A stretch of 64,000 nucleotides of DNA from Chrysaora quinquecirrha (taxonomy: Eukaryota; Cnidaria; Scyphozoa; Semaeostomeae; Pelagiidae), in assembly GCA_014526335.1 (NCBI GenBank), contig JACTAT010000009.1:2180446-2244445 (forward strand), in the 5' to 3' direction. Position numbers and translations under genes: made by a program. Below the pieces are notes generated by a model. That model was not told where the DNA came from. It did not search any database and was given only the letters and a program-made list of their open reading frames with translations. The number at the start of each line of letters is the position of its first letter. Position 1 is the stretch's first letter. Below, in pieces: positions 1-64,000 of this stretch.

Positions 1-38
1 TTGTTAATTTACCCTATATCCACTTTCCACTACATCAA

Positions 39-614
39 TTAACTTGATTCCTGCTGCGAAAGAGTGTTACGCCCTGTGCTACCATCAGCTGCAGCTTTCT
101 GAACATATTGGATCATGTCTGTTCTAATAGCTCTTAAAACGGAGGCTTCTTTGATGATCATGATGGAGATGAGCGGCTCTTTGCGATTCCCGCTTGGGCT
201 GAACAAAGGCTTTTAAGTCGGTTCCTCCTACTCTCAAGCTTGTTGTAGCCGTAGGTGCGGCGCTTGTTGCAAAAGAGCATAAGATCATCGTTCTAGCTTT
301 AGAGTCTTCGGTCAATGTGATCTTTAAAACGGAGTTTCCTTCAAGGGCTATTAAGCGGCGTTGGTAAGGATTAGCTTTCACTTTGACATTGCAAACGTGT
401 CTCGCGCTCAACGCAGGGGCCCAAATGGCGGAACGTTCCAGTTTTCAAATTCAAGAGTTTTACCCTTCATCGGGTATAACGGTTTGAAATTGAGTCTTAG
501 TGTTTTCCTCGAATGGGGCAAAAATAGTAAAGCAGAATAACTTCCTAATGAGTTTAGAATGTAGAATAGTCTCAAGTATGTAGTTGCCTTGGCACTAGCA
601 AATCTTTTGCGCAT
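39..614 (-). pseudogene. Unrecognised degenerate coding fragment
   Basis: I do not recognise the family. Three overlapping minus-strand frames look protein-like and can be chained. One is read from about 614 to 408, one from 442 to about 160 (with VCNVKVKANPYQRRLIAL), and a third ends at a TAA at 39-41 (with MIIKEASVLRAIRTDMIQYV). The last junction is a one-base frame change near 160-180, in a region where both frames read sensibly. The composition is mixed and globular, with no signal peptide or membrane segment. It could be the 3' part of a transposon ORF or the last exons of a decayed host gene. No splice signals convincingly explain the frame changes, so I call it a pseudogene fragment. 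Confidence 0.35.
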
Positions 615-1793
615 TGATTTTGGTTACGTTTGTTGCATTACCTGTCATAGGAGGCAGAATGTACATGTTCATCACAATTTAGTTATAAAAACATCACAAG
701 GAGGATTCATTTTGTCTATATACGAAATTATTTGAGGTTTTAAGACCAATATTACTAAATATCGGGGTTCCATACTGGTTTCTCATTCCACGATTCCACG
801 GAATTGGATTTTATTGCACTTCCCAAAGCATAACTCCATCGGGGGGTATCAACCAACATTAAGAATTCATAGCACAGAAAACAAGAACAAAGAGCAATTA
901 ACAAACACATGGAACTTCATTTTTGACAATTATCCAATTAATTTGTTCAAAGAAGGGGTACAATTTTTGCCTTTTGTCTTAGTAATTATGTTTTGATTTG
1001 TACATAAAAAGCATCTTTACGCTAACCTACACCCTGATAGCAAGACTCGCTTCAATTAGTTCCTTACAAATTGTTGATGAAAATGGCGGTTTCTTGCTGG
1101 AACACTGCGTGAGTTTGGCTAGAGAAAAACGGGTTGGACGCGTCTCACAAGAAAATTCACGATGGCCAACAGGTAAAATCGTGTTTAGGATGTGATACTG
1201 AACACATTTGTGCAAAAATTAAAAGTCCCGCTAAAATTGCAGGTAGTCACCCCGATTTTGGCTGTCAGCACCCGGACTAGTAGTAAGTAAACAATACAGC
1301 TGGTGAAAACCTATCTTTAAAAACAGGTGGAGAACTGTGAGAAATATACTTTGCCATGCATTGGCAGTCGAACTCTGTTAAAAATCTTAAAGTAGACATG
1401 AAATAATACAGAATTACAAAGTTACAAGTGCCGCCTTTCAAGCAACGAGGAGATATTTAAATTTGAAGATGGAGAACTGTGGGGAGAACTGTGTGGAGAA
1501 CTGTAGAACTTGGCATCCCGCTTGGTTGCTCCTTATTCAAATTCGCAGTCCATCAAATAACAATGCCAATTATGCTTACTTTAGCATTCTTCCGTTCTCT
1601 GTTGTGAAGATCAACAACACTTGAAAGCAAGTACATCAAGCCTGCATAATTCGTTTCATTTTCTGAATTTCGTAATAATTCACTGCTAAACAGTGGAGTC
1701 AGTTTATGAGCTTTGATCAAAAGTTTTCAGTTTATAGTTAGATTCGTCTCGAGACAACATAATTCAAACTGTTTTATGTAAATTTACAACCCT
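615..1793. other. Non-coding stretch, no gene recognised
   Basis: There are short ORFs on both strands at 814-1215 but none has recognisable motifs. A phrase built on 'ggagaactgtg' recurs at about 1329, 1470, 1482 and 1494. I see no RNA gene or element ends here. Confidence 0.5.
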
Positions 1794-1801
1794 CCTGTTA
1801 C

Positions 1802-2349
1802 CAGGGACGCCTGCACTTATGGAGGGCAAGGGGGGCAAAGGTTTGAAGAAGGGCAACTAAGGGGGTTTGGGGGCGTAGCCCCAAGAAAATTTTAAGCTAC
1901 CACGCCCTTTAGAAGCCTGGAAAACGTGGGAAACGCCCTTTAAATTTTTCCATTGACAATAAAACTGTTTAAGATTTACTCGTTTTTGCAAGAGCAATCT
2001 TTTTTTTGAAGAATTCTTATGTATTTAAAGTCATAAAGGTGAGTAATATGATGTTGCTATTGGTTTTCGAAAAATGATTTTCTCTGTTCATTAATTTTTG
2101 AAAAATTACGGGCGACAAGTTTCACATCGATTTTCCCTCGACCCAGAAACAAATAATGAACTCAATGTATGATGGTCCTTTCTTGCCTTTCTTCTATTCT
2201 ACAATCCTACAATATTTATCAGACAACTTTAAAGCTATTATAAAAATAATTGTTGTCGCTGAGGGCACATCTTGCCCCTCCTTGCCCCCCTTGGATAAGG
2301 GCAGGAGGGGCAGTTGCCCCCCTTGCCCCCCCCACCGCAGGCGTCCTTG
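1802..2349. mobile_element. hAT-like non-autonomous element (MITE) with 8-bp TSD
   Basis: The left end CAGGGACGCCTGC and the right end, read inverted, CAAGGACGCCTGC form terminal inverted repeats. Each continues into related G-rich subterminal sequence containing GGCAAGGGGGGCAA. The element is flanked by a perfect 8-bp direct duplication, CCTGTTAC, at 1794-1801 and 2350-2357. CAGGG-type ends plus an 8-bp duplication are the hallmark of the hAT superfamily. The 548-bp interior has no transposase-like frame, so it depends on an enzyme made elsewhere. Confidence 0.8.
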
Positions 2350-2357
2350 CCTGTTAC

Positions 2358-3202
2358 TGTTTATAACAGAATTTCTGACCTTCTGTTTTGCTGTGATTAC
2401 TCAAAATTCAGACAATCCTCGTCAAAAAGGCTGGGACACCTCGAACTTTTGTAAAATTCTCGCTCTAAACACGCATACCCCCCTCCCCCCGACTCAATGT
2501 TGGTGAAATCGATGTTGACCATGGTCCCAACATTGAGACGGAGGGAAGGGGGGTCTTATTACCCAAATATGTTGTAATGGGACGGGGTTTTTAAGGTAAA
2601 ACATACTTATAACATACTGTCCCCAATATTTTTGACGAGGATTGTACCTTGGCTGGTTCAAAGGCAAAATTGTTGCCTTTAATCGACGTGATGGTTATTT
2701 CGTTGAGTTTGAAGAAACAGAAAAGGATGGAAAATGGAGTGATTGGTTGGACAATCTTGATACGAACGATACAAGATTTATTTAAACTTTCTTTTTTGTA
2801 TTTAACAATTAATTTTCAAAAAAGCTGTGGAAAATAAGAACCCATTTCCAAGTTAATTCAAACGCGATAGGCGATAAAGAAAAAAGCAGTTATTCTAATC
2901 GTTTTAATAGTTTTAAAAGTATCCGATTTACAAAATGTCCCGATTTTCACGCATGACTCAACCGTGCAGTATGTAATCTTGAAAATCTTTGTACATTTGC
3001 ATCTAGTAGGCCGGACAAAGTAAGTTGATAAAGAAGGACGATTCAGTTGATCAGAAATTTGTTAAAATTTTAACTGAATATTTATTTGATGTAAGTTTAA
3101 AAGTTCAGTAGTGCAATTTCAGTTACAAAACTGAGATAATGTATCATGCTCTTGCTTCCTCTATTAATGGATGAAAAAGGTTTAAAAATTCAATCCCAAT
3201 TT
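2358..3202. other. Non-coding stretch with a small inverted repeat
   Basis: No gene is seen. A perfect short inverted pair, CTCAATGTTGG at about 2493-2503 and CCAACATTGAG at 2527-2537, is embedded in flanking C-rich and G-rich tracts and could form a hairpin. It may be a decayed miniature element. Confidence 0.4.
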
Positions 3203-3208
3203 TATCAG

Positions 3209-3283
3209 ATACAAAACAAAAGGTCTAATACGCCATTAGATAACGGCGGATTTTGCATTCTGTTATGTATAGTGTATTGTTAG
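3209..3283. repeat. Isolated copy of the 73-bp palindromic repeat
   Basis: This is a single diverged copy of the unit that forms the main array at 3772-4947. It keeps the core CGCCATTAGATAACGGCG and the end CTGTTATGTA. It lies about 490 bp upstream of the array, so the unit also exists outside the tandem block. Confidence 0.8.
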
Positions 3284-3771
3284 AGGACAGAAATTGTAAT
3301 TCTTAGCTATGAACATCGATAAACCTTGAACGATAATCGCGTGATTCATATTGGTTCAAGTTCAGCTTTTTACACATTGCAGAGTTTGTCCTGTTGTTCA
3401 GTTTCCTTTCTTTCATAGGTTCCGTTGTTATTATCACTTGTCATCATCTTTGTTTTGTTATTATTATTGATTTTCTCATGTTAGGGTATTGAATCAGTCG
3501 TTATGTTTTAGTCGCTAAGTTTAGACGTGTTCCGATATCTGTTTAGCTGATTTAGGCGAGAGTGAGAAAGATTGTATTTGCGAAAGTTTCATAGTGTTTT
3601 ATATAAAGTTAAAAGAAAGAATAGCTGTTTTGTTGTCGAATCTATGCATCGTCATTGTACTTTATGAAATTATATGCTTGCTGAGAAACTTTGTAAATTC
3701 ATTTCGTTGGTATCTATTTTATCTTGGAACTCACGCAACTTGTAGAAGTCGTCCTTCTACAGTATGACAGA
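3284..3771. other. Spacer between isolated and arrayed 73-bp repeats
   Basis: AT-rich sequence with no open frame and no recognisable element end. Confidence 0.5.
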
Positions 3772-4947
3772 ACATAACAAAAGGCCTAATACGCCATTAG
3801 ATAACGGCGGATTTTGCATTCTGTTATGTATAGTGTATTACAATACATAACAAAAGGCCTAATACGCCATTAGATAACGGCGGATTTTGCATTCTGTTAT
3901 GTATAGTGTATTACAATACATAACAAAAGGCCTAATACGCCATTAGATAACGGCGGATTTTGCATTCTGTTATGTATAGTGTATTACAATACATAACAAA
4001 AGGCCTAATACGCCATTAGATAACGGCGGATTTTGCATTCTGTTATGTATAGTGTATTACAATGCATAACAAAAGGCCTAATACGCCATTAGATAACGGC
4101 GGATTTTGCATTCTGTTATGTATAGTTATTATAGTACATAACAAAAGGCTAAATACGCCATTAGATAACGGTGAATTTTGCATTCTGTTATGTATAGTGT
4201 ATTACAATACATAACTAAAGGTCTAATACGCCATTAGATAACGGCGGATTTTGCGTTCTGTTATGTATAGTGTATTACAATACCTAACAAAAGGTTAAAA
4301 GATAACGGCGGGTTTTGCATTCTGCTATGTATAGTGTATTACAATACATAACAAAAGGCTAAAAGATAACGGCGGATTTTGCATTCTGTTATGTATAGTT
4401 TATTATAGTACATAACAAAAGGCTAAATACGCCATTAGATAACAGCGGATTTTCCATTCTGTTATGTATAGTTTATTACAATACATAACAAAAGGCTAAA
4501 AGATAACGGCGGATTTTGCATTCTGTTATGTATAGTTTATTATTGTGCATAAAAAAAGGCCTAATATGCCATTAGATAACGGCGGATTTTGTATTCTGTT
4601 ATGTATAGTTATTATAGTACATAACAAAAGGCTAAATACGCCATTAGATAACAGCGGATTTTCCATTCTGTTATGTATAGTTTATTACAGTACATAACAA
4701 AGGCTAAATACGCCATTAGATAACAGCGGATTTTGCATTCTGTTATGTATAGTGTATTACAATGCATAACAAAAGGTTAAAAGATAACGGCGGATTTTGC
4801 ATTCTGTTATGTATAGTGTATTACAATACATAACAAAAGGTTAAATACGCCATTAGGTAACGGCGGATTTTGCATTCTGTTATGTATAGTTTATTATTGT
4901 ACATAACAAAAGGCCTAATATGCCATTAGTTTCCATTCTGTTATGTA
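3772..4947. repeat. Tandem array of a 73-bp palindromic satellite unit
   Basis: About 16 head-to-tail copies are present. The consensus spacing is 73 bp, measured between CAATACATAAC phrases at 3841 and 3914. Shorter variants lack the CTAATACGCCATT part. Each unit is itself an imperfect palindrome: it begins TACATAACA and ends TGTTATGTA, with CGCC and GGCG flanking ATTAGATAA in the middle. The first five units are nearly identical and later ones diverge, which suggests recent expansion at the left edge. The structure reads as a miniature hairpin element that became a satellite. No spacers of unique sequence separate the units. Confidence 0.9.
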
Positions 4948-5080
4948 CTACAACACGTAACAGTACACACAGTGCGACATGTTTTTCAATGCAATAGACG
5001 AAAGGGGGCTCTGGGGAAGGGGGTCGGAGCAATAATGGGATCAAAGGGGGGCGATGCTTTATATTACAGATTACAGCATG

Positions 5081-5247
5081 TTTTACATTCTGTTATGTAT
5101 CATTTATTATATTATATAACATAATGGAAAATTCGCCATTAGATAACGGCGGATTTTGCATTCTGTTATGTATCATTTATTACATTACATAACATAATGG
5201 AAAATTCGCCATTAGATAACGGCGGATTTTGCATTCTGTTATGTATT
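5081..5247. repeat. Variant copies of the 73-bp palindromic repeat
   Basis: Two and a half copies of a second subtype follow a 130-bp break. They share the CGCCATTAGATAACGGCGG core but carry a different linker (ATCATTTATTAcATTA) between units. Confidence 0.8.
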
Positions 5248-6259
5248 ATGTTTGTTGTTTTAAATAACTTTTAGTTTATATTGTTTTAAGTTGATATTTA
5301 TTTAAATTTCACATAACAAACCAGCTGCATTAAAAAATTCTGTTAAGTACTACCATAAACTGCATACTATGCGGATGTAAAGTGTCCCCTGGGAGGGTCA
5401 AGAGGCATGAAGCCATGGATTTTGAAAATTGGGTAGCTAGAATTGCTTTAGGGCTTAAGAAAAACAGCCAACCTAAAACACTGTCTAGGGGGGTCTGGGG
5501 GCATGCACCCCCCAGAAAAAAATTGAATTTAGAGCGTTGATAATGGCTTAGAATGACGATTTTTACTTTACTTTCAAGAAACTGATGCCTTTTTTCAGCA
5601 AGTTTGTTAGATTTTTTAGGAAAAAGAACGTAAAATCTGTTATGATGTGATTTAGACGACAATAAAAAATTTGGAGGTTCTACATCTAGGGAGTTCCAGG
5701 GGCTGTTTTCATATTTGATTGGCTGTTTTCATATCTATTATAAATAACTATCACAATTCCAGCTTCCATAACTTTCTTCATTCACCACATCAAAAAAGTA
5801 GCATCAAACAGCTTTTAATTTGTGCACCAAAGCAAGGCTTTTGCAACTTTGTGCACCAGCTTGTGCACCAACCAGCCACCCTGTGCACCTGCACATCGCT
5901 TTCTTTCCATTCCTGGAAACAGGCTCTATTTACTGCCCCAGCATCAGATTCGCAGCAGGGAAACCACAGCGATAAAAAGATTTTTTCATGTGAACTCACT
6001 AATTTTCTTTACGAAATTGAAGTATTAAATATCAAAAAAGTTCAAATATTGTGTTGAATTATCTAATATAGCAATATTTTATATAACAAACGCTGTCTTG
6101 ATAATCACAACAAAAAATACTTCCAAATGAAATATAAGTAGTTTACATTCTGGTACCCCTGCTGCGAATCCGATGCTGGGAATCTGATTCTGGGTCTCAT
6201 TCTGATTCTGATTCTGGGTCTGATTGGACTGCGGTCACCTCTAATGCCTTGTTAGCTTT
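5248..6259. other. Non-coding stretch with element-like remnants
   Basis: The region 5380-5700 includes GGGGGGTCTGGGGGCATGC at about 5490-5508, a phrase common in decayed hAT-type repeats and seen again near 46245 and 39145. An inverted pair, CCCAGCATCAGATTCGCAGC near 5937 and its complement near 6159-6181, brackets about 200 bp and may mark a small fold-back element. The ORFs at 5719-6057 overlap each other on both strands and show no domain. Confidence 0.4.
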
Positions 6260-6267
6260 ATTACAAA

Positions 6268-7295
6268 AGGAGGGTGCCCGCGCCCCGGCCGGGGCATGGC
6301 CGGGGCTGGCCGGAGCCATTGGCCGGGATATTTTCACAACTTTTCCATTTATTTTGTTGGCCCCGGCCAGCCCCGGCCAGAGAAAAGCTTTCCGGGTCAA
6401 TTTCTCAATTTCTTACTTTCTAATTATCAAAAATATGTAACATGGTAGCTATCCCCCTCTTGGTGTAAAAGATGTGCAAATGTTGTGACCAATTGTTAAT
6501 ACCATATATATCTTTTCGGAATACCATATAAATTATTTCTCAAATATGTATCCACCCCCTGGATGGCTGTGTCAAATTATGTAAATATCATTCTGCCAAT
6601 TATGCTTCAACAGCATATTTCCTTACCAAGTATTTGTGTGTCGTGTTGTCTCATCATTCGTGTGTCGTGTTGTCTCTATGTCTCTAACCGTATATTTCAG
6701 TTATGATTATCATCATGTCATTCTGGCAACTCGGCAACCAAGAAACACAGCCACTGTGCGTGTGCCACATTCTGTAACTCTCTATCTCTCAAACTTTATA
6801 TCTCAGTCCTGATTATGATTATGTCTTTCTGGCAACCCTGCAACCCAGAAACCCGGCCACTGTGTCAGACTCTAAAACTCTCTCTCTGTCTTTTTCCATC
6901 TGATGGTATATCACTGCTATCATTACGATTATGTCATTCTGGCAACCCGAAACCCAAAAACCCGGCAACTGTGTCAAATTCTATAACTCTCTACGTATCC
7001 TATCTCTTCCTGTATATGTTAGTGTGTTTATGATTATGTCATTCTGGGACTTATTCATTCATTGACCTAAATACGTAGTCCAGTCAAAATAATCATCTTA
7101 AGAGGCTAGTCACCCTGTGATTTATTTCGTCCTGATATATGGACGGGTAGCCCTCTTTTTTAGAGGATATTAATCTCTTATGAGTGTAAACAGGAAGTGT
7201 TGTTTATAGCGGATTAAAAAAAAACAGCCCCGGCCACTGAACTTTTTTATTTATTTTTTCAGCCCCGGCCATGCCCCGGCCAGTGGCACCCTCCT
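6268..7295. mobile_element. GC-rich-ended TIR element, non-autonomous, 8-bp TSD
   Basis: The ends are AGGAGGGTGCC at 6268 and its exact inverse GGCACCCTCCT at 7285-7295. Both are followed inward by GGCCGGGGCATGGCCGGGGC-type sequence. The flanks carry the direct duplication ATTACAAA at 6260-6267 and 7296-7303; one or two further bases are ambiguous because the surrounding sequence is similar. An 8-bp duplication suggests hAT, but the ends are not CAGGG, so the superfamily is open. The interior is a tandem repeat (6705-7060) and has no transposase. Confidence 0.75.
6705..7060. repeat. About 115-bp tandem repeat inside the GC-rich-ended element
   Basis: Roughly three diverged copies are present. 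Each contains GATTATGTCATTCTGGCAAC followed by an AACCCAGAAACCCGGCCACTG-like phrase and a CT-rich tail. The repeats fill the middle of the 6268-7295 element. Confidence 0.7.
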
Positions 7296-7303
7296 ATTAC
7301 AAA

Positions 7304-7800
7304 AGGAAACAGAAGCGCTGGCACTTCGCGATCACTTGTGCATGTGCAAGGAGTTCTATCTAGTTCTGTTGTTAAAGGTGAGTGTGCCTTTTTGTTTTTG
7401 GTTTCAAATTTCTGTTACCAGTAAGGAGGTTAACGGTTTTTTAGACTGCTTGGTTATTTAGATATTATCAGTCGAAGCAGTCGAAGCAGGTTTTCAATAC
7501 CTAATACAACCTACTACGCGGTTACGATACGAGGCCTACCGTTTTAAGGTCTATCACGGATTACCTTTAGAATACAGGACCACCTCGAAGTTATACCTTT
7601 TATGTTGTGAGCCTACAACCTACGGGTGTATCTGTGCATATGTACCTACACGGCCCATGTGTGATTAGCATTTGTGGCCTACAGAAGGTTGGGAGCCCTA
7701 ATCATGTCGACGTACAACCTGGAACTTACAACATAGGGTGATAGTTATATTTTTCCGCCATGCTAGGACCCTCCACCTAGAACACACAGTATTGCTTTGT
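7304..7800. other. Non-coding; dispersed repeat shared with 44.9 kb
   Basis: From about 7345 to 7490 the sequence matches 44934-45056 in the same orientation. Shared features are a GTGAGT splice-donor-like site, TTTCAAATTTCTGTTAC and GTTATTTAGATATT. This indicates a shared dispersed element or duplicated exon edge. The remainder to 7800 is featureless. Confidence 0.45.
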
Positions 7801-8280
7801 AGCTATGTTATTTATCAACCTACGACCTACCACCTACAACCAACAGCTAACAACCACACAACGAAAAGCGTAGCTATGTAGCTATGTTATTTTGCGAACC
7901 TACGACCTACAGCCTACAACCGACAGCCTACAACCACAGCATAGCTATGTAGCTATGTTTTTTTGCCAACCTACGACCTACAGCCTACAGCATATGTATG
8001 TAACTATGTTATTTTACGAACCTGCGACCTACAGCCTACAACCTACAGCCTACAACCACAGCATAGCTATGTAGCTATGTTTTTTTGCCAACCTACGACC
8101 TACAGCCTACAGCATATCTATGTAACTATGTTATTTTACGAACCTACGACCTACAGCCTACAACCTACAGCCTACAACCACAGCATAGCTATGTAGCTAT
8201 GTTTTTGCCAGCCTACAACCAACAACCTACAGCTCTGTAGCTATGCTATTTTACCAGCCTACAACCTACAACCTACAGCC
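7801..8280. repeat. Minisatellite of CTACAACCTACAGC / TAGCTATGTAGCTATG units
   Basis: Composite tandem repeats of roughly 75-80 bp alternate a (C)CTACRRCCTACAGC-rich part with AGCTATGTAGCTATGTT. About six copies are present and they diverge toward both ends. ORFs here on the plus strand are only repeat read-through. Confidence 0.85.
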
Positions 8281-9720
8281 TTTTCCAAGTTTTAATAAAG
8301 GGACAATGTTTGTTAAGGGTCAAGGCTTTGCTCCCGTCCTTTTAAACGGACAATATGCGTTGAGGGGTAAGGGGTATTCTTTCCATCTTTTAATAAACGG
8401 GCAATATTTGTTGGGGGTAAAGGCTTTGTTTCCATCCTTTAATAAACGGGTAATATCCGTTGAGGGGTAACGGGTGTCTTATCTATCGTTTAATAAACGG
8501 GCAATGTTTGTTGGGGGTAAAGGCTTTGTTTCCATCCTTTAATAAACGGGCAATATTCGATGAGGGGTAATGGGTGTCTTATCTATCTTTTAATAACCGG
8601 GGAATGTTTATTGGGGGTAAATGCTTTGTTTCCGTCCTTTAATAAACGGGTAATATCCGTTGAGGGGTAACGGGTGTCTTATCTATCTTTTAATAAACGG
8701 GCAATGTTTGTTGGGGGTAAAGGCTTTGTTTCCATCCTTTAATAAACGGGCAATATTCGATGAGGGGTAATGGGTGTCTTATCTATCTTTTAATAACTGG
8801 GGAATGTTTATTGGGGGTAAATGCTTTGTTTTCGTCCTTTAATAAACCGGCAATATTCGTTCAGGGGTAAAGGGTGTCTTATCTATCTTTTAATAAACGG
8901 GCAATGTTTGTTGGGGGTAAAGGCTTTGTCTCCATCCTTTTTATAAACGGACAATATCCGTTGAGGGGTAACGGATGTCTTATCTATCTTTTAATAACCG
9001 GGGAATGTTTGTTTGGGGTAAAGGCTTTGCTTCCACCCGTTAATGAATGGGCGATATTTGTTCAGGCGTAACGGGTGTCTTATCTATCTTTTAATAAACG
9101 GGCAATGTTTGTTAAGGGTAAAGGCTTTGTTTCCATCCTTTAATAAACGGACAATACTCGTTGAGGGGTAACGGATGTCTTATCTATCTTTTAATAACCG
9201 GGGAATGTTTGTTTGGGGTAAAGGCTTTGCTTCCACCCGTTAATGAATGGGCGATATTTGTTCAGGGGTAACGGGTGTCTTATCTATCTTTTAATAAACG
9301 GGCAATGTTTGTTAAGGGTAAAGGCTTTGTTTCCATCCTTTAATAAACGGACAATACTCGTTGAGGGGTAACGGATGTCTTATCTATCTTTTAATAACCG
9401 GGGAATGTTTGTTTGGGGTAAAGGCTTTGTTTCCGTCCTTTAATAAACGGGCAATATTAGTTGAGGGGTAACGGATGTCTTATCTATCTTTTAATAACCG
9501 GGGAATGTTTGTTTGGGGTAAAGGCCTTGTTTCTACCCTTTAATAAAGGGGCGATATTCGTTGAGTTGAGGGGTGACATAACGGGTAGCCTTTCCATCTT
9601 TTTATAAATGGGGAATGTTTGTTGGAAGTAAAGGCTTGCAGTGTTAATGGTTTTCCCTGTCATTTAATAAATGGGGAATGTTTGTTGTTGGGCAGCAGGT
9701 TTTCCCATCTTTTAATACTT
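8281..9720. repeat. About 50-bp minisatellite with dimer and tetramer higher-order structure
   Basis: Units begin AATAAACGGG and end in TTTCCATCCTTT or TCTTATCTATCTTTT alternately, so the true period is a dimer of about 101 bp. Variant pairs (ACGGGCAATG against CCGGGGAATG) repeat at about 200 bp, for example 8491 and 8692. About 28 monomers are present. The small plus-strand ORFs here are not genes. Confidence 0.85.
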
Positions 9721-9984
9721 GTGAAGACAAATCAATTTATGTATGGTTTATTGAGTTTGGACAAGTTTCCAGGATGTTAAAGTTTCAAGGATGTTATGCT
9801 ATAAGTTTAGTTTTTTGTTGACATTTCTCCAAATATGGTTATTTGGAGGTAACATGATGAAATATATGACAACAGAAATAATAAAATATCTTGCCCGATA
9901 TCTTTCATGTGAACGTCAAGAGGTTTTATCACATTTTGCCCTATGCTTTTGGAATTATTCTACAATGTTTGCACCCTGGGTAAT

Positions 9985-10388
9985 GTATGTGCAGTACAGT
10001 GGAGGGTGTGCAGTACGGTGGAGGATGTTCAGTACAGTGGAGGGATATCATAAGTACAGTGGAGGGATACCATCAGTACGGTGGAGGGTGTTCAGTACAG
10101 TGGAGGGATATCATCAGTATGGTGGAGGGATATCATCAGTACGGTGGAGGATGTTCAGTACGGTGGAGGGATATCAGCAGTACAGTGGAGGGATACCACC
10201 AGTACAGTGGAGGGATACCAGAAGTACTGTGGAGGATATTCAGTACTGTGGAGGGATACCATCAGTACAGTGGAGGGATACCATCAGTACGGCGGAGGAT
10301 GTTCAGTACAGTGGAGGGATATCATCAGTAGAGTGGAGGATGCTCAGTACTGTAGAGGGATATTAACAGTAATGTGGAGGGATACCTA
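9985..10388. repeat. 22-bp / 19-bp GTGGAGG minisatellite, stop-free in all plus frames
   Basis: Interleaved units of 22 bp (CAGTACAGTGGAGGGATATC plus AT) and 19 bp (TTCAGTACAGTGGAGGATG) recur about 19 times. None contains a stop codon in any forward frame, so three overlapping ORFs of 102-191 codons arise. The 191-codon frame starts upstream at 9791 with non-repeat sequence and ends at 10366. I see no independent sign that it is a gene. Confidence 0.85.
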
Positions 10389-11324
10389 AATGTCGAAAAT
10401 AGGCCATTTCAAAATAAATATAATTCAAGTTGATGGTGCATTGAGGGTGAAAGAAAGAATTCTTCTCAGACGTTAAGGTGGGCCCTATCAAATCTGTCAT
10501 CAGAAGTCGAAATGATTGACAGAGAATTTATCAGTGCATCAGGAATTTATGGTCGGAACTGAATAATTAGCAAATGCGCCCCACTGTTTGGTAGAATTTT
10601 GCCAGAGTCTTAGGTCTCGTGTGCAAAGGGCCTAAGGCTGATTTTCAATCTTAACTAACCAGGCAATTATTCTTTTGAAACAGCAGTTGCTGTCCATCTC
10701 TCAACAGGCAGGCAGTGTTTGCTTGGGGTAATGCTTGTTTTCCATGTTTAATAAGTGGGCAGTTTAGGTGATGGTTATTTACTTGGTGTTAAAAACAAAT
10801 AACCACAGCAGGCTATTAAACTCTTTTCAAAGGGTATTTTATTTTATGTCAAAACAATAGATAACCTAGCATGAAAATTTCAAAGTTTATATATATGTTT
10901 AGAGGTATAAAAAACAACAAAAGTGAGAAAGCTATTTTTAAAACCCATCCATAATATTTGCCTTGCCCAAAGCATAGAGAAAAAGTTCTTTTTGAAAGAA
11001 ACCTAGTCTAGATACATTGGCCTATTGACATTGCTTTATACAAACACCAGAACAAATTTCATTATCAATATCATAGCACAAAAAAGGGTTTCCCCTAAGA
11101 GGTTCCCCATACAATCTCATAAATTCCTGACTTTTCTTACATCTTTCTTGCTTCAACTATAAAGTCCCTTGCTACCAAGAATTTGCAGCCGGGTGACTCA
11201 TCATCAGGTTGTTTGAACAACATCGGACAACGGACAATAATTACAGGTTGAATCTTGCAGACCTTTTACTCTGCCATTTTAAATATCCCAAAGTTGCAAA
11301 TAACCTGAATCTGTAGTTCTGTAC
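10389..11324. other. Non-coding stretch
   Basis: No gene or element ends recognised. A degenerate piece of the 50-bp minisatellite motif (CAGGCAGTGTTTGCTTGGGG) appears near 10707-10726. Confidence 0.45.
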
Positions 11325-11423
11325 CTGCGTAAGCCATCCATCCCTTGTAAATCTTTCGCTTCTATCTGCATGACCAGTGAGCGAAGAACTCTGTGGACCA
11401 CCTGAAAACGCTACATTCAACAT
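11325..11423 (-). CDS. Possible first coding exon of an unrecognised gene
   Basis: On the minus strand an ATG at 11421-11423 opens a frame beginning MLNVAFSGGPQSSSLTGHAD. At 11324 it meets a good splice-donor match (ACGCAG then GTACAG). The composition is unlike the surrounding repeats. Downstream exons would lie at lower coordinates, but I cannot identify them, and the frame otherwise runs only to 11241. It could equally be a chance ORF. Confidence 0.25.
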
Positions 11424-11845
11424 GGCGCTGGCCTAACATTCACAAAACGAGCTCCAACTCCATCCTCACTGCCGTAAAATATAATTTCTAAACTATGCAA
11501 GTTAAGGCTGTTTTCTTGTCCTACATATCCGTGTTATTTTCAGCTTGTTACAACCAAGACTATGTCAACTAAAATGAGAACAAAGTCGCCACTGAAATCT
11601 CGTCCACCTCGTCTGACCGCTGTCCTCTAGAAATGCGGGACTAAAAACAATCGGTCATTCTGTGTTAAGTACACATTGTCCTGCGGAGAATACAATTGTC
11701 ATTCAACAAAAGCGCATTGTTTCAAATTATATTAATGACTCTGTTGGTTGTAGGTAGCCTACAATCAATACCAATGTATGGCCCTGTATTCTAAAAGTAA
11801 GCCTCTATCACTATGCCCTTTTAAGGCTCAATAATGCCCCACAGG

Positions 11846-11974
11846 TAAAACGCTCATGTAATATACTCTGAAATATGACGTAGAATGAGCTGTGTAATAT
11901 GACATTTGTGTGTAACTTTTACAACATGTAATATGCCGGAATGTTGGGCAATACTGGAAATATGCTGTGTAATA
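11846..11974. repeat. Low-complexity GTAATATG repeat, left half (split by insertion)
   Basis: Degenerate GTAATATGACNTGTGTAATA-type repeats continue at 13696-13880 on the other side of the mariner-type element. The element therefore landed in this simple repeat. Confidence 0.6.
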
Positions 11975-12184
11975 CACTAAGGGGACAAAAGTATGGAAAC
12001 GCCTGACTTAAAATGGCGGCAAACAGTGGCCTAGGGCTGAAACAAGAACATTTACATAACAAAGCTATGGCGGCTCAGCGGCCTCTGCGCAAATGACTTT
12101 GGCGCGAAATGTTTGTCATTTCACCAACTTTCAATTAAAATAAAGAGTGTAGATGAGATCTTTTTCACTTACCTGGGATCTTTT

Positions 12185-13459
12185 CAGGGCCTCTTTTAAG
12201 GAATCAGAGCTGGGGGGGCAAATTTTAAAAAGGGGACCTCAGTTTTACCGAAGGAAAAAATTTTATTTTTCAGCAACTGCCAAAATAATGATGCAGGCGA
12301 GCGCGAGTCAAAAATTATGGTAGAAAAGAACATTTCCTTTTAACAAAATGTAAACTGAAAAAAACGAAGAATTATTTCAACCAAAGAACTTTTTAACGAA
12401 GTCTCTTTCACAATATGAGTCAATTTTGGCAAATTCATTCTGCGGTCCTTCATTGTAAGGAAAGTTTGAACTGCTGGTCTTGGGTTGAACTTTGCTGTTG
12501 GCACTCCATTCCAGTGGATCATCAACCGAGAGTTAAGGGTTTTTCAGTTGTAGCCATTCGCAAGTCTGAAAATAGCATGTTGTATGTCGAGACACACTTT
12601 TCTACTGTCATACTGTGTGGACAAACAACCGAAAAGCTTGACAGCAACTTTGTAACTGGCTGCTTGCTACCTCTGAGCATATGAAAAAGGCGGACTCCAT
12701 AATCTTTAGCAGCAATGACAGAGCTCGGTAGCATATCATCAAAATTTTCAAACACAGCATCCAAAAATTCTTGCTTGTTGCCAATATTACATGATGGCAG
12801 TAGTGGAATGGCTGCATCAATGAATTCTCTGGGGGATTTGGCAGATGTTAGTTCAACCATTGATTTGACAATGTTTGTTTGTTCTTCATCAAGCCTTGTC
12901 TACAATGCAAAAATTAAGATATTGATATGTTCCTTTGTTAGGACACATGATAGGAGTACCACGAGGGATGCATATATTAAACCTTACCTGAAGAAAGTTC
13001 TTTGCAGACTCTACAACCTCTTGCCGAATTGCATCCCTGTTTCTCCTAAATGTTGTTACAAATTCATGATTGATTGATCTTCTTTCACTTTGCATAGGCT
13101 CTTCCTCGTTTGTTTGTCTATCTTCCAAAGACTTCACCTCTTTAGATTGTTTTGTTTGGTTGTCATAACAGTAGTCATTGTCATAGCAATCTAAGCTGGA
13201 CTTAGCAAAGGGAGGCTTGTCGAAGGGGAGGCTTGTTCGAAAACAAAAGCATTTTTTATCTGGGTTTCTTGATTCTTACTTGCTATTTCGGTTTCTTGCT
13301 TAGTGTAGAAAATAGAAACTGCTAAAATAAAAGCATCAAAGGGAAAAAAGGGACCTCCACTGGGGGGGCAAAACATCATAAAAAGCTTCAACTGGGGGGG
13401 CAGCCAGCACGACTGGGGGGGCATTTGCCCCCCCAGTTTGTATGTTAAAAGAGGCCCTG
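12185..13459. mobile_element. hAT element, internally deleted, exact 8-bp TSD
   Basis: The ends CAGGGCCTCTTTTAA (12185) and the inverted TTAAAAGAGGCCCTG (13445-13459) are perfect 15-bp TIRs. They are flanked by the exact 8-bp duplication GATCTTTT at 12177-12184 and 13460-13467. Subterminal G7 tracts (CTGGGGGGGCAAAT) occur near both ends and are repeated three more times near 13360-13432. At 1,275 bp it is shorter than autonomous hAT elements and retains only the C-terminal part of a transposase on the minus strand. Confidence 0.92.
12340..13200 (-). pseudogene. hAT transposase C-terminal fragment, spliced
   Basis: On the minus strand an exon ending ...ESAKNFLQ stops at 12988. A canonical 88-bp intron (GTAAGG...TTGTAG, 12900-12987) follows. 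The next exon continues in phase with TRLDEEQTNIVKSMVELTSA. Near its end it contains CPHSMTVEKCVSTYNML, which fits the hAT dimerisation region (usually ..VER.FS..N). After a one-base frame change near 12525 comes IHWNGVPTAKFNPRPAVQTF, matching the DPRPAV..FL tail of ZNF862/KIAA1586-like hAT proteins. The catalytic DDE part is absent, so this is a remnant within the 12185-13459 element. The exon is open upstream to about 13200, but no start is evident. Confidence 0.7.
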
Positions 13460-13695
13460 GATCTTTTTCCACAAAATAATTTTCGATTTCTTCTCGCCAA
13501 CTTCTTTTTTGAGTGATAATTTTAACGTGACACAAAAGTTTAAACTATTTTGCTTTGAATAATTAAAAAAATTTGAGTAAACAGTCAAGAAAGCAGTTAT
13601 TTCATCGCTGTTTTTTTATCCAACTCGTTTCAGCCCTAGGCCACTGTTTGCCGCCATTTTAAGTCAGACGTTTCCATACTTTTGTCCCCTTAGTG

Positions 13696-13880
13696 TATTA
13701 TGCCCTGTGTAACAATACGTAGATAGTGGGTAACAGTACGTGTAATATGACATGAGTAATGAGCTGTGTAATATTACACTTTGGAGTAACAGGCTAGTAA
13801 CTTCACAGTCTGAGTAATATGCCATGTAATAATACAGTACTAGTAATATGATTTGTAACACAGGAGGAAGAGTAATTGCC
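13696..13880. repeat. Low-complexity GTAATATG repeat, right half
   Basis: Continuation of the 11846-11974 repeat beyond the mariner-type insertion. Confidence 0.6.
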
Positions 13881-15059
13881 AAGAAACATTTTGCTGCAAG
13901 TAATATTTCTCTTTTTATTTAATTTCCATAAATAATAAATACATCACAGTAAAGGGGTAAATTATAACAAAAATCAAAGTGATCAACATATAACAAAAAG
14001 TCAAACTGAGTACCTACTAAAGACAATATTTCTACACAAAAAGTATCACAAATGAAAATGTCCACTCATTCTTCAGTTTATTGCCATGCAAATGGAGCTG
14101 TATGCCATCTGTATAATCTTCTGTGATGCAATCTGCTAAAACGGTTGAGCACCAACAGTCACATATCATCAATTTCAACCTGGAAATAAAGTTAATGAAT
14201 GTTAAGAACTTGAAATAAGAACCAAGAATAGGCCCAATTAAGGATAGCGAACTAGAAACACATTGACAGATTCAAATAATCTAAAGAAATAAAACTTTAA
14301 ATTTACAAATGTCTTCCTTGTTTTACTTACTTTGGCTTTTATTAATTCCAAATTCTTTTCTTCATTAGACTTGAAATGTCACCAGTCAAATGATTTTTGA
14401 AATTTGTTCATGCGTCCATAATCTAAAATGTTTTCAGAAAATAAATAAATCATCAATAAATCATCAGGATATCCTTGAATAAATTTTGATGAAAACAATA
14501 GATAAAATGACCCATATGAATTAAATGTCTTTGAAGAATATAATGTTACACAGTGCCTGTAACATAATGGACATGTGCAACATGACATCACATTACACAG
14601 AGAGTTTTATTACAAGGCCGTAATATTACATGAGTGTTCTACCTGTGCCCATTTCTGCTATTTACCCAATTTTGTTCTTGCCTTGGCTTTGAAATAGGTA
14701 TCTGGAGTTATGTGGATGGTTTTTTGAACACAAATGTTGTAGGTGCAGTGTTGTCATTTTCATTTTTTTCATTTCAGTATATTTCAAGCAACGTTTTAGG
14801 ACACATAAAGAACGCTTAGAGTTTGATTAATTGACATAATCCAGACTATCTACAGTAGATAGATACTATAGTTGCTTAGGAAATGTGAAAAGAGCTCTAA
14901 GTAGAGCTTTCGAGTCAAGTACCATGGCTTGAAACAAATCTTAAAAATGGAAATGAATTCTTGAAAGTAACCATATCAAGAAAGGATCAACAAAATAAAA
15001 CTAGAAAATCAAAGTAAAATAAACGAAAAATGAAAGAGAAAGCAAGAAAGCTGCATTAT
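13881..15059. other. AT-rich non-coding; probably the LINE 3' tail in its right part
   Basis: No gene is recognised at 13881-14800. From about 14820 to 15059 the minus strand directly follows the LINE reverse-transcriptase C-terminus and is likely its 3' untranslated region; it contains a TCTACTTAGAGCTC phrase. The exact 3' end is not visible. Confidence 0.4.
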
Positions 15060-15718
15060 TTTGGTGTACTAGGTTTTTCATAGCAATGAAAGCTATTCCA
15101 TTTCAATATCGACTTTGTTAATGAAACTGAGATCTAATCTTAGTTGTGTTGCAGTCAAAGCCACTTCTTGCAATTTCTTATGAAAAGTCTTCTGATTTTG
15201 AGTTGCGCAAGTCTAGTGGAATTTCATTCCAAATTTTAACACTAAATTAAGTGATGCCTGTAATTTCCTCTAACTGTTTGTTGTGACAGAAGTTTCTGAG
15301 CAGATTGTCTTGTATTAAAATGTTTCTTTCAGAGACTATTGGAAAAGGTCTAGAATAGCCTTTCCTTTCCAGGTTCCCTTTTGAAATATTGTACTTTTAA
15401 ATTTTGCACATTCCAATTTTTTATTATCATTAAAGTTTAGTATCTTGGGGAATCATTTTTGTTAAAAGCTATTATTCTTACTGCTTTTTTTAACTTCTTC
15501 TCTAAGGGGTCTAAAACATTTTGATAAACCCCTCCCCAGATTGTTATTCCACAGTTAATTTGTGGTACAATGAATGTATTATAGATATTCTGAAGCTCTT
15601 AGTTGCAACATAGTGTCTCATTTTAGCAAGAACTCCAAGGCCTTTTGCAATTTTATTGTTTACTTGTTGAGCATGCTGTTTCCACGAAAAGCTATTGTCT
15701 ATTATGTCCACGAAAAGC
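15060..15718 (-). pseudogene. CR1/L2-like LINE reverse transcriptase, C-terminal piece
   Basis: Minus-strand translation with frame changes gives SFSWKQHAQQV, NNKIAKGLGVLAKMRHYV, then PQINCGITIWGG and LEKKLKKAVRII. This is the conserved post-palm/thumb region of CR1-, L2- and jockey-type LINE reverse transcriptases (the W..H...NKI.KG.GIL.. and W......L..LQ.KA.R motifs). It is the distal end of the same LINE whose palm lies at 18235-18765. The two were separated by the Tc1-like insertion at 15721-18224. Several stops and frameshifts make it a dead copy. Confidence 0.8.
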
Positions 15719-15720
15719 TA

Positions 15721-15957
15721 CAATGCCGGCCAGAATTTGTTGGAACACCCATCATATTTCCAGCCTTTTACCAATGAAAGAGTGTTTAAAATTCCAAGCA
15801 CAAATCACGGACTCAATCCCCCCTCCCCCTGAAAACAATGTTGTTTTCTTATGTCGAAGGGTGCTACTGCGTGATGTGAATGTTGATATGCACCTGAAAA
15901 GGTTTTATCATACAGTAAACCAACATTGTTTTCAGAGGGGAGGGAGTTGTTACGTTG
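15721..15957. repeat. 240-bp direct repeat, left copy
   Basis: Begins CAATGCCGGCCAGAATTTG and ends GTTACGTTGA. It differs from the copy at 17986-18224 by only a few substitutions and small indels. Its second half is an imperfect palindrome with C-rich/G-rich arms flanking ACAATGTTG. Confidence 0.9.
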
Positions 15958-16075
15958 ACGTTTAATAAGAAGTTTTTACCGAAAGACAGTTTTACTGTTA
16001 ACGAGCTGAGAAATGAAATTTAGACTGTTTTGATATACGAGTCGAGGCGGTTGTTTTATGCTATCGTAATACATA

Positions 16076-17119
16076 TTGTCTTCTGCAATGGTGTTCTACA
16101 AAAAAATTTCACCTGAAACTAGAGCTATGATCAAGTGTTTAAGAAAGCATGGATCGAAATCATATAGAGAAATAGCATCAGAGCTTGGACTACCTGTGTC
16201 CTCGGTCTACCGTGTCGCTACGAGCAGGCAAGAAGTAACAATACCTAAAAATAACGGCAAGAGGGGCAGGAAAAGAATATTAAGCGCTAGAGATACCAGC
16301 CATATAATTCGGGAATTTTTGAAAATGAGAGCCGAGAATCCCAACGTATCTGTTAAAGACATAATGCGTTCGTTGAAAATGCCAAATGTCAGTTATAGAA
16401 CGGTTGTGCGGGTACTCAATGACGCTGGCTATAAACGTTTACAGCCGAGACAGAAAGGTATTCTATCAGAAAAAGACAAATCTCTGCGGAGGAAATATTC
16501 TATCCAAAAGCTGAAGAATTACAACCAACAGTTCTGGAACGAAGAAATTCTGTTGTATTTAGATGCGGTATCTTTTGTACACAAAAACAACCCACATATA
16601 GAAAGCTTAAGGCCGAAAGCGAGAATTCTCAGAAAGCCAAACGAAGAGCTAATTGTCACAGCCAAGGGCTCCAAAGATTTGGCAGGGGGACGACTTCACC
16701 TCCTTGTTGTCATTTCGTATGGAAGGGGTTGTTCTTATAGAGGAATATGAGAAGATGACGGGACAGTATTTTGCTGGTTTCATTCGCAATACCCTTGGAC
16801 CAGCTTTACATGAATTAAGTGACAATAACTACGCAACTAAAGGCAGACTGTTTGTAATGGACTATGATCCTTCGCAGACAAGCAAACAAAGCTGCGATGG
16901 AAGCCCTTAGTAATAAACAGGCAACAATCATCAAAATACCATCGAGCCCGCTCTCCAGATTTACATCCTATCGAAAATGTCTTCAATAATGTCAAAAGAG
17001 AGCTTGACAGGCAAGCCCTTGAACAAAAAATATTTCGAGAGGATTTCCATACTCCTATTTTAATGAATTATTATAATAGAAACACTGAGGGGTGCACAGG
17101 GAGATGTTTTCGAAATTAA
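16076..17119 (+). pseudogene. Tc1/mariner-family transposase, frameshifted
   Basis: Residues 1-130 hold two helix-turn-helix units, the first reading GSKSYREIASELGLPVSSVY, as in the paired-like DNA-binding part of Tc1 transposases. The catalytic domain follows: the first Asp in LLYLDAVSFVHKNNP (about 16550-16595), the second in FVMDYDPSQTSK (about 16852-16887, family norm Q.DNDP.H.S), and the third acidic residue in RSPDLHPIENVFNNVKREL (about 16945-17001). All three acidic positions survive. The frame changes near 16690-16740, again near 16890 and again before 16945, so no full protein is made. The last frame stops at 17117-17119. Confidence 0.85.
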
Positions 17120-17985
17120 GTAATTTTATTTGTAGATATGTAACTCCATTGCGCTGTAAATTGCAAAAAAGGATGACTGCTCGGTTAAAAGAATAGATTA
17201 GACTATAGTGATATTATATTTTATTCTAGCAGCTTTCTGGGCAAAACTTCCCGACATCATTCTCTAACCATTGAACTCAGAGAGTTGCAAGTTTAGGAAA
17301 CAAGTCTGATGCTACATGTACACCTATACATGGAAAGAAAATGAACAAAAAACAAGACGAAGAATTGATTTTCCTTTTCTAAAGTAGCTACAAAATTTAG
17401 GTGCAAACCGTTGACTTCAGTTCAACATTCAATTCAATTCAATTGTCTACTTTCGGGTTCATAAGCATTCATAAGCTGTATCACAAGTGAATCAATATAT
17501 TTTATTCCGAAAAAAGATACGAATATGGTATCACACATTATCGACATGTTCAAGACGAACATATTCCTCTTAATTATCTCTGAGAATCATTTTTCATTCA
17601 TTGAAAATAACATTGCCATCTTTAGAATAAAAATTCAAACACTAGTTCCCAGACCCCTATGGTAACTCTGTTCTTTGGCTACATTGATACTGTGTATAAA
17701 GGTCTTATTTCATTTATCCATATATATAATAAGGTATTACAGAGATTGTTTCAACATATGCAAGTAAAAAAATGTCATTTAATCTTTGTCTGCTAGCAGA
17801 TGCCTTGCTTCATGTCAGCGTATCCATTTAACTCCCCTATCTATGAATTGTGACGTCATTAGATATACCTACTGATGTTCTAGAGCAAAATTATTGCCAT
17901 ATCCGAATTCTCCGCACAAAAATACCCCTAAATGCAATGTTTCAACCACATATGATCAAAAATACGATTTTCAGCTTTCACACAA
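17120..17985. other. Non-coding part of the Tc1-like element
   Basis: AT-rich sequence between the transposase and the right direct repeat. No second gene seen. Confidence 0.5.
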
Positions 17986-18224
17986 TGCCGGCCAGAATTT
18001 GTTGGAACACCCATCATATTTCCAGCCTTTTACCAATGAAAGAGTGTTTAAAATTCCAAGCACAGATCACGGACTCAATCCCCCCTCCCCCTGAAAACAA
18101 TGTTGTTTTATTATGTCGAAGGGTGCTACTGCGTGATGTGAATGTTGATATGCACCTGAAAAGGTTTTATCATACAGTAAACCAACATTGTTTTCAGAGG
18201 GGGGAGGGGAATTGTTACGTTGAG
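17986..18224. repeat. 240-bp direct repeat, right copy
   Basis: Right-hand partner of 15721-15957, in the same orientation, ending ACGTTGAG immediately before the flanking TA. Confidence 0.9.
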
Positions 18225-18234
18225 TAGAAAATTC

Positions 18235-18765
18235 AATCTAGCGTTCCAAGTAATCTGGCAGGCATTGTATCTATTATGATCTTTTTCAGAAAGTGACTCA
18301 TTGTTTATAGTTAGGTTTGTCTTATGATTATTCTTCTTTTGTCTTGGACTGAATAATATAAAATTGTATTTCCTTCTGTTTATAGTAAGTTTGCTATAAG
18401 CCAATCATAAATATATTTCAATTCAAAATTTACAGTCTCTTTTATATGATTAAAATTTTTATGAGAGTAAAATAAACTAGAATCATCAGCAAAAAGTTGG
18501 GACTGAATATTTACTGAAGCAGTATGGATATCATTTAAAGTGGAAACAGTAATTGGCCTAAAACACTTCCCCGGGGGACTCCGTAATTATTAGTACGTAT
18601 TTCCAAAAATCTACCACCAACTAATACACATTGTGTTCTATTCTTTAAGTAAGATCTAGACCAGTTTAATGCTTTTCCTCTAAAACCATAGTGATCCAGT
18701 TTATTTATCAATATGTTATGGTCAACCGCATCAAAGTCTAGGAATATACATCAGGCTTTCATGAG
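18235..18765 (-). pseudogene. CR1/L2-like LINE reverse transcriptase, palm piece
   Basis: The minus strand reads FLDFDAVDHNILINKLDHYG, then LKNRTQCVLVGG, GVPRGSVLGQLLF and FADDSSLF. These are the reverse-transcriptase blocks 3-5: catalytic Asp, the GVPQGSVLGP block and the FADD box (family norm YADD/FADD). INRRKYNFILF follows. Stops and small frameshifts interrupt it. It is continuous with 15060-15718 once the Tc1-like insertion is removed. On the other side it is separated from the fingers domain (19745-20650) by about 980 bp of inserted DNA. Confidence 0.82.
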
Positions 18766-18769
18766 AATA

Positions 18770-19277
18770 ATGTAGCAGGTGTGCTTGTAATCACAAGCCT
18801 AAAGTCAGCCAGGGATGTGGTGGTGTGTGACCATTTATTTGTTTGGATCTAAGTGTGTCTACATGAGCTTTTTCAGAACGTTTTCCCTGTCCTCTTGAAA
18901 ACGATGACATCACATATCCTGAGGCCCTGCCTACATTGGTACATAGTTTTCAAATGAAAACGCAATGATTTCATTGCATTTCCCCTCTTGTTCCTTTGAA
19001 GTTTAGATACTGCATAGAGGATACAAATGTTTAGCAAATTATCAAGTCACTTGACCGTAATTACAAGCAAATTATCAAGTCACTTAAGAAATCAAGGCGA
19101 GTGATATCTTGCACATCTGGAAGGCTACTGGCTTGTGGCAGTGCTTGCGAGTGCGATCGCACGTCTTTCCCATGAAAGCCTGGAAATGTTTATTTTCAAT
19201 TGCTTGTGCAATTTTACTACATAAATCCAGAACCGCTAGTGTTGTTGATTTGTTTTCTTGAAGCCATATTAATGTTT
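18770..19277. other. DNA inserted in the LINE, origin unknown
   Basis: This lies between the finger and palm segments of the LINE and is not LINE sequence. A direct repeat of AATTACAAGCAAATTATCAAG-like phrases occurs near 19035-19085. No clear terminal repeats were found for the left edge. Confidence 0.4.
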
Positions 19278-19755
19278 GGTTCCCCAGGGGGGGGGTGTAC
19301 TTTAATATGTAGACATACTGGACATGCCGCTCATATGGGTGGGTTTTTTCAACTGAAATTCTCTACACATGGGTCTGATATTCTGCTAGATTCTGGTGGA
19401 TAGATTGGTAATTTAGGATTTTCTTACCAATAGATCCCTACAGCAAAGTGGCTGACGACCTTCCTACTTTGCATTTAACTTTTGAAGCGATGACTCAGGA
19501 GCAAAAACAGAGCTCGGTTGCATTGATTGCGAAGAATCGCCATCATATTCGATTTTGCGAGACTTTGTGTGAATTCTACCACTGTAAAAGTGTTTTGAAA
19601 TCAATCAAATTCATATACATGGGCTTTAAATTGCCTGATATTCATGCAAATGGATCAGATTTCCTTGAAATTCCTACGATACAAATGGGTTCTTTTGTGA
19701 AAGCCCAGATTCACGACCAATCATGGTCACATTGAAGTACCCCCTCGGGGTTTCC
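19278..19755. mobile_element. Probable MITE with C/G-rich inverted ends
   Basis: The left CCCCAGGGGGGGGGTGTACTT and the inverted right end CCCCGAGGGGGTACTTCAAT are similar terminal inverted repeats. Related GGTTCCCC / GGTTTCC sequence flanks the ends, but I could not define an exact target duplication. The ORF at 19448-19735 inside has no recognisable domain. Confidence 0.5.
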
Positions 19756-20650
19756 AATAGTATCTTGTGTTTATATAGGAATTTATTGATCCGTGGGTAC
19801 ATACTTTTTTCAAATAGCTTATTGAAAAGCGGTAGAAGTGATACTGGACGACAATACTTCACATCATACGTTGAGTTTGATTAAAAATAGGTACCACTTT
19901 AGCAATCTTCAGTAGTTCAGGTTAGTGGCCGGTATTGAATGATTCATAGTTGTTTTTTGATAATATTTAAATAAGTTTAATAGGAAGGTTATAAGGACCA
20001 AATATCTTAGATTCATCCATCTTGGACAGCTCATCCAACACTTCAGCTTCTGAGACAAGACTGCTAATTATACTTTCAGTACTAGGGTTATGCAGATAGT
20101 CAGTGAATTTTGTTCTAGTTTTACCAAATTTGTTAACCATGTTTTGGCAATCCAGTTAAATATTGATTGAAGCAGTCTGCAACTTGTTTTTGATTATCTG
20201 TCAGGTTTCCATTTACATTAATTTTGATATTATTTGTTTGGTTTTTATTAGAGTTATTTATTAGATCGTTTATTCCTTGCCAAATTTTCTTAGAGTTATT
20301 TTTAACTGTGTTAAAATAGTTTTTGTAATGGTTGCGTTTGCTTTTTCTTATTAAGTGATTTAGAGTATCCCTATGATATTTGTACCTTTGATACCAGAAG
20401 TTGTCTTTTGACTTAAAAAAAAATTATCTATTTTTTCTTGATAGAATTTGATTGCAAAATACCATTTGTAATCCAAGGTTTAATACGCTGTTTAAGTTAT
20501 TTTTTGAAAGATGTTTTATTGGTGCTTTATTGTTTATTGTTTTTAGTATATTTCTTGGAAAATGCTAAATTTATTGTCTAAAGTTAGTTTTTTGGCTAAA
20601 ATCAACTGAATTTATATCCGCCAGAAATGCATTGTCGTTAACGTGTCCGT
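19745..20650 (-). pseudogene. CR1/L2-like LINE reverse transcriptase, N-terminal (fingers) piece
   Basis: Minus-strand fragments with many stops include KAPIKHLSKN (near 20530), LLKIAKVVPIF and YCRPVSLLPLFNKLFEKSMY followed by KFLYKHKIL (19740-19860). The last matches reverse-transcriptase block 1-2 (YRPISLLP..SK..EK....L). The order and strand fit the endonuclease piece at 22110-23248 and the palm piece at 18235-18765, so all belong to one old LINE copy. Confidence 0.78.
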
Positions 20651-20656
20651 AATTTA

Positions 20657-20768
20657 TAAAACGACCTGAAACGACCTGAAGCGAGCTGAAATGACCTGAA
20701 ATGAGCTGAAACGACCTGAAACGACCTGTCAAAATTGGAATCGAGGCTTAAAAGACCTGAAACGACCT
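20657..20768. repeat. 10-11-bp ACGACCTGAA tandem repeat
   Basis: About ten copies of (A)CGACCTGAA with variants AGCTGAA and ATGACCTGAA. They sit at the left edge of the DNA inserted between the LINE endonuclease and reverse-transcriptase segments. Confidence 0.85.
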
Positions 20769-22105
20769 TCTATCCTAGCAACCAAGTATATAAGTCAAGG
20801 AGTCGTATTGTTCTTTATGGATTGTTGCATTATTTTCTTATAACAAAAGGGGTATGTGTTAGTATCAAAGCGGTCATGCTTCTGGGAGGCTATTGTATTT
20901 GATCACCAACCAGCTTAGCCATTCAAAATAACCAATTGTAAGCGAGTTCATTGTCGATCAAATGACAAAGAAGAGATAAAATTTCCGAACTTCTAAATAA
21001 CTTTCGCCTTTCGTAATCTAACAGCATCAACCAAATTCCTATTGGAAAACTCGAGGGGCGTTTTCGTTTCTAAAAAAAGTGTCGTACGATTTATAGCTCG
21101 CTTTTTCATATTGATGAGATTCATTAGAATTTGCGTATATTTGTTTCAGAATTGCGATAAACAGCGGAAACATTTTTCTCGGGCATAGGCCAGGGAGCGC
21201 AAAGCGCGGGAGGCGAAACGCCCGGTGGACAGTTTTCATATGTGTGATGCAGAGGACTGGGTCGGGGCGGGAAAACTAGAATATAAATTGCGAATGGCGT
21301 CTTGCGTTCTTCATGTTCTGCCACATTTTACGTACGGGATCATAAAGGTTTAAAATTCAAATTCATGTTACATTCATTTCAAAAAACCTTAGAAATTAAT
21401 AGACTGTCTCTCTCTGATAACCGTATGTCGGTTTTTTATTATAACGTTCTTTGTTTGCGAGTATTTTGATTACTTTTTGCACAGTATCTTTGATATAAAT
21501 ACAAAAACAACAAGATACAAAAACCGACAAAAACAAGGCCAGAGTCCACAAGAAACGATTCAGATGCCTTCCTCTCTCAATATCTCGCAAGCGGCAAAAT
21601 ATTGCAAAAAAAGTTTAAACACATAGACTGACCATGCATTAGCTGACATTTTTATGCTGAAAGCGCAAACATTCTTTAACATTCTGAGAGAAAATTGAAA
21701 GCCGCCTGCAGCTAAGAGTTTTTTTGTAGCTTAGACCAACGTCTCACCGTCGTACTAAAAAGGCTAAAATTCGAATAAATGTAGTTTTACAATTGTTAAA
21801 CTTGCACAAAAATCAAAAGAAAAGCATATTAAACCTAATACAATCAGTCAAAAAACTTACTTATCCCAGATCTAAAGTGAAAACAGTTATAACAAAATAT
21901 CACAAAAATTTCACGACACATCTCGATTTGGCCTCGAAGCGCAATTCGAATTTTGCATCACACATCAGAAAACTGCATTTCATTGGTCGTTTCGCCTGCC
22001 GCGCTTCGCGCTCTCTGGCATAGGCCTACTAAAAGTTTTTTTTCGTCTCACACTCTTCAGAGTATGAACGTCTGAAACAAACTGAGACAAAGGCGGAATT
22101 TATAT
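20769..22105. other. DNA inserted in the LINE, containing an inverted repeat
   Basis: This interrupts the LINE between PSLIDNIFKN of the endonuclease (near 22120-22150) and the reverse-transcriptase linker. It holds an imperfect inverted repeat, 21140-21262 against 21937-22082. Both arms contain GGCATAGGCC and GCGAAACG..CGC phrases and CAGTTTTC..ATGTGTGATGCA. It is probably a fold-back element; the outermost ends are not clear. Confidence 0.5.
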
Positions 22106-22109
22106 TTTT

Positions 22110-23248
22110 TTTCACTTGTTGCAACTTTATTGATAGAATTCTTAAAGATATTATCGATTAGAGATGGCCTACTGTTTCCAACGTATCTTTTAGTCTGTAA
22201 TATGAGTGGCTGAAAGAAGCTGGCAAATATAGTATAAATAAATGACTCGAGTATAGAAATTTGCTCATATCTTAATAAATCAAGGTTAAAATCTCAGAAA
22301 AAAATACGAATTTGTCTTCTTTCTTTAGTTTCTCAAGAATTTTTTCTAAGTAGCTAACGAAGGATGTTGAATTTCTACGAGGATACGAGGATGATTATGT
22401 ACTATTCCTATAACTATATTTTCTCCAACTGAATTTTCTATTTCAATCCGAGAAGCTTCAAATTCAGAAGAATCTTCTTTTACCGCCATTGACAGGTCAC
22501 TTCTCTCTTTAAAGTCAAAGCGCTTAGATACAAGAATCCCACAACCACCGCATATACTGTTACCTTTTTGTCCAACGAAATTTTGATATCTTGAAATACT
22601 GAGGTTTTTTAATTCTTTCATATTTGCTGTTGAGTGCCAAGTCTCAGAAACAGCAATTACGTCAAATTCAATATCAAGACTATAAATAAGATGTTCCATG
22701 TTCTCTTTATTTAAAAGAGAGTTTATATTGAAATGAAACAACCCGAACACACTGTTATATTGATTTGCTATGTTGCTCTTTAATTTATGGAAAGCATCTG
22801 TTAAATAATAGTCAAAGTTTGAATGAAAACTCGCAAAGTTATCTAAATCATTTTCGAAAAGGATGTGAGACTCTTTCAGATTTAGGTTGCACATGTCATG
22901 CTTTTCACGGAGGCTGAAATCTTTAGATTCAAAATGACGTTTTTGGCATAAACACAAGAAATTCGAATTGAATGTTAGTTCTTTAAGCTGATTATCGTCT
23001 ATATTCGTGAATGGAAACATAGCTTGCCAAGTTTTTATGATAGTGCGAATGTTTTATGTCTCCCATTTGTGTAGACGGGAACACGTTTTGTGAATAAAAC
23101 TAGAACAAGCATGACAAAGAACGGACACTTTGCAGCAGACAGAGCACTTTTTGCCGTAGTGACAAATTTGACTAATCGTCTGATTCTTGGTGACGACATT
23201 TTCGTTCAGGCCAGGTGCAAAGATACGTTCGAGACATTTCGAGAACAC
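22110..23248 (-). pseudogene. CR1/L2-like LINE: PHD-like zinc finger and APE endonuclease
   Basis: The N-terminal part contains a PHD/RING-like pattern: CHYGKKCSVCCKVSVLCHAC, then FIHKTC. One in-frame stop follows (23052-23054). The apurinic-type endonuclease then runs from FGLFHFNINSLLNK through FDVIAVSETWH (first catalytic motifs), GGCGILVSKRFD, IGIVHNHPR, a degraded GDFN-like stretch and PSLIDNIFKN near 22130. A zinc finger before the endonuclease is typical of CR1/L2/Crack-like LINEs. The 224-codon endonuclease frame (23020-22346) is largely open and then shifts frame. This is the 5' part of the copy continued at 20650 and below. Confidence 0.82.
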
Positions 23249-24538
23249 AGGTTAGTAATTTTCAGTTTAAAAGGGCGAAAGTTTTCTGAACATAAATGAA
23301 ATTGAATAAAGTTACACAACTTCTCCAGTTGCATACGGCTATCTTTAAAACATGAAATGTGGAATACTGAAATGGAATACTGAAATGGAATGAAATGGGA
23401 TGGAATGAAGACAGAAACAGTATAAAGAGTACCAAAACAACAAACAGTTTATGAATTTTAATGCTCCAATCAAATTTTTGTCGTTCGACAAACATGGGGG
23501 CAGATATGGGGGCATTCCATGTTTTAAAGATATTTGATATTCGGCTATATCTCGACTCATACATTTGCTAGAAGCACCAAATATATCCAGGAATATGCTT
23601 AATCAGATGCCAAATACGTTTAAGAATGAATTTTGGTCGTCAGACAATCGTGGGGGCAGATATGGGGGCATTCCATGTTTTAAAGATTTTCGATATTTGG
23701 CTATATCTCGACTCAAATAATTGCCAGAAGCACAAAATATAGCCAGGAATATGTTAAATCAGATGCCAAATACGATTAAGAATGAATTTTGGTCGTCTAA
23801 TAAACGTGGGGGAAGATATAGGGGAATTCCATGTTTTAAAGATTTTAAAGATGTTTTAGCCATTAATTAGTATCCGGGTACTTATTAGGATAATACAAAT
23901 TGTCAAACATAGTCAAATTATGCGGAAGCCCCTCTTAACCGCTTCACACGCTAGACCTTATTAGCTGTTACTAAAACTCGGGACCCAACAGACCCCACAC
24001 GATTATTACCACATGTGAAATCATGAATGAAAAGGTTATGTAGCCAAATATGGAAAATCTTTAAAACATGAAATGCCCCCATGTCTGCCCCCCGTTTGAC
24101 TGACGACCAAAAGTTATTTGCATTCGTATTTGGCATCTGATTTAACATATTCCTGGCTATATTTGGTGCTTCTAGCAATTATATGAGTCGAGATATAGCC
24201 GAATATCGAAAATCTTTAAACATGGAATGCCTCCATATCTGCCCCAACGTTGGTCTGACGACCAAAATTCATTCTTAATCGTATTTGGCATCTGATTTAA
24301 CATATTCCTGGCTATATTTGGTGCTGTTTGCTGTTTTGGTACTCTTTATACTGTTTCTGTTTTCATTCCATTCCATTCCATTTCATTCCATTTTCAGCAT
24401 TCCATTGCAGTATTCCACATTTCATGTTTTAAAGATAGCCGTATGAAACTGGAGCAGTTATGTAACATTATTCAATTTCATTTATGTTCAGAAAAATTTC
24501 GCCCTTTTAAACTGGAAATTTCTAACCCGTGTTTTCGA
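23240..24538. mobile_element. Fold-back element with very long inverted arms
   Basis: The left arm (from about 23240, CACAGGTTAGTAATTTTCAG) and the right arm (to about 24538) are inverse copies over several hundred bases. Both contain TTTAAAGATAGCC and CATGAAATGTGGAATACT, and a repeated phrase on AATATAGCCAGGAATATG with TCTGCCCCCA. The inner phrase recurs several times per arm, so the arms have internal tandem structure of about 170-180 bp. ORFs in the arms appear on both strands because of the symmetry and are not genes. The exact TSD is unclear. Confidence 0.75.
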
Positions 24539-25189
24539 TTCTGAAGCCCAAATGTCAAGTCATTGGAAATTTCAATTAGGAAATGGCTAACGTACAATGT
24601 TCCAGAATTTTCTTTGGAGAATTTTGAATTTTCCTTCTTTGGTTGCGGAGGAGGAATTCCTAATCCGCCTTCTGGACCCTCAAACGATGTTGTTCTTGTT
24701 TGCAAGGATTTACGTGAGTACATAGACAGGGTAACAGGACAAAAAACTAGAAGTTTTGTTTGTAATACATTTCTGGACGTTTTGCATCTTTTTTCTGAAT
24801 TTCTATTGCCAATGCTGTTTTCTTTCGTTGATTCCTGTTACCTTCGTTCATGAGAATTCAAAAGCTCCTAATTAAAATTGAGTTGAGTCTATTAATTGAG
24901 GAGGGAAGACATTCTTTGCTTTCGGATATTTTTTAAAAATCTGTGATGAAATTAATCAATTTCTATTACACAAACATCTGCACAATCTATTTTCTGGTTC
25001 AGCTTTTTCGTTTGTCCCTACTTAAGATCTTTCAGGAAGCCTACAAATCAACGTAATAAATTAATTACATTTATCGATGTCGATTCCGATTGCAGTTCCC
25101 ATTCCGATTCCTCGTTCCTGGTTTTTAATATAGCCATTCCGATTTTGGTTCCGATTCCGATTCCGATTCCAATTCCTCATTCCGGGTTT
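24539..25189. other. Non-coding; GGAATC simple repeat at right
   Basis: The ORF at 24563-24853 (plus) is open but has no motif; its antisense (to 24478) is equally open. From 25080 to 25180 there is degenerate (GGAATC)n / (GATTCC)n simple sequence that overlaps the truncated LINE. Confidence 0.4.
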
Positions 25190-25323
25190 TAAAGATAGCC
25201 TGTTACCAAGGTCTTGCGTAATACGTAAATGTAAACTGTTGTCGGGTTCGTATTCATCATCTAATGGGAGGAAGTCGTCAATTTCGTCATTGTAGATAAA
25301 ATCATTATAATTACATGTATGAG
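25190..25323 (-). pseudogene. L1-like LINE endonuclease, distal half at the insertion site
   Basis: The minus strand reads DFNAHTCNYNDFI followed by an acidic stretch and NSLHLRITQD. This fits the end of an APE endonuclease (GDFNA.......D.. and R.S.D). It is the continuation of the endonuclease at 35211-35513, which ends LIMGDFN. The 9.87-kb element at 25334-35200 separates the two. The LINE is truncated soon after, in simple repeats. Confidence 0.8.
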
Positions 25324-25333
25324 CATTGAAATC

Positions 25334-25515
25334 GGTCTCGTCTAAAACACCACACAAGTCAGAACACTAGTAAACACGAGTGAACACGAGTGAACACGAG
25401 TCATCAGAGTTGGAACACGAGTGAGCACGAGTCATCAGAGTTGGAACACGAGTGAAAACGAGTCATCAGAGTTGGAACACGAGTGAACACGAGTGAACAC
25501 GAGTCATCAAAGTTG
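25334..25515. repeat. Left terminal inverted repeat with CACGAGT minisatellite
   Basis: About 40 bp of unique TIR sequence is followed by tandem GAACACGAGTGAACACGAGT units with a GAGTCATCAGAGTTG variant. It is the inverse of 34920-35200. A short extra piece recurs at 25961-26000. Confidence 0.85.
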
Positions 25516-26602
25516 GAACTGTCATACGGTTAGTTTTCAGTGCTTTGCTAGTTGGCAGCGTTCGCGTTCGCGCCCTTTCATTTCTGTTTTTCCCATGGTT
25601 TTCTTTGCTTGTTTTGCGTCATTTAGTTTCTGTGCGCGGGTCATAAGGCATCCTGCGCGCCTTATTAGCATGGCTGATGTGTCGCTGGCTCCTCGTTATT
25701 CAGTTAATTAGGCACCTTTAGTTTTTATCATGTTTAGCTTATTCTTTTCGATATTAGTAACAATGCTTTGTTTTACTTCTTTGCCAATTCGGCTAGACGC
25801 TTCATTTTTGTATTTAAGTTCGCTCATTTCATCAGTTTATTTAACTTAAACTCAACCGTTGAGTTCATGGGATATAAGTTCGCCAAAATTATATCCACGT
25901 GTGTTTTTCTGTGTTACTTCTGTGGGAAGTCTTCGGCCAAATTTGGGAAACCGATTTACAGAACACGAGTGAACACGAGTAATCACTAAGAACACAAGTC
26001 ATAAAAATTAGAATACGCGTAAACTGGAGTCAACACTGGAAACTGAGTGGGCCTGAAAGAATCAGAACACTGAAAAAGATGGGAAATAACCAAACACTAA
26101 TGCACATAAAATAAACCTAAAGGGAGGGCAGGAAGTTAAAAAACTTAACATGGCGAGAGACATTGCGATTGCCGCGTCCGAGCCGTCCAATTTCATGAAG
26201 CTATGAAAATACTGAATTGAAACAGAGATAGAATCTTGCAAAGAATTTCAAATAATCATTCCCATAACGTACTTTATTGATAGGCGGAAAAACTATTGTG
26301 TAAAAAGATCCTCCATGAAAGTAGCAATGATAAACGGGGGAAACTCAAACTAAATACATATGGTCCATATAACATAAGCGAGGCAAAAAACAAGCTCCTG
26401 GTGGCATCGCCCCCGTTCAAGCTGTGCTCTAACCAGCATGTAAAGCAAATATCTCCCGAGACATGTCTCCGCCGAATTTGATATATCTCCACCGAATTCA
26501 GTACTTCTAGGAGCATTTGCATTTTTGTATCAATTCGAGCTCAGTTCAGTTTAGTTTTCAAAGCGAAGTTTAGTTTTACGTATAGCCAACGATAAGAGAA
26601 GC
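25516..26602. other. Leader region of the composite element
   Basis: The minor ORFs at 25493-25989 and 26274-26522 show no domain. The region precedes the internal gene and may hold its promoter; no core motif can be defended. Confidence 0.35.
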
Positions 26603-26872
26603 ATGGACCGTAATTCATTGGCAATTGAAGAACAAAAGAAGCAAAAAAAATGTGAAGACTCGGACAGTGACGAAGACAGCGAAATTGAATTTATCCGTGA
26701 GGTTAAAGCTTCAACTTCGACTTCAACTTCATACCCAAAATTTAAAGAAGAATAACCGGAAAAAAGCCCAAAGTTGCTCGTTTCAAATCTTGATATTCAC
26801 TTCAATATTTCCGACGAGGTATGCACCTTTCGATTTTCAAACCAAAATTTAGAATTCAAAATCGTAAACTAA

Positions 26873-27190
26873 CCCTATGCTACCCAACCAAATTTTCTAG
26901 AATAACTCGAACAGCAATAATGCAATAGGTGCTAAAAACTCCACAACTTACTGGGGCTAATACTTTATTATATTTGTTGTCATATATTTAATCACGTGAC
27001 CTGCAGACGACCATATTTGGATCACGTCAACAAAAAGAAGAGTGACCATTTAGCACCTAATTGTCATTTTGTTACTAATGAAGGATCATTAACCATATAT
27101 ACCAAGTTTCATTGCGGATTTTCGAGACATGTAGGGTCGGTCCCCCACCCCGGATAATGGCTTGACAGAAAAAGCCCGTATAGAATAGGG
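26873..27190. mobile_element. piggyBac-like MITE in the intron
   Basis: The ends CCCTATGCTAC and the inverted CCCTATTCTATAC are flanked by CTAA (26869-26872) and TTAA (27191-27194). TTAA targets and CCC-beginning ends are diagnostic of piggyBac; the left copy has one mutation. The 318-bp interior has no coding capacity. It lies wholly inside the intron of the composite-element gene. Confidence 0.7.
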
Positions 27191-27323
27191 TTAAACCAGA
27201 AGTCATTTTCTTGCAAGCTTCACTTTTCTGTGGTATGTTGGAGTTTTATCAAGTATTTTTTGGTAAAATAATTTCAATGCTTTCAGGTGGAATGTTCACC
27301 TGAAGATTCACCTATTACACCAC

Positions 27324-28752
27324 TATGGAGTTGGGCACTGGACAAAATGGCAGGATTGACATGACTTTTGGTTGTGGCAGCTTGATTGACATGACTTTTG
27401 GTTGTGGCAGCTTGATTGACATGACTTTTGGTCGTGGCGAAAAAGTTTTGGTTGTGGCAAAAGACTTGTGTCCTTCGAGTCGCTTCATGCATATTCACGT
27501 GTAACAAAAGGGTTTTTATATATGATATAAAGCACATATTTATTTTTCATTTAAATTATTCTGTTTTTACTCATGCCTTTTTGACTGAAAAAAAAAGGAA
27601 TTATGAATATTTGAAACTTGCCTGAGTGAAAACTTCTCAAAGCATTACAATATGGTGTAATGCTTACGTAATGAGTAAAACTCCGTTGATACACTCTTTT
27701 TTTTAAAAAAACCTGTTTATAAGAAAACTCAGTACTGAGATCAATATTGGTTAAGAAACTTTCAGTACTCGACCCAAAATGATAAGAAACTCTCAGGTCT
27801 CAATAGTTTTTAGAGTTTAATAAAACGAACTTCTGTTACACCACAAGGGTCTATTTTTACAAAAAGAACAGCTCATGTAAACGTGAATTGTATTGTTTCT
27901 TCTATTTGTCAAATTAAAGTGTCAATTACCTGTTTTGGCACTAAAAAAATTTGATCCCGAAGAAACTGCTAAGAAACTTTCAGTACCAAAATTGTCCAAA
28001 AACTAAGAAACTTTGAGTACTGAAAAAAATCTTAGTTTCTTATAAAAAAAAGAGCGTATGCGAGTTTTTGACGGCAAATGAAAGTTCATTGCAAAAATGC
28101 AGACCCAGTTTCCAGACCCCCCAAACACCCCCTCTTTGATGTTCATTCAGTACTAATGTGCTCCTTTTCTACACTAAAAATTTCTAAAAGCGATTCGAGA
28201 TAAGATTTAAACTTATTTGTAAGCTGTTTCGCTTCGAAGGTCTAATACTTGTGAAAAGTGAATACAAATATCAATACAGCTACATTGTGAAACAATTTGA
28301 GAAGTTTTCACTCAGGCAAGTTTCAAATATTCATAATTCCTTTTTTTTTCAGTCAAAAAGGCATGAGTAAAAACAGAATAATTTAAATGAAAAATAAATA
28401 TGTGCTTTATATCATATATAAAAACCCTTTTGTTACACGTGAATATGCATGAAGCGACTCGAAGGACACAAGTCTTTTGCCACAACCAAAACTTTTTCGC
28501 CACGACCAAAAGTCATGTCAATCAAGCTGCCACAACCAAAAGTCATGTCAATCAAGCTGCCACAACCAAAAGTCATGTCAATCAAGCTGCCACAACCAAA
28601 ACTCATTAGCCACAACCAAAATACACGTGACCCTCCATTGTGTGCCACAACCATAAGAAAAGCGCCGCCACGAATCACTGGACCGACGCCACAAAACGTC
28701 TTTCCACTCCACAAAATGTATCCTGCCATTTTGTCCAGTGCCCAACTCCATA
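27324..28752. mobile_element. Long-TIR fold-back element with 30-bp internal repeats, 6-bp TSD
   Basis: The outer ends TATGGAGTTGGGCACTGGAC and its inverse are flanked by the 6-bp duplication CACCAC (27318-27323, 28753-28758). The left arm (to about 27639) and right arm (from about 28301) are inverse copies. Each carries three copies of a 30-bp unit containing TTGATTGACATGACTTTTGG. The right arm has about 130 bp more, with further CCACAACCAAAA phrases. The central 660 bp is unique and contains repeated AAGAAACTTTCAGTACT phrases. Symmetric ORFs in the arms are not genes. It lies within exon 2 of the composite-element gene. Confidence 0.85.
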
Positions 28753-29048
28753 CACCACACCCAGACAAAACTGGGAATGAAAAGGTTCTGCCTGAAGACA
28801 ATGAAATTGAATAGAATGATAGAATCCCTCAACAAACTTCTTCATCGTGTTCGTCATACTTTCAGAACAATAAGAGTTTGCCCTTGTATAGCAAAAAGAC
28901 GCCAGATTTACCAGAAATTCTGAAGATATGTTTGTCAGAAGATGTTGAAAAAGAAAAAATTGCTACAGTAAAGCCCATGCGAATAACAACCACAGCAATA
29001 TTTGTCTTCAATCAAAGAGCACTGAACCTGCGTCATCCATATGACTTG

Positions 29049-29257
29049 TGTGAGGAAGCTGCGAAGGAGAGTTTTGGAATGCGGACTCAAGCTGTTAAGA
29101 ACAATTATGTTGTGAAATTAGGAAGATAAGAGTTTTTTGAAAAATGACGAAGTTTTGTTGTGTTTCACGTTGGATAAAGTATAAGTTTGTTGAAGTTAAG
29201 ATATAGAAAAGCAGACTTGAAGTTTCTTTATTTGTAATCAAGCCTCGCGACGCCACA
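29049..29257 (+). repeat. 5' LTR of the Ty3/gypsy element
   Basis: Begins TGTGAGGAAGCTGCGAAGGA. The probable end is ...GACGCCACA, just before the primer-binding site (about 209 bp). Only the first 119 bp can be checked against the 3' copy. A short TG...CA LTR ending at 29167 is the alternative. Confidence 0.65.
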
Positions 29258-29261
29258 AATT

Positions 29262-29279
29262 TGGAGGCACCACCCGGAT
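29262..29279 (+). promoter_or_regulatory. Primer-binding site
   Basis: TGGAGGCACCACCCGGAT starts with TGG, as expected for pairing with a tRNA 3' CCA, and lies a few bases after the proposed LTR end. The tRNA is not assigned with confidence. Confidence 0.6.
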
Positions 29280-29397
29280 GGGAGTTGGATTATTGCTTGA
29301 AAACCTGTAAATATCGCTGTAAATATCACGTAAACATGGCCTAACTTGCGCTTTGTTTTGAAGTTGTTGAAATTTCGCGGATAATTTTATCTTCGCA

Positions 29398-30126
29398 ATG
29401 CAAGAAGGAAATCCAGAAGGAGCTGCTGCAGCTCCAGAAGAAGCTCATGAGGACATTAGATCACGCTTTGGTTTATTTCGAAGGCCTGAGAAGTTTAAAA
29501 TCGGAGAAGATTTTGATTTATTTGTACGGAAAATTAATTTGTATTTTGAAGCAGTCGAAGTTGCAGATGATAAAATGAGACGGCTTGCTTTATTGTTTAA
29601 TTTGAACGAAGATGCCTTTAGACTGGCAGAAGGAGTACCATTCGCTATGGAAGGGGAAAGGAAATATGAAATATGGGTGAATGAGCTAAAGACTCTATTC
29701 GAAAGGAATCAAACCTTGACGGAGAAACGATATAATTTTCATAAGAGAAATCAGGCTGTAGGAGAAACAGTTGATTCTTTCGCAATTGGATTACGAGAGT
29801 ATGGAGCAAACGAATACAGCAATAGATTAGTGGATCAATTTATTTTAGGACTCCTGGATAAGCAAACGCAGACTCGGCTGCTACAGGAACCTCCACAGAC
29901 ACTGCACGAAGCTTTAGTTGTTGCCAGAAGGTTTGAAGCTGCGCGAAGTACTATGCAGACTTTGAGACAAGACACTGATGCCAGTAGACCCAAGGCAAGG
30001 ACTGTCCGTACTGAAAAAGTTTGTTTCAACTGCAATCAGCCAGGGCACATAGCTAAATACTGCAGAAAAGGCCAGTTTAATCCCTACAATCCTATGGTAA
30101 GGGCACAAAAACCAGGAAAAATCTGA
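29398..30126 (+). CDS. gag: Gag (capsid-nucleocapsid) of the Ty3/gypsy element
   Basis: A 242-codon ORF from ATG 29398. The N-terminal part is acidic and Ala/Glu-rich. A capsid-like region follows (FKIGEDFDLFVRKINLYFEA at about residues 34-53, later FILGLLDKQTQTRLL), as in Ty3/gypsy gag proteins (retrotransposon gag domain). Near residue 210 there is a CCHC zinc knuckle, CFNCNQPGHIAKYC, for RNA binding. Two more knuckle-like motifs (NCQQP..HFSSYC and CYRCGEKGHIARNC) lie just past the stop in the next frame. This suggests that gag once ran further and that the stop at 30124-30126 is a lesion or a programmed shift site. Confidence 0.85.
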   Translation: MQEGNPEGAAAAPEEAHEDIRSRFGLFRRPEKFKIGEDFDLFVRKINLYFEAVEVADDKMRRLALLFNLNEDAFRLAEGVPFAMEGERKYEIWVNELKTLFERNQTLTEKRYNFHKRNQAVGETVDSFAIGLREYGANEYSNRLVDQFILGLLDKQTQTRLLQEPPQTLHEALVVARRFEAARSTMQTLRQDTDASRPKARTVRTEKVCFNCNQPGHIAKYCRKGQFNPYNPMVRAQKPGKI

Positions 30127-30131
30127 TTTAA

Positions 30132-31085
30132 TTGTCAGCAGCCCATTTTTCATCTTATTGCCCATTGAAAAAGAGTAGCATAGACAAGAATACTTTTATG
30201 CAGGGACAGTCAGAACAAAAGGATGTAGTTTGTTATCGTTGTGGAGAAAAAGGACACATAGCGAGAAATTGTGAAGCAATCTTGCAAGGGAAGAGTGAAG
30301 CAGGTGGAACTCCTTCAGCAAGTGGTGTGAAATCCAATGTTGGTTCTAAAACAAAGGTCAGGTTATCTAGTGCTTTTCCAGTGGATAATAAAAAGACACC
30401 TGTAGTTGAAGCTAAGATCAATGGGAATGAAATTATTTGTGTATTGGATACAGGAGCTTCAATCTCTTTGTTGTCAAAAGAGAAATGGGAATCTGATTTT
30501 TCTGACAAACAGCTTATAGCTGCTGAAATTGTAGCCGAGACTGCAATAAACACACCAATGGGAGTTCTTGGAAAAATTACCCTTGGAGTCCAAGTGGCGG
30601 ATAAAGAAAAGGAGGATGAGTTTTATGTTGTTGAGAGTTTGGGTTCAGAGGTAATTTTGGGCCTTGACTGGATGTTGGAAATGAAGGCGTCTGTTGATTG
30701 TAATGAACAGTTGTTGAAGTTCACCGATGGTACAACTGAGCCTATATTATTACAAGTCATGGGGTTGCAAAATAGGATGATAGTTGTTTTGCAAGAAGAT
30801 TTTGAAGTACCAGGCAGACATGAGATTGTTAGGAGAGCCTGTCTTAAAAATCCTTGTGTTTCAGAGTGCATTTTAGAGCCAAATTTTGACTTGATGGATA
30901 AAGGTGTCATGGTAGCTAGGGCCTTGGTTAAGCCTATTCAGCAGACAGTTCCAGTTCAGATTATAAACCCAGGACAGCTCCCAATAAAGCTTCACAAAGG
31001 TCAAACTGTAGGACAATTGCAAGGAATAGAAATAGAGAGAGAAGACCCCGTGTTAAGTTATGATGACGGTTCTGAAAAAGTTTGA
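30132..31085 (+). CDS. pol: Zinc-knuckle and aspartic protease segment of gag-pol
   Basis: A 317-codon open frame (no ATG at its start, so it was entered by frameshift or from gag). It holds the last zinc knuckle CYRCGEKGHIARNC (about residues 34-47) and a retropepsin active site VLDTGASISLLS at about 104-115. VILGLDWML, near residues 179-187, matches the conserved ILG.DWL of the family. It overlaps the reverse-transcriptase frame by a few bases near 31075. The protease residues DTG are intact. Confidence 0.85.
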   Translation: MSAAHFSSYCPLKKSSIDKNTFMQGQSEQKDVVCYRCGEKGHIARNCEAILQGKSEAGGTPSASGVKSNVGSKTKVRLSSAFPVDNKKTPVVEAKINGNEIICVLDTGASISLLSKEKWESDFSDKQLIAAEIVAETAINTPMGVLGKITLGVQVADKEKEDEFYVVESLGSEVILGLDWMLEMKASVDCNEQLLKFTDGTTEPILLQVMGLQNRMIVVLQEDFEVPGRHEIVRRACLKNPCVSECILEPNFDLMDKGVMVARALVKPIQQTVPVQIINPGQLPIKLHKGQTVGQLQGIEIEREDPVLSYDDGSEKV

Positions 31086-33284
31086 TTTTGATTTAAGCCA
31101 CTTGCCATCAGATCAGCAGGCAAAACTGAAGGAACTTTTCAAACAATATGAAAACATCTTTGCAAGGAATATCAGTGAACTGGGAACAACACCAAAAGCT
31201 GAGCATGTAATTGATACTGGAGGGAGCCATCCGATTAAGCAGTTGCCACGTCGTTTACCCAATGTGTTGAGAAAGGAAGTTGACAAACAAGTAAGAGAAT
31301 GCTCGATAGTGGAGTCATTAGGCCTAGTAAATCTCCTTGGGCTAGTCCGATTGTGTTGGTGAAGAAGAAAGACGGGACATGGAGATTTTGTGTCGATTTC
31401 AGAAAGGTGAATGATGTTACTGTGAAGGATTCATTTCCTTTACCGCAGATTAATGATTTGCTTGACACTTTGGCTGGCCAGAAATATTTCACGACACTTG
31501 ACTTGGCGAGTGGGTACTGGCAGGTGCCCATGGAAAAATCCAGTATTGAAAAGACCGCCTTTGTGATTCCAGGAGGCGGGCAGTTTGAATTTATCAAAAT
31601 GGCATTTGGTCTCACTAACGCTGTGCCCACCTTTCAGCGTCTGATGTCAAATGTGTTGGCAGGCTTATTGAATAACAAGTGTCTTGTTTATATTGATGAT
31701 GTGCTAGTTGTTGGGAAAGATTTTGAAGAACATTTTGAGAATTTAAAGGAGGTGTTTCGTGCAATTTCAAGTGCAGGGTTGAGGTTAAAGCCTTCAAAAT
31801 GTTCTTTTGCCAAGAAAAGTGTTAAGTTTCTTGGATTTGAAATTTCAGATCAAGGCTTGTTACCTGATGAAGAAAAGATTCGTGCAATTCGTGATTATGT
31901 ACCGCCAACAGATGAAACAAGTTTGAGAAGATTTCTGGGTTTAGCATCTTATTACAGAAGATTTGTGTCTGGCTTTAGTGAGATTGCTACCCCATTGCAT
32001 AGGTTGTTACAGAAGGGATCAAAGTTTTGTTGGACAGATGAATGTGATGCAGCCTTCAAGAGTTTGAAAACACAGCTAGTATCAAGTCCAATTTTAGTGT
32101 TTCCATGCCTGGACAGAGAATTTATTTTGTACACTGATGCAAGCGACATGGGAGTAGGTGCCATATTGGCCCAGAAGGACGATAATGGTGAAGAATTTGT
32201 GGTTTCTTTTGCATCGAAGGCGTTTAATGGTGCTGAGAAGAGATGGACAACGATGGAAAAGGAAGCTTTTGCTGTGGTATGGGGCTTACAGTACTTTCAT
32301 GCTTATGTTTATGGTCAGAAAGTTGTTGTCTTTACGGATCATAAAGCCCTACAGTGGTTAAGAAATTTGAAATCAGTGAATGGAAAGCTAGCTAGATGGT
32401 TGTTGAAATTGAAGCAATATGATTATGTTGTTGCGCACAGGCCAGGCTCTCAGATGGCTCATGTAGATGCTTTGTCACGTGCACCAGTCGATTTCGTACG
32501 AGTTGAGGTCTTGAATGAGACTGAAATTGCTACAATGCAGATTGAAGATCCTGAGATTAGTGTTGCTGTTCAATGGATTCGAGATGATGCTCAGGATGCT
32601 TCATTGCCGGAGGATGCTTCAGAGAGCTTAAGAACATTGTATAATATACGAAACTCCTTGTTTATTGTCAATGAAGTGCTTTATCGAGAATGGCGTGCGA
32701 AAGATGGAATTAGGAGGTTACAGGTCGTGTTACCAAGGAGACTCAGGGAGGAGATATTACAACGAGCTCATGTAAACGTTGGTCACATGAGTACAGGAAA
32801 AACGTTTGGGCTAATTCAATCGAACTATTATTTGCCAGGTTTTTATGCAGATGTTGATAAATACTGCTAGTCGTGTGATACGTGCCAGAGAGGGAAGATA
32901 GTTCCCCGACCGCGTTGGCCGATGCAGCCATTGCCAGTGATCCCAATACCATTCTACATGACAGGAGTAGACATTGTGGGCCCTTTGAAACAAACGAGAA
33001 AAGGAAACAAGTATATTCTTGTTGCTATCGACTATTACACGAAATTTACCGAAGCAATTGCGATGAAAAATGAAGAAGCAGAAACGGTTGCAAGAGCACT
33101 AGAAGAAATATTCTCAAGACACGGTTTACCTGGAGTTCTACTTACAGATCAAGGCAGCAATTTTCAATCGAATTTAGTAAAAACAATGTGCCAAATGTTT
33201 AACATCGACCAGAGAAGAACAACTGCCTATCATCCCATCATCCTCAGACAAATGGACTATGTGAGAGGTTTAATTAAACGTTGA
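31060..33284 (+). pseudogene. pol: Reverse transcriptase, RNase H and integrase N-half
   Basis: The RT linker begins in the frame at 31060 and shifts by one base near 31300. In the 523-codon frame from 31299 come ASPIVLVKKKDGTWRFCVD, the catalytic CLVYIDDVLVV (residues 129-139), LRRFLGLASYYRRF, and RNase H with ILYTDASDMGVGAIL (276-290) and VVFTDHKALQWL. The integrase H2C2 zinc site starts at H..H (REEILQRAHVNVGH) but is cut by a TAG at 32868-32870 before SCDTCQRGK. The same frame then continues through the integrase core (GVDIVGPL, LTDQGSNF) to 33284, where one inserted base upstream (about 33240) breaks it. Catalytic residues are intact; the chain is not. Confidence 0.9.
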
Positions 33285-34003
33285 AATCTTTGTTAAGAGC
33301 AAGAGTAAATAAAGACCAAGACAATCGGGATGAAGAACTGCCGCATGTGTTATTAGCATATCGAATTTCCAAGCAGGAAACAACAGGTTTCTCACCATTT
33401 CAGTTGCTTTATGGGCGTCAACCGAGGCTTTCGTTTAGCGTTTGCCCGTCCGATGGACTTCCAACACCGATACAAGGTCCAGGAAGGTACTTAGAAGATC
33501 TGAGAGATAAACATGAAGAGCTGCGTACTGCTGTATCTGAGGGACTAGAGAAAGCACAAAAGAGACAAAAACGCGAGTATGATTTGAGATACAAAGTTGC
33601 TCGAAGTATTGAATTCCGACTAGCTGATCTAGTGTTGCTGAAAGATAACCGAGCGAGAGGTTTGTCGCAAAAGTACATTGGACCGTTTCAGATTGTGAAG
33701 GTGATGAATGGAACCTATGAGATTCAATCATTGCGTGATAACAAATGTAAAATGGTGAATCATAACGCTCTGAAACATTATAATGTGGAATTACAGCAAG
33801 AGGACATTAACGAAGCTGAACCTGCTCTAGAACCTGAATCCGAAGATGATTCCGAGTTTGAAGATCTCTTAATTGAACCTGTTGTACGAAGAGAGCAACC
33901 AATTCGTTTAGATGAAGATCCCGAGCGAGTAGTTAGACCATACAACCTTCGGAGGAACAGAAGAGAACCAGAAAGGTATGGTGTACCTGTGTACGACTAT
34001 TGA
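33281..34003 (+). pseudogene. pol: Integrase C-terminal part with GPY/F module
   Basis: A 240-codon frame begins after the family's ERFN stretch, which survives in a third frame at about 33266-33277 followed by a TAA. It contains ELPHVLLAYR and TGFSPFQLLYGR (end of the core), then the GPY/F module YIGPFQIVKVMNGTYEIQSL. It ends with an acidic tail and a basic PYNLRRNRREPERYG. No chromodomain is visible. It stops at 34001-34003. Confidence 0.85.
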
Positions 34004-34210
34004 CAATAAAATTGAAGAATGAATCGCTGAGATAAACTGCTATATTGTGCTTTAACGGAGAAAAGAGACTCTTCAAATTTGCTTTGTATATAAATGGTTA
34101 ATGGACTACAAAAATTGAAGAAAATGGACAAAAAAAAGAGACAGTATATTAATATTTTTATTGTTTATTATTGTTGTAGTTTATTTTTGGTAATAAGGAT
34201 ACGTATCGTT

Positions 34211-34223
34211 TAGGAGGGGGGAG
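34211..34223 (+). promoter_or_regulatory. Polypurine tract
   Basis: AGGAGGGGGGAG lies directly before the 3' LTR start at 34224, the expected plus-strand priming site. Confidence 0.75.
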
Positions 34224-34342
34224 TGTGAGGATGCTGCGAAGGAGAGTTTTGGAATGCGGACTCAAGCTGTTAAGAGCAACTATGTTGTAAAATTAGGAAG
34301 AGAAGAGTTTTTTGAAAAATGACGAAGTTTTGTTGTGTTTCA
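34224..34342 (+). repeat. 3' LTR, truncated
   Basis: 119 bp matching the start of the 5' LTR with few substitutions. Unrelated sequence follows after a TTTCA, apart from a CGTTG that may be residual homology. Confidence 0.8.
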
Positions 34343-34348
34343 TCGTTG

Positions 34349-34471
34349 CACGAGGAGCGGATTCCATTATTCAAGATGTCTGTCATCTTCCAGAAAATTG
34401 TCGTGTCGACCCAGACCTCTTTGAAAAGGTCTATTGTCTTGATGCTCAATTTTTGATCCTTCACTAATTTT
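34349..34471 (+). pseudogene. Possible C-terminal coding tail of the composite-element gene
   Basis: Immediately after the truncated LTR a plus frame reads ARGADSIIQDVCHLPENC, then RVDPDLFEKVYCLDAQFLIL and a stop. It looks protein-like and lies where the gene cut at 29048 would resume. No family is recognised. The antisense frame is also open, so the call is weak. Confidence 0.35.
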
Positions 34472-34489
34472 TCATGGTTGTAAAGCGTT

Positions 34490-34919
34490 TTTAATTCTGC
34501 TCTGCTTTGAATGACAAACTAAATGCTACATTTGTTATGCAGAATTCTCTTATTACATATATTTGTCACTATTTGTTACTATATATCCATTGTTCTATTC
34601 TGAATGAGAAACATACTTATTTTATATATTTGTCATTATTTGTTATTATATATCCATTGTTCTGTTTTGAATGACAAATTAAATGTTACATTTGTTATGT
34701 AGAATTCTCTTATTGCATATATTTGTCATTATTTGTTATTATATATCAATTGTTCTGTTCTGAAAGACAAACTATTTGTCATTATTTGTTATTATATATC
34801 CATTGTTCTGTTATGTTCTGTTCTGCGACATTAATTTTTTGGCTCGTGTTGCTTACCGTATCTGTTCTGCTCTGTTCTGTTCTGCGACATTAATTTTATG
34901 GCTCCTGTTGCTTACCGTA
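34490..34919. repeat. About 120-bp AT-rich tandem repeat
   Basis: Repeated phrases ATTTGTCATTATTTGTTATT, ATATATCCATTGTTCTGTTC and GTTATGCAGAATTCTCTTAT recur about three times, then TGCGACATTAATTTT..GGCTC twice. It is internal to the composite element. Confidence 0.75.
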
Positions 34920-35200
34920 TCTGGGTGGCTCGTGTTCGTTCGTGTTCACTCGTATTCATATTCTGATGACTCGTGTTCCGACTCTGATGACTCGTGTTCA
35001 CTCGTGTTCCAGCTCTGATGACTCGTGTTCACTCGTTTTCCAACTCTGATGACTCGTGTTCACTTTTGTTCCAACTCTGATGACTCGTGTTCACTCGTGT
35101 TCCAACTCTGATGACTCGTGTTCACTCGTGTTCACTCGTGTTCACACGTGTTCACTCGTGTTCACTCGTGTTCTGACTCGTGTGGTGTTTTAGACTAGAT
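34920..35200. repeat. Right terminal inverted repeat with ACTCGTGTTC minisatellite
   Basis: About a dozen tandem ACTCGTGTTC-type units with TCCAACTCTGATG variants, ending GTGTGGTGTTTTAGACTAGAT. It is the inverse of 25334-25515 and longer than it. Confidence 0.88.
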
Positions 35201-35210
35201 CATTGAAATC

Positions 35211-36159
35211 ACCCATAATTAAACATTTTCCTAATTTTTCATAATTAGCACTTTCTTCAGTCAACGTTTCAAAATTGAAACAAAGACCGTTTTTAAACCA
35301 TGTTGAATCAAAGGGCGGAATATACGCCACGCAAATAATAACATCATCAGCAAAATTAAAACATTCTTTATTCAATTTACACCACACTCGGTAAGAATTT
35401 GAGGACAAGATGTTAAAATGTTTTTCAATGGTTTTACGGACAAGAACGGATATGCCACCGGATGACCTACCCCTAGCACTATACACCTTTTCAACTAAGG
35501 ACCTCTTTTTCAAAAAAATTTAAAATTGTCTCACAGAAGCATTCGGCACCTTCGTTTTATTGTTTGGGCAAATTTTTACGCTTCTAGTCCTTATGATGTT
35601 CATTTTATAGCGATTAAAAGTTTGAAAAGTTATAAAGGATTTGACCGTCAAAAATGACTGAGGGTGTAACATTTCACCCCGAGCGATTTTTCACGGTCAA
35701 ATCTTTTATAAATTTTCAAAATCTTCGTCGCTATAAAATCAACATCGTAAGGACTAGAATCGTAAAATTTTGTGACAACACTAAAATGAAGGCGCTCAAT
35801 CTGAATCTGGGGTGAAAATTTTCGTATGAACAAATTTTCGTAAATTTTGAAGACGAGGCTCTTAATTGAAAAGGTGTACTGCGTGCACCTAAACAATGGA
35901 AAGCAGAGAAATCCTCATTCCAGTTATCAATATCACGATCATTTTTATCACGCCATGTTTCTGCTAGAAAAACCAAATCGTAATTCCTGAAAAGACTTTC
36001 AATAAAATTAAAATTACCTGAAGAAATCTTGTTAATTTTGTGATGTTTAAGCCCATTGATGTTCCAAAAACAAATCCCTAAAGTTCTTTTCCCTATGTCA
36101 TTATTCTCACTAACAGTATTAGCTTGAATATCACTACAATAAGAATCATAAATAAACAA
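35211..36159 (-). pseudogene. L1-like LINE ORF2 start: APE endonuclease
   Basis: The minus strand starts with LGICFWNINGLKHHK (endonuclease motif 1) and YDLVFLAETWRD (motif with catalytic Glu). A hairpin insertion covers 35485-35882. Then come GRSSGGISVLVRK, VIICVAYIPPFDS and KCLIMGDFN (catalytic GDFN) at the insertion site of the 9.87-kb element. The domain resumes at 25323. The absence of a preceding zinc finger and the presence of an ORF1 upstream indicate an L1/Tx1-like rather than CR1-like LINE. Reverse transcriptase is absent, so the copy was truncated or rearranged. Confidence 0.82.
35485..35882. repeat. Imperfect hairpin (fold-back MITE) in the LINE endonuclease
   Basis: The arms of about 180 bp pair from TACACCTTTTCAACTAAGGA (35490s) to the inverse near 35870. 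Intervening matches include TCTAGTCCTTA.GATGTT.ATTTTATAGCG and GATTTGACCGT. The symmetry centre is near 35680-35690. It interrupts the endonuclease between its ETW and SGG motifs. Confidence 0.7.
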
Positions 36160-36189
36160 ACGGTCAGGCTGGAGACTAACTTGCCAAAT

Positions 36190-37018
36190 GCCCTAGTAAT
36201 CATCATTATGATTATCAGATAATAATTTATAGTCTTCAAAAGAATTAATGATGAAACTATCATTAGACCCTTCAAATTTACCTCTGATCTTCCCATCAAT
36301 AGTCCATACAACTGAGATGCCAAGTTGAGCCTTACGATCGATTATATCATTCAACATTTGTTGAACGCCATGTGCCAGATCTTCCCGGATGGTAATATTA
36401 GCAGCCTTTTCTTCTCTTTCATTACCTTCTCCTTTGTTTTGTGAGACAAACATTTAACTAATACACCTCTTGGTTTCTTATCTCTGTTTCTCTTCCCAAC
36501 TCTGTGAACGATATCTATCTCGCTCTTCTTCACCACGACACCAATTTCTTCTTCCAATACACCAATTATCTTCTCCTTTATCTCTTCATCTCTCTCTTCC
36601 TCCACCCCGAAGACACGAAACGACGATTTGCGGCTATATTGCTCTTGCCTGACTCCAATTCAAGCTTGCTGATTCTAAAGCCTTTAGCAGCAGCTTCTTA
36701 CTAGATTACGGAAATTCACTCCTCACTTTCAGCTTGATCTTTAATCACTTCATCGATTCTGCCAGTATTCTCGTTCTGGCCTTTAGATAAGATTTCAACC
36801 CTATCGTTCAAATTTACAAAATCATTTTCCATCTGATCCATCCTTTTCATGATCGAATTCTGATTTTCTAGAATTTTCCGTTGTCCTTGCTCCAAAGTTG
36901 AAAAAAGCTTGAATAAGTCGTCAAAATTTTTGGGACTCGCTGCACTCATATCTATGGAAACAGGCATTGCTCTTGTTTTCGTATGGGCTGGTGAACCAAT
37001 AAATAATTTTGTTGCCAT
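36190..37018 (-). pseudogene. L1-like LINE ORF1 (coiled coil plus RRM-like domain)
   Basis: From ATG 37018 a 100-codon frame shows heptad-like NQNSIMKRMDQMENDFVNLN DRVEIL, a coiled coil. After frame changes near 36716-36620 comes an RRM-like part: GVEEERDEEIKEKIIGVLEE, then IDIVHRVGKRNRDKKPRGVL and KEKVMKEKKRLL. A C-terminal part, NITIREDLAHGVQQML, follows. This order is that of L1/Tx1 ORF1 RNA-binding proteins. It lies directly upstream of the endonuclease on the same strand. Three frames are needed to read it. Confidence 0.72.
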
Positions 37019-37029
37019 ATTTTATTCGT

Positions 37030-37210
37030 TTAGAAGAAAAAAAAATTATTTTTTCAGAGCGAAAAAAACATGTCCGTTCAGGAGGGGGGCTTTGGGGGGT
37101 ATCAAAACCCGAAAACCCGAAGGAAAATTAGGAAAAACCCGAAAGCCCGAACAAAATTTTGGCAAAACCCGGAAACCCGCAGACGCAAAATAAAAAATCC
37201 CAAAACTGCA
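37030..37210. repeat. CCCGAAAACCCGAA simple repeat
   Basis: Degenerate AAACCCGAAAGCCCGAA-type repeats. A related stretch occurs at 39385-39470. Confidence 0.6.
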
Positions 37211-39487
37211 TTAGGGTACTACAATAAGTCATTGTCAAACGGTTGGTATCATGTTTTTTACTTATTTTGCTTCACTAGCTTCATTTCTTTATCAACAGCA
37301 AATGCAAATGCCTAATGCAAACCGTAGCACAAGATTTTTGAGACTCGCACCAAAAGAGACAAATAACGACTACAATCTGTACATTGAACCAAGGAAAACG
37401 TCATTCGCCTTTTCGATTTCATCCTAGTTCACTATCGCTATCTCTCTCTCATATTCAACTTAAACATCGTCGCCATTGTTTGCATCAAACTATCAATTTC
37501 ATTCGCCGTTTCATTAGTCCATCATCTATCATTCCCTCTGTGCCACCTTTAGATCCACTTTCATTATCATCTCCTTCGAAATTCAAATTCGACAAATCCA
37601 TGAAATCGTAAAGAAATCCAAGGCACCGTCGAAAGAAAGAAGGATTCTTTATGCTGCTAGTCTTAGCATCGCATGCATAAACAACCCTGTCAAATTTCGT
37701 GCCTATCCTGGCGTTGTTTAAAACGACATAATTCAGCTGGACCATCATTATTTTCCTCCCCCGTACCTGCGAATTTTTTCAGCTCTCCAGATTGTTTACC
37801 ACACCGAAAACCTCTCCTGATTCGTAAAGAGCACTTCGGGTCCAAAACTTGTGAGGATATACATGGCTCATTATTTGCCATAGCCTATGAACAATCTACA
37901 TATGTTCTTGTTTTATGGAGACCTAAGTTATTTATGCCTTTCTTGCCAGACACAAATAAACTGCTGCCATTTATACGAAGGCTGAGTCCGTGTTTCTTAC
38001 CTACTACTGAGTAAACTTCTCCCAATCTTCGTTGTAAGCTGTGACAGTATCCGCTCGACGACACTTGACACCATATACATCTTTCTCCAAAACCAACCCA
38101 GATTATTCACCATCCAATTTATTTGGGGTTTATTACACGGTGTTGTCTATAAAACTCACTGCTTCAAAGGATGATTGTTGCTCTTTATCTTTGTCCCAAA
38201 AGATTATAGCAGGCGTCCCTGTCAGAATTTCGGGCTACATAAATGCTCATCATTTTTTGAATGTGAGTATGAATTCGTAGTTTTATAGCCACTGTGCCCG
38301 TCAAATCAATTCTAAGGTTTGTTACAATGTAACTAGAACCGCTTTTCTTCCTTTAAATTTCAGAGATAGAATTTTCAATAAACTCTATTGCCTTGATAGC
38401 AGGGATGGCGCCAGGTGGGGCTAGGGGGGCTACAGTCCCCTTGTCGGGGAACTCTAGCCCCCTCATCGTGGATGGGTGACTTCTTTTTGTCACTTTGACT
38501 CCTTTTCCGGTTGTTAATTAAGTTAGGATGGAATCTGAGGGGAGATTCGGCACTAGGAATCTAACTATTATGCAAGGAATATCTAACATCGCTCAGCCCA
38601 ACATAACATCGATCTCCTAACTTTCTTGACGAGAAATATTAATAGCCTTACATTTTTCATGTTGAAAAAGGCGCCCTCTACCGTGAAGTTGCAATATTAA
38701 CGTGTTTGTTAAAATGAATGAAGGAAAATGAAGCCCAGTCATCTAAAAGGTGCATTTTTGAGGTAGAGCGTCTAACTGCCTGTCTCTTAAGCTGAATGCG
38801 AGAGAAATTTCAATTCGATGCGTCTAATAAAGAATCACTTGCGTACAGTAATGATATAGGATCACGTTGAGAGTTTTAGACGTTAGGGATCCACAGAGAA
38901 AGGCAGGGGCGGATTTAGAGGAGGCTACGGCCCTTCTATATTTTTGACAACCAACCAAAAAATTGGCAATTATCAATTTATGGAAACCCCAAAATTGATT
39001 TCAATATGACACTGCGACAGTTAGTTGCACTACGATGTCTAGCGTTTCGTGTGCGAAATGAGTGATTATATTAGGAAATTGTGCCCCAAGATGCTTGGAA
39101 ATCGCATCTAAGGGCATCCAGAATTCAAATTTTTCTTGGGGAGTACCCCCAGACCCCCCTCTGTAGCTGCGCGCCGTCGGTGTTTGCTGAATCGGCCTTC
39201 AGCAAACTTATCGGCCAACTTGCCCCTGAAATCGGAAGCAGAATTAGTCTGGAAATGGTTGTCAATAGATTCAAAGCTGTGCACCGTTGTGAACCAATAA
39301 AGATCAATATGACTTGAAGATAAGGAATCTGGTCAAGCATAGATAAGAGTATTTTTTACGTTATACAGTAAGCCCCCTCGTCGGGGAGACTAGCCCGAAA
39401 ACCCGCACATTTTTACAACAATACCCGAAAACCCGAGTTCAAAAATGGTAAAACCCCTCGCCCGTCAAATAAAGAGCCCGCTCATGT
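37211..39487. other. Non-coding stretch with repeat remnants and unassigned ORFs
   Basis: The ORFs at 37485-38280 on both strands include protein-like frames. Examples are EDIHGSLFAIAYEQSTYVLV on plus near 37850-37910 and CLGFLYDFMDLSNLNFEGDD on minus near 37560-37620. None has a recognised domain or convincing splice frame. CAGGGATGGCG near 38402, CAGGGGCGG near 38905 and TTCTTGGGGAGTACCCCCAG near 39131 look like ends of decayed hAT-type elements, but I could not pair them. Confidence 0.35.
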
Positions 39488-39492
39488 ATTTT

Positions 39493-39538
39493 AGTCTAGT
39501 CATTATAGGTAGTTCACCTCGGACAAATTGCAACAGAA
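39493..39538. repeat. Left two-block terminal inverted repeat
   Basis: Outer block 39493-39502 and inner block 39516-39538 are separated by 13 bp. At the right end the same two blocks are separated by 22 bp. Confidence 0.9.
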
Positions 39539-39668
39539 GCGTTTTTTTGGTCAAAGTACTAAGGAAGGTCCCAGAAACATCATATAAAAAGTCCCCCACG
39601 ATGCGCGTCTTTAAACTTTGAAAATTGGCGTAAACAAAAACAGTATTCTGGTGACAAAAACTGAGCCT

Positions 39669-39677
39669 CTGCGGAGG
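39669..39677 (+). promoter_or_regulatory. Subterminal CTGCGGAGG motif (left)
   Basis: CTGCGGAGG followed by .GCAAA. The inverse with the same flank occurs at 44447-44455, and a third copy at 44284-44292. This placement suggests binding sites for the element's protein. Confidence 0.5.
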
Positions 39678-39776
39678 AGCAAATTAACTCAAGAAACCTC
39701 GTTTTCTAAATTGTCGCCTAGCAACTACATTGTCCTGATGGCCTTGGCTCATTTTGCCTAGGCCAAAGACCTTAAC

Positions 39777-40680
39777 ATGGAAAAATGTGTAATTTGCAAA
39801 GATTTGATAACTGATGAAACTGCTGCAGTTACACTAAGAGAAAAGGGCTGTATAGGTATTTTAAAAGCAAGTAAGGAAAGAGGTGAATGTTTTGATGTAC
39901 AACCTGGCCAACATGCTCACGTTGAATGTCGTCGCATTTATTGTCACCCAAAAGAAATTCAGAAAGCCGCCAAAAGAAATGACTTTTTAAACGGCGCTGA
40001 TGATTGTAAGCCAAAGCTAAGATCTTCGGAGTCAAAGTTTAACTTTAGAGAGCATTGTTTATTTTGTGGGGAAACCTGCCAGCCTTGGTCAAAAATGCAA
40101 CAAGAGAGGTTTTGATACCTATCCTGTGAGGACTAAGGATTTTGACGCCAGTATTAAATTTGTGTGTAAAAAAAAGAGATGATCAGTGGTCGGAGGAGGT
40201 CATGGCAAGAATCATGTCTGCACCTGCTGATCTACATGCTTCTGATGCAATCTACCATCAAGTGTGCAGTGTTAACTTCAGGACTGGAAGAAACAGTCCA
40301 AACATTGACCAAACTGAAGGGAAAAAGGTTGGAAGGCCTGAATCTGATGTACAAAGTGAGGCATTTTGAAAGTAGTAGAGCATTTAACAAATAACGATGA
40401 TGAACAAATCACAGTTTATGATTTGATCGATAAGATGGAGAATTTTCTTGAAGGTTCAGGACATAGTGCATACACATATAAGTGGATGAAAAGCAAGCTA
40501 GAGAAACATTTTGGCGACAAAATAACAATTACGGAGATTAATGGTAAAACAAATGTTGTCACTTTTAAAAGAACTGCCGCAATAATATTACACGAATACC
40601 ACATGCAGTCTACGCAAGATCCGGAAACAGAGAAAATATTATTATTTCTACAGCTGCAGAGCTTATTAAGAGCGACATAA
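39777..40680 (+). pseudogene. N-terminal zinc-binding part of the transposon protein
   Basis: It starts at ATG 39777, 239 bp inside the inner TIR block. The first 113 codons hold MEKCVICKDLITDE, later HVECRRIYCHP and HCLFCGETCQP. This is a Cys/His pattern of the kind that binds one or two zinc ions and could contact DNA. After a one-base shift near 40110, GFDTYPVRTKDF continues. After an A8 run (40168-40175), RDDQWSEEVMARI and HQVCSVNFRTGR follow. After T4 (40364-40367), a helical part follows with LIDKMENFLEGSGHSAYTYK. Each break costs or adds one base and the reading resumes, so this was one chain. It joins the next part near 40640. Confidence 0.65.
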
Positions 40681-41963
40681 AATCAATATTACCAGACAAT
40701 CAATATTATCCTGTTGACGATTTATGTTCATTAACTGCTATGTTGGATTACCTGCCAGACAGTTTAAAATCATTCTTAGGAATTTTGCTATGTGCAAAGA
40801 ATGCCCAAGTAAAATCAGCATCATTGGGACAAGCCCTTATGCAAGCTGTAAGACCACGTATTCTGACAGCTCCACTGCAAATTGGCTTAGGAGTGCAGCT
40901 TCATCACCATTTTGGTTCGAGATTTTTGATAGATACCTTACATAGTCTAGGCTTTTCAAGTTCTTATGCTGAGGTGCAAAGATTTGAGCGGAGTGCAGCA
41001 GTTTCAAATGGAGTAGACCTACCACTAGGGGTGGAAGGAGGCATGATACAACTTGTTGCAGACAATGTTGACCATAACTTAGTAACACTTGACGGTAAAA
41101 ATACTTTTCATGGAATGGGAATAATTGCCACCATAACACCAGAAGTAATATGTAAGAAGTATGTTCCCAAAAAGAATGTTACTGCTGCAGAAATTGCTGC
41201 TGTTGGTAAGATAGATATAAATTTTTACAAGAATAATGGGAAGAAGAATAGTTTAAAGTATGAACTGATAAAAGATTTTATTGTCGAAGATGCCACATCA
41301 CACATCGATCTCTTGTGGAAAATTACGTGGCCTTTGAAGTCCCCTCGACCTTTATGGTCGGGAATGATGCAGATGCTTCATGTTGGAAATCATCCCGGAA
41401 AATCTTCAGTAATTTTTCTTCCAATGATAGATATGGACTTCTCAGACCTTTCATGTGTCTATTCCACATTGAAGTTTGCTTGTAAACTTGGAAATGAACA
41501 TGGCTTTGTGCCCGTAATTACATTTGACCAGCCATTATGGTGGAAAGCTACATTAATTAAATTGGAAAAAATTGATGATGGCGACTTAAAAGAAGTCATT
41601 TTGAGATTGGGTGGGCTGCACGTTATTATGAGCTTTCTGGGAAGCATCGGGCATATCATGTCCGATTCAGGATTGTACGAAGTACTAGAGCAAGTTTATG
41701 CTAGTAACGTTGTAGTTCACATGCTCTCAGGAAAAGCAATTGCAAGAGCGATACGTGGACATTTCCTTGTTGAAACGGCCCTGTTTGGGTTAATATGTGA
41801 TGAAGTATTTCATGTGCCTTTGCCTGTACCTGGAGACACTGATGTTGAAAGTGGGTGCACTAAAGGAGAAGAGTACAATGATCGCGAAATGATAGCCGGA
41901 GATAATCACCAGCTAAGCGAGATCGTTAGTTCAGAAAATGAAGGCAGTGCAGTTGAAAAATAG
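40640..41963 (+). pseudogene. Central conserved domain of the transposon protein (possible RNase H-like core)
   Basis: The open frame runs from before 40740 to a TAG at 41961-41963, just after an A5 run (41956-41960) where the frame slips. Counting from the ATG at 40740, strongly patterned motifs are LVADNVDHNLVTLDG (residues 105-119), FHGMGIIATITPE, VPVITFDQPLWWKA (257-270), LRLGGLHVIMSFLGSIGHIM (289-308) and GHFLVETALFG (340-350). Asp108, Asp263 and Glu345 could be a DDE-like set, but this is a guess from spacing and hydrophobic context. Most of the domain is predicted globular. It is fused, after the slip, to the PIN-like part. Confidence 0.6.
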
Positions 41964-41971
41964 ACAGCGAT

Positions 41972-44250
41972 TTGTTGAAAGCAGGAGACATATTTGATAA
42001 GCTGTTCACATCTGATATTGGAATCCAAGATATTTCCATATGTGAGGACTTAGAGAAAGTGTCGAATAAATTGGAGATTTTCAAAGAAAGGCAGGAAGGC
42101 AGAACTGCGAAGCTTTGGTTCATATACTTGCAAATGCTGGACATCCTACGTCGATTCATCAAAGCAGAAAGGACTGGAAATTGGCAGCTCCACCTCAGTT
42201 CAGTTTCAGAAATGTTGCCTTTTTTTGCTGCTTCAGGTCATAACCATTACACTAAGTCTGTGATGATATATTTGAAGATGATGCAATCACTTTCCAAGGA
42301 TTCGCCTGGTGTTCATCAGCAGTTTTGCAGAGGTCTTCACGTTGTTAGAAGAAGTGAGCGATATTGGGCTGGCCTCTCAACAGATCTAATAATTGAGCAA
42401 GTTCTCATGCGCAGTGTTAAAACAACAGGTGGTCTGACTCGCGGTAGAGGTATGACAGAGAATCAGCGTCTTGTGTGGCTCCTGTCTATGCCTGCATGCG
42501 CAGAAGTCAATAACTCCATGCAAGAACTGACTGAAACACGCTATGCAACAAGTATGCAACACAAAGATCTATCAAAAACAAGGCTCACTAGAGATGAAAC
42601 GGATTCAAGAAATATTCTAAACTTCTTGGTGGACAGAAATCCATTTTCAAATGACACTAGTCTTCATAATATCGCGACCGGGATTATAGCCGATGGAAAA
42701 GTGAATGTTGATGAAGCAGAGTCGGTAGGCAACGCCATTCTAAAATCTATGTCAGGAAAGCAAATTGACGAATACGTTCACAAGAGGAAAGAACAGGTTG
42801 TTACAATGGGTAAAAATACGCTTAAATGCGACAAAGAAGCGGTCCAAATTGACCCTCAATTGCTATTTCAAAGATTGGTGACAGTTGCAAGAAGTGAAGT
42901 GGATGACCTAGAGCCCCTCATGAACTATGAGCTTTGCAGTTATCCACAAGCACTTTTTGAGGCACCAAATGTTCTTCGAAAAGCTAATAAGCCAGCTTTG
43001 ACAGAAGTAATAATGAAAATGGTAACAGAAGAGGGTAGTTGTTGCCCTGATAGACCAAAGTATGTTTTAGATGGAGGTGCATTAGTGCAAAGGGTTCCGT
43101 GGCAGAGAGGTGCTTCTTTTGGAGATATTTGCAAGAATTATGTCCACTTTGTTGTCCAAAGGTATGCTAATGCAACTGTTGTTTTTGATGGCTATGCAAA
43201 TGGACCATCTACGAAAGATGTGACACACAATAGAAGAACACAAGGAAAAATCGGCCCATTTGTGAATTTTACAGCAAAGATGCCTCTTCGCAGTAAGAAA
43301 GAGGAATTCCTCAACAACAAATGCAACAAGCAAAACTTCATCAACATGCTAAGTGATGTTCTTAAAGAAAATGGCGTAATGACCATCCATGCTGACGGAG
43401 ATGCTGACCTACGCATTGTTATGACTGCAGTAAATGCAGCTGAATGCCAAGAAACTGTCGTCATTGGTGAAGACACAGATTTATTAATGCTGTTACTTCA
43501 TCACGCAAATACTGAAACCTATCCTGTGTTCCTTAAATCTGAGCCAAAGCAAAATTCTACAAGTAAATCTAACGTATTCGACATTCATAAAATCAAAACG
43601 GTACTTGGAGACAGAATGTGTAGATTAATTTTGCCGATACATGCTTCCCTCGGTTGTGATACGACGTCGAGGATATTTGGAATTGGCAAAGGAGTCGCTT
43701 TCAAAAAGGCTCTTAAAGATACAGGATTTGGCGAAGCTCTATCTGTTTTCAATGATGAAAGAGCGAGTTCAGACGACATAATTTTAGCTGGAGAGACTTT
43801 GGTAGTGCAATTGTTTGGAGGAAAACCGCAAACTGACCTCAATGGTCTTCGCTACAAAATTTTTTGCCAGAAAGTAGCAAGGTGTAATGCATTTGTGGAA
43901 TCAAAGAGCCTCCCGCCTACAAAAGGTGCAATGACGTATCACAGCTTTAGAGTATACTATCAAGTTCAGGAATGGAAAGGAAACGAAGATCTTAATCCTA
44001 CAGACTGGGGTTGGAAGAAAGATGGAGACTGTCTCTTGCCAAACACAACAGATTTGCCGCATGCACCAAAAGATTTATTGAAGTAATACGTTGCAATTGC
44101 CGAAAAGATTGCAACACTCTAAGATGCACATGCAAGAAAAATGGGCTGGAATGCTCAACTGCATGTGGACACTGCCATGGAACAAACTGCATGAACTCTG
44201 TTAATACACTGATACACGATGAGGCATTTGAAGACGAAGAGCCAGAATAG
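41972..44250 (+). pseudogene. C-terminal part: helical region, PIN/FEN-like nuclease, CXC domain
   Basis: The 704-codon frame (TTG at its open edge) begins with a helical region including LWFIYLQMLDILRRFIKAER. From about residue 385 a PIN/FEN-like fold is visible: ATVVFDGYANGP (Asp406), IHADGDADLRIV (472-483), TVVIGEDTDLLMLLLHH (495-511) and HASLGCDTTSRIFGIGKG (557-574). The last resembles the helix-hairpin after the acidic cluster in XPG/FEN nucleases. After a one-base slip near 44085, IRCNCRKDCNTLRCTCKKNG and ECSTACGHCHGTNC form a tesmin/TSO1-like CXC zinc domain. A short acidic tail ends at 44248-44250. All four acidic clusters are intact. Confidence 0.75.
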
Positions 44251-44283
44251 GGAGCATTTCAAAACCAAATCGAATGAACGGCG

Positions 44284-44455
44284 CCTCCGCAGGGTCTGAT
44301 TTAGATATTGACAAGGCTTTTCGTATTAATTTTGTTGAAATAACTGTTTTATTGACTTTTGTTGACTTTTCATGACAATTCTTCACCAGGATATGTTATT
44401 TGGTTGATAATTAATGATAATTTAGCAAGATTTTTGTTGGTTTGCGCCTCCGCAG
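44284..44455 (-). promoter_or_regulatory. Subterminal CCTCCGCAG motifs (right)
   Basis: Copies at 44284-44292 and 44447-44455, each preceded by GCG, are inverse to the left motif at 39669-39677. Confidence 0.5.
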
Positions 44456-44576
44456 GGGAATTACAATCGTCCCGTAAACAAATGACGCATTTTCTCGTTT
44501 TCTTTAAGGGAGATTTTGGGGGACTTTTGATATGTTGTTCAGCATGCTTTTCTGACTTGAAAAACACTTGAATTGT

Positions 44577-44631
44577 TTCTGTTGCAATTTGTCCGAGGTT
44601 TGGGCTTTTTTTTCCGTAATTTGACTAGACT
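44577..44631. repeat. Right two-block terminal inverted repeat
   Basis: Inner block 44577-44599 and outer block 44622-44631 are exact inverses of the left end. Confidence 0.9.
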
Positions 44632-44636
44632 ATTTT

Positions 44637-46027
44637 CTCAATTTTTTAAACTGATTTTTCAGACTAGAAATGCCAGACAAAGTGGGCAGTAGTAATTAAA
44701 ATTGGAGAGTACAAAACTTTTTACTAACGCCTCTTTAGCCTTCACTCCTATGTACGAATTTAGTCTTTTTAGAGCATTCAGTTGACCCGCAGCTTTTCTA
44801 CACAGGTCGGAAATGTGCTAAAACAAAAGTTATCAAAAACAAACAACAACAAGGAAACTGTCCCGCGGAGACGAACAAGGAAGCCCGAAGCATTGCCACT
44901 TGGCAATCAATCGGCAATCAATTTATTTCTGCACGGAGTTTCCAGTTCTGTAGGTGAGTTTAACTTTTTTGTTTTCAGTTTCAAATTTCTGTTACAAGTA
45001 GCTGGCTTACCTATACTAGTAATTAAGACTTATTAGTTATTTAGATATTGTCAGCTGTAAGTTTTTACCGTATACCTGCTAGCACGGACTGTCAACCAGT
45101 AGGGGCCTAGGCATTATTATAATGCCCATTTCCGAGAACAAAATTGATTATTTTGAACACAAATATTGTTGGCAATCTTTGCTTTTTGTCTTTAGTGCCT
45201 TGTCATCAGAGTGGTTAGGGTTTTAAGTGAAAAACCAAGAATTAAAGATCAGGTCATCCATCAAAAAGGTTCAGGATTCATAAAGTTAGGCCTATTCATA
45301 AAAGAGGTGATTTTTACCAACAAAAAGAATGCTTTATTTTGTCATTACTTGATACAGTAGCATTAGATACATGGTCAAAAAGCTAACAAGATATTAAATC
45401 TAAAATTACAATTAAAACTACAAGTTCAAGAGGCTAGGTCTTATTTAACGAGTGCACATTAATAAATAAATGTCTTACTCTTGGATGAGGGAGTAATTTG
45501 ACCCTGGGGAATACAGTATATTTTAAGTACTGAGGGCATGCTGCCCATGAGGGTATAGTTTTTCATGATTTTGTATAAATTTGGGTCTTAATTATCTGAA
45601 AATTAGTATAAATAAGGTATCAATTTCTTGAAAATTAGTTTCCATCTTTTACTTGTTTTAACTGTTCTTGATGAAGTTTGCTTATAATTGACTATATCTA
45701 AACATATAATGTAGTGAATGAGTTAATATTTTCCTTTAATCATGGGTATATATTTTTAGGAATTTGGTATAAATATGCAGAGGCATTTTTTTCTTGGGTT
45801 GCACATTCCTATCTGAAACATAGTCAAGTACCCCCTGGGGTAATTTGAGGGGTATGAATTGGAAGATTTACAGCAATCAGTGTTTGGCAAAAGTGAATGA
45901 AGTTTTGAATGGGTTTGCTGTTAGTATGCATTTCTTGTGTTCTGTAACTCAAAAAGTATGCAAAAAACTGACAACATACAATTCTAAAAGCTTTTGCTGA
46001 ATGGGTTGAATGTACTAGGTTCTGTTT
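44637..46027. other. Non-coding; dispersed repeat shared with 7.3 kb
   Basis: 44934-45056 matches 7345-7490 in the same orientation. The ORF at 44782-45036 reads RRRTRKPEALPLGNQSAINL then ...SSSVG at a GTGAGT donor-like site. The other copy has a degraded equivalent (ETEALALRDHL). This may be an exon end of a repeated gene. Nothing else is recognised to 46027. Confidence 0.4.
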
Positions 46028-46035
46028 CCCACATT

Positions 46036-46425
46036 CAGGGTCTTCCCTACATTGGGGGTATTAGGGGTGCAACACCCCCCTGGAAAAAGGACCAGTCGGC
46101 AAAGTTTGAGGTTTTGTACCACTCAAGGACCATAAGAATTCCATATGAATTCCACGATAGAGTTTAAAGAAAATTGAATTTTAAGAGTTCCAAAAGGGCC
46201 GTTAGAGCGATTCTAGCTTTAGGTTTCTCCAAAATTTTTTGGGGGGGCATGCCCCCAGACCCCTCGTTCTACCAAAATGCCTGTTTTAATCGTGCCCATC
46301 AAAATTCAAATACCCTCCTAAGCCCAATTAATGATGCATAGAAAGGTGTTTTCAGTTGTACTCCAGTCGGCAAATGGAGACGGTCACACCCCCCCCCCTT
46401 TAAAACTTTTGTTGGGACGGCCCTT
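46036..46425. mobile_element. hAT-like MITE
   Basis: Left CAGGGTCTTCCC; the right end read inverted is AAGGGCCGTCCC. The flanks CCCACATT (46028-46035) and GCCACATT (46426-46433) match at 7 of 8 positions. Inside is the G/C hairpin phrase TTGGGGGGGCATGCCCCCAG typical of such repeats. No coding capacity. Confidence 0.6.
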
Positions 46426-46439
46426 GCCACATTGGTAAC

Positions 46440-46975
46440 TGCTGACAAATTCCATGAAGCTTCCAACCATGACCACGATTCCAGATAAAATACTCATCAT
46501 GAATATACTTAGACCAAACACCAAGTGCCCTCAAACCAATTCCTTTCCAAATCAGCCATAGAAGAATTACCATACACTGGAGCAAACTTAGTACCAATTG
46601 CCATCTGCCTATATATGATCAAACTCAAAATTTTCTAAAGCAACTTTAGCCACACTAGCAAACCTGTAGATAGGATTCCGCCAACTGTCAAATGCATGCT
46701 GCCTTGCCTCCAACCCTCTCACGGAGATGCTTAAGGTCACAACATATTCCACCAAGCACTGACAGCGTATAATTTGTGTCCTTAACATATGATAATGATC
46801 TAAAACTCTATGCATGCTTTGTTGTACCACCACAGGAATTGAAATGACTGGACTCTACACTACACAGAGTCAGGTTTCTTGGACAACAAATAAAAATGAC
46901 CTAATCTTGGTATTCTTGACACTTTCCAGATAACTTTTTATAAACAAAATAAGTTATGTGCATGGCATTTCCATC
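46440..46975. other. Unassigned segment
   Basis: The minus-strand ORFs at 46400-46833 have an unusual density of codons for aromatic residues and Cys but no recognised domain. Confidence 0.3.
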
Positions 46976-47234
46976 CAGGGTCATCTCCAAAGGGGAGTAC
47001 AGGGGGGGCTGTACCAGTCCAATGATGGAAACATTGGCACAAGGAAGGTTTTGTCGAGAAATGATGGCATATGGAGATTTGGCTTTTTTCTTGTTCCGTG
47101 TTTTTCAAAAAAATAGGTAAAAGTGCGGTTACAATAATAGCTAAAACGAGAAATATTATAATTGAAAGCCACTCCCTTCTGTCAAAAAATTTCTAACTCT
47201 GTGCCCCCGTAAATTTTTTGTTGCACCGCCCCTG
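46976..47234. mobile_element. Possible hAT-like MITE, TSD unclear
   Basis: CAGGGTCATCTCC at the left and the inverted right end CAGGGGCGGTGCAAC are hAT-style ends. The flanks TTTCCATC and TTTACTAA share only part of an 8-bp duplication, so the call is tentative. Confidence 0.4.
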
Positions 47235-48399
47235 TTTACTAAGCCATCAGTATCAATTTTTCTCCCTCCTGTTGACTGACTGACTCACTGGCTGAAGAGT
47301 TTCTTCTGTGAAATGAGTTTTAGGGTGCACAGAAGTTAAATAGCGATAGATATGCATCTTAATAGATTACACAAAACATAACCCTTCCTTGAATTGTGTA
47401 GCTTGATAATTAAAGATGGCTATATTGAACAATTAGGTTGGATTTAAAACAAAGACCATAATCGTTAGAAAGAAAATAGAGACCACAGTCTAGCAAATGC
47501 TGATTTGGACAGCTTCATTTGATCGATTTGTAATTAATTTGCGTTCTACTTTTGACCCAACTTTATTTCGTTCTTTCTCTTAATTTCTGAAAATATATTC
47601 CTGATAATCTCAAATCTTTCTCTAATGTTTTAAATGTTTAATCTTTTTGTTCTTTTTTATTTTTCTTCAAAATTTTTTTAATTGATATTCTATTGATATC
47701 AATAAATTGTCTTGTTATGCAACTTCTTTCATCATATTTGCTGAATGTAATCATTTTCAATTGTTGCCATCTTTATCATCTCCTATTGAAATTGTTCATT
47801 CTCCATTCATTCAGCTGCAAGTGTTTCATTTATATCAGATCATTCAATGCTCTGCTGCATCTCGTTATGCTACTTTTGTCTTCACATCTGTTTTCTCCTT
47901 TATTGGGCATCACTTAGCTGTTTCGTTACACAAGCTATTAGGTTGTCTTAGGTCATCCATACCCTAAAGCAGACCTCATTGGTGGCTGTGCTGCTGTTTC
48001 CATTTTGAATAGATTGAATTTTCTATCATTTCTGAAATTAACTTAAAAAAACCACTACAAATTTGAAGCGACAAAACATTATTCCATCTTTCAACAAGTA
48101 TCCCTAGATGAGTATATATTTCTTTTAACAAAAATGCTATTTCTACTGGGGTCTGAATTGACAAACTATTACAACGAATGACGTGTTGTTCATATTAAAT
48201 CTAACCTAAGAGCTGCTGATGAAGAGTAACCAATTTATTAAAGCTGTATTGTCCTGAAACAAAATCGAATGGCAAATGAAAGAGTGATGAGAGGGAAAAA
48301 CTCGATGACGAAAACCCAAAGGAGACATACAAAAAACATATATATGCAAAAATAATACTATATAGAAAATAATGATAATAATAATCAGAAATTTAGAGT
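47235..48399. other. AT-rich non-coding stretch
   Basis: No gene or element recognised. ORFs at 47693-48164 are low in information. Confidence 0.45.
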
Positions 48400-49340
48400 A
48401 AGATTAGTATCATGAAGTTGAGCATTAGCATAAGGTTCACGCTAATTAATGTAGGGAGCGGCCAGGTCCAAAACGCGGAATCCGCGGAACTCGCGGAATT
48501 TATTTTCCGCGTGATAGAGTTCCGCGTTTTGTCCTCACGGTATAGGGCGAAAAACCAAAACGCGGAACTCGCGGAACTGCTATGAAAATGGTTTTAAATC
48601 ACTTATTTACCAAACAAAACCGTCCAAATATTACTTTTTCTATTTCATTTTACTTTTCTAAGCATTCTCTCACTCAAATTGCTGTTATCAACGACATTAC
48701 AAGCATGGGCCTAAATCATGACTAGGCCCTAAATCATAACAACGCCCTGGAAGGTGGCTTCTGCTTTCAAAGTGTAAATTCAGTAATAATTCGTTCGTTT
48801 TTCAATGGAACACCAGTCTTGGTAATGGAAAATGTTGTACAAAGTGATTTTCAAGCTAATTAAGCGAGTTCCGCGAAATCGAGTTCCGCGTTTTGTCCCC
48901 ACGGTATAGGGCGAAAAACCAAAACGCGGAACTCGCGGAACTGCTATGAAAATGGTTTTAAATCACTTATTTACCCAACAAAACCGTCCGAATATGACTT
49001 TTTCTATTTCATTTTACTTTTTAAGCATTCTCTCACTCAAATTGCTGTTATCAACGACATTACAAGCATGGGCCTAAATCATTACTAGGCCCTAAATCAT
49101 AACAACGCCCTGGAAGGTGGTTTCTACTTTCTAAAGTGAAAATTCAGTGATAATTCGTTCGCTTTTCAATGAAACGCCAATCTTGGTAATCGAATATGTT
49201 GTACAAAGTGATTTTCAAGCTAATCAAGCGAGTTCCGCGAAATCGAGTTCCGCGTTTTGTCCCTACGGTATAGGGCGAATAAGATTAGTATCATAAAGTT
49301 GAGCATTAGCATAAGGTTTACGCTAATTAATGTGTGGAGC
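48400..49340. repeat. Tandem MITE array (63 + 340 + 340 bp) flanked by a 60-bp direct repeat
   Basis: Three elements with inverted ends CAAAACGCGGAACTCGCGGA / TCCGCGTTTTG lie at 48469-48531 (63 bp), 48556-48895 (340 bp) and 48920-49259 (340 bp). Each is followed by a near-identical 24-bp spacer (TCCCCACGGTATAGGGCGAA plus AAAC). The two 340-bp copies are closely similar, and the 63-bp copy is an internal-deletion form. The whole block is bracketed by a 60-bp direct repeat beginning AAGATTAGTATCATGAAGTT (48400-48459 and 49281-49340). Confidence 0.88.
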
Positions 49341-49900
49341 CTCCTTGATTTCAAGCTGATAGCGCTTTATACAGAGTCTAGGATCTTGAAACAGCTCTAA
49401 CTGGAAGAAATGCAACTGGATTCTGAGACCTGCAAATGCTTGTAAATATGAGAGGTCTTATCCCTAGAAAGATATTCCCGAACACGAGTAGATGGAATTA
49501 GATCCCGCACAAGTAAATTGATAAACAACTCGCGAACGAAGTGATTTTAAGATAACAGAACAGAAAACATATTACTTACTTTATACATTACTTACTTTAT
49601 ACACTAACCAGATATTCAGATTAGAGCAATAGTTCCTATGTGTAGACTAAATCCTACGTTCATCAAAAGCAGATATATTTAAATAGGGTAATTTGAAATG
49701 GAGAATGATAGTCCGTTTATGTCGCACTTTTTTCAAACTTCTGTTAATCAGTGGTTACGATAGTGCTCCTTTGACTGAAACGTATTTGAGAAACAGCTGT
49801 TATGAAACTTATAGACTTTTAAAGCTAAAAAGCAAGATGTATGACTAAAAAGGTCAAGATGAAATAAATAATTCTGTTATTTCCATGCTTAAGGTAAAGA
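49341..49900. other. Upstream region of the 868-codon ORF
   Basis: AT-rich; no promoter element can be defended. An AAG|GTAAAG donor-like sequence sits just before the ATG, but no acceptor or exon is evident. Confidence 0.35.
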
Positions 49901-52507
49901 ATGGATGGAACAACATTCAGCGGATCCGCTCCTATTCCAACAACAAATGTTTCCTTCCCAACTGAGAAGATCAATGAAGTAGAAAATTGTTCATTAAATC
50001 TGCTAAATTTGCGTGGAAGGAAACTCCTTGCTATAGCTGAAAATGTCCTTTCGAAAGAACTTTGTTCAAAAATAATTTCATTGGTTGAAGAAGCACATCC
50101 ATTGTCAGTAATTGACAAATCCACAGCACATTTGAAGTCCAAATTTCAATATTGCATAGAGGACAGTGAATTTTCAATGAAAATCTGGGAAAGATTGAAG
50201 CCACTTGTTGAAAATCTGCTTCAAACTACAAAAGTAACTACACAACCACTAGGATTCGATGTCAGAAGGGGTGAATGGACTTTTCATGGCCTAAGTGAAA
50301 TTTTTACAATAAGCAAGCTGATGCCGATTGAAAGTAAAACATTCGCTGTGCAACGAGATGCTCAATATTGCCCAAACAATGATAAAAGATCGCTTTTATC
50401 TGTAGTTATTTATTTGAATGATGATTTTGAAGGTTTTGGCCATAATTTCTACTTTCAAAAGCATGCTGATGATGGATCTATTGGGAAAGCAATTTCAAGT
50501 GGCATAACATTGAAAGAAGAGGTTGATATTGCTGGAGGGCTTGGGAATGGATACGATGTTTTCAATGTTGTCTCTTCGGCTGGAAATGCCGTTTTATACA
50601 GTCACGACATTTTGTATCATTCAACTAAATTTCAAAATAATCCAAAATGGATTCTGAAAACGAATTTGATAGTTTCTCGTAGAATTGATGTATATGGTGG
50701 CGGTTTGGTCGATGGAGAAAGAGATGATTTTGCTAAATGCATTGAATACTTCAGAATGGGTCTGTTATTTGAAGCTAAGGGACTTGAAGAACAAGCTGCT
50801 GACTGTTACGAAAAGGCATTGTCTCTGAGATATTCGTATCCAAGGAATCTTCTAGAAAAAGAAGCTGTTGATGAATATGCGCATGGCATGTTTGCCACCA
50901 GCTGCTTCCCACACATCATCTGGTATTCCATTTTCGATTTCCTAAGCGGCAAAGATATTGAAAATGTAGTGAAAGCCTTCAATGATTTGTTTAGTTTGCA
51001 ACGTTCTTGGGAATTGCAGCGCTTTCGCAAGACTAATCAAACAGGTAAACTTCAGTTGCCATTTATTCCAGCTGTTGAAACAGAGTCAGGTATCATCACT
51101 CGTTTTAAATTTTCAGATGCCTTTTATTTTCATGAAAACATTGAGGCCTGTATTCGTGTTGCTGCCATGTATTCTTCATGCTTGCTTGGGCACAAAAATG
51201 CGAAGGAAATCGAATTTGTACGATTTAACCCAGAGACAAATCAGGTGTACGGTTTAGCACTAGAGTCATTGTTAAGAGATACATTTTTAGATCGTTCCTT
51301 TTACGGGTCAATTTTTGCTGTAAACAAGAACGACTCGGAAGAAGGAAAAAGCTTTTCAGAGAAACTTCATGCCTCCGTTGACCGCTCATACATGTTATTG
51401 CGACACAACAGCCAATTTACTGGTATTTCACTAAGCGATAGAATGACTGTTAAAATAAACTTGCCTCAAGTCACAGATGATGAGATTGCAACAGCTATTA
51501 AAGAAAGGGAGCGTGAGCAATGGATGCTGAAAGATAATAATATATATAAAATGACGCCCGAAAAAAAAGGTAAAGATCGTACTTCTTACCGTAAAGAGTC
51601 AATTTTGTATCAGTTGAAATGGAATCTTACCAACAAACAAGTGGTAAGATATCCTGTCGTGATTGACCACGAGGGTTGTATTTCAAGAAAAATGTGGAGT
51701 TTCCCTGTAATGATTAAAGATTTCCTGAGGTATCACAAATGGGAATCATTATGTTTTGCATATGAGGGATACAATTTAGAATGGCTGCAAAGTCATTTAT
51801 TATGGGAGAACAAGATCATCTTGTACCTTAGTTTCTGTTACTGGTATGATTGTGATGATTTTGTGAATGTGAAAGAATTGGGTGATTATTCAAGTGCAAA
51901 GGAGCTTTATACCAAATGTTTAATTGATGTCTGCGACCAAAAAGCTGGTATGTCTACTGCTGTAGTCTCTATCAGTAGCAGACCCTTGACAGTTGTTGAA
52001 GGCGTGATTCATTTTGGTAGTCTTCCATTTGAACACAGATCGGAACCCTTCAGCAATAAGGAAATTATCTCTTCAATCAAATCCGAGTGCTACAATCATC
52101 TTGTTTTTGACTTCAATAGTCATTTCATGCAAGTCAAAAGAATGGAAACAACTAAGGATGATCCAAAGTTCACTACAAGAGAACACGACTGTATATTTTA
52201 CAACTCAATATTCGAGTCTTTTCGAAAAGCTGAACTAATTGGATTATCTAACGTTTTTGATTATGTGGTTGAAATGAACCCATATAACGCAACGAGCCAC
52301 AAACAACGCTGGTCAGGCAGACCCTCAGTGTCTGTTGAATTTGATGACCCTTACGAGAGTGGCACCGTTCTTGATTTTGAACTTCAAGGTTGTTTTAGCT
52401 TGCAAGATTTTTCAACTATAAACCATATACATGTTATCGGAGGCACCGACACTGCAACACAGGAAGTACGTCTTTGGGCTGTCTACGGTGGTATCGTAGC
52501 GGTCTGA
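49901..52507 (+). CDS. Large protein with degenerate 2OG-Fe(II) oxygenase fold, TPR-like and F-box-like segments
   Basis: An intronless 868-codon ORF from ATG 49901. Residues about 140-261 match the prolyl-4-hydroxylase-like 2-oxoglutarate oxygenase fold: FAVQRDAQY (148-156), RSLLSVVIYLNDDFEGFGHN (163-182), GNAVLYSHDILYHSTKF (228-244) and PKWILKTNLIVSRR. Family members bind iron by H.D...H. Here Asp153 and His240 are present, but the first His is Gln151, so hydroxylase activity is doubtful. Residues about 283-312 (YFRMGLLFEAKGLEEQAADC, then YEKALSL) fit a TPR repeat. CFPHIIWYSIFDFLSGKDIE (about 337-356) resembles an F-box. The remaining 500 residues are unrecognised. There is no signal peptide or membrane segment, so a cytosolic or nuclear site is likely. 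It may be a host gene, a retrocopy or a transposon passenger. Confidence 0.8.
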   Translation: MDGTTFSGSAPIPTTNVSFPTEKINEVENCSLNLLNLRGRKLLAIAENVLSKELCSKIISLVEEAHPLSVIDKSTAHLKSKFQYCIEDSEFSMKIWERLKPLVENLLQTTKVTTQPLGFDVRRGEWTFHGLSEIFTISKLMPIESKTFAVQRDAQYCPNNDKRSLLSVVIYLNDDFEGFGHNFYFQKHADDGSIGKAISSGITLKEEVDIAGGLGNGYDVFNVVSSAGNAVLYSHDILYHSTKFQNNPKWILKTNLIVSRRIDVYGGGLVDGERDDFAKCIEYFRMGLLFEAKGLEEQAADCYEKALSLRYSYPRNLLEKEAVDEYAHGMFATSCFPHIIWYSIFDFLSGKDIENVVKAFNDLFSLQRSWELQRFRKTNQTGKLQLPFIPAVETESGIITRFKFSDAFYFHENIEACIRVAAMYSSCLLGHKNAKEIEFVRFNPETNQVYGLALESLLRDTFLDRSFYGSIFAVNKNDSEEGKSFSEKLHASVDRSYMLLRHNSQFTGISLSDRMTVKINLPQVTDDEIATAIKEREREQWMLKDNNIYKMTPEKKGKDRTSYRKESILYQLKWNLTNKQVVRYPVVIDHEGCISRKMWSFPVMIKDFLRYHKWESLCFAYEGYNLEWLQSHLLWENKIILYLSFCYWYDCDDFVNVKELGDYSSAKELYTKCLIDVCDQKAGMSTAVVSISSRPLTVVEGVIHFGSLPFEHRSEPFSNKEIISSIKSECYNHLVFDFNSHFMQVKRMETTKDDPKFTTREHDCIFYNSIFESFRKAELIGLSNVFDYVVEMNPYNATSHKQRWSGRPSVSVEFDDPYESGTVLDFELQGCFSLQDFSTINHIHVIGGTDTATQEVRLWAVYGGIVAV

Positions 52508-52779
52508 AAGCTATTACTCCTTCTTGGTGTATTCTCTAATCTGAAAGAAAACTCTGATCGATCTGAAAACGAGTTGCTATGCACGCTTCTAGAATGTTTT
52601 CATTATTTTTAATGTTGCTTGCGATATCTTTAGCGAACATTTACAACCGGAAGAGAATTTTAATTACATTAAATTTAATGAGAGAGATTTATACTTTTGT
52701 AAATGGTTAAATTTTGACAAAAAATGTCATTCTAGCAGCTATAAACCCCATAAACTGATTAAACATAAAACCAAGCAGG
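52508..52779. other. 3' flank of the 868-codon ORF
   Basis: Contains ATTAAA-type sequences near 52669 but no canonical AATAAA close to the stop. Confidence 0.35.
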
Positions 52780-53307
52780 AACACCGCGACGCAAAAAACA
52801 AAAGATAAACTATAGTTTCGAATTAAAGTATTTTTTTTAAACTAATATTTCGGGCTTCTTCAGAGTGTGATAGAATCGAAAATTTTTTAACAGTATATAC
52901 AAGCAATTATTTTGAATTATGGTTGGTGAAGTCTGATTGGTGGTATGTTTGATGTGCATGTTGTCGTAGTGAGGATGTGAATAATGATAACAATAATAAC
53001 GGTGAAATGATAAGAAAATTAATAATTGTAGAAAATTGTTTTATTAATGAGAAAAGAAAAAATAATCTCCTTATTTATTATAATAGTTATAAGGGTAAAA
53101 GTAGTTAGGTATTGGGAAGAAGAGGTTGGAGTGGGTTAGCGGTCAGTGGTCCTGTTTAGTCCGTTAGGTGCGAGAGTGTTAGCTAGGCCAATGAAATATT
53201 GTTCTTTGGCTCTTCTAACACTCTCCCGTTTGTTATGTAGTTGTAGGATGGGTAGAATTTGTAGGTCGTCAACTGTGATTAAACATAGTTGCATAGTTTC
53301 AAAGTTG
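52780..53307 (-). mobile_element. Penelope-like element, truncated 3' end
   Basis: The minus-strand frame to a TAA at 53136-53138 reads FETMQLCLITVDDLQILPI, then LHNKRESVRRAKEQYFIGLA and NTLAPNGLN. The ..RE..R...E.Y.I..L.TL.P.GLN tail is characteristic of the GIY-YIG endonuclease end of Penelope-like retroelements, and it starts about 170 bp upstream on that strand. The following untranslated tail contains the TTTCGGGCTTCTTCAGAG phrase (52849-52866) resembling Penelope-like terminal sequence. Catalytic GIY-YIG residues and the reverse transcriptase are missing, so the copy is 5' truncated. Confidence 0.65.
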
Positions 53308-55930
53308 AATTGATTTCTTGACTCGATCTAATTTGACCTGCTCGATCTTAGGTCTAATTGTTGTTCACTGACACCAAAGCTGTCGACTGGGTCAAAATTC
53401 GATTAACAGAATATTTTTCATTGAATGTTTCCCCATCTTTTCGAAAACAATATTTGTTTGTATTGCAATTATGACACTTCCTTGCTCCTTATCTGTTCTG
53501 TGCTCTGAATATTTTAACATGGTTTTGATGACTGATTTATTTGAGAATGCTGAACTATGTGAAACTGTACTTGTAAAGAAACTTTGCTTTGGTGAGACAG
53601 CCTCAAATCTCAACGCATCATTCAAGCCAAAATGTTGTAGTCTTGAAATACCGTAAAAGCTCTGTTAAGCCCCATCCTGTCTGTATCATTCGTGTTAAAA
53701 ATAAAGAACGGAAAATTGCTAATTAACGTAGTAGCTACATAACTCGGTTACTTAATAATTTTACTTGCAGGATTTATAGACAAATACAAGAGACACAAGT
53801 ATTTACTTTGCTTTGGCAGTGATTGTGATCGTACCTTGAACTACATACCTTTGCGCTCAAAGATTTCCAAAATGAAATATGCCCCCGGGGGCTGAATAGA
53901 GGTCTTACTCTAGATTCGTTTCAGCCTTTTGATATCAAGTCTGCAATTTTTCGTATCTTTTAGTGCCAATTGCTAAACGTTTATATCTCCGAGAAAAAGT
54001 CGTTAATTACGCGAAGCGACAGCAGGGGCCAAGCAGAATAAATTTTTGCATTTTGGTTAGCTTTTTTTCTAATTTTTTATTGCGTGAAAAAGTCTTATTT
54101 TTAAGATAAGTTCGCAACAAATTTAAGATTCTAAATTTTTTTGACCTCGTCAACATCCAAAATCACACAGACATCGGCGAAATAAACGTCCTGTCATGGC
54201 ATCATCCAATTTGCTTTTAGATCTTCCCGCTCAGAAATTGATCGGCAGCTGAAGACTAAGGGACATGATCCGTCTCATCCAAAATCATAAAGAAGTTCAG
54301 CTGAAGTTTTCGAAAAAGCAATCCTTATTACTGCCAAGCAATTCATGATACGAAAAAGTAATTTCAGATTGGGAGACATTGTCTTGAAATGCATCTTCCA
54401 AACGTTTTGACGAAGGTGGGCATTAATTGATTACCAAACGAAATGTGACTTTCTATTATCATGACATAGTCAGTGTCCTAATGTCACAAAAGGAGCTCCC
54501 GTGAACTTTTTTGTTAATTTTATAATTTTGTTTTGGTTCAATTGAGAATTTTATGGGTATTACGAATTCCATGTTGGCAATTTGAAATCTGCTGTAATGA
54601 TGACGTAAGACAGAATTGATCTTGCATTTAATTTAAAAATACTTTTATTTTTGACTTTCGTAAGGTTTTAAATGGTTTAAAGGCATTGTTTCCACATTGA
54701 TAACATTTTGTTTGTTTTACGCTTATCTCAAACTGTCAACAACTCCATCAGGGTAAAAGTAAGTAATTAAACGTTGCCATACAGTTTGAAAAGATAAGAA
54801 AAGCGCATGCAGTGAGCATGCAGCTGAAGCAAGGCGATTATTATGCTTATTTTCTGCTGATCCTCATCTGATCATTCGGCAATCCGCATAACAGAAGTAA
54901 TTGCAACACATTCAAACGCTTAGCTATTTTTCAAAAGAGACGTCAGCAAGGCGACTCGGTCGAATAACAAGGTCTGGATATTGTACATCGACTGATACAA
55001 GTTAATGCAAGGTTACTGCTTGCTGTACTGACACATAGTACCAAATACGGAAGCTTTATGCTTTATGCCCTCTACATCCAAACTTTGTGAAAGTCTTCCA
55101 TGATCTGCTGGGCTTTCACGAATTTGCGAACTTCAAGCGCATAGAAGTGTTTGCTGTTGGTGGAATCAATCAGGTATCAGTCTTACATCAATCTACTTTA
55201 GCATCCATAATATTCAACGATGTCTCTCACCTTAAGATCCTTTCATGACTATGCAGCCAATGAATGCAGCTTTCTGGCAACTAATGTTAATGAAGGTAAT
55301 ACCTACCACATGTGATAGCACTAAAGGGTTTTCCGGCTAATTCTCTAAAGGGTATAAAGTGTAAGAAATCATACAAAACTACAATTGGTATCAATTTAAT
55401 GAAAAAATCCGAATTTTGATACAAAGAAGCCAATCAGTTAAGTGCTGCAAATTTCGTATTTTGACCTGAACGCCGAGGAGTTAGCAGGGAACAGCGGAAG
55501 ACAATAAGATTAGCTCTAGACCCCGCTTGCAATAAAGCGCGCGGCATACGAGCTCGACCACCTTTGATCCAGCCACAAAAGGGGAACTAGTTTTGTAGTG
55601 GATCACATTGCGGACAACCATTTCATCATGACATTTAAACTTTGATCCCCATCATTTTTGACTCAATTCTCTTTTGATCCGGACTTTATGCAGACACACC
55701 TAAGAACCCTAACGTGTGGGAAAAGAATATTCGAAAAGACAAGCAGTCTTTCATCAATTTGCTGCAGAACTAGATCCCTTTATAACAAAAATACTACTAA
55801 TCTTTTGAATAATTTCGGCACACTCGACCGAGTTGTAGTTTTACTGTTCTAGTTTTAATCATGTAATCGCAACTTTGTTTTTTGTAACTACTTTATCGTA
55901 ACGCTGTGCTTGGCTATTTGCAAACGGGAT
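53308..55930. other. Non-coding stretch, one possible exon
   Basis: No element ends are recognised. A plus-strand frame at about 55070-55173 reads HPNFVKVFHDLLGFHEFANF, then KRIEVFAVGGINQ directly before a CAG|GTATCA donor-like site. It is protein-like, but no neighbouring exon could be identified. Other ORFs (53392-53656 on both strands) look accidental. Confidence 0.3.
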
Positions 55931-55934
55931 GAAA

Positions 55935-56030
55935 GCTCTCGTATAATCGACCCCTAACTGAATATCTTAGCTCTCGTATAATCGACCCCTAACTGAATAT
56001 CTTAGCTCTCGTATAATCGACCCCCTCCAA
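55935..56030. repeat. 36-bp tandem repeat, three copies
   Basis: CTCTCGTATAATCGACCCCT followed by AACTGAATATCTTAG, three times; the last copy runs into CCTCCAAATTATAACGAGAG. The CTCTCG...CGAGAG ends hint at a small element border. Confidence 0.75.
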
Positions 56031-56054
56031 ATTATAACGAGAGACACCCTTGAG

Positions 56055-56275
56055 TTGCTTTGCCTTGAAATCAAACCAAACAAAGGGACATCGTTTAGCT
56101 GGTATCGACCACCTGCTGGGGAAATAGATACTGCTTCATTCGAAAACCTACGAGAATTTCTTAAAAAACCTGATAGAGAAGAAAAGAAATTATCCTCGTA
56201 TGTGATACGAATTGTGATTTCAAGGGGTCCCCCCTAAACTCAAATGCAAAAAACTACAATCTGTATGTGCTGAAT
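56055..56275 (+). pseudogene. LINE endonuclease fragment (CR1-like)
   Basis: LCLEIKPNKGTSF, SWYRPPAGEIDTASFENLRE and, after one frame change near 56200, DTNCDFKGSPLNSN. This fits the central APE endonuclease of a LINE (..WYRPP..... and GDTNCD). About 70 codons remain. It is independent of the LINE at 15-23 kb by strand and position. Confidence 0.65.
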
Positions 56276-56300
56276 ACCAAATAGAGCAACTGATCAAGGT

Positions 56301-56735
56301 TTATACAAGGGTGTCAATAATGGGATTTTTCTTTTTTGATAATGGTATATCGATGACGGATGGCAGTAGGGAAATGACTTGGGTATCTTTTAGTGTTCTC
56401 TTTTTAGTTGGAGTATTATGGTCAGGAGGGATAATAGAAAAGAATGATTGTGATGTTTGGGGTCGAGAGGAAGATGATGCTTGAGAAGACGTTAGTGTAG
56501 TTGCTGTGTGATGAGTAATTGAAGGTGACGATGTTGAAGAAGGATTTTCCCTTGCATACCAGTGATATTCCAATCTTTTCTCTTTTGCAAATTTCGAGGG
56601 CTTGTAGATTGAAATTAAGTGCACCTCCGCATTACTGGTGACATGGTATTCATGTGCCTGAAACAAATTTTTCTTCAGGTTGAATAAATTGCTAGAAAAG
56701 GCTGGTTTAGACAACGAAGAAGATGTTAAGTCCAC
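56301..56735 (-). CDS. Unrecognised Ser/Thr-rich ORF
   Basis: A 144-codon minus-strand frame. A mixed N-terminal part (AHEYHVTSNAEVHLISIYK) is followed by a Ser/Thr/Pro-rich low-complexity part and KKRTLKDTQVISLLPSVIDI. No domain is recognised. It could be an internal exon of a gene on this strand, but no splice structure is clear. Confidence 0.25.
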   Translation of the reverse strand: MDLTSSSLSKPAFSSNLFNLKKNLFQAHEYHVTSNAEVHLISIYKPSKFAKEKRLEYHWYARENPSSTSSPSITHHTATTLTSSQASSSSRPQTSQSFFSIIPPDHNTPTKKRTLKDTQVISLLPSVIDIPLSKKKNPIIDTLV

Positions 56736-57445
56736 CTCTCAGGCATCGTTAAGCAAGGAGGATGTCGCAAAGGTACGAAAGCTTTTCAGAAGTCTCTCCT
56801 GCATCCAGAGAGCGAAATGAGTGTTAGCAGCTTACAAGGTTCCATTCTAAACCAACAATTGGTTAACTTTACCACGCTTGCCAATGAAAGACAAAATTTA
56901 TACTTGGACATATTTCTCAAAGATCCGACGTGTAGCAATGATTTACTTATAAAAGATCTGAAAGCAATTTGTGTGACAAAGGAAGACATAAAAAGAATGG
57001 AGTCGCTTCAGAATAAGACTATAGCAGAAATCAAGGTGATAATCTTATAAGAAATCGAAAAACAGCCTAGCTAAAAGATGAATTCAAATCTGCGAAAGTC
57101 AAGTCAGAGTACATGCTTTTGGAGTTCATTCGTTTGTTATAAAACTTGTCATAACGCATTCCCCGAACTATCACCCTCTAACAAGAGAATAAAATTTCAC
57201 GAGCGCCCATAACAAATGAACGCCCTCTTGGGTTCGCGCAGGATTCTTAATTGAGGGGTCTCTTCCTATCTACTCAAAACAATCATTTATTCGAGAGAGT
57301 GCTCCCTGGCTTTGATTTCGAAATTAATAATTATCTTAGCTGTTATTTTATGTTTGGTAAGTATATGGTAGACATAAATTTTTTATAAAGAGTGTAACGG
57401 TTTTATTTTGAAATGCTTGTGAATCGTGCTTGTGCATCACCCTTC
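56736..57445. other. Non-coding; possible element edge near 57.2 kb
   Basis: The plus ORF 56817-57050 has no domain. 57170-57310 contains ACGAGCGCCC..AACGAACGCCC-like and CGAGAGAGTGC phrases that look like decayed terminal sequence. Confidence 0.3.
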
Positions 57446-59712
57446 TTACAATTTAATACTGTTGTTAATAGAGTATCTAGGAAAAACTGAAATCATTACC
57501 TGGCCAAGCTTGTCAAGGTTTTGGAAGACTTTTAACCATTCTTCATCAGAAGGAACACCGTGCGATACCCATGCTTTTGCATTTTTATTTATTTCCTCCA
57601 GGCAGGCGTCTCCTCCCTGATAGTGCCCTTTGTGTTTTACACGGCTTGTTGCAAATGATTTTGCTATTACGCACTTGATTTCATCAGGCATCGACTCAGA
57701 AAATAATTTCTCAACGACCATAATTCTTCTGTATTTTGGGTTGTTTCTCATGTAAAAGATTTTTGAAACTTTATCTTTTCCAACACTTGCTGCGAAATAG
57801 TTCCCTCTCCTTACTCCCATCCTGAATAACACTAGTCCGTGTAAAAGGTGAATACCATCTGCTGTATATACATATAGTTTTGATTTTCTATTTTATCTGC
57901 CCATAACCAGTAAAACTCTGGGGTGGGTTGGAAGCAGGCTTTATTTGCATACCGTAGCTCATCCGCTAAAGACCGATACAAAATTTCGATTACTTGCCAT
58001 ATTTTATGGTGATCGCCACATCGTTGAGCATAGTCAAGTGCACTTTTACTTCTGTACCCCAATGCGTACATAACGTCTTTCCCAAAAATATCCCAATTTA
58101 AGTTCATGAATGACTTGCATATATTCATTTCAACATGTAACAAATCTGGCTGCAGCACTATCCAATCAAACTCGTGTTCTGGTTTTATTTCCTCGGAGAT
58201 CGAAATGCAGTCATGACTTCCAAAAGAATCTTTGCCAAACAAAGATTGTTTGCAAAGCGGACAGAAAAGCACATTGAATCAAAAATGGTTCCGTCAACCT
58301 CAATAATAAGCCAGTGTCGGACTCCCTCGCCATATCTACTTATACCTGCCCGAGTCCCGTGATTGCACAGAATTTGGGATATATTCTCGTATCCACTTGG
58401 ATTTAAAAATCTGGCTCTCCCGTTTTCACCGTTATGCTATTCTCTTTAATCGAAATTCCCTTCAAATGCTCATACACCTTGCTCTCTTTGACATCATTCA
58501 AGATCGCATTAAAATCTGGTGCAAGTTTTAAAAGACTACCGTTACATGGATAATTTCGGAATACGTTGTACATAGAGTCATTTACAGCTCCACAAATTGA
58601 GCAAACTTTTTCTTTTCCAGATGACTTCTCTAAAGAGATCATTTCGTCAACATAATCGTGCAAACAATCTTCTCCCTCCTTCAACTTTTGCTCTTTGACA
58701 ATTCTCTCTATTGTTAACGCAATAAAGTCGTTTCTCGTTTGCCTGAACAAATTCTGCTCCTCCAATGATGTGTTTTTTACTCTTCTCTTCACAGTTTCTG
58801 ACGGAGGCAAATTAAAAAACCACACCCTCGGGCACAATCTTATATTGCTTTGCAGACGACTCTCTTCTTCTATCGACAAATATGCATGGCTAGTTATAAT
58901 ACTTAGAGGAACCCGGTTATCCGATTGTATGAGACGAGTTTTCCCGATGATTTGTTCGTTATCAAAAACGCATTTTACAAGTCCTGGAGGGACTTGGATA
59001 GGGTTGTTTGCTTGCTTTACGACCCATTTTTGAAGATGGGAGTAGGATCCAGCCGGCGATACACTGTTCTGGTATAGAGCAAGACGTTTACTGTGAGAAA
59101 CGGAATACGTCTGCAAATTCTCAGAAAATGATATTGGAAGAATCAGACGTGCGTTTTGGCAGAATAAATTATCTCGATAATTCTCGATAGAAAAAAGTCC
59201 AACGATTTTCAGTCTTCAGGTCATTTTCCGTCAAATTGCACAATAATAACAGAGTTTTCACCAACTTTTTTGGCCGTTGCTGCAACACTCAAGAGAGTTG
59301 TAGCAGAGAAGAGCTTCAATAGAACATAGATTTTTACTTTTGTATAACAGTTTTATATCATTATTTATCTCTTCACTGATTTCTGCCAAACATTTTTCTA
59401 GTAGGCCAACAATGCTTGCTTTGCCGTCCTTTGTTTCGGAATTAGAACTTAAATTAACAAAACTGCCTTCTGAGCCTGAACTTAAGATTTTTCTAGATTG
59501 ATCGCTTTGACCGAGACGGCATTTAGACATTCGTGACATATATATTTAGTCGACTCTTTTATGGCTCCTATCTTCAACAGCTTTTCATACTTTGCCTTGC
59601 TTATCTTACAATGCTTTGTTATACGTACCAACCTGATATCTTTTTTGTCCGGGGTATGTGTAGTTGCACCACGGGTTGATTTAAATTTCGAATTTGCTCC
59701 CTCACTATCCAC
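57446..59712 (-). pseudogene. Decayed gene of an unknown multi-Cys family
   Basis: Five minus-strand frames chain in order. First, a Lys-rich N-terminal part with ESTKYICHECLNAVSV (59712-59482). Second, a helical part (59539-59258). Third, a 237-codon frame (59116-58403) with KVCSICGAVNDSMYNVF and FNAILNDVKESKVYEHLKG. Then, after a shift at an A5/T5 run (58405-58409), HWLIIEVDGTIFDS; after a further shift, LFCPLCKQSLF and QPDLLHVEMNICKSFMNLNW (58272-57832). After another shift come FRMGVRRGNYF and AWVSHGVPSDEEWLKVFQNL, ending at 57446. Cys pairs suggest zinc binding. I cannot name the family; repetitive genes of this style in invertebrate genomes suggest transposon origin (inference). Confidence 0.5.
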
Positions 59713-59985
59713 TTCTTTCTCCGATCAAAAACTGTAAGTCTGGTCATGTTCGTCTATACTTTGTAAAGTTGAGATTCAAATGAAATAAGTGATACCTAGT
59801 TTTTTCCTTCAATCGTAGAAAAAGTACATGGTGTTGTTATTTTTCCTGGGAAAGTAAGCATGGTGGTGTTTTATGGTGAAAAATTCGTACAGTATTGTCG
59901 ATATTTTTCTGTTGTCCCAATCTCTAGTCAGACTATCCAACTTGCAAACCTAGTTAATAAGAAAGAAAACATAAAGAAATGCTAA
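59713..59985. other. Short non-coding spacer
   Basis: Nothing recognised. Confidence 0.4.
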
Positions 59986-59992
59986 CAATGTG

Positions 59993-60075
59993 AAAATAGC
60001 TCTGTTGGTAAGGGCTCCTGTTTCCTGATGCAGTTTGTGGGAGGCAGGAGATCGATTCCCCTCACGAGAGGATTA
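59993..60075 (+). repeat. tRNA-like sequence (SINE head or tRNA pseudogene)
   Basis: AGCTCTGTTGGTAAGGGC resembles a tRNA D-arm / A box, and GAGATCGATTCCCC about 40 bp later resembles the T-arm / B box. The arms do not fold into a full cloverleaf and the middle is long. A polymerase III SINE head is more likely than a functional tRNA. Confidence 0.4.
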
Positions 60076-60217
60076 GAATTTTTATTTCTGTGATTTTCCT
60101 GTTGAAAATGCTTTCCGGAGGACCGGGAGACTTCTCGGTCACTAAAACTTGCTTCGGAATAATTTTAAAATTCGTTTGGTGTTAATATTTTTCAATCAAA
60201 GTTCCTCAAACAAAGTC

Positions 60218-61473
60218 CATGTTTACATGAATATTCAGTCAACTGGTTTGAATCGCGTTGTGCAAATGCTTTTAACCCTTTCAATGGAAAAAAATGCCAT
60301 TACCACATTTCAAAAGCTTATTCAGAAGTGCATTTCATTCAAAACAAACAAACAAAAATCCTTTTTTGAACAGTGCATTTAAAAGCAAACAAAACACTTT
60401 CCAAATGCAATCACGAAGTTTAAGCTGCCTTGATAGCAGTATCTGACTATACAGGACTGAGCAAGATAAACTACAACAAGACCAACCCGAGTTCTCCACG
60501 ATTTCTCTTGCAGTAAACCCGAGTTCTCCACGGAGAATGCGTTCAATCTATAATACTACTTCGTTTTCTATAATGATCTTTGGGGGATCCTTTCAACGAG
60601 GAAACAAGCCAAGGACAGCTAGAAAGGTACAATTGTCTTTGCAACATAAAAACTTGACCAACGAACTTCGCTAAGGAAAACGATGAGGAACAGAGCTGCA
60701 GAGAATGAACAATAACTAGACTGACGAACAGGACCATAGTACGGGACTGGACCACGAACAATTTCCGGACTCGGACTAAGGAACATGAACAATAACATGA
60801 CTGGGTGACTGGGAACAGGACCAAGGAACGGGACTGAAGACCATGAACAATTTCAGGAGTAAGGAATATGAGCAATAATAAGACTGAAAAACGGGACCAA
60901 GGAACGGGACTGAAGACCATGAATAATTTCAGGACTAAGGAATATGAACAATAGCAAGACTGAGGAACAACACCGAGGAATGGAACTGAAGAACATTTCA
61001 GGACTAAGGAACAGGATAAAGGAACGGGACTGAAGACTATGAATAATTTCGGGACTAAGAAACATGAACAATAGCAAGACTAAGGAACAGGACCGAGGAG
61101 TGGGATCAAAGATCTTAACAGATATCTTAACCTAGGAATGGGACTGAACACGATTGACTAGGTATGTCAGGACTAAGGGACAGACTATAGAGAAAGACAG
61201 CTGCTGTACACTGACTTATTTGAAACTTAGGAGCATCATTGTGGACCAAGGACCTTGCACTAAAACAGAGGAACAGAACTGGGATTGGCACTAGGAAAAG
61301 GGACCCTGGACTAGGACCAAGGGCAAATAGTAAAGGTTAGAAACTAGGAGCTAAGTGTAGAGGCAGAGGTCATTGAGGCGGAGGTCCTTGAGGCGAAGGT
61401 CTTTCAGGCTGAGGTTCTTGAGGCGGAGTCCTTGTGAGGCGGTGCTCTTAGACGGGCAAGGGCTAGTCTTATA
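60218..61473. repeat. Segmental duplication, copy A, with 51-bp array
   Basis: It shares order and sequence with 61852-63756: an ATGTTTACATGAATATTCAG-like start, a CAGTATCTGACTAT phrase and GAGAATGCGTTCAATC. Next comes an array of about 51-bp units (GGACTGAAGACCATGAATAA plus TTTCAGGACTAAGGAA), about 60560-61140. A common tail follows: GAAACTTAGGAGCATCATTG, then AGGCGGAGGTCCTTG repeats and GGGCTAGT. Confidence 0.85.
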
Positions 61474-61479
61474 TACTAA

Positions 61480-61849
61480 TTTTGTAGTAGTCAAGGCAAC
61501 AATTTTTTCAGAGCATCTCCTCCGAGGCGGTTTAAGTTACGCTTCTCAAACCTGCACTCTTCTCTGCAATCCATTCAATCGCTTGCCATATCTTTCCTAA
61601 CTGCTACCGGTTTTGGGGTAGAGGGGGACAAAGCCCCCTCCTTTGTCAAGAGGCATTGTCTTGCCCCATTAGAATCTTTTGTCTAGACACCAGACATAGA
61701 TTTCTTGCTTACTGAATGTTAAAGTCTTCTTACCTCACAATGATGACTACAAGTAATGAAGCTGACTGAATATATCTACTAAATTTCATGTATACCTGGA
61801 TTATTTACGGGGAAATAGCAACTTTTCTAGATCGAAAAAGGTATTAACG
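61480..61849. other. Spacer between duplicated copies
   Basis: Contains a G-rich phrase (GGGGTAGAGGGGGACAAAGC) but no gene. Confidence 0.4.
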
Positions 61850-61851
61850 TT

Positions 61852-63756
61852 GATGTTTACAGGAAAATTCAGTCAACGGGCTTGAATCGCATTGTGTTAA
61901 TGCTTTTACCCCTTTCAATTGAAATAAAATGCCATTACCTGATTTCAAATGCTTATTCAGAAATGCGTTTCATTCAAAGCACAACAAAAGCCCTTTTCAA
62001 AAAATTTGTGAAGAGTGCTTTGAAAGCAAACAAAACCAAATGCTATCCTGAAGTATAAGCTGGCTGGATAGCAGTATCTGACTATGCAGTATGAAACAGG
62101 ACTATCAAAATACTAAAAGACAAACAGGACTACTAAACCACCAAAAGACAAACAGTATCCTGCAGTAAACCCGAGTTCCTGACACGCTACCGAATCTCCA
62201 TGATCGGACGGAGAATGCGTTCAATCTTTTTATTGCTACGCTTTTTATAAAGGATTTTTCACAGGGAAGGAAACAAGGACTAACCAACAAGGCTTAGAAA
62301 CACGCTGAGGAACAGAACTAAGAAAGAGGGCTAAATGCCGTGAATAATTTCAGGAACGAGGAACAGGACTAAGGAATAGGACTGAAGATCATTAATTATT
62401 TCAGCACTGAGAAACAGGAATTAGGAACAGGACTAAAGACAATGAGTAATCTCAGGACTGAGGAACAGGACTAACGAATGAGACTGAAGAAAATGAGGAA
62501 TTTCTGGACTAATGAATGGGACTGAAGACCATGAGTAATTAAAGGGCTGAGGAACAGGACTAAGGAATGGGACTGGAGACTATTAATTATTTCAGGACTG
62601 AGAAACAGCACTAAGGAATGGGACTGAAGACCATGAGTAATTTCAGGACTGAGGAACAGGACTAGGGAATAGGACAGAAGACCATGAGTGATTTCAGGAC
62701 TAAGGAAAAGGCCTTAAGAATGCGACCTAAGACCATGAGTAAATTCGGTACTGAGGAACAGGAATAAGAAACAGGACTGAAGACCATGAGTAATTTCAGG
62801 ACTGAGGAACAGGACTAAGGAATGGGACTGAAGACCATGAGTAACGTCAGGATTGAGGAACAGGACTAAGGAATGGGGCTGAAGACAGTGAGTAATTTCA
62901 CGACTGAGGAAGAGGACTAAGGAATGGGACTCAAGACCATGAGTAAATTCAGGACTGAGGGAAAGGAATAAGGAACGGGGCTGAAGACCATGAATAATTT
63001 CAGGACTAAAGAATTTGAACAATAACAAAGTCTACAAACTAGACTAAGGAACTGGAGTGAAGACCCTGAATAATTTCAGGACTAAGGAATAGGATAAACG
63101 AACGGGACTGAAGACAATGAATAATTTCAGGACTAAGGAACAGGATAAACGAACGGGACTGAAGAACATGAATAATTTTAGGACTAAGGAAAAGGCTAAA
63201 GGAACAGGACTGAAGACTATCGATAATTTCAGGAATAATGAACAAGACAAACAAATGGGACGGGACCCCATGAATAATTTCAGGACTAAGGAACATGAAC
63301 AATGACAAGTATGAGGAACAGGACCAAGGAATGGGATAGAACATCTGAACAATATCAAGACTGTGGAACAGGACCAAAGAATGGGATGGGAGACCATCAA
63401 TTCTTTCAGAACTATTTAAGAAAAAGAACATAGACAAAGAGAACTGCTGTAAACTAACTAAATTGAAACTTAGGAACATCATTGTGGACTAAGGACCTTG
63501 GACTAAAACAGAGGAACAGAACTGTGATTGGCGCTAGGAAAAGGGACCCTGAACTAGGAGAAAGGAAAATACTCAAGATTAGAAACTAGGAGCTAAGTTG
63601 AAAAGCAGAGTTCGTTAAGGCAGAGGTTCTAAGGCAGAGGTCCTTGAGGCAGAGGTCCTTAGGGCAGAGGTCCTTGAGGCAGACGTCTTTGAGGCAGAGG
63701 TCCTTGAGGCGGAGGTTCTACGAGGCGGTGGTCAGAGATGGGCATGGGCTAGTAAC
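61852..63756. repeat. Segmental duplication, copy B, with larger 51-bp array
   Basis: Partner of 60218-61473 in direct orientation. Its 51-bp array (about 62330-63420) has roughly twenty units, more than copy A. Because 51 is divisible by three, the minus strand stays open for 104-147 codons (SPEIIHGLQSRS-type repeats); this is read-through, not a gene. The tail has about eight AGGCAGAGGTCCTTG units. Confidence 0.85.
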
Positions 63757-64000
63757 AAATAATGCAAGTGTTTATCGTGCGTTAACCATTGTTTAACCAT
63801 GTGTTAACTTTTTCTTTTCATAAATGCTCTTGCACAAATAAAGCTCTACATATTTTATCTCATCACAACAAAGTTCAGTTACATATGTCCGTTATGTGAA
63901 AGAATAGGCTGAGCAAAACATTTGCTGCAGTTGTTGATCTTCCTCACAAACATGATGCTGAAAAGTGTCATGAATACATAAAATGCGTTGACTCGTTTTC
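63757..64000. other. Right edge of the window
   Basis: Nothing recognised beyond a GTTAACCATTGTTTAACCAT short repeat near 63781. Confidence 0.4.

Follow-up and report, generated by a model that had tools for sequence, protein, structure and literature searches.

A recently multiplied DNA transposon of Chrysaora quinquecirrha, probably a member of the AcademX lineage

Introduction

The window considered here, a 64,000-nucleotide stretch of the Chrysaora quinquecirrha genome, contains a long coding region enclosed by inverted repeats, which raises the question of whether the locus is a mobile element and, if so, of which kind. A preliminary description had proposed a DNA transposon of an apparently unnamed type, with a zinc-binding N-terminus, an Asp-rich core, a PIN/FEN-like nuclease and a CXC tail. 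The transposon with this layout is supported, and its copies share their ends: the element is a genuine DNA transposon that has recently multiplied. As to its kind, we assign it with a probability of about 0.8 to the AcademX lineage in the Academ superfamily, as a young family, judging by architecture and target site duplication (TSD) and comparing AcademX by its published description. It looks like a new family within an already described group and not like a new type.

Ends of the element and copies in the genome

The window copy spans positions 39492-44632 (5141 bp) between 11-bp terminal inverted repeats (TIRs). Its ends are composed as follows.

39489..39491, no strand: left TSD, TTT, 3 bp
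39492..39502, + strand: left TIR, TAGTCTAGTCA, 11 bp, with the boundary rule taken from the C348 empty site
39516..39538, + strand: left subterminal (inner) block, ACCTCGGACAAATTGCAACAGAA, inverted and matching the right end at 23/23
39576..39598, + strand: third inverted block, 91% (21/23) complementary to 44517-44539
44517..44539, - strand: partner of the third inverted block
44577..44599, - strand: right inner (subterminal) inverted block, exact 23/23 partner of 39516-39538
44622..44632, - strand: right TIR, TGACTAGACTA, 11 bp
44633..44635, no strand: right TSD, TTT, 3 bp

The exact 23-bp inner block had been recognized correctly. The outer block, described as 10 bp long, is indeed exact at 39493 and 44622-44631 but one base short. 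A T before and an A after this 10-mer recur in 7/7 same-family left ends and 5/5 right ends (the left-end count omits an eighth match, 77% identical), which extends the TIR to 11 bp, TAGTCTAGTCA, and leaves 3 bp for the TSD. Likewise, the reported 5-bp duplication ATTTT is present on both sides, but since T and A are themselves part of the TIR, 3 bp remain.

Searching for further copies that share the ends, as the preliminary description had proposed, we found three more elsewhere in the 328-Mb genome that are near-identical and have both ends, and also truncated ones. Copies differ from the per-column majority by only 1-8 substitutions over about 5 kb, which marks the family as young. The protein family around it is large and diverse, with 74 matches in the genome. 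Among relatives with 36-54% protein identity, C257, C390, L020, L032 and L034 carry the exact TAGTCYAGTCA at one or both ends. The C290 family has the right end ...GGACTA in 7/7 copies, six of them with the exact 11-mer; a search for its left TIR found none. In the retrieved sequences of L030, L033, L035, L036, L047, L048, L050 and L051 the 11-mer is not at the ends. The distant relative L049, whose protein is 23% identical and has no CXC domain, is bordered by 312-bp inverted repeats starting with TAG. A scan of viral contig and genome contig collections with a few peptide patterns returned no relatives.

The core of the inner block ACCTCGGACAAATTGCAACAGAA, AAATTGCAACAGA, is also present in other families. 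Combined as TAGTCYAGTCAN{5,35}AAATTGCAACAGA, the end pattern occurs at 18 places genome-wide versus 0 for the reversed control, and offers a means of finding the family without its protein. As a family tag, AGTCTAGTCA alone was rejected, being unenriched (478 versus 895 in the control).

Target site duplication and empty site

A 3-bp TSD flanks six of nine two-ended copies, with a probability by chance of about 3e-9, versus 0-2 of 9 in slid controls and 0/9 at 4-7 bp. Adding L049 as a tenth element contributes the TSD GTA/GTA and brings the count to 7/10; C378b, C257 and L019 are the three without it. None of the ten matches over more than 3 bp, and duplication lengths of 1-10 tried on eight two-ended copies gave none above 3. 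The count leaves out copies with a missing or unclear end, namely C335 (left end lost), C378a (breaks off inside), C290:6665677 and C224:199468 (no element sequence at the expected right end), and C467:1842535 (diverged, with no partner end). Also left out are the C290 family for its missing left TIR, L020 and L034 with one end each, C376 with an ambiguous boundary, and, from the genome-wide end-pattern matches, C208, C467:5450123 and C702. In C376, CAA stands outside each of two 537-bp inverted repeats, and at a greater distance a TAGGCTAGTCA is present on the left but not on the right.

An empty site, which the preliminary description had proposed to look for, was found for C348, one of the three near-identical copies. 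This copy is inserted in a repeat whose uninterrupted paralogues carry a single TAG. The filled site reads ...GTTAG [ TAGTCTAGTCA...TGACTAGACTA ] TAGATGG..., and the empty one ...GTTAGATGG... in a paralogue identical over 80/80 bases. The joined flanks match six paralogues over all 240 bases, and in our own reading the single-TAG junction is present in 6/6 retrieved. The single TAG fixes the boundary of the element, and together with the 0/9 at 5 bp this 3-bp spacing overturns the 5-bp TSD expected among other copies.

The encoded protein

The interior is filled by one coding region, as had been described, though not by one intact gene, its frame shifting several times in the window copy.

39780..44250, + strand: transposase coding region of about 1,490 codons, with several frame breaks in the window copy
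39780..40300, + strand: N-terminal Cys/His region, putatively zinc- and DNA-binding, no credible Pfam match
41061..41063, + strand: first conserved Asp (ADNVDHN), candidate catalytic D1, D in 9/9 covering lineages
41526..41528, + strand: second conserved Asp (TFDQPLW), candidate catalytic D2, D in 11/11 covering lineages
42395..42397, + strand: candidate catalytic Glu (STDLIIEQ) by our own reading, E in all 9 covering rows of the 11 in alignment A1
43070..43780, + strand: XPG/FEN1/EXO1-type (PIN-like) nuclease with VLDGG, VVFDGY, DGDAD, GEDTD and GCDTTSRIFGIGKG
44089..44193, + strand: cysteine-rich CXC zinc domain, encoded in a different frame in the window copy

All parts of the domain set listed beforehand were seen: the Cys/His N-terminus, the core with ADNVDHN and TFDQPLW, the PIN/FEN-like part and the CXC tail. 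The tail and the nuclease open reading frame (ORF) lie in different frames, and with its broken frame the window copy as assembled is probably non-autonomous; none of the same-family copies seen has an uninterrupted frame.

A profile search placed the nuclease. Alignment A1, built from 11 in-genome relatives, has the invariant acidic residues D367, D406, D477, D501, D503 and D563, and its profile, run against PDB sequences with an E limit of 10, retrieved four, all Exonuclease 1, with a moderate best value of 0.0011. Exonuclease 1 aligns with the acidic motifs and with the residues around GCD...G.GK; compared with the EXO1, FEN1 and XPG nucleases, the element's nuclease is part of a transposase-sized protein. 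XPG was not matched in single-protein Pfam scans of the window protein and relatives. The nuclease of AcademX elements is XPG-like.

For the core, searches gave no credible match in Pfam, NCBIfam or PDB sequences. Single-sequence searches of PDB returned nothing for the 704-aa ORF and two weak matches for the core (E 1 and 1.6), and the NCBIfam scan of seven proteins gave one weak match (E 0.076). Pfam transposase families were not matched; the only match was to DUF6589 (PF20231), a family listed in Pfam with function unknown: L050 (4.5e-12) and L049 (1.9e-7) score above the cut-off and L051 just below, whereas the window protein matches the same part of the profile weakly (0.079, below cut-off). 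Structure prediction, suggested as a further check, was of little help, as AlphaFold models from the window sequence alone had a confidence too low (pLDDT 36.5 and 34.9) to show an RNase-H fold of the core. The CXC tail of the window copy stays below the Pfam cut-off (preSET_CXC 0.031, TCR 2.7); that of the relative L047 matches TCR at 3.3e-5.

From this layout a route of transposition can be proposed. The Cys/His module of the transposase, its CXC zinc module or both would bind the subterminal AAATTGCAACAGA blocks, and a D-D-E core would cut at the TAG...CTA ends. Joining of these ends to target strands 3 bp apart would leave the 3-bp duplication on gap repair, and the FEN/EXO1-like nuclease may act in excision or repair by trimming flaps or ends.

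Probable assignment to AcademX

As characterized by Kojima and Bao (PMC10045372) in their account of the lineages, which cites Kojima 2020, AcademX combines a nuclease with a 3- or 4-bp TSD, and AcademH a helicase with a 9-10-bp TSD. Both AcademX traits given there are present in our element and also in the distant L049, and the length of 5141 bp is similar to the mean of 5565 bp stated for curated bivalve Academ elements (PMC10294476). The CXC tail and the subterminal AAATTGCAACAGA block are absent from that account of AcademX in PMC10045372. Since nuclease and TSD length are already published for AcademX, the label of an unnamed type is unsupported; the preliminary description did not name AcademX among the superfamilies it compared, and its claim that no named superfamily fits gives way to an apparent AcademX membership, based on architecture and TSD as opposed to direct alignment.

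Could the element nevertheless represent an unnamed superfamily that resembles AcademX because it captured a FEN-type nuclease independently and has a coinciding TSD length? The core without a credible match in Pfam, NCBIfam and PDB sequences would fit, but the two traits of the published characterization persist even in L049 and the length agrees with curated Academ elements, which makes such a convergence quite unlikely. Another named superfamily, such as Kolobok, KDZ/Zisupton, Transib or AcademH, is a very improbable source. Several of these have large D-D-E-like cores with zinc modules, and KDZ proteins have CxC-type domains. Yet TSDs measure 4 bp in Kolobok, 5 bp in Transib and 8 bp in Zisupton, against 3 bp here. 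Transib was rejected on this length, given 0/9 at 5 bp and the 3-bp empty site. AcademH, although of the same superfamily, was rejected too: no protein scanned with Pfam matched a helicase, and the 3-bp TSD differs from the 9-10 bp given in the account of PMC10045372. For the Dada/hAT/Kolobok/MuDR/P group, the same account gives a C/DxxH motif between D2 and E; in 11/11 lineages the invariant His that follows D2 is preceded by G at -3, and at this residue the motif is absent.

That the locus is no transposon at all but belongs to a family of host genes whose inverted flanks arose by chance has next to no probability. The large and diverse set of 74 protein matches would suit such a family, but near-identical copies in unrelated places have identical ends and 3-bp duplications, and the two-block end pattern stands at 18 to 0 against its control; the shared ends and the empty site refute the idea.

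Possible novelty and use of the family

Within AcademX as the favoured assignment, the CXC tail and the conserved subterminal block AAATTGCAACAGA are possibly unreported for such elements. Searches of open-licence literature found no work combining transposase, CXC domain and DNA transposon and none with DUF6589, and among the 10 listed of 70 matches none joined tesmin with Academ. It is conceivable, though unlikely, that a separate lineage, perhaps even a superfamily, comprises the CXC-tailed elements that have TAGTCYAGTCA ends and the AAATTGCAACAGA block, with the FEN-type nuclease as a working part of transposition. Uncharacterised CXC-tailed proteins with GEDTDLL and GCDTTS motifs occur in invertebrates, and if that lineage were real, many of them would derive from it, either as copies or in domesticated form.

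The family also connects DUF6589, and proteins that have a CXC tail but no known function, with mobile elements; gene annotations would be corrected accordingly. With readable ends, TSD, empty site and protein layout, this young multi-copy family is a good subject for studying the function of the AcademX nuclease.

Ends, target site duplication and empty site

The element under study occupies the following stretch of the window:

39492–44632, DNA transposon, 5141 bp

Its outer ends are inverted repeats, followed just internally by an exact 23-bp inverted block, as the preliminary description had it, and by a third block that is 91% complementary. In the genome that contains the window (328 Mb in 740 contigs), a T precedes AGTCTAGTCA in all seven left ends of the same family and an A follows TGACTAGACT in all five right ends of the element's copies. 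Because these two bases recur in other copies, the terminal inverted repeat (TIR) is TAGTCTAGTCA, longer by the T/A pair than the 10-bp outer repeat first described, and the target site duplication (TSD) in the window is TTT instead of a 5-bp ATTTT.

A 3-bp TSD is also what most of the copies with two readable ends show. Nine copies from several families have both TIRs readable (window, C348, C271, C378b, L032, L038, L019, C257 and C390); six have matching 3-bp flanks (TTT, TAG, CTA, TAT, CAA, TCT) and none matches at 4–7 bp. The chance of at least six such matches in nine is ~3e-9, and slid controls gave 0–2 of 9. The duplication is absent in C378b and C257, and the flanks of L019 agree at two of three positions. 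A tenth element, L049, is flanked by a GTA duplication, one GTA outside each of its two inverted repeats.

Looking for empty sites, as had been suggested, succeeded for copy C348, which is inserted within repeated sequence. When its flanks are joined with one TAG, six other places among 34 matches align over all 240 bases at 91–98% identity, and C348's own flanks match this query as 1–120 and 118–240, an overlap of 3 bases. Read by eye, all six paralogues fetched around the junction have ...TTAGATGGAC... and only one TAG; L073 is identical over 80/80 bases there, and the printed identity counts are out of register for L074, L077 and L078. C348 thus shows the insertion of a unit starting TAG and ending CTA with a 3-bp duplication. 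The six paralogues (L073–L078) and the 34 matched places form an unnamed repeat family, the target of this insertion.

Copies and age

At least 74 genome matches to the 704-aa open reading frame were found among the best candidates scored. The expected further copies with the same ends exist: C348, C271 and C378b carry both, their aligned pieces being 98.9–99.8% identical to the window element. C335 has lost its left end, C378a breaks off internally, and C290:6665677 and C224:199468 are two further left ends whose right ends were not found at the expected place. Over ~5 kb, each of five copies departs from the per-column majority by 1–8 substitutions and 3–9 indel columns. One indel is a 6-base deletion; all the others span a single column, and most lie in one-base runs. 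The family is young, and some of its frame breaks may be assembly errors.

Protein architecture

The window copy's protein is spread over several reading frames, and no same-family copy was seen with a fully open frame. In C271 the frame is open for 733 aa, covering the N-terminus and the core; in C348 it is open for 1172 aa, taking in core and nuclease and ending just before the CXC domain. Combined, the two pieces point to a length of probably ~1,490 codons. The Asp of ADN.D is invariant across nine lineages, the Asp of FDQ and the His of GGFH across eleven, and the Glu of DLIIEQ occurs in all nine rows covering that position in the alignment of eleven in-genome relatives (read by eye). We propose a candidate D-D-E catalytic triad in the core, a proposal it stays because single-sequence structure models were useless.

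The C-terminal half has its own invariant residues (D367, D406, K415, R422, D477, D501, D503 and G561-C562-D563). With a profile of the eleven relatives, four PDB sequences score at E ≤ 10. All four are Exonuclease 1 (best 0.0011), and these invariant motifs fall inside the profile alignment. Nine rows extend to the C-terminus. Six of them show a CXC tail (L016, L018, L019, L027, L047 and, in another frame, the window copy), and the other three, L049–L051, lack it. Pfam places this tail above cut-off only in L047 (TCR, 3.3e-5) and weakly in the window. DUF6589 is above cut-off in L049 and L050, reaches 26.8 bits against a cut-off of 27 in L051, and is weak in the window (0.079).

Related families and the CXC-less lineage

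The C257 family, at 50% protein identity, has an outer inverted block of 12/12 (AGTCCAGTCAAT) and an inner one of 25/25 (AACCTGGAATAAATTGCAACAGAAA). L019 and L038 have a one-mismatch TIR at both ends. All seven C290-family copies terminate in ...GGACTA, where between-copy similarity stops, and six carry the exact outer 11-mer there; a left TIR was not found for this family. With one mismatch allowed, the 11-mer is missing from L030, L033, L035, L036, L047, L048 and L050, and its sole occurrence in L051 falls within coding region; in all of these the ends may lie outside the DNA fetched. Because the combined end pattern occurs at 18 genome places against 0 for a control, we take AAATTGCAACAGA as a conserved subterminal block, which is likely a transposase-binding site. 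A 44%-identical family (L018/L046, C376) has 537-bp inverted repeats (93.7%) with CAA just outside each of them, and its protein frame is interrupted by a single stop.

L049 (427–4548, contig C516) is complete and 4122 bp long, and its 312-bp inverted repeats (99.4%) start TAG. Its protein, 23% identical in alignment to that of the window element, has the nuclease motifs without the CXC tail; L049 represents a deep second lineage of this kind of element. The CXC-less L050 (C224) and L051 (C121) have long open frames of 855 and 887 aa and no recognised TIRs in the fetched DNA; they may be domesticated genes, or transposons whose ends differ.

Classification and proposed mechanism

AcademX nucleases are XPG-like. 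In the passages of Kojima and Bao cited here (PMC10045372), AcademH elements have 9–10-bp and AcademX elements 3–4-bp TSDs, a difference tied to the encoded helicase or nuclease, and the nuclease and 3-bp TSD of the window family fit their description of AcademX. We assign the family to AcademX with a probability of about 0.8, on architecture and TSD. The mean length of curated bivalve Academ elements is 5565 bp (PMC10294476). The passages cited here do not mention a CXC tail or subterminal block, and a search of open-licence literature yielded no paper joining CXC domain, transposase and DNA transposon, which does not show these features to be unpublished.

Set beside the observed ends, empty site, duplication, copies, conserved residues and nuclease similarity, a mechanism can be sketched in which the zinc modules would bind the subterminal blocks, the D-D-E core would cleave at the TAG/CTA ends and join with a 3-bp stagger, and the FEN-type nuclease might trim intermediates or repair flaps.

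Other features of the window

3772–4929, tandem array, period ~73/137 bp
8290–9565, tandem array, period ~100 bp
16076–16750, fragment with a Tc1/Tc3-type transposase helix-turn-helix (PF01498, 4.1e-9)
29398–34003, open frames of a Gypsy-type LTR retrotransposon
49901–52507, open frame of 868 aa that may be a host gene
62305–63007, tandem array, period ~51/102 bp

Within the retrotransposon, the frame at 31299 contains reverse transcriptase, RNase H and an integrase zinc domain by Pfam. The N-terminal part of the 868-aa frame looks 2-oxoglutarate/iron-oxygenase-like by eye; Pfam reports only TPR, below cut-off.
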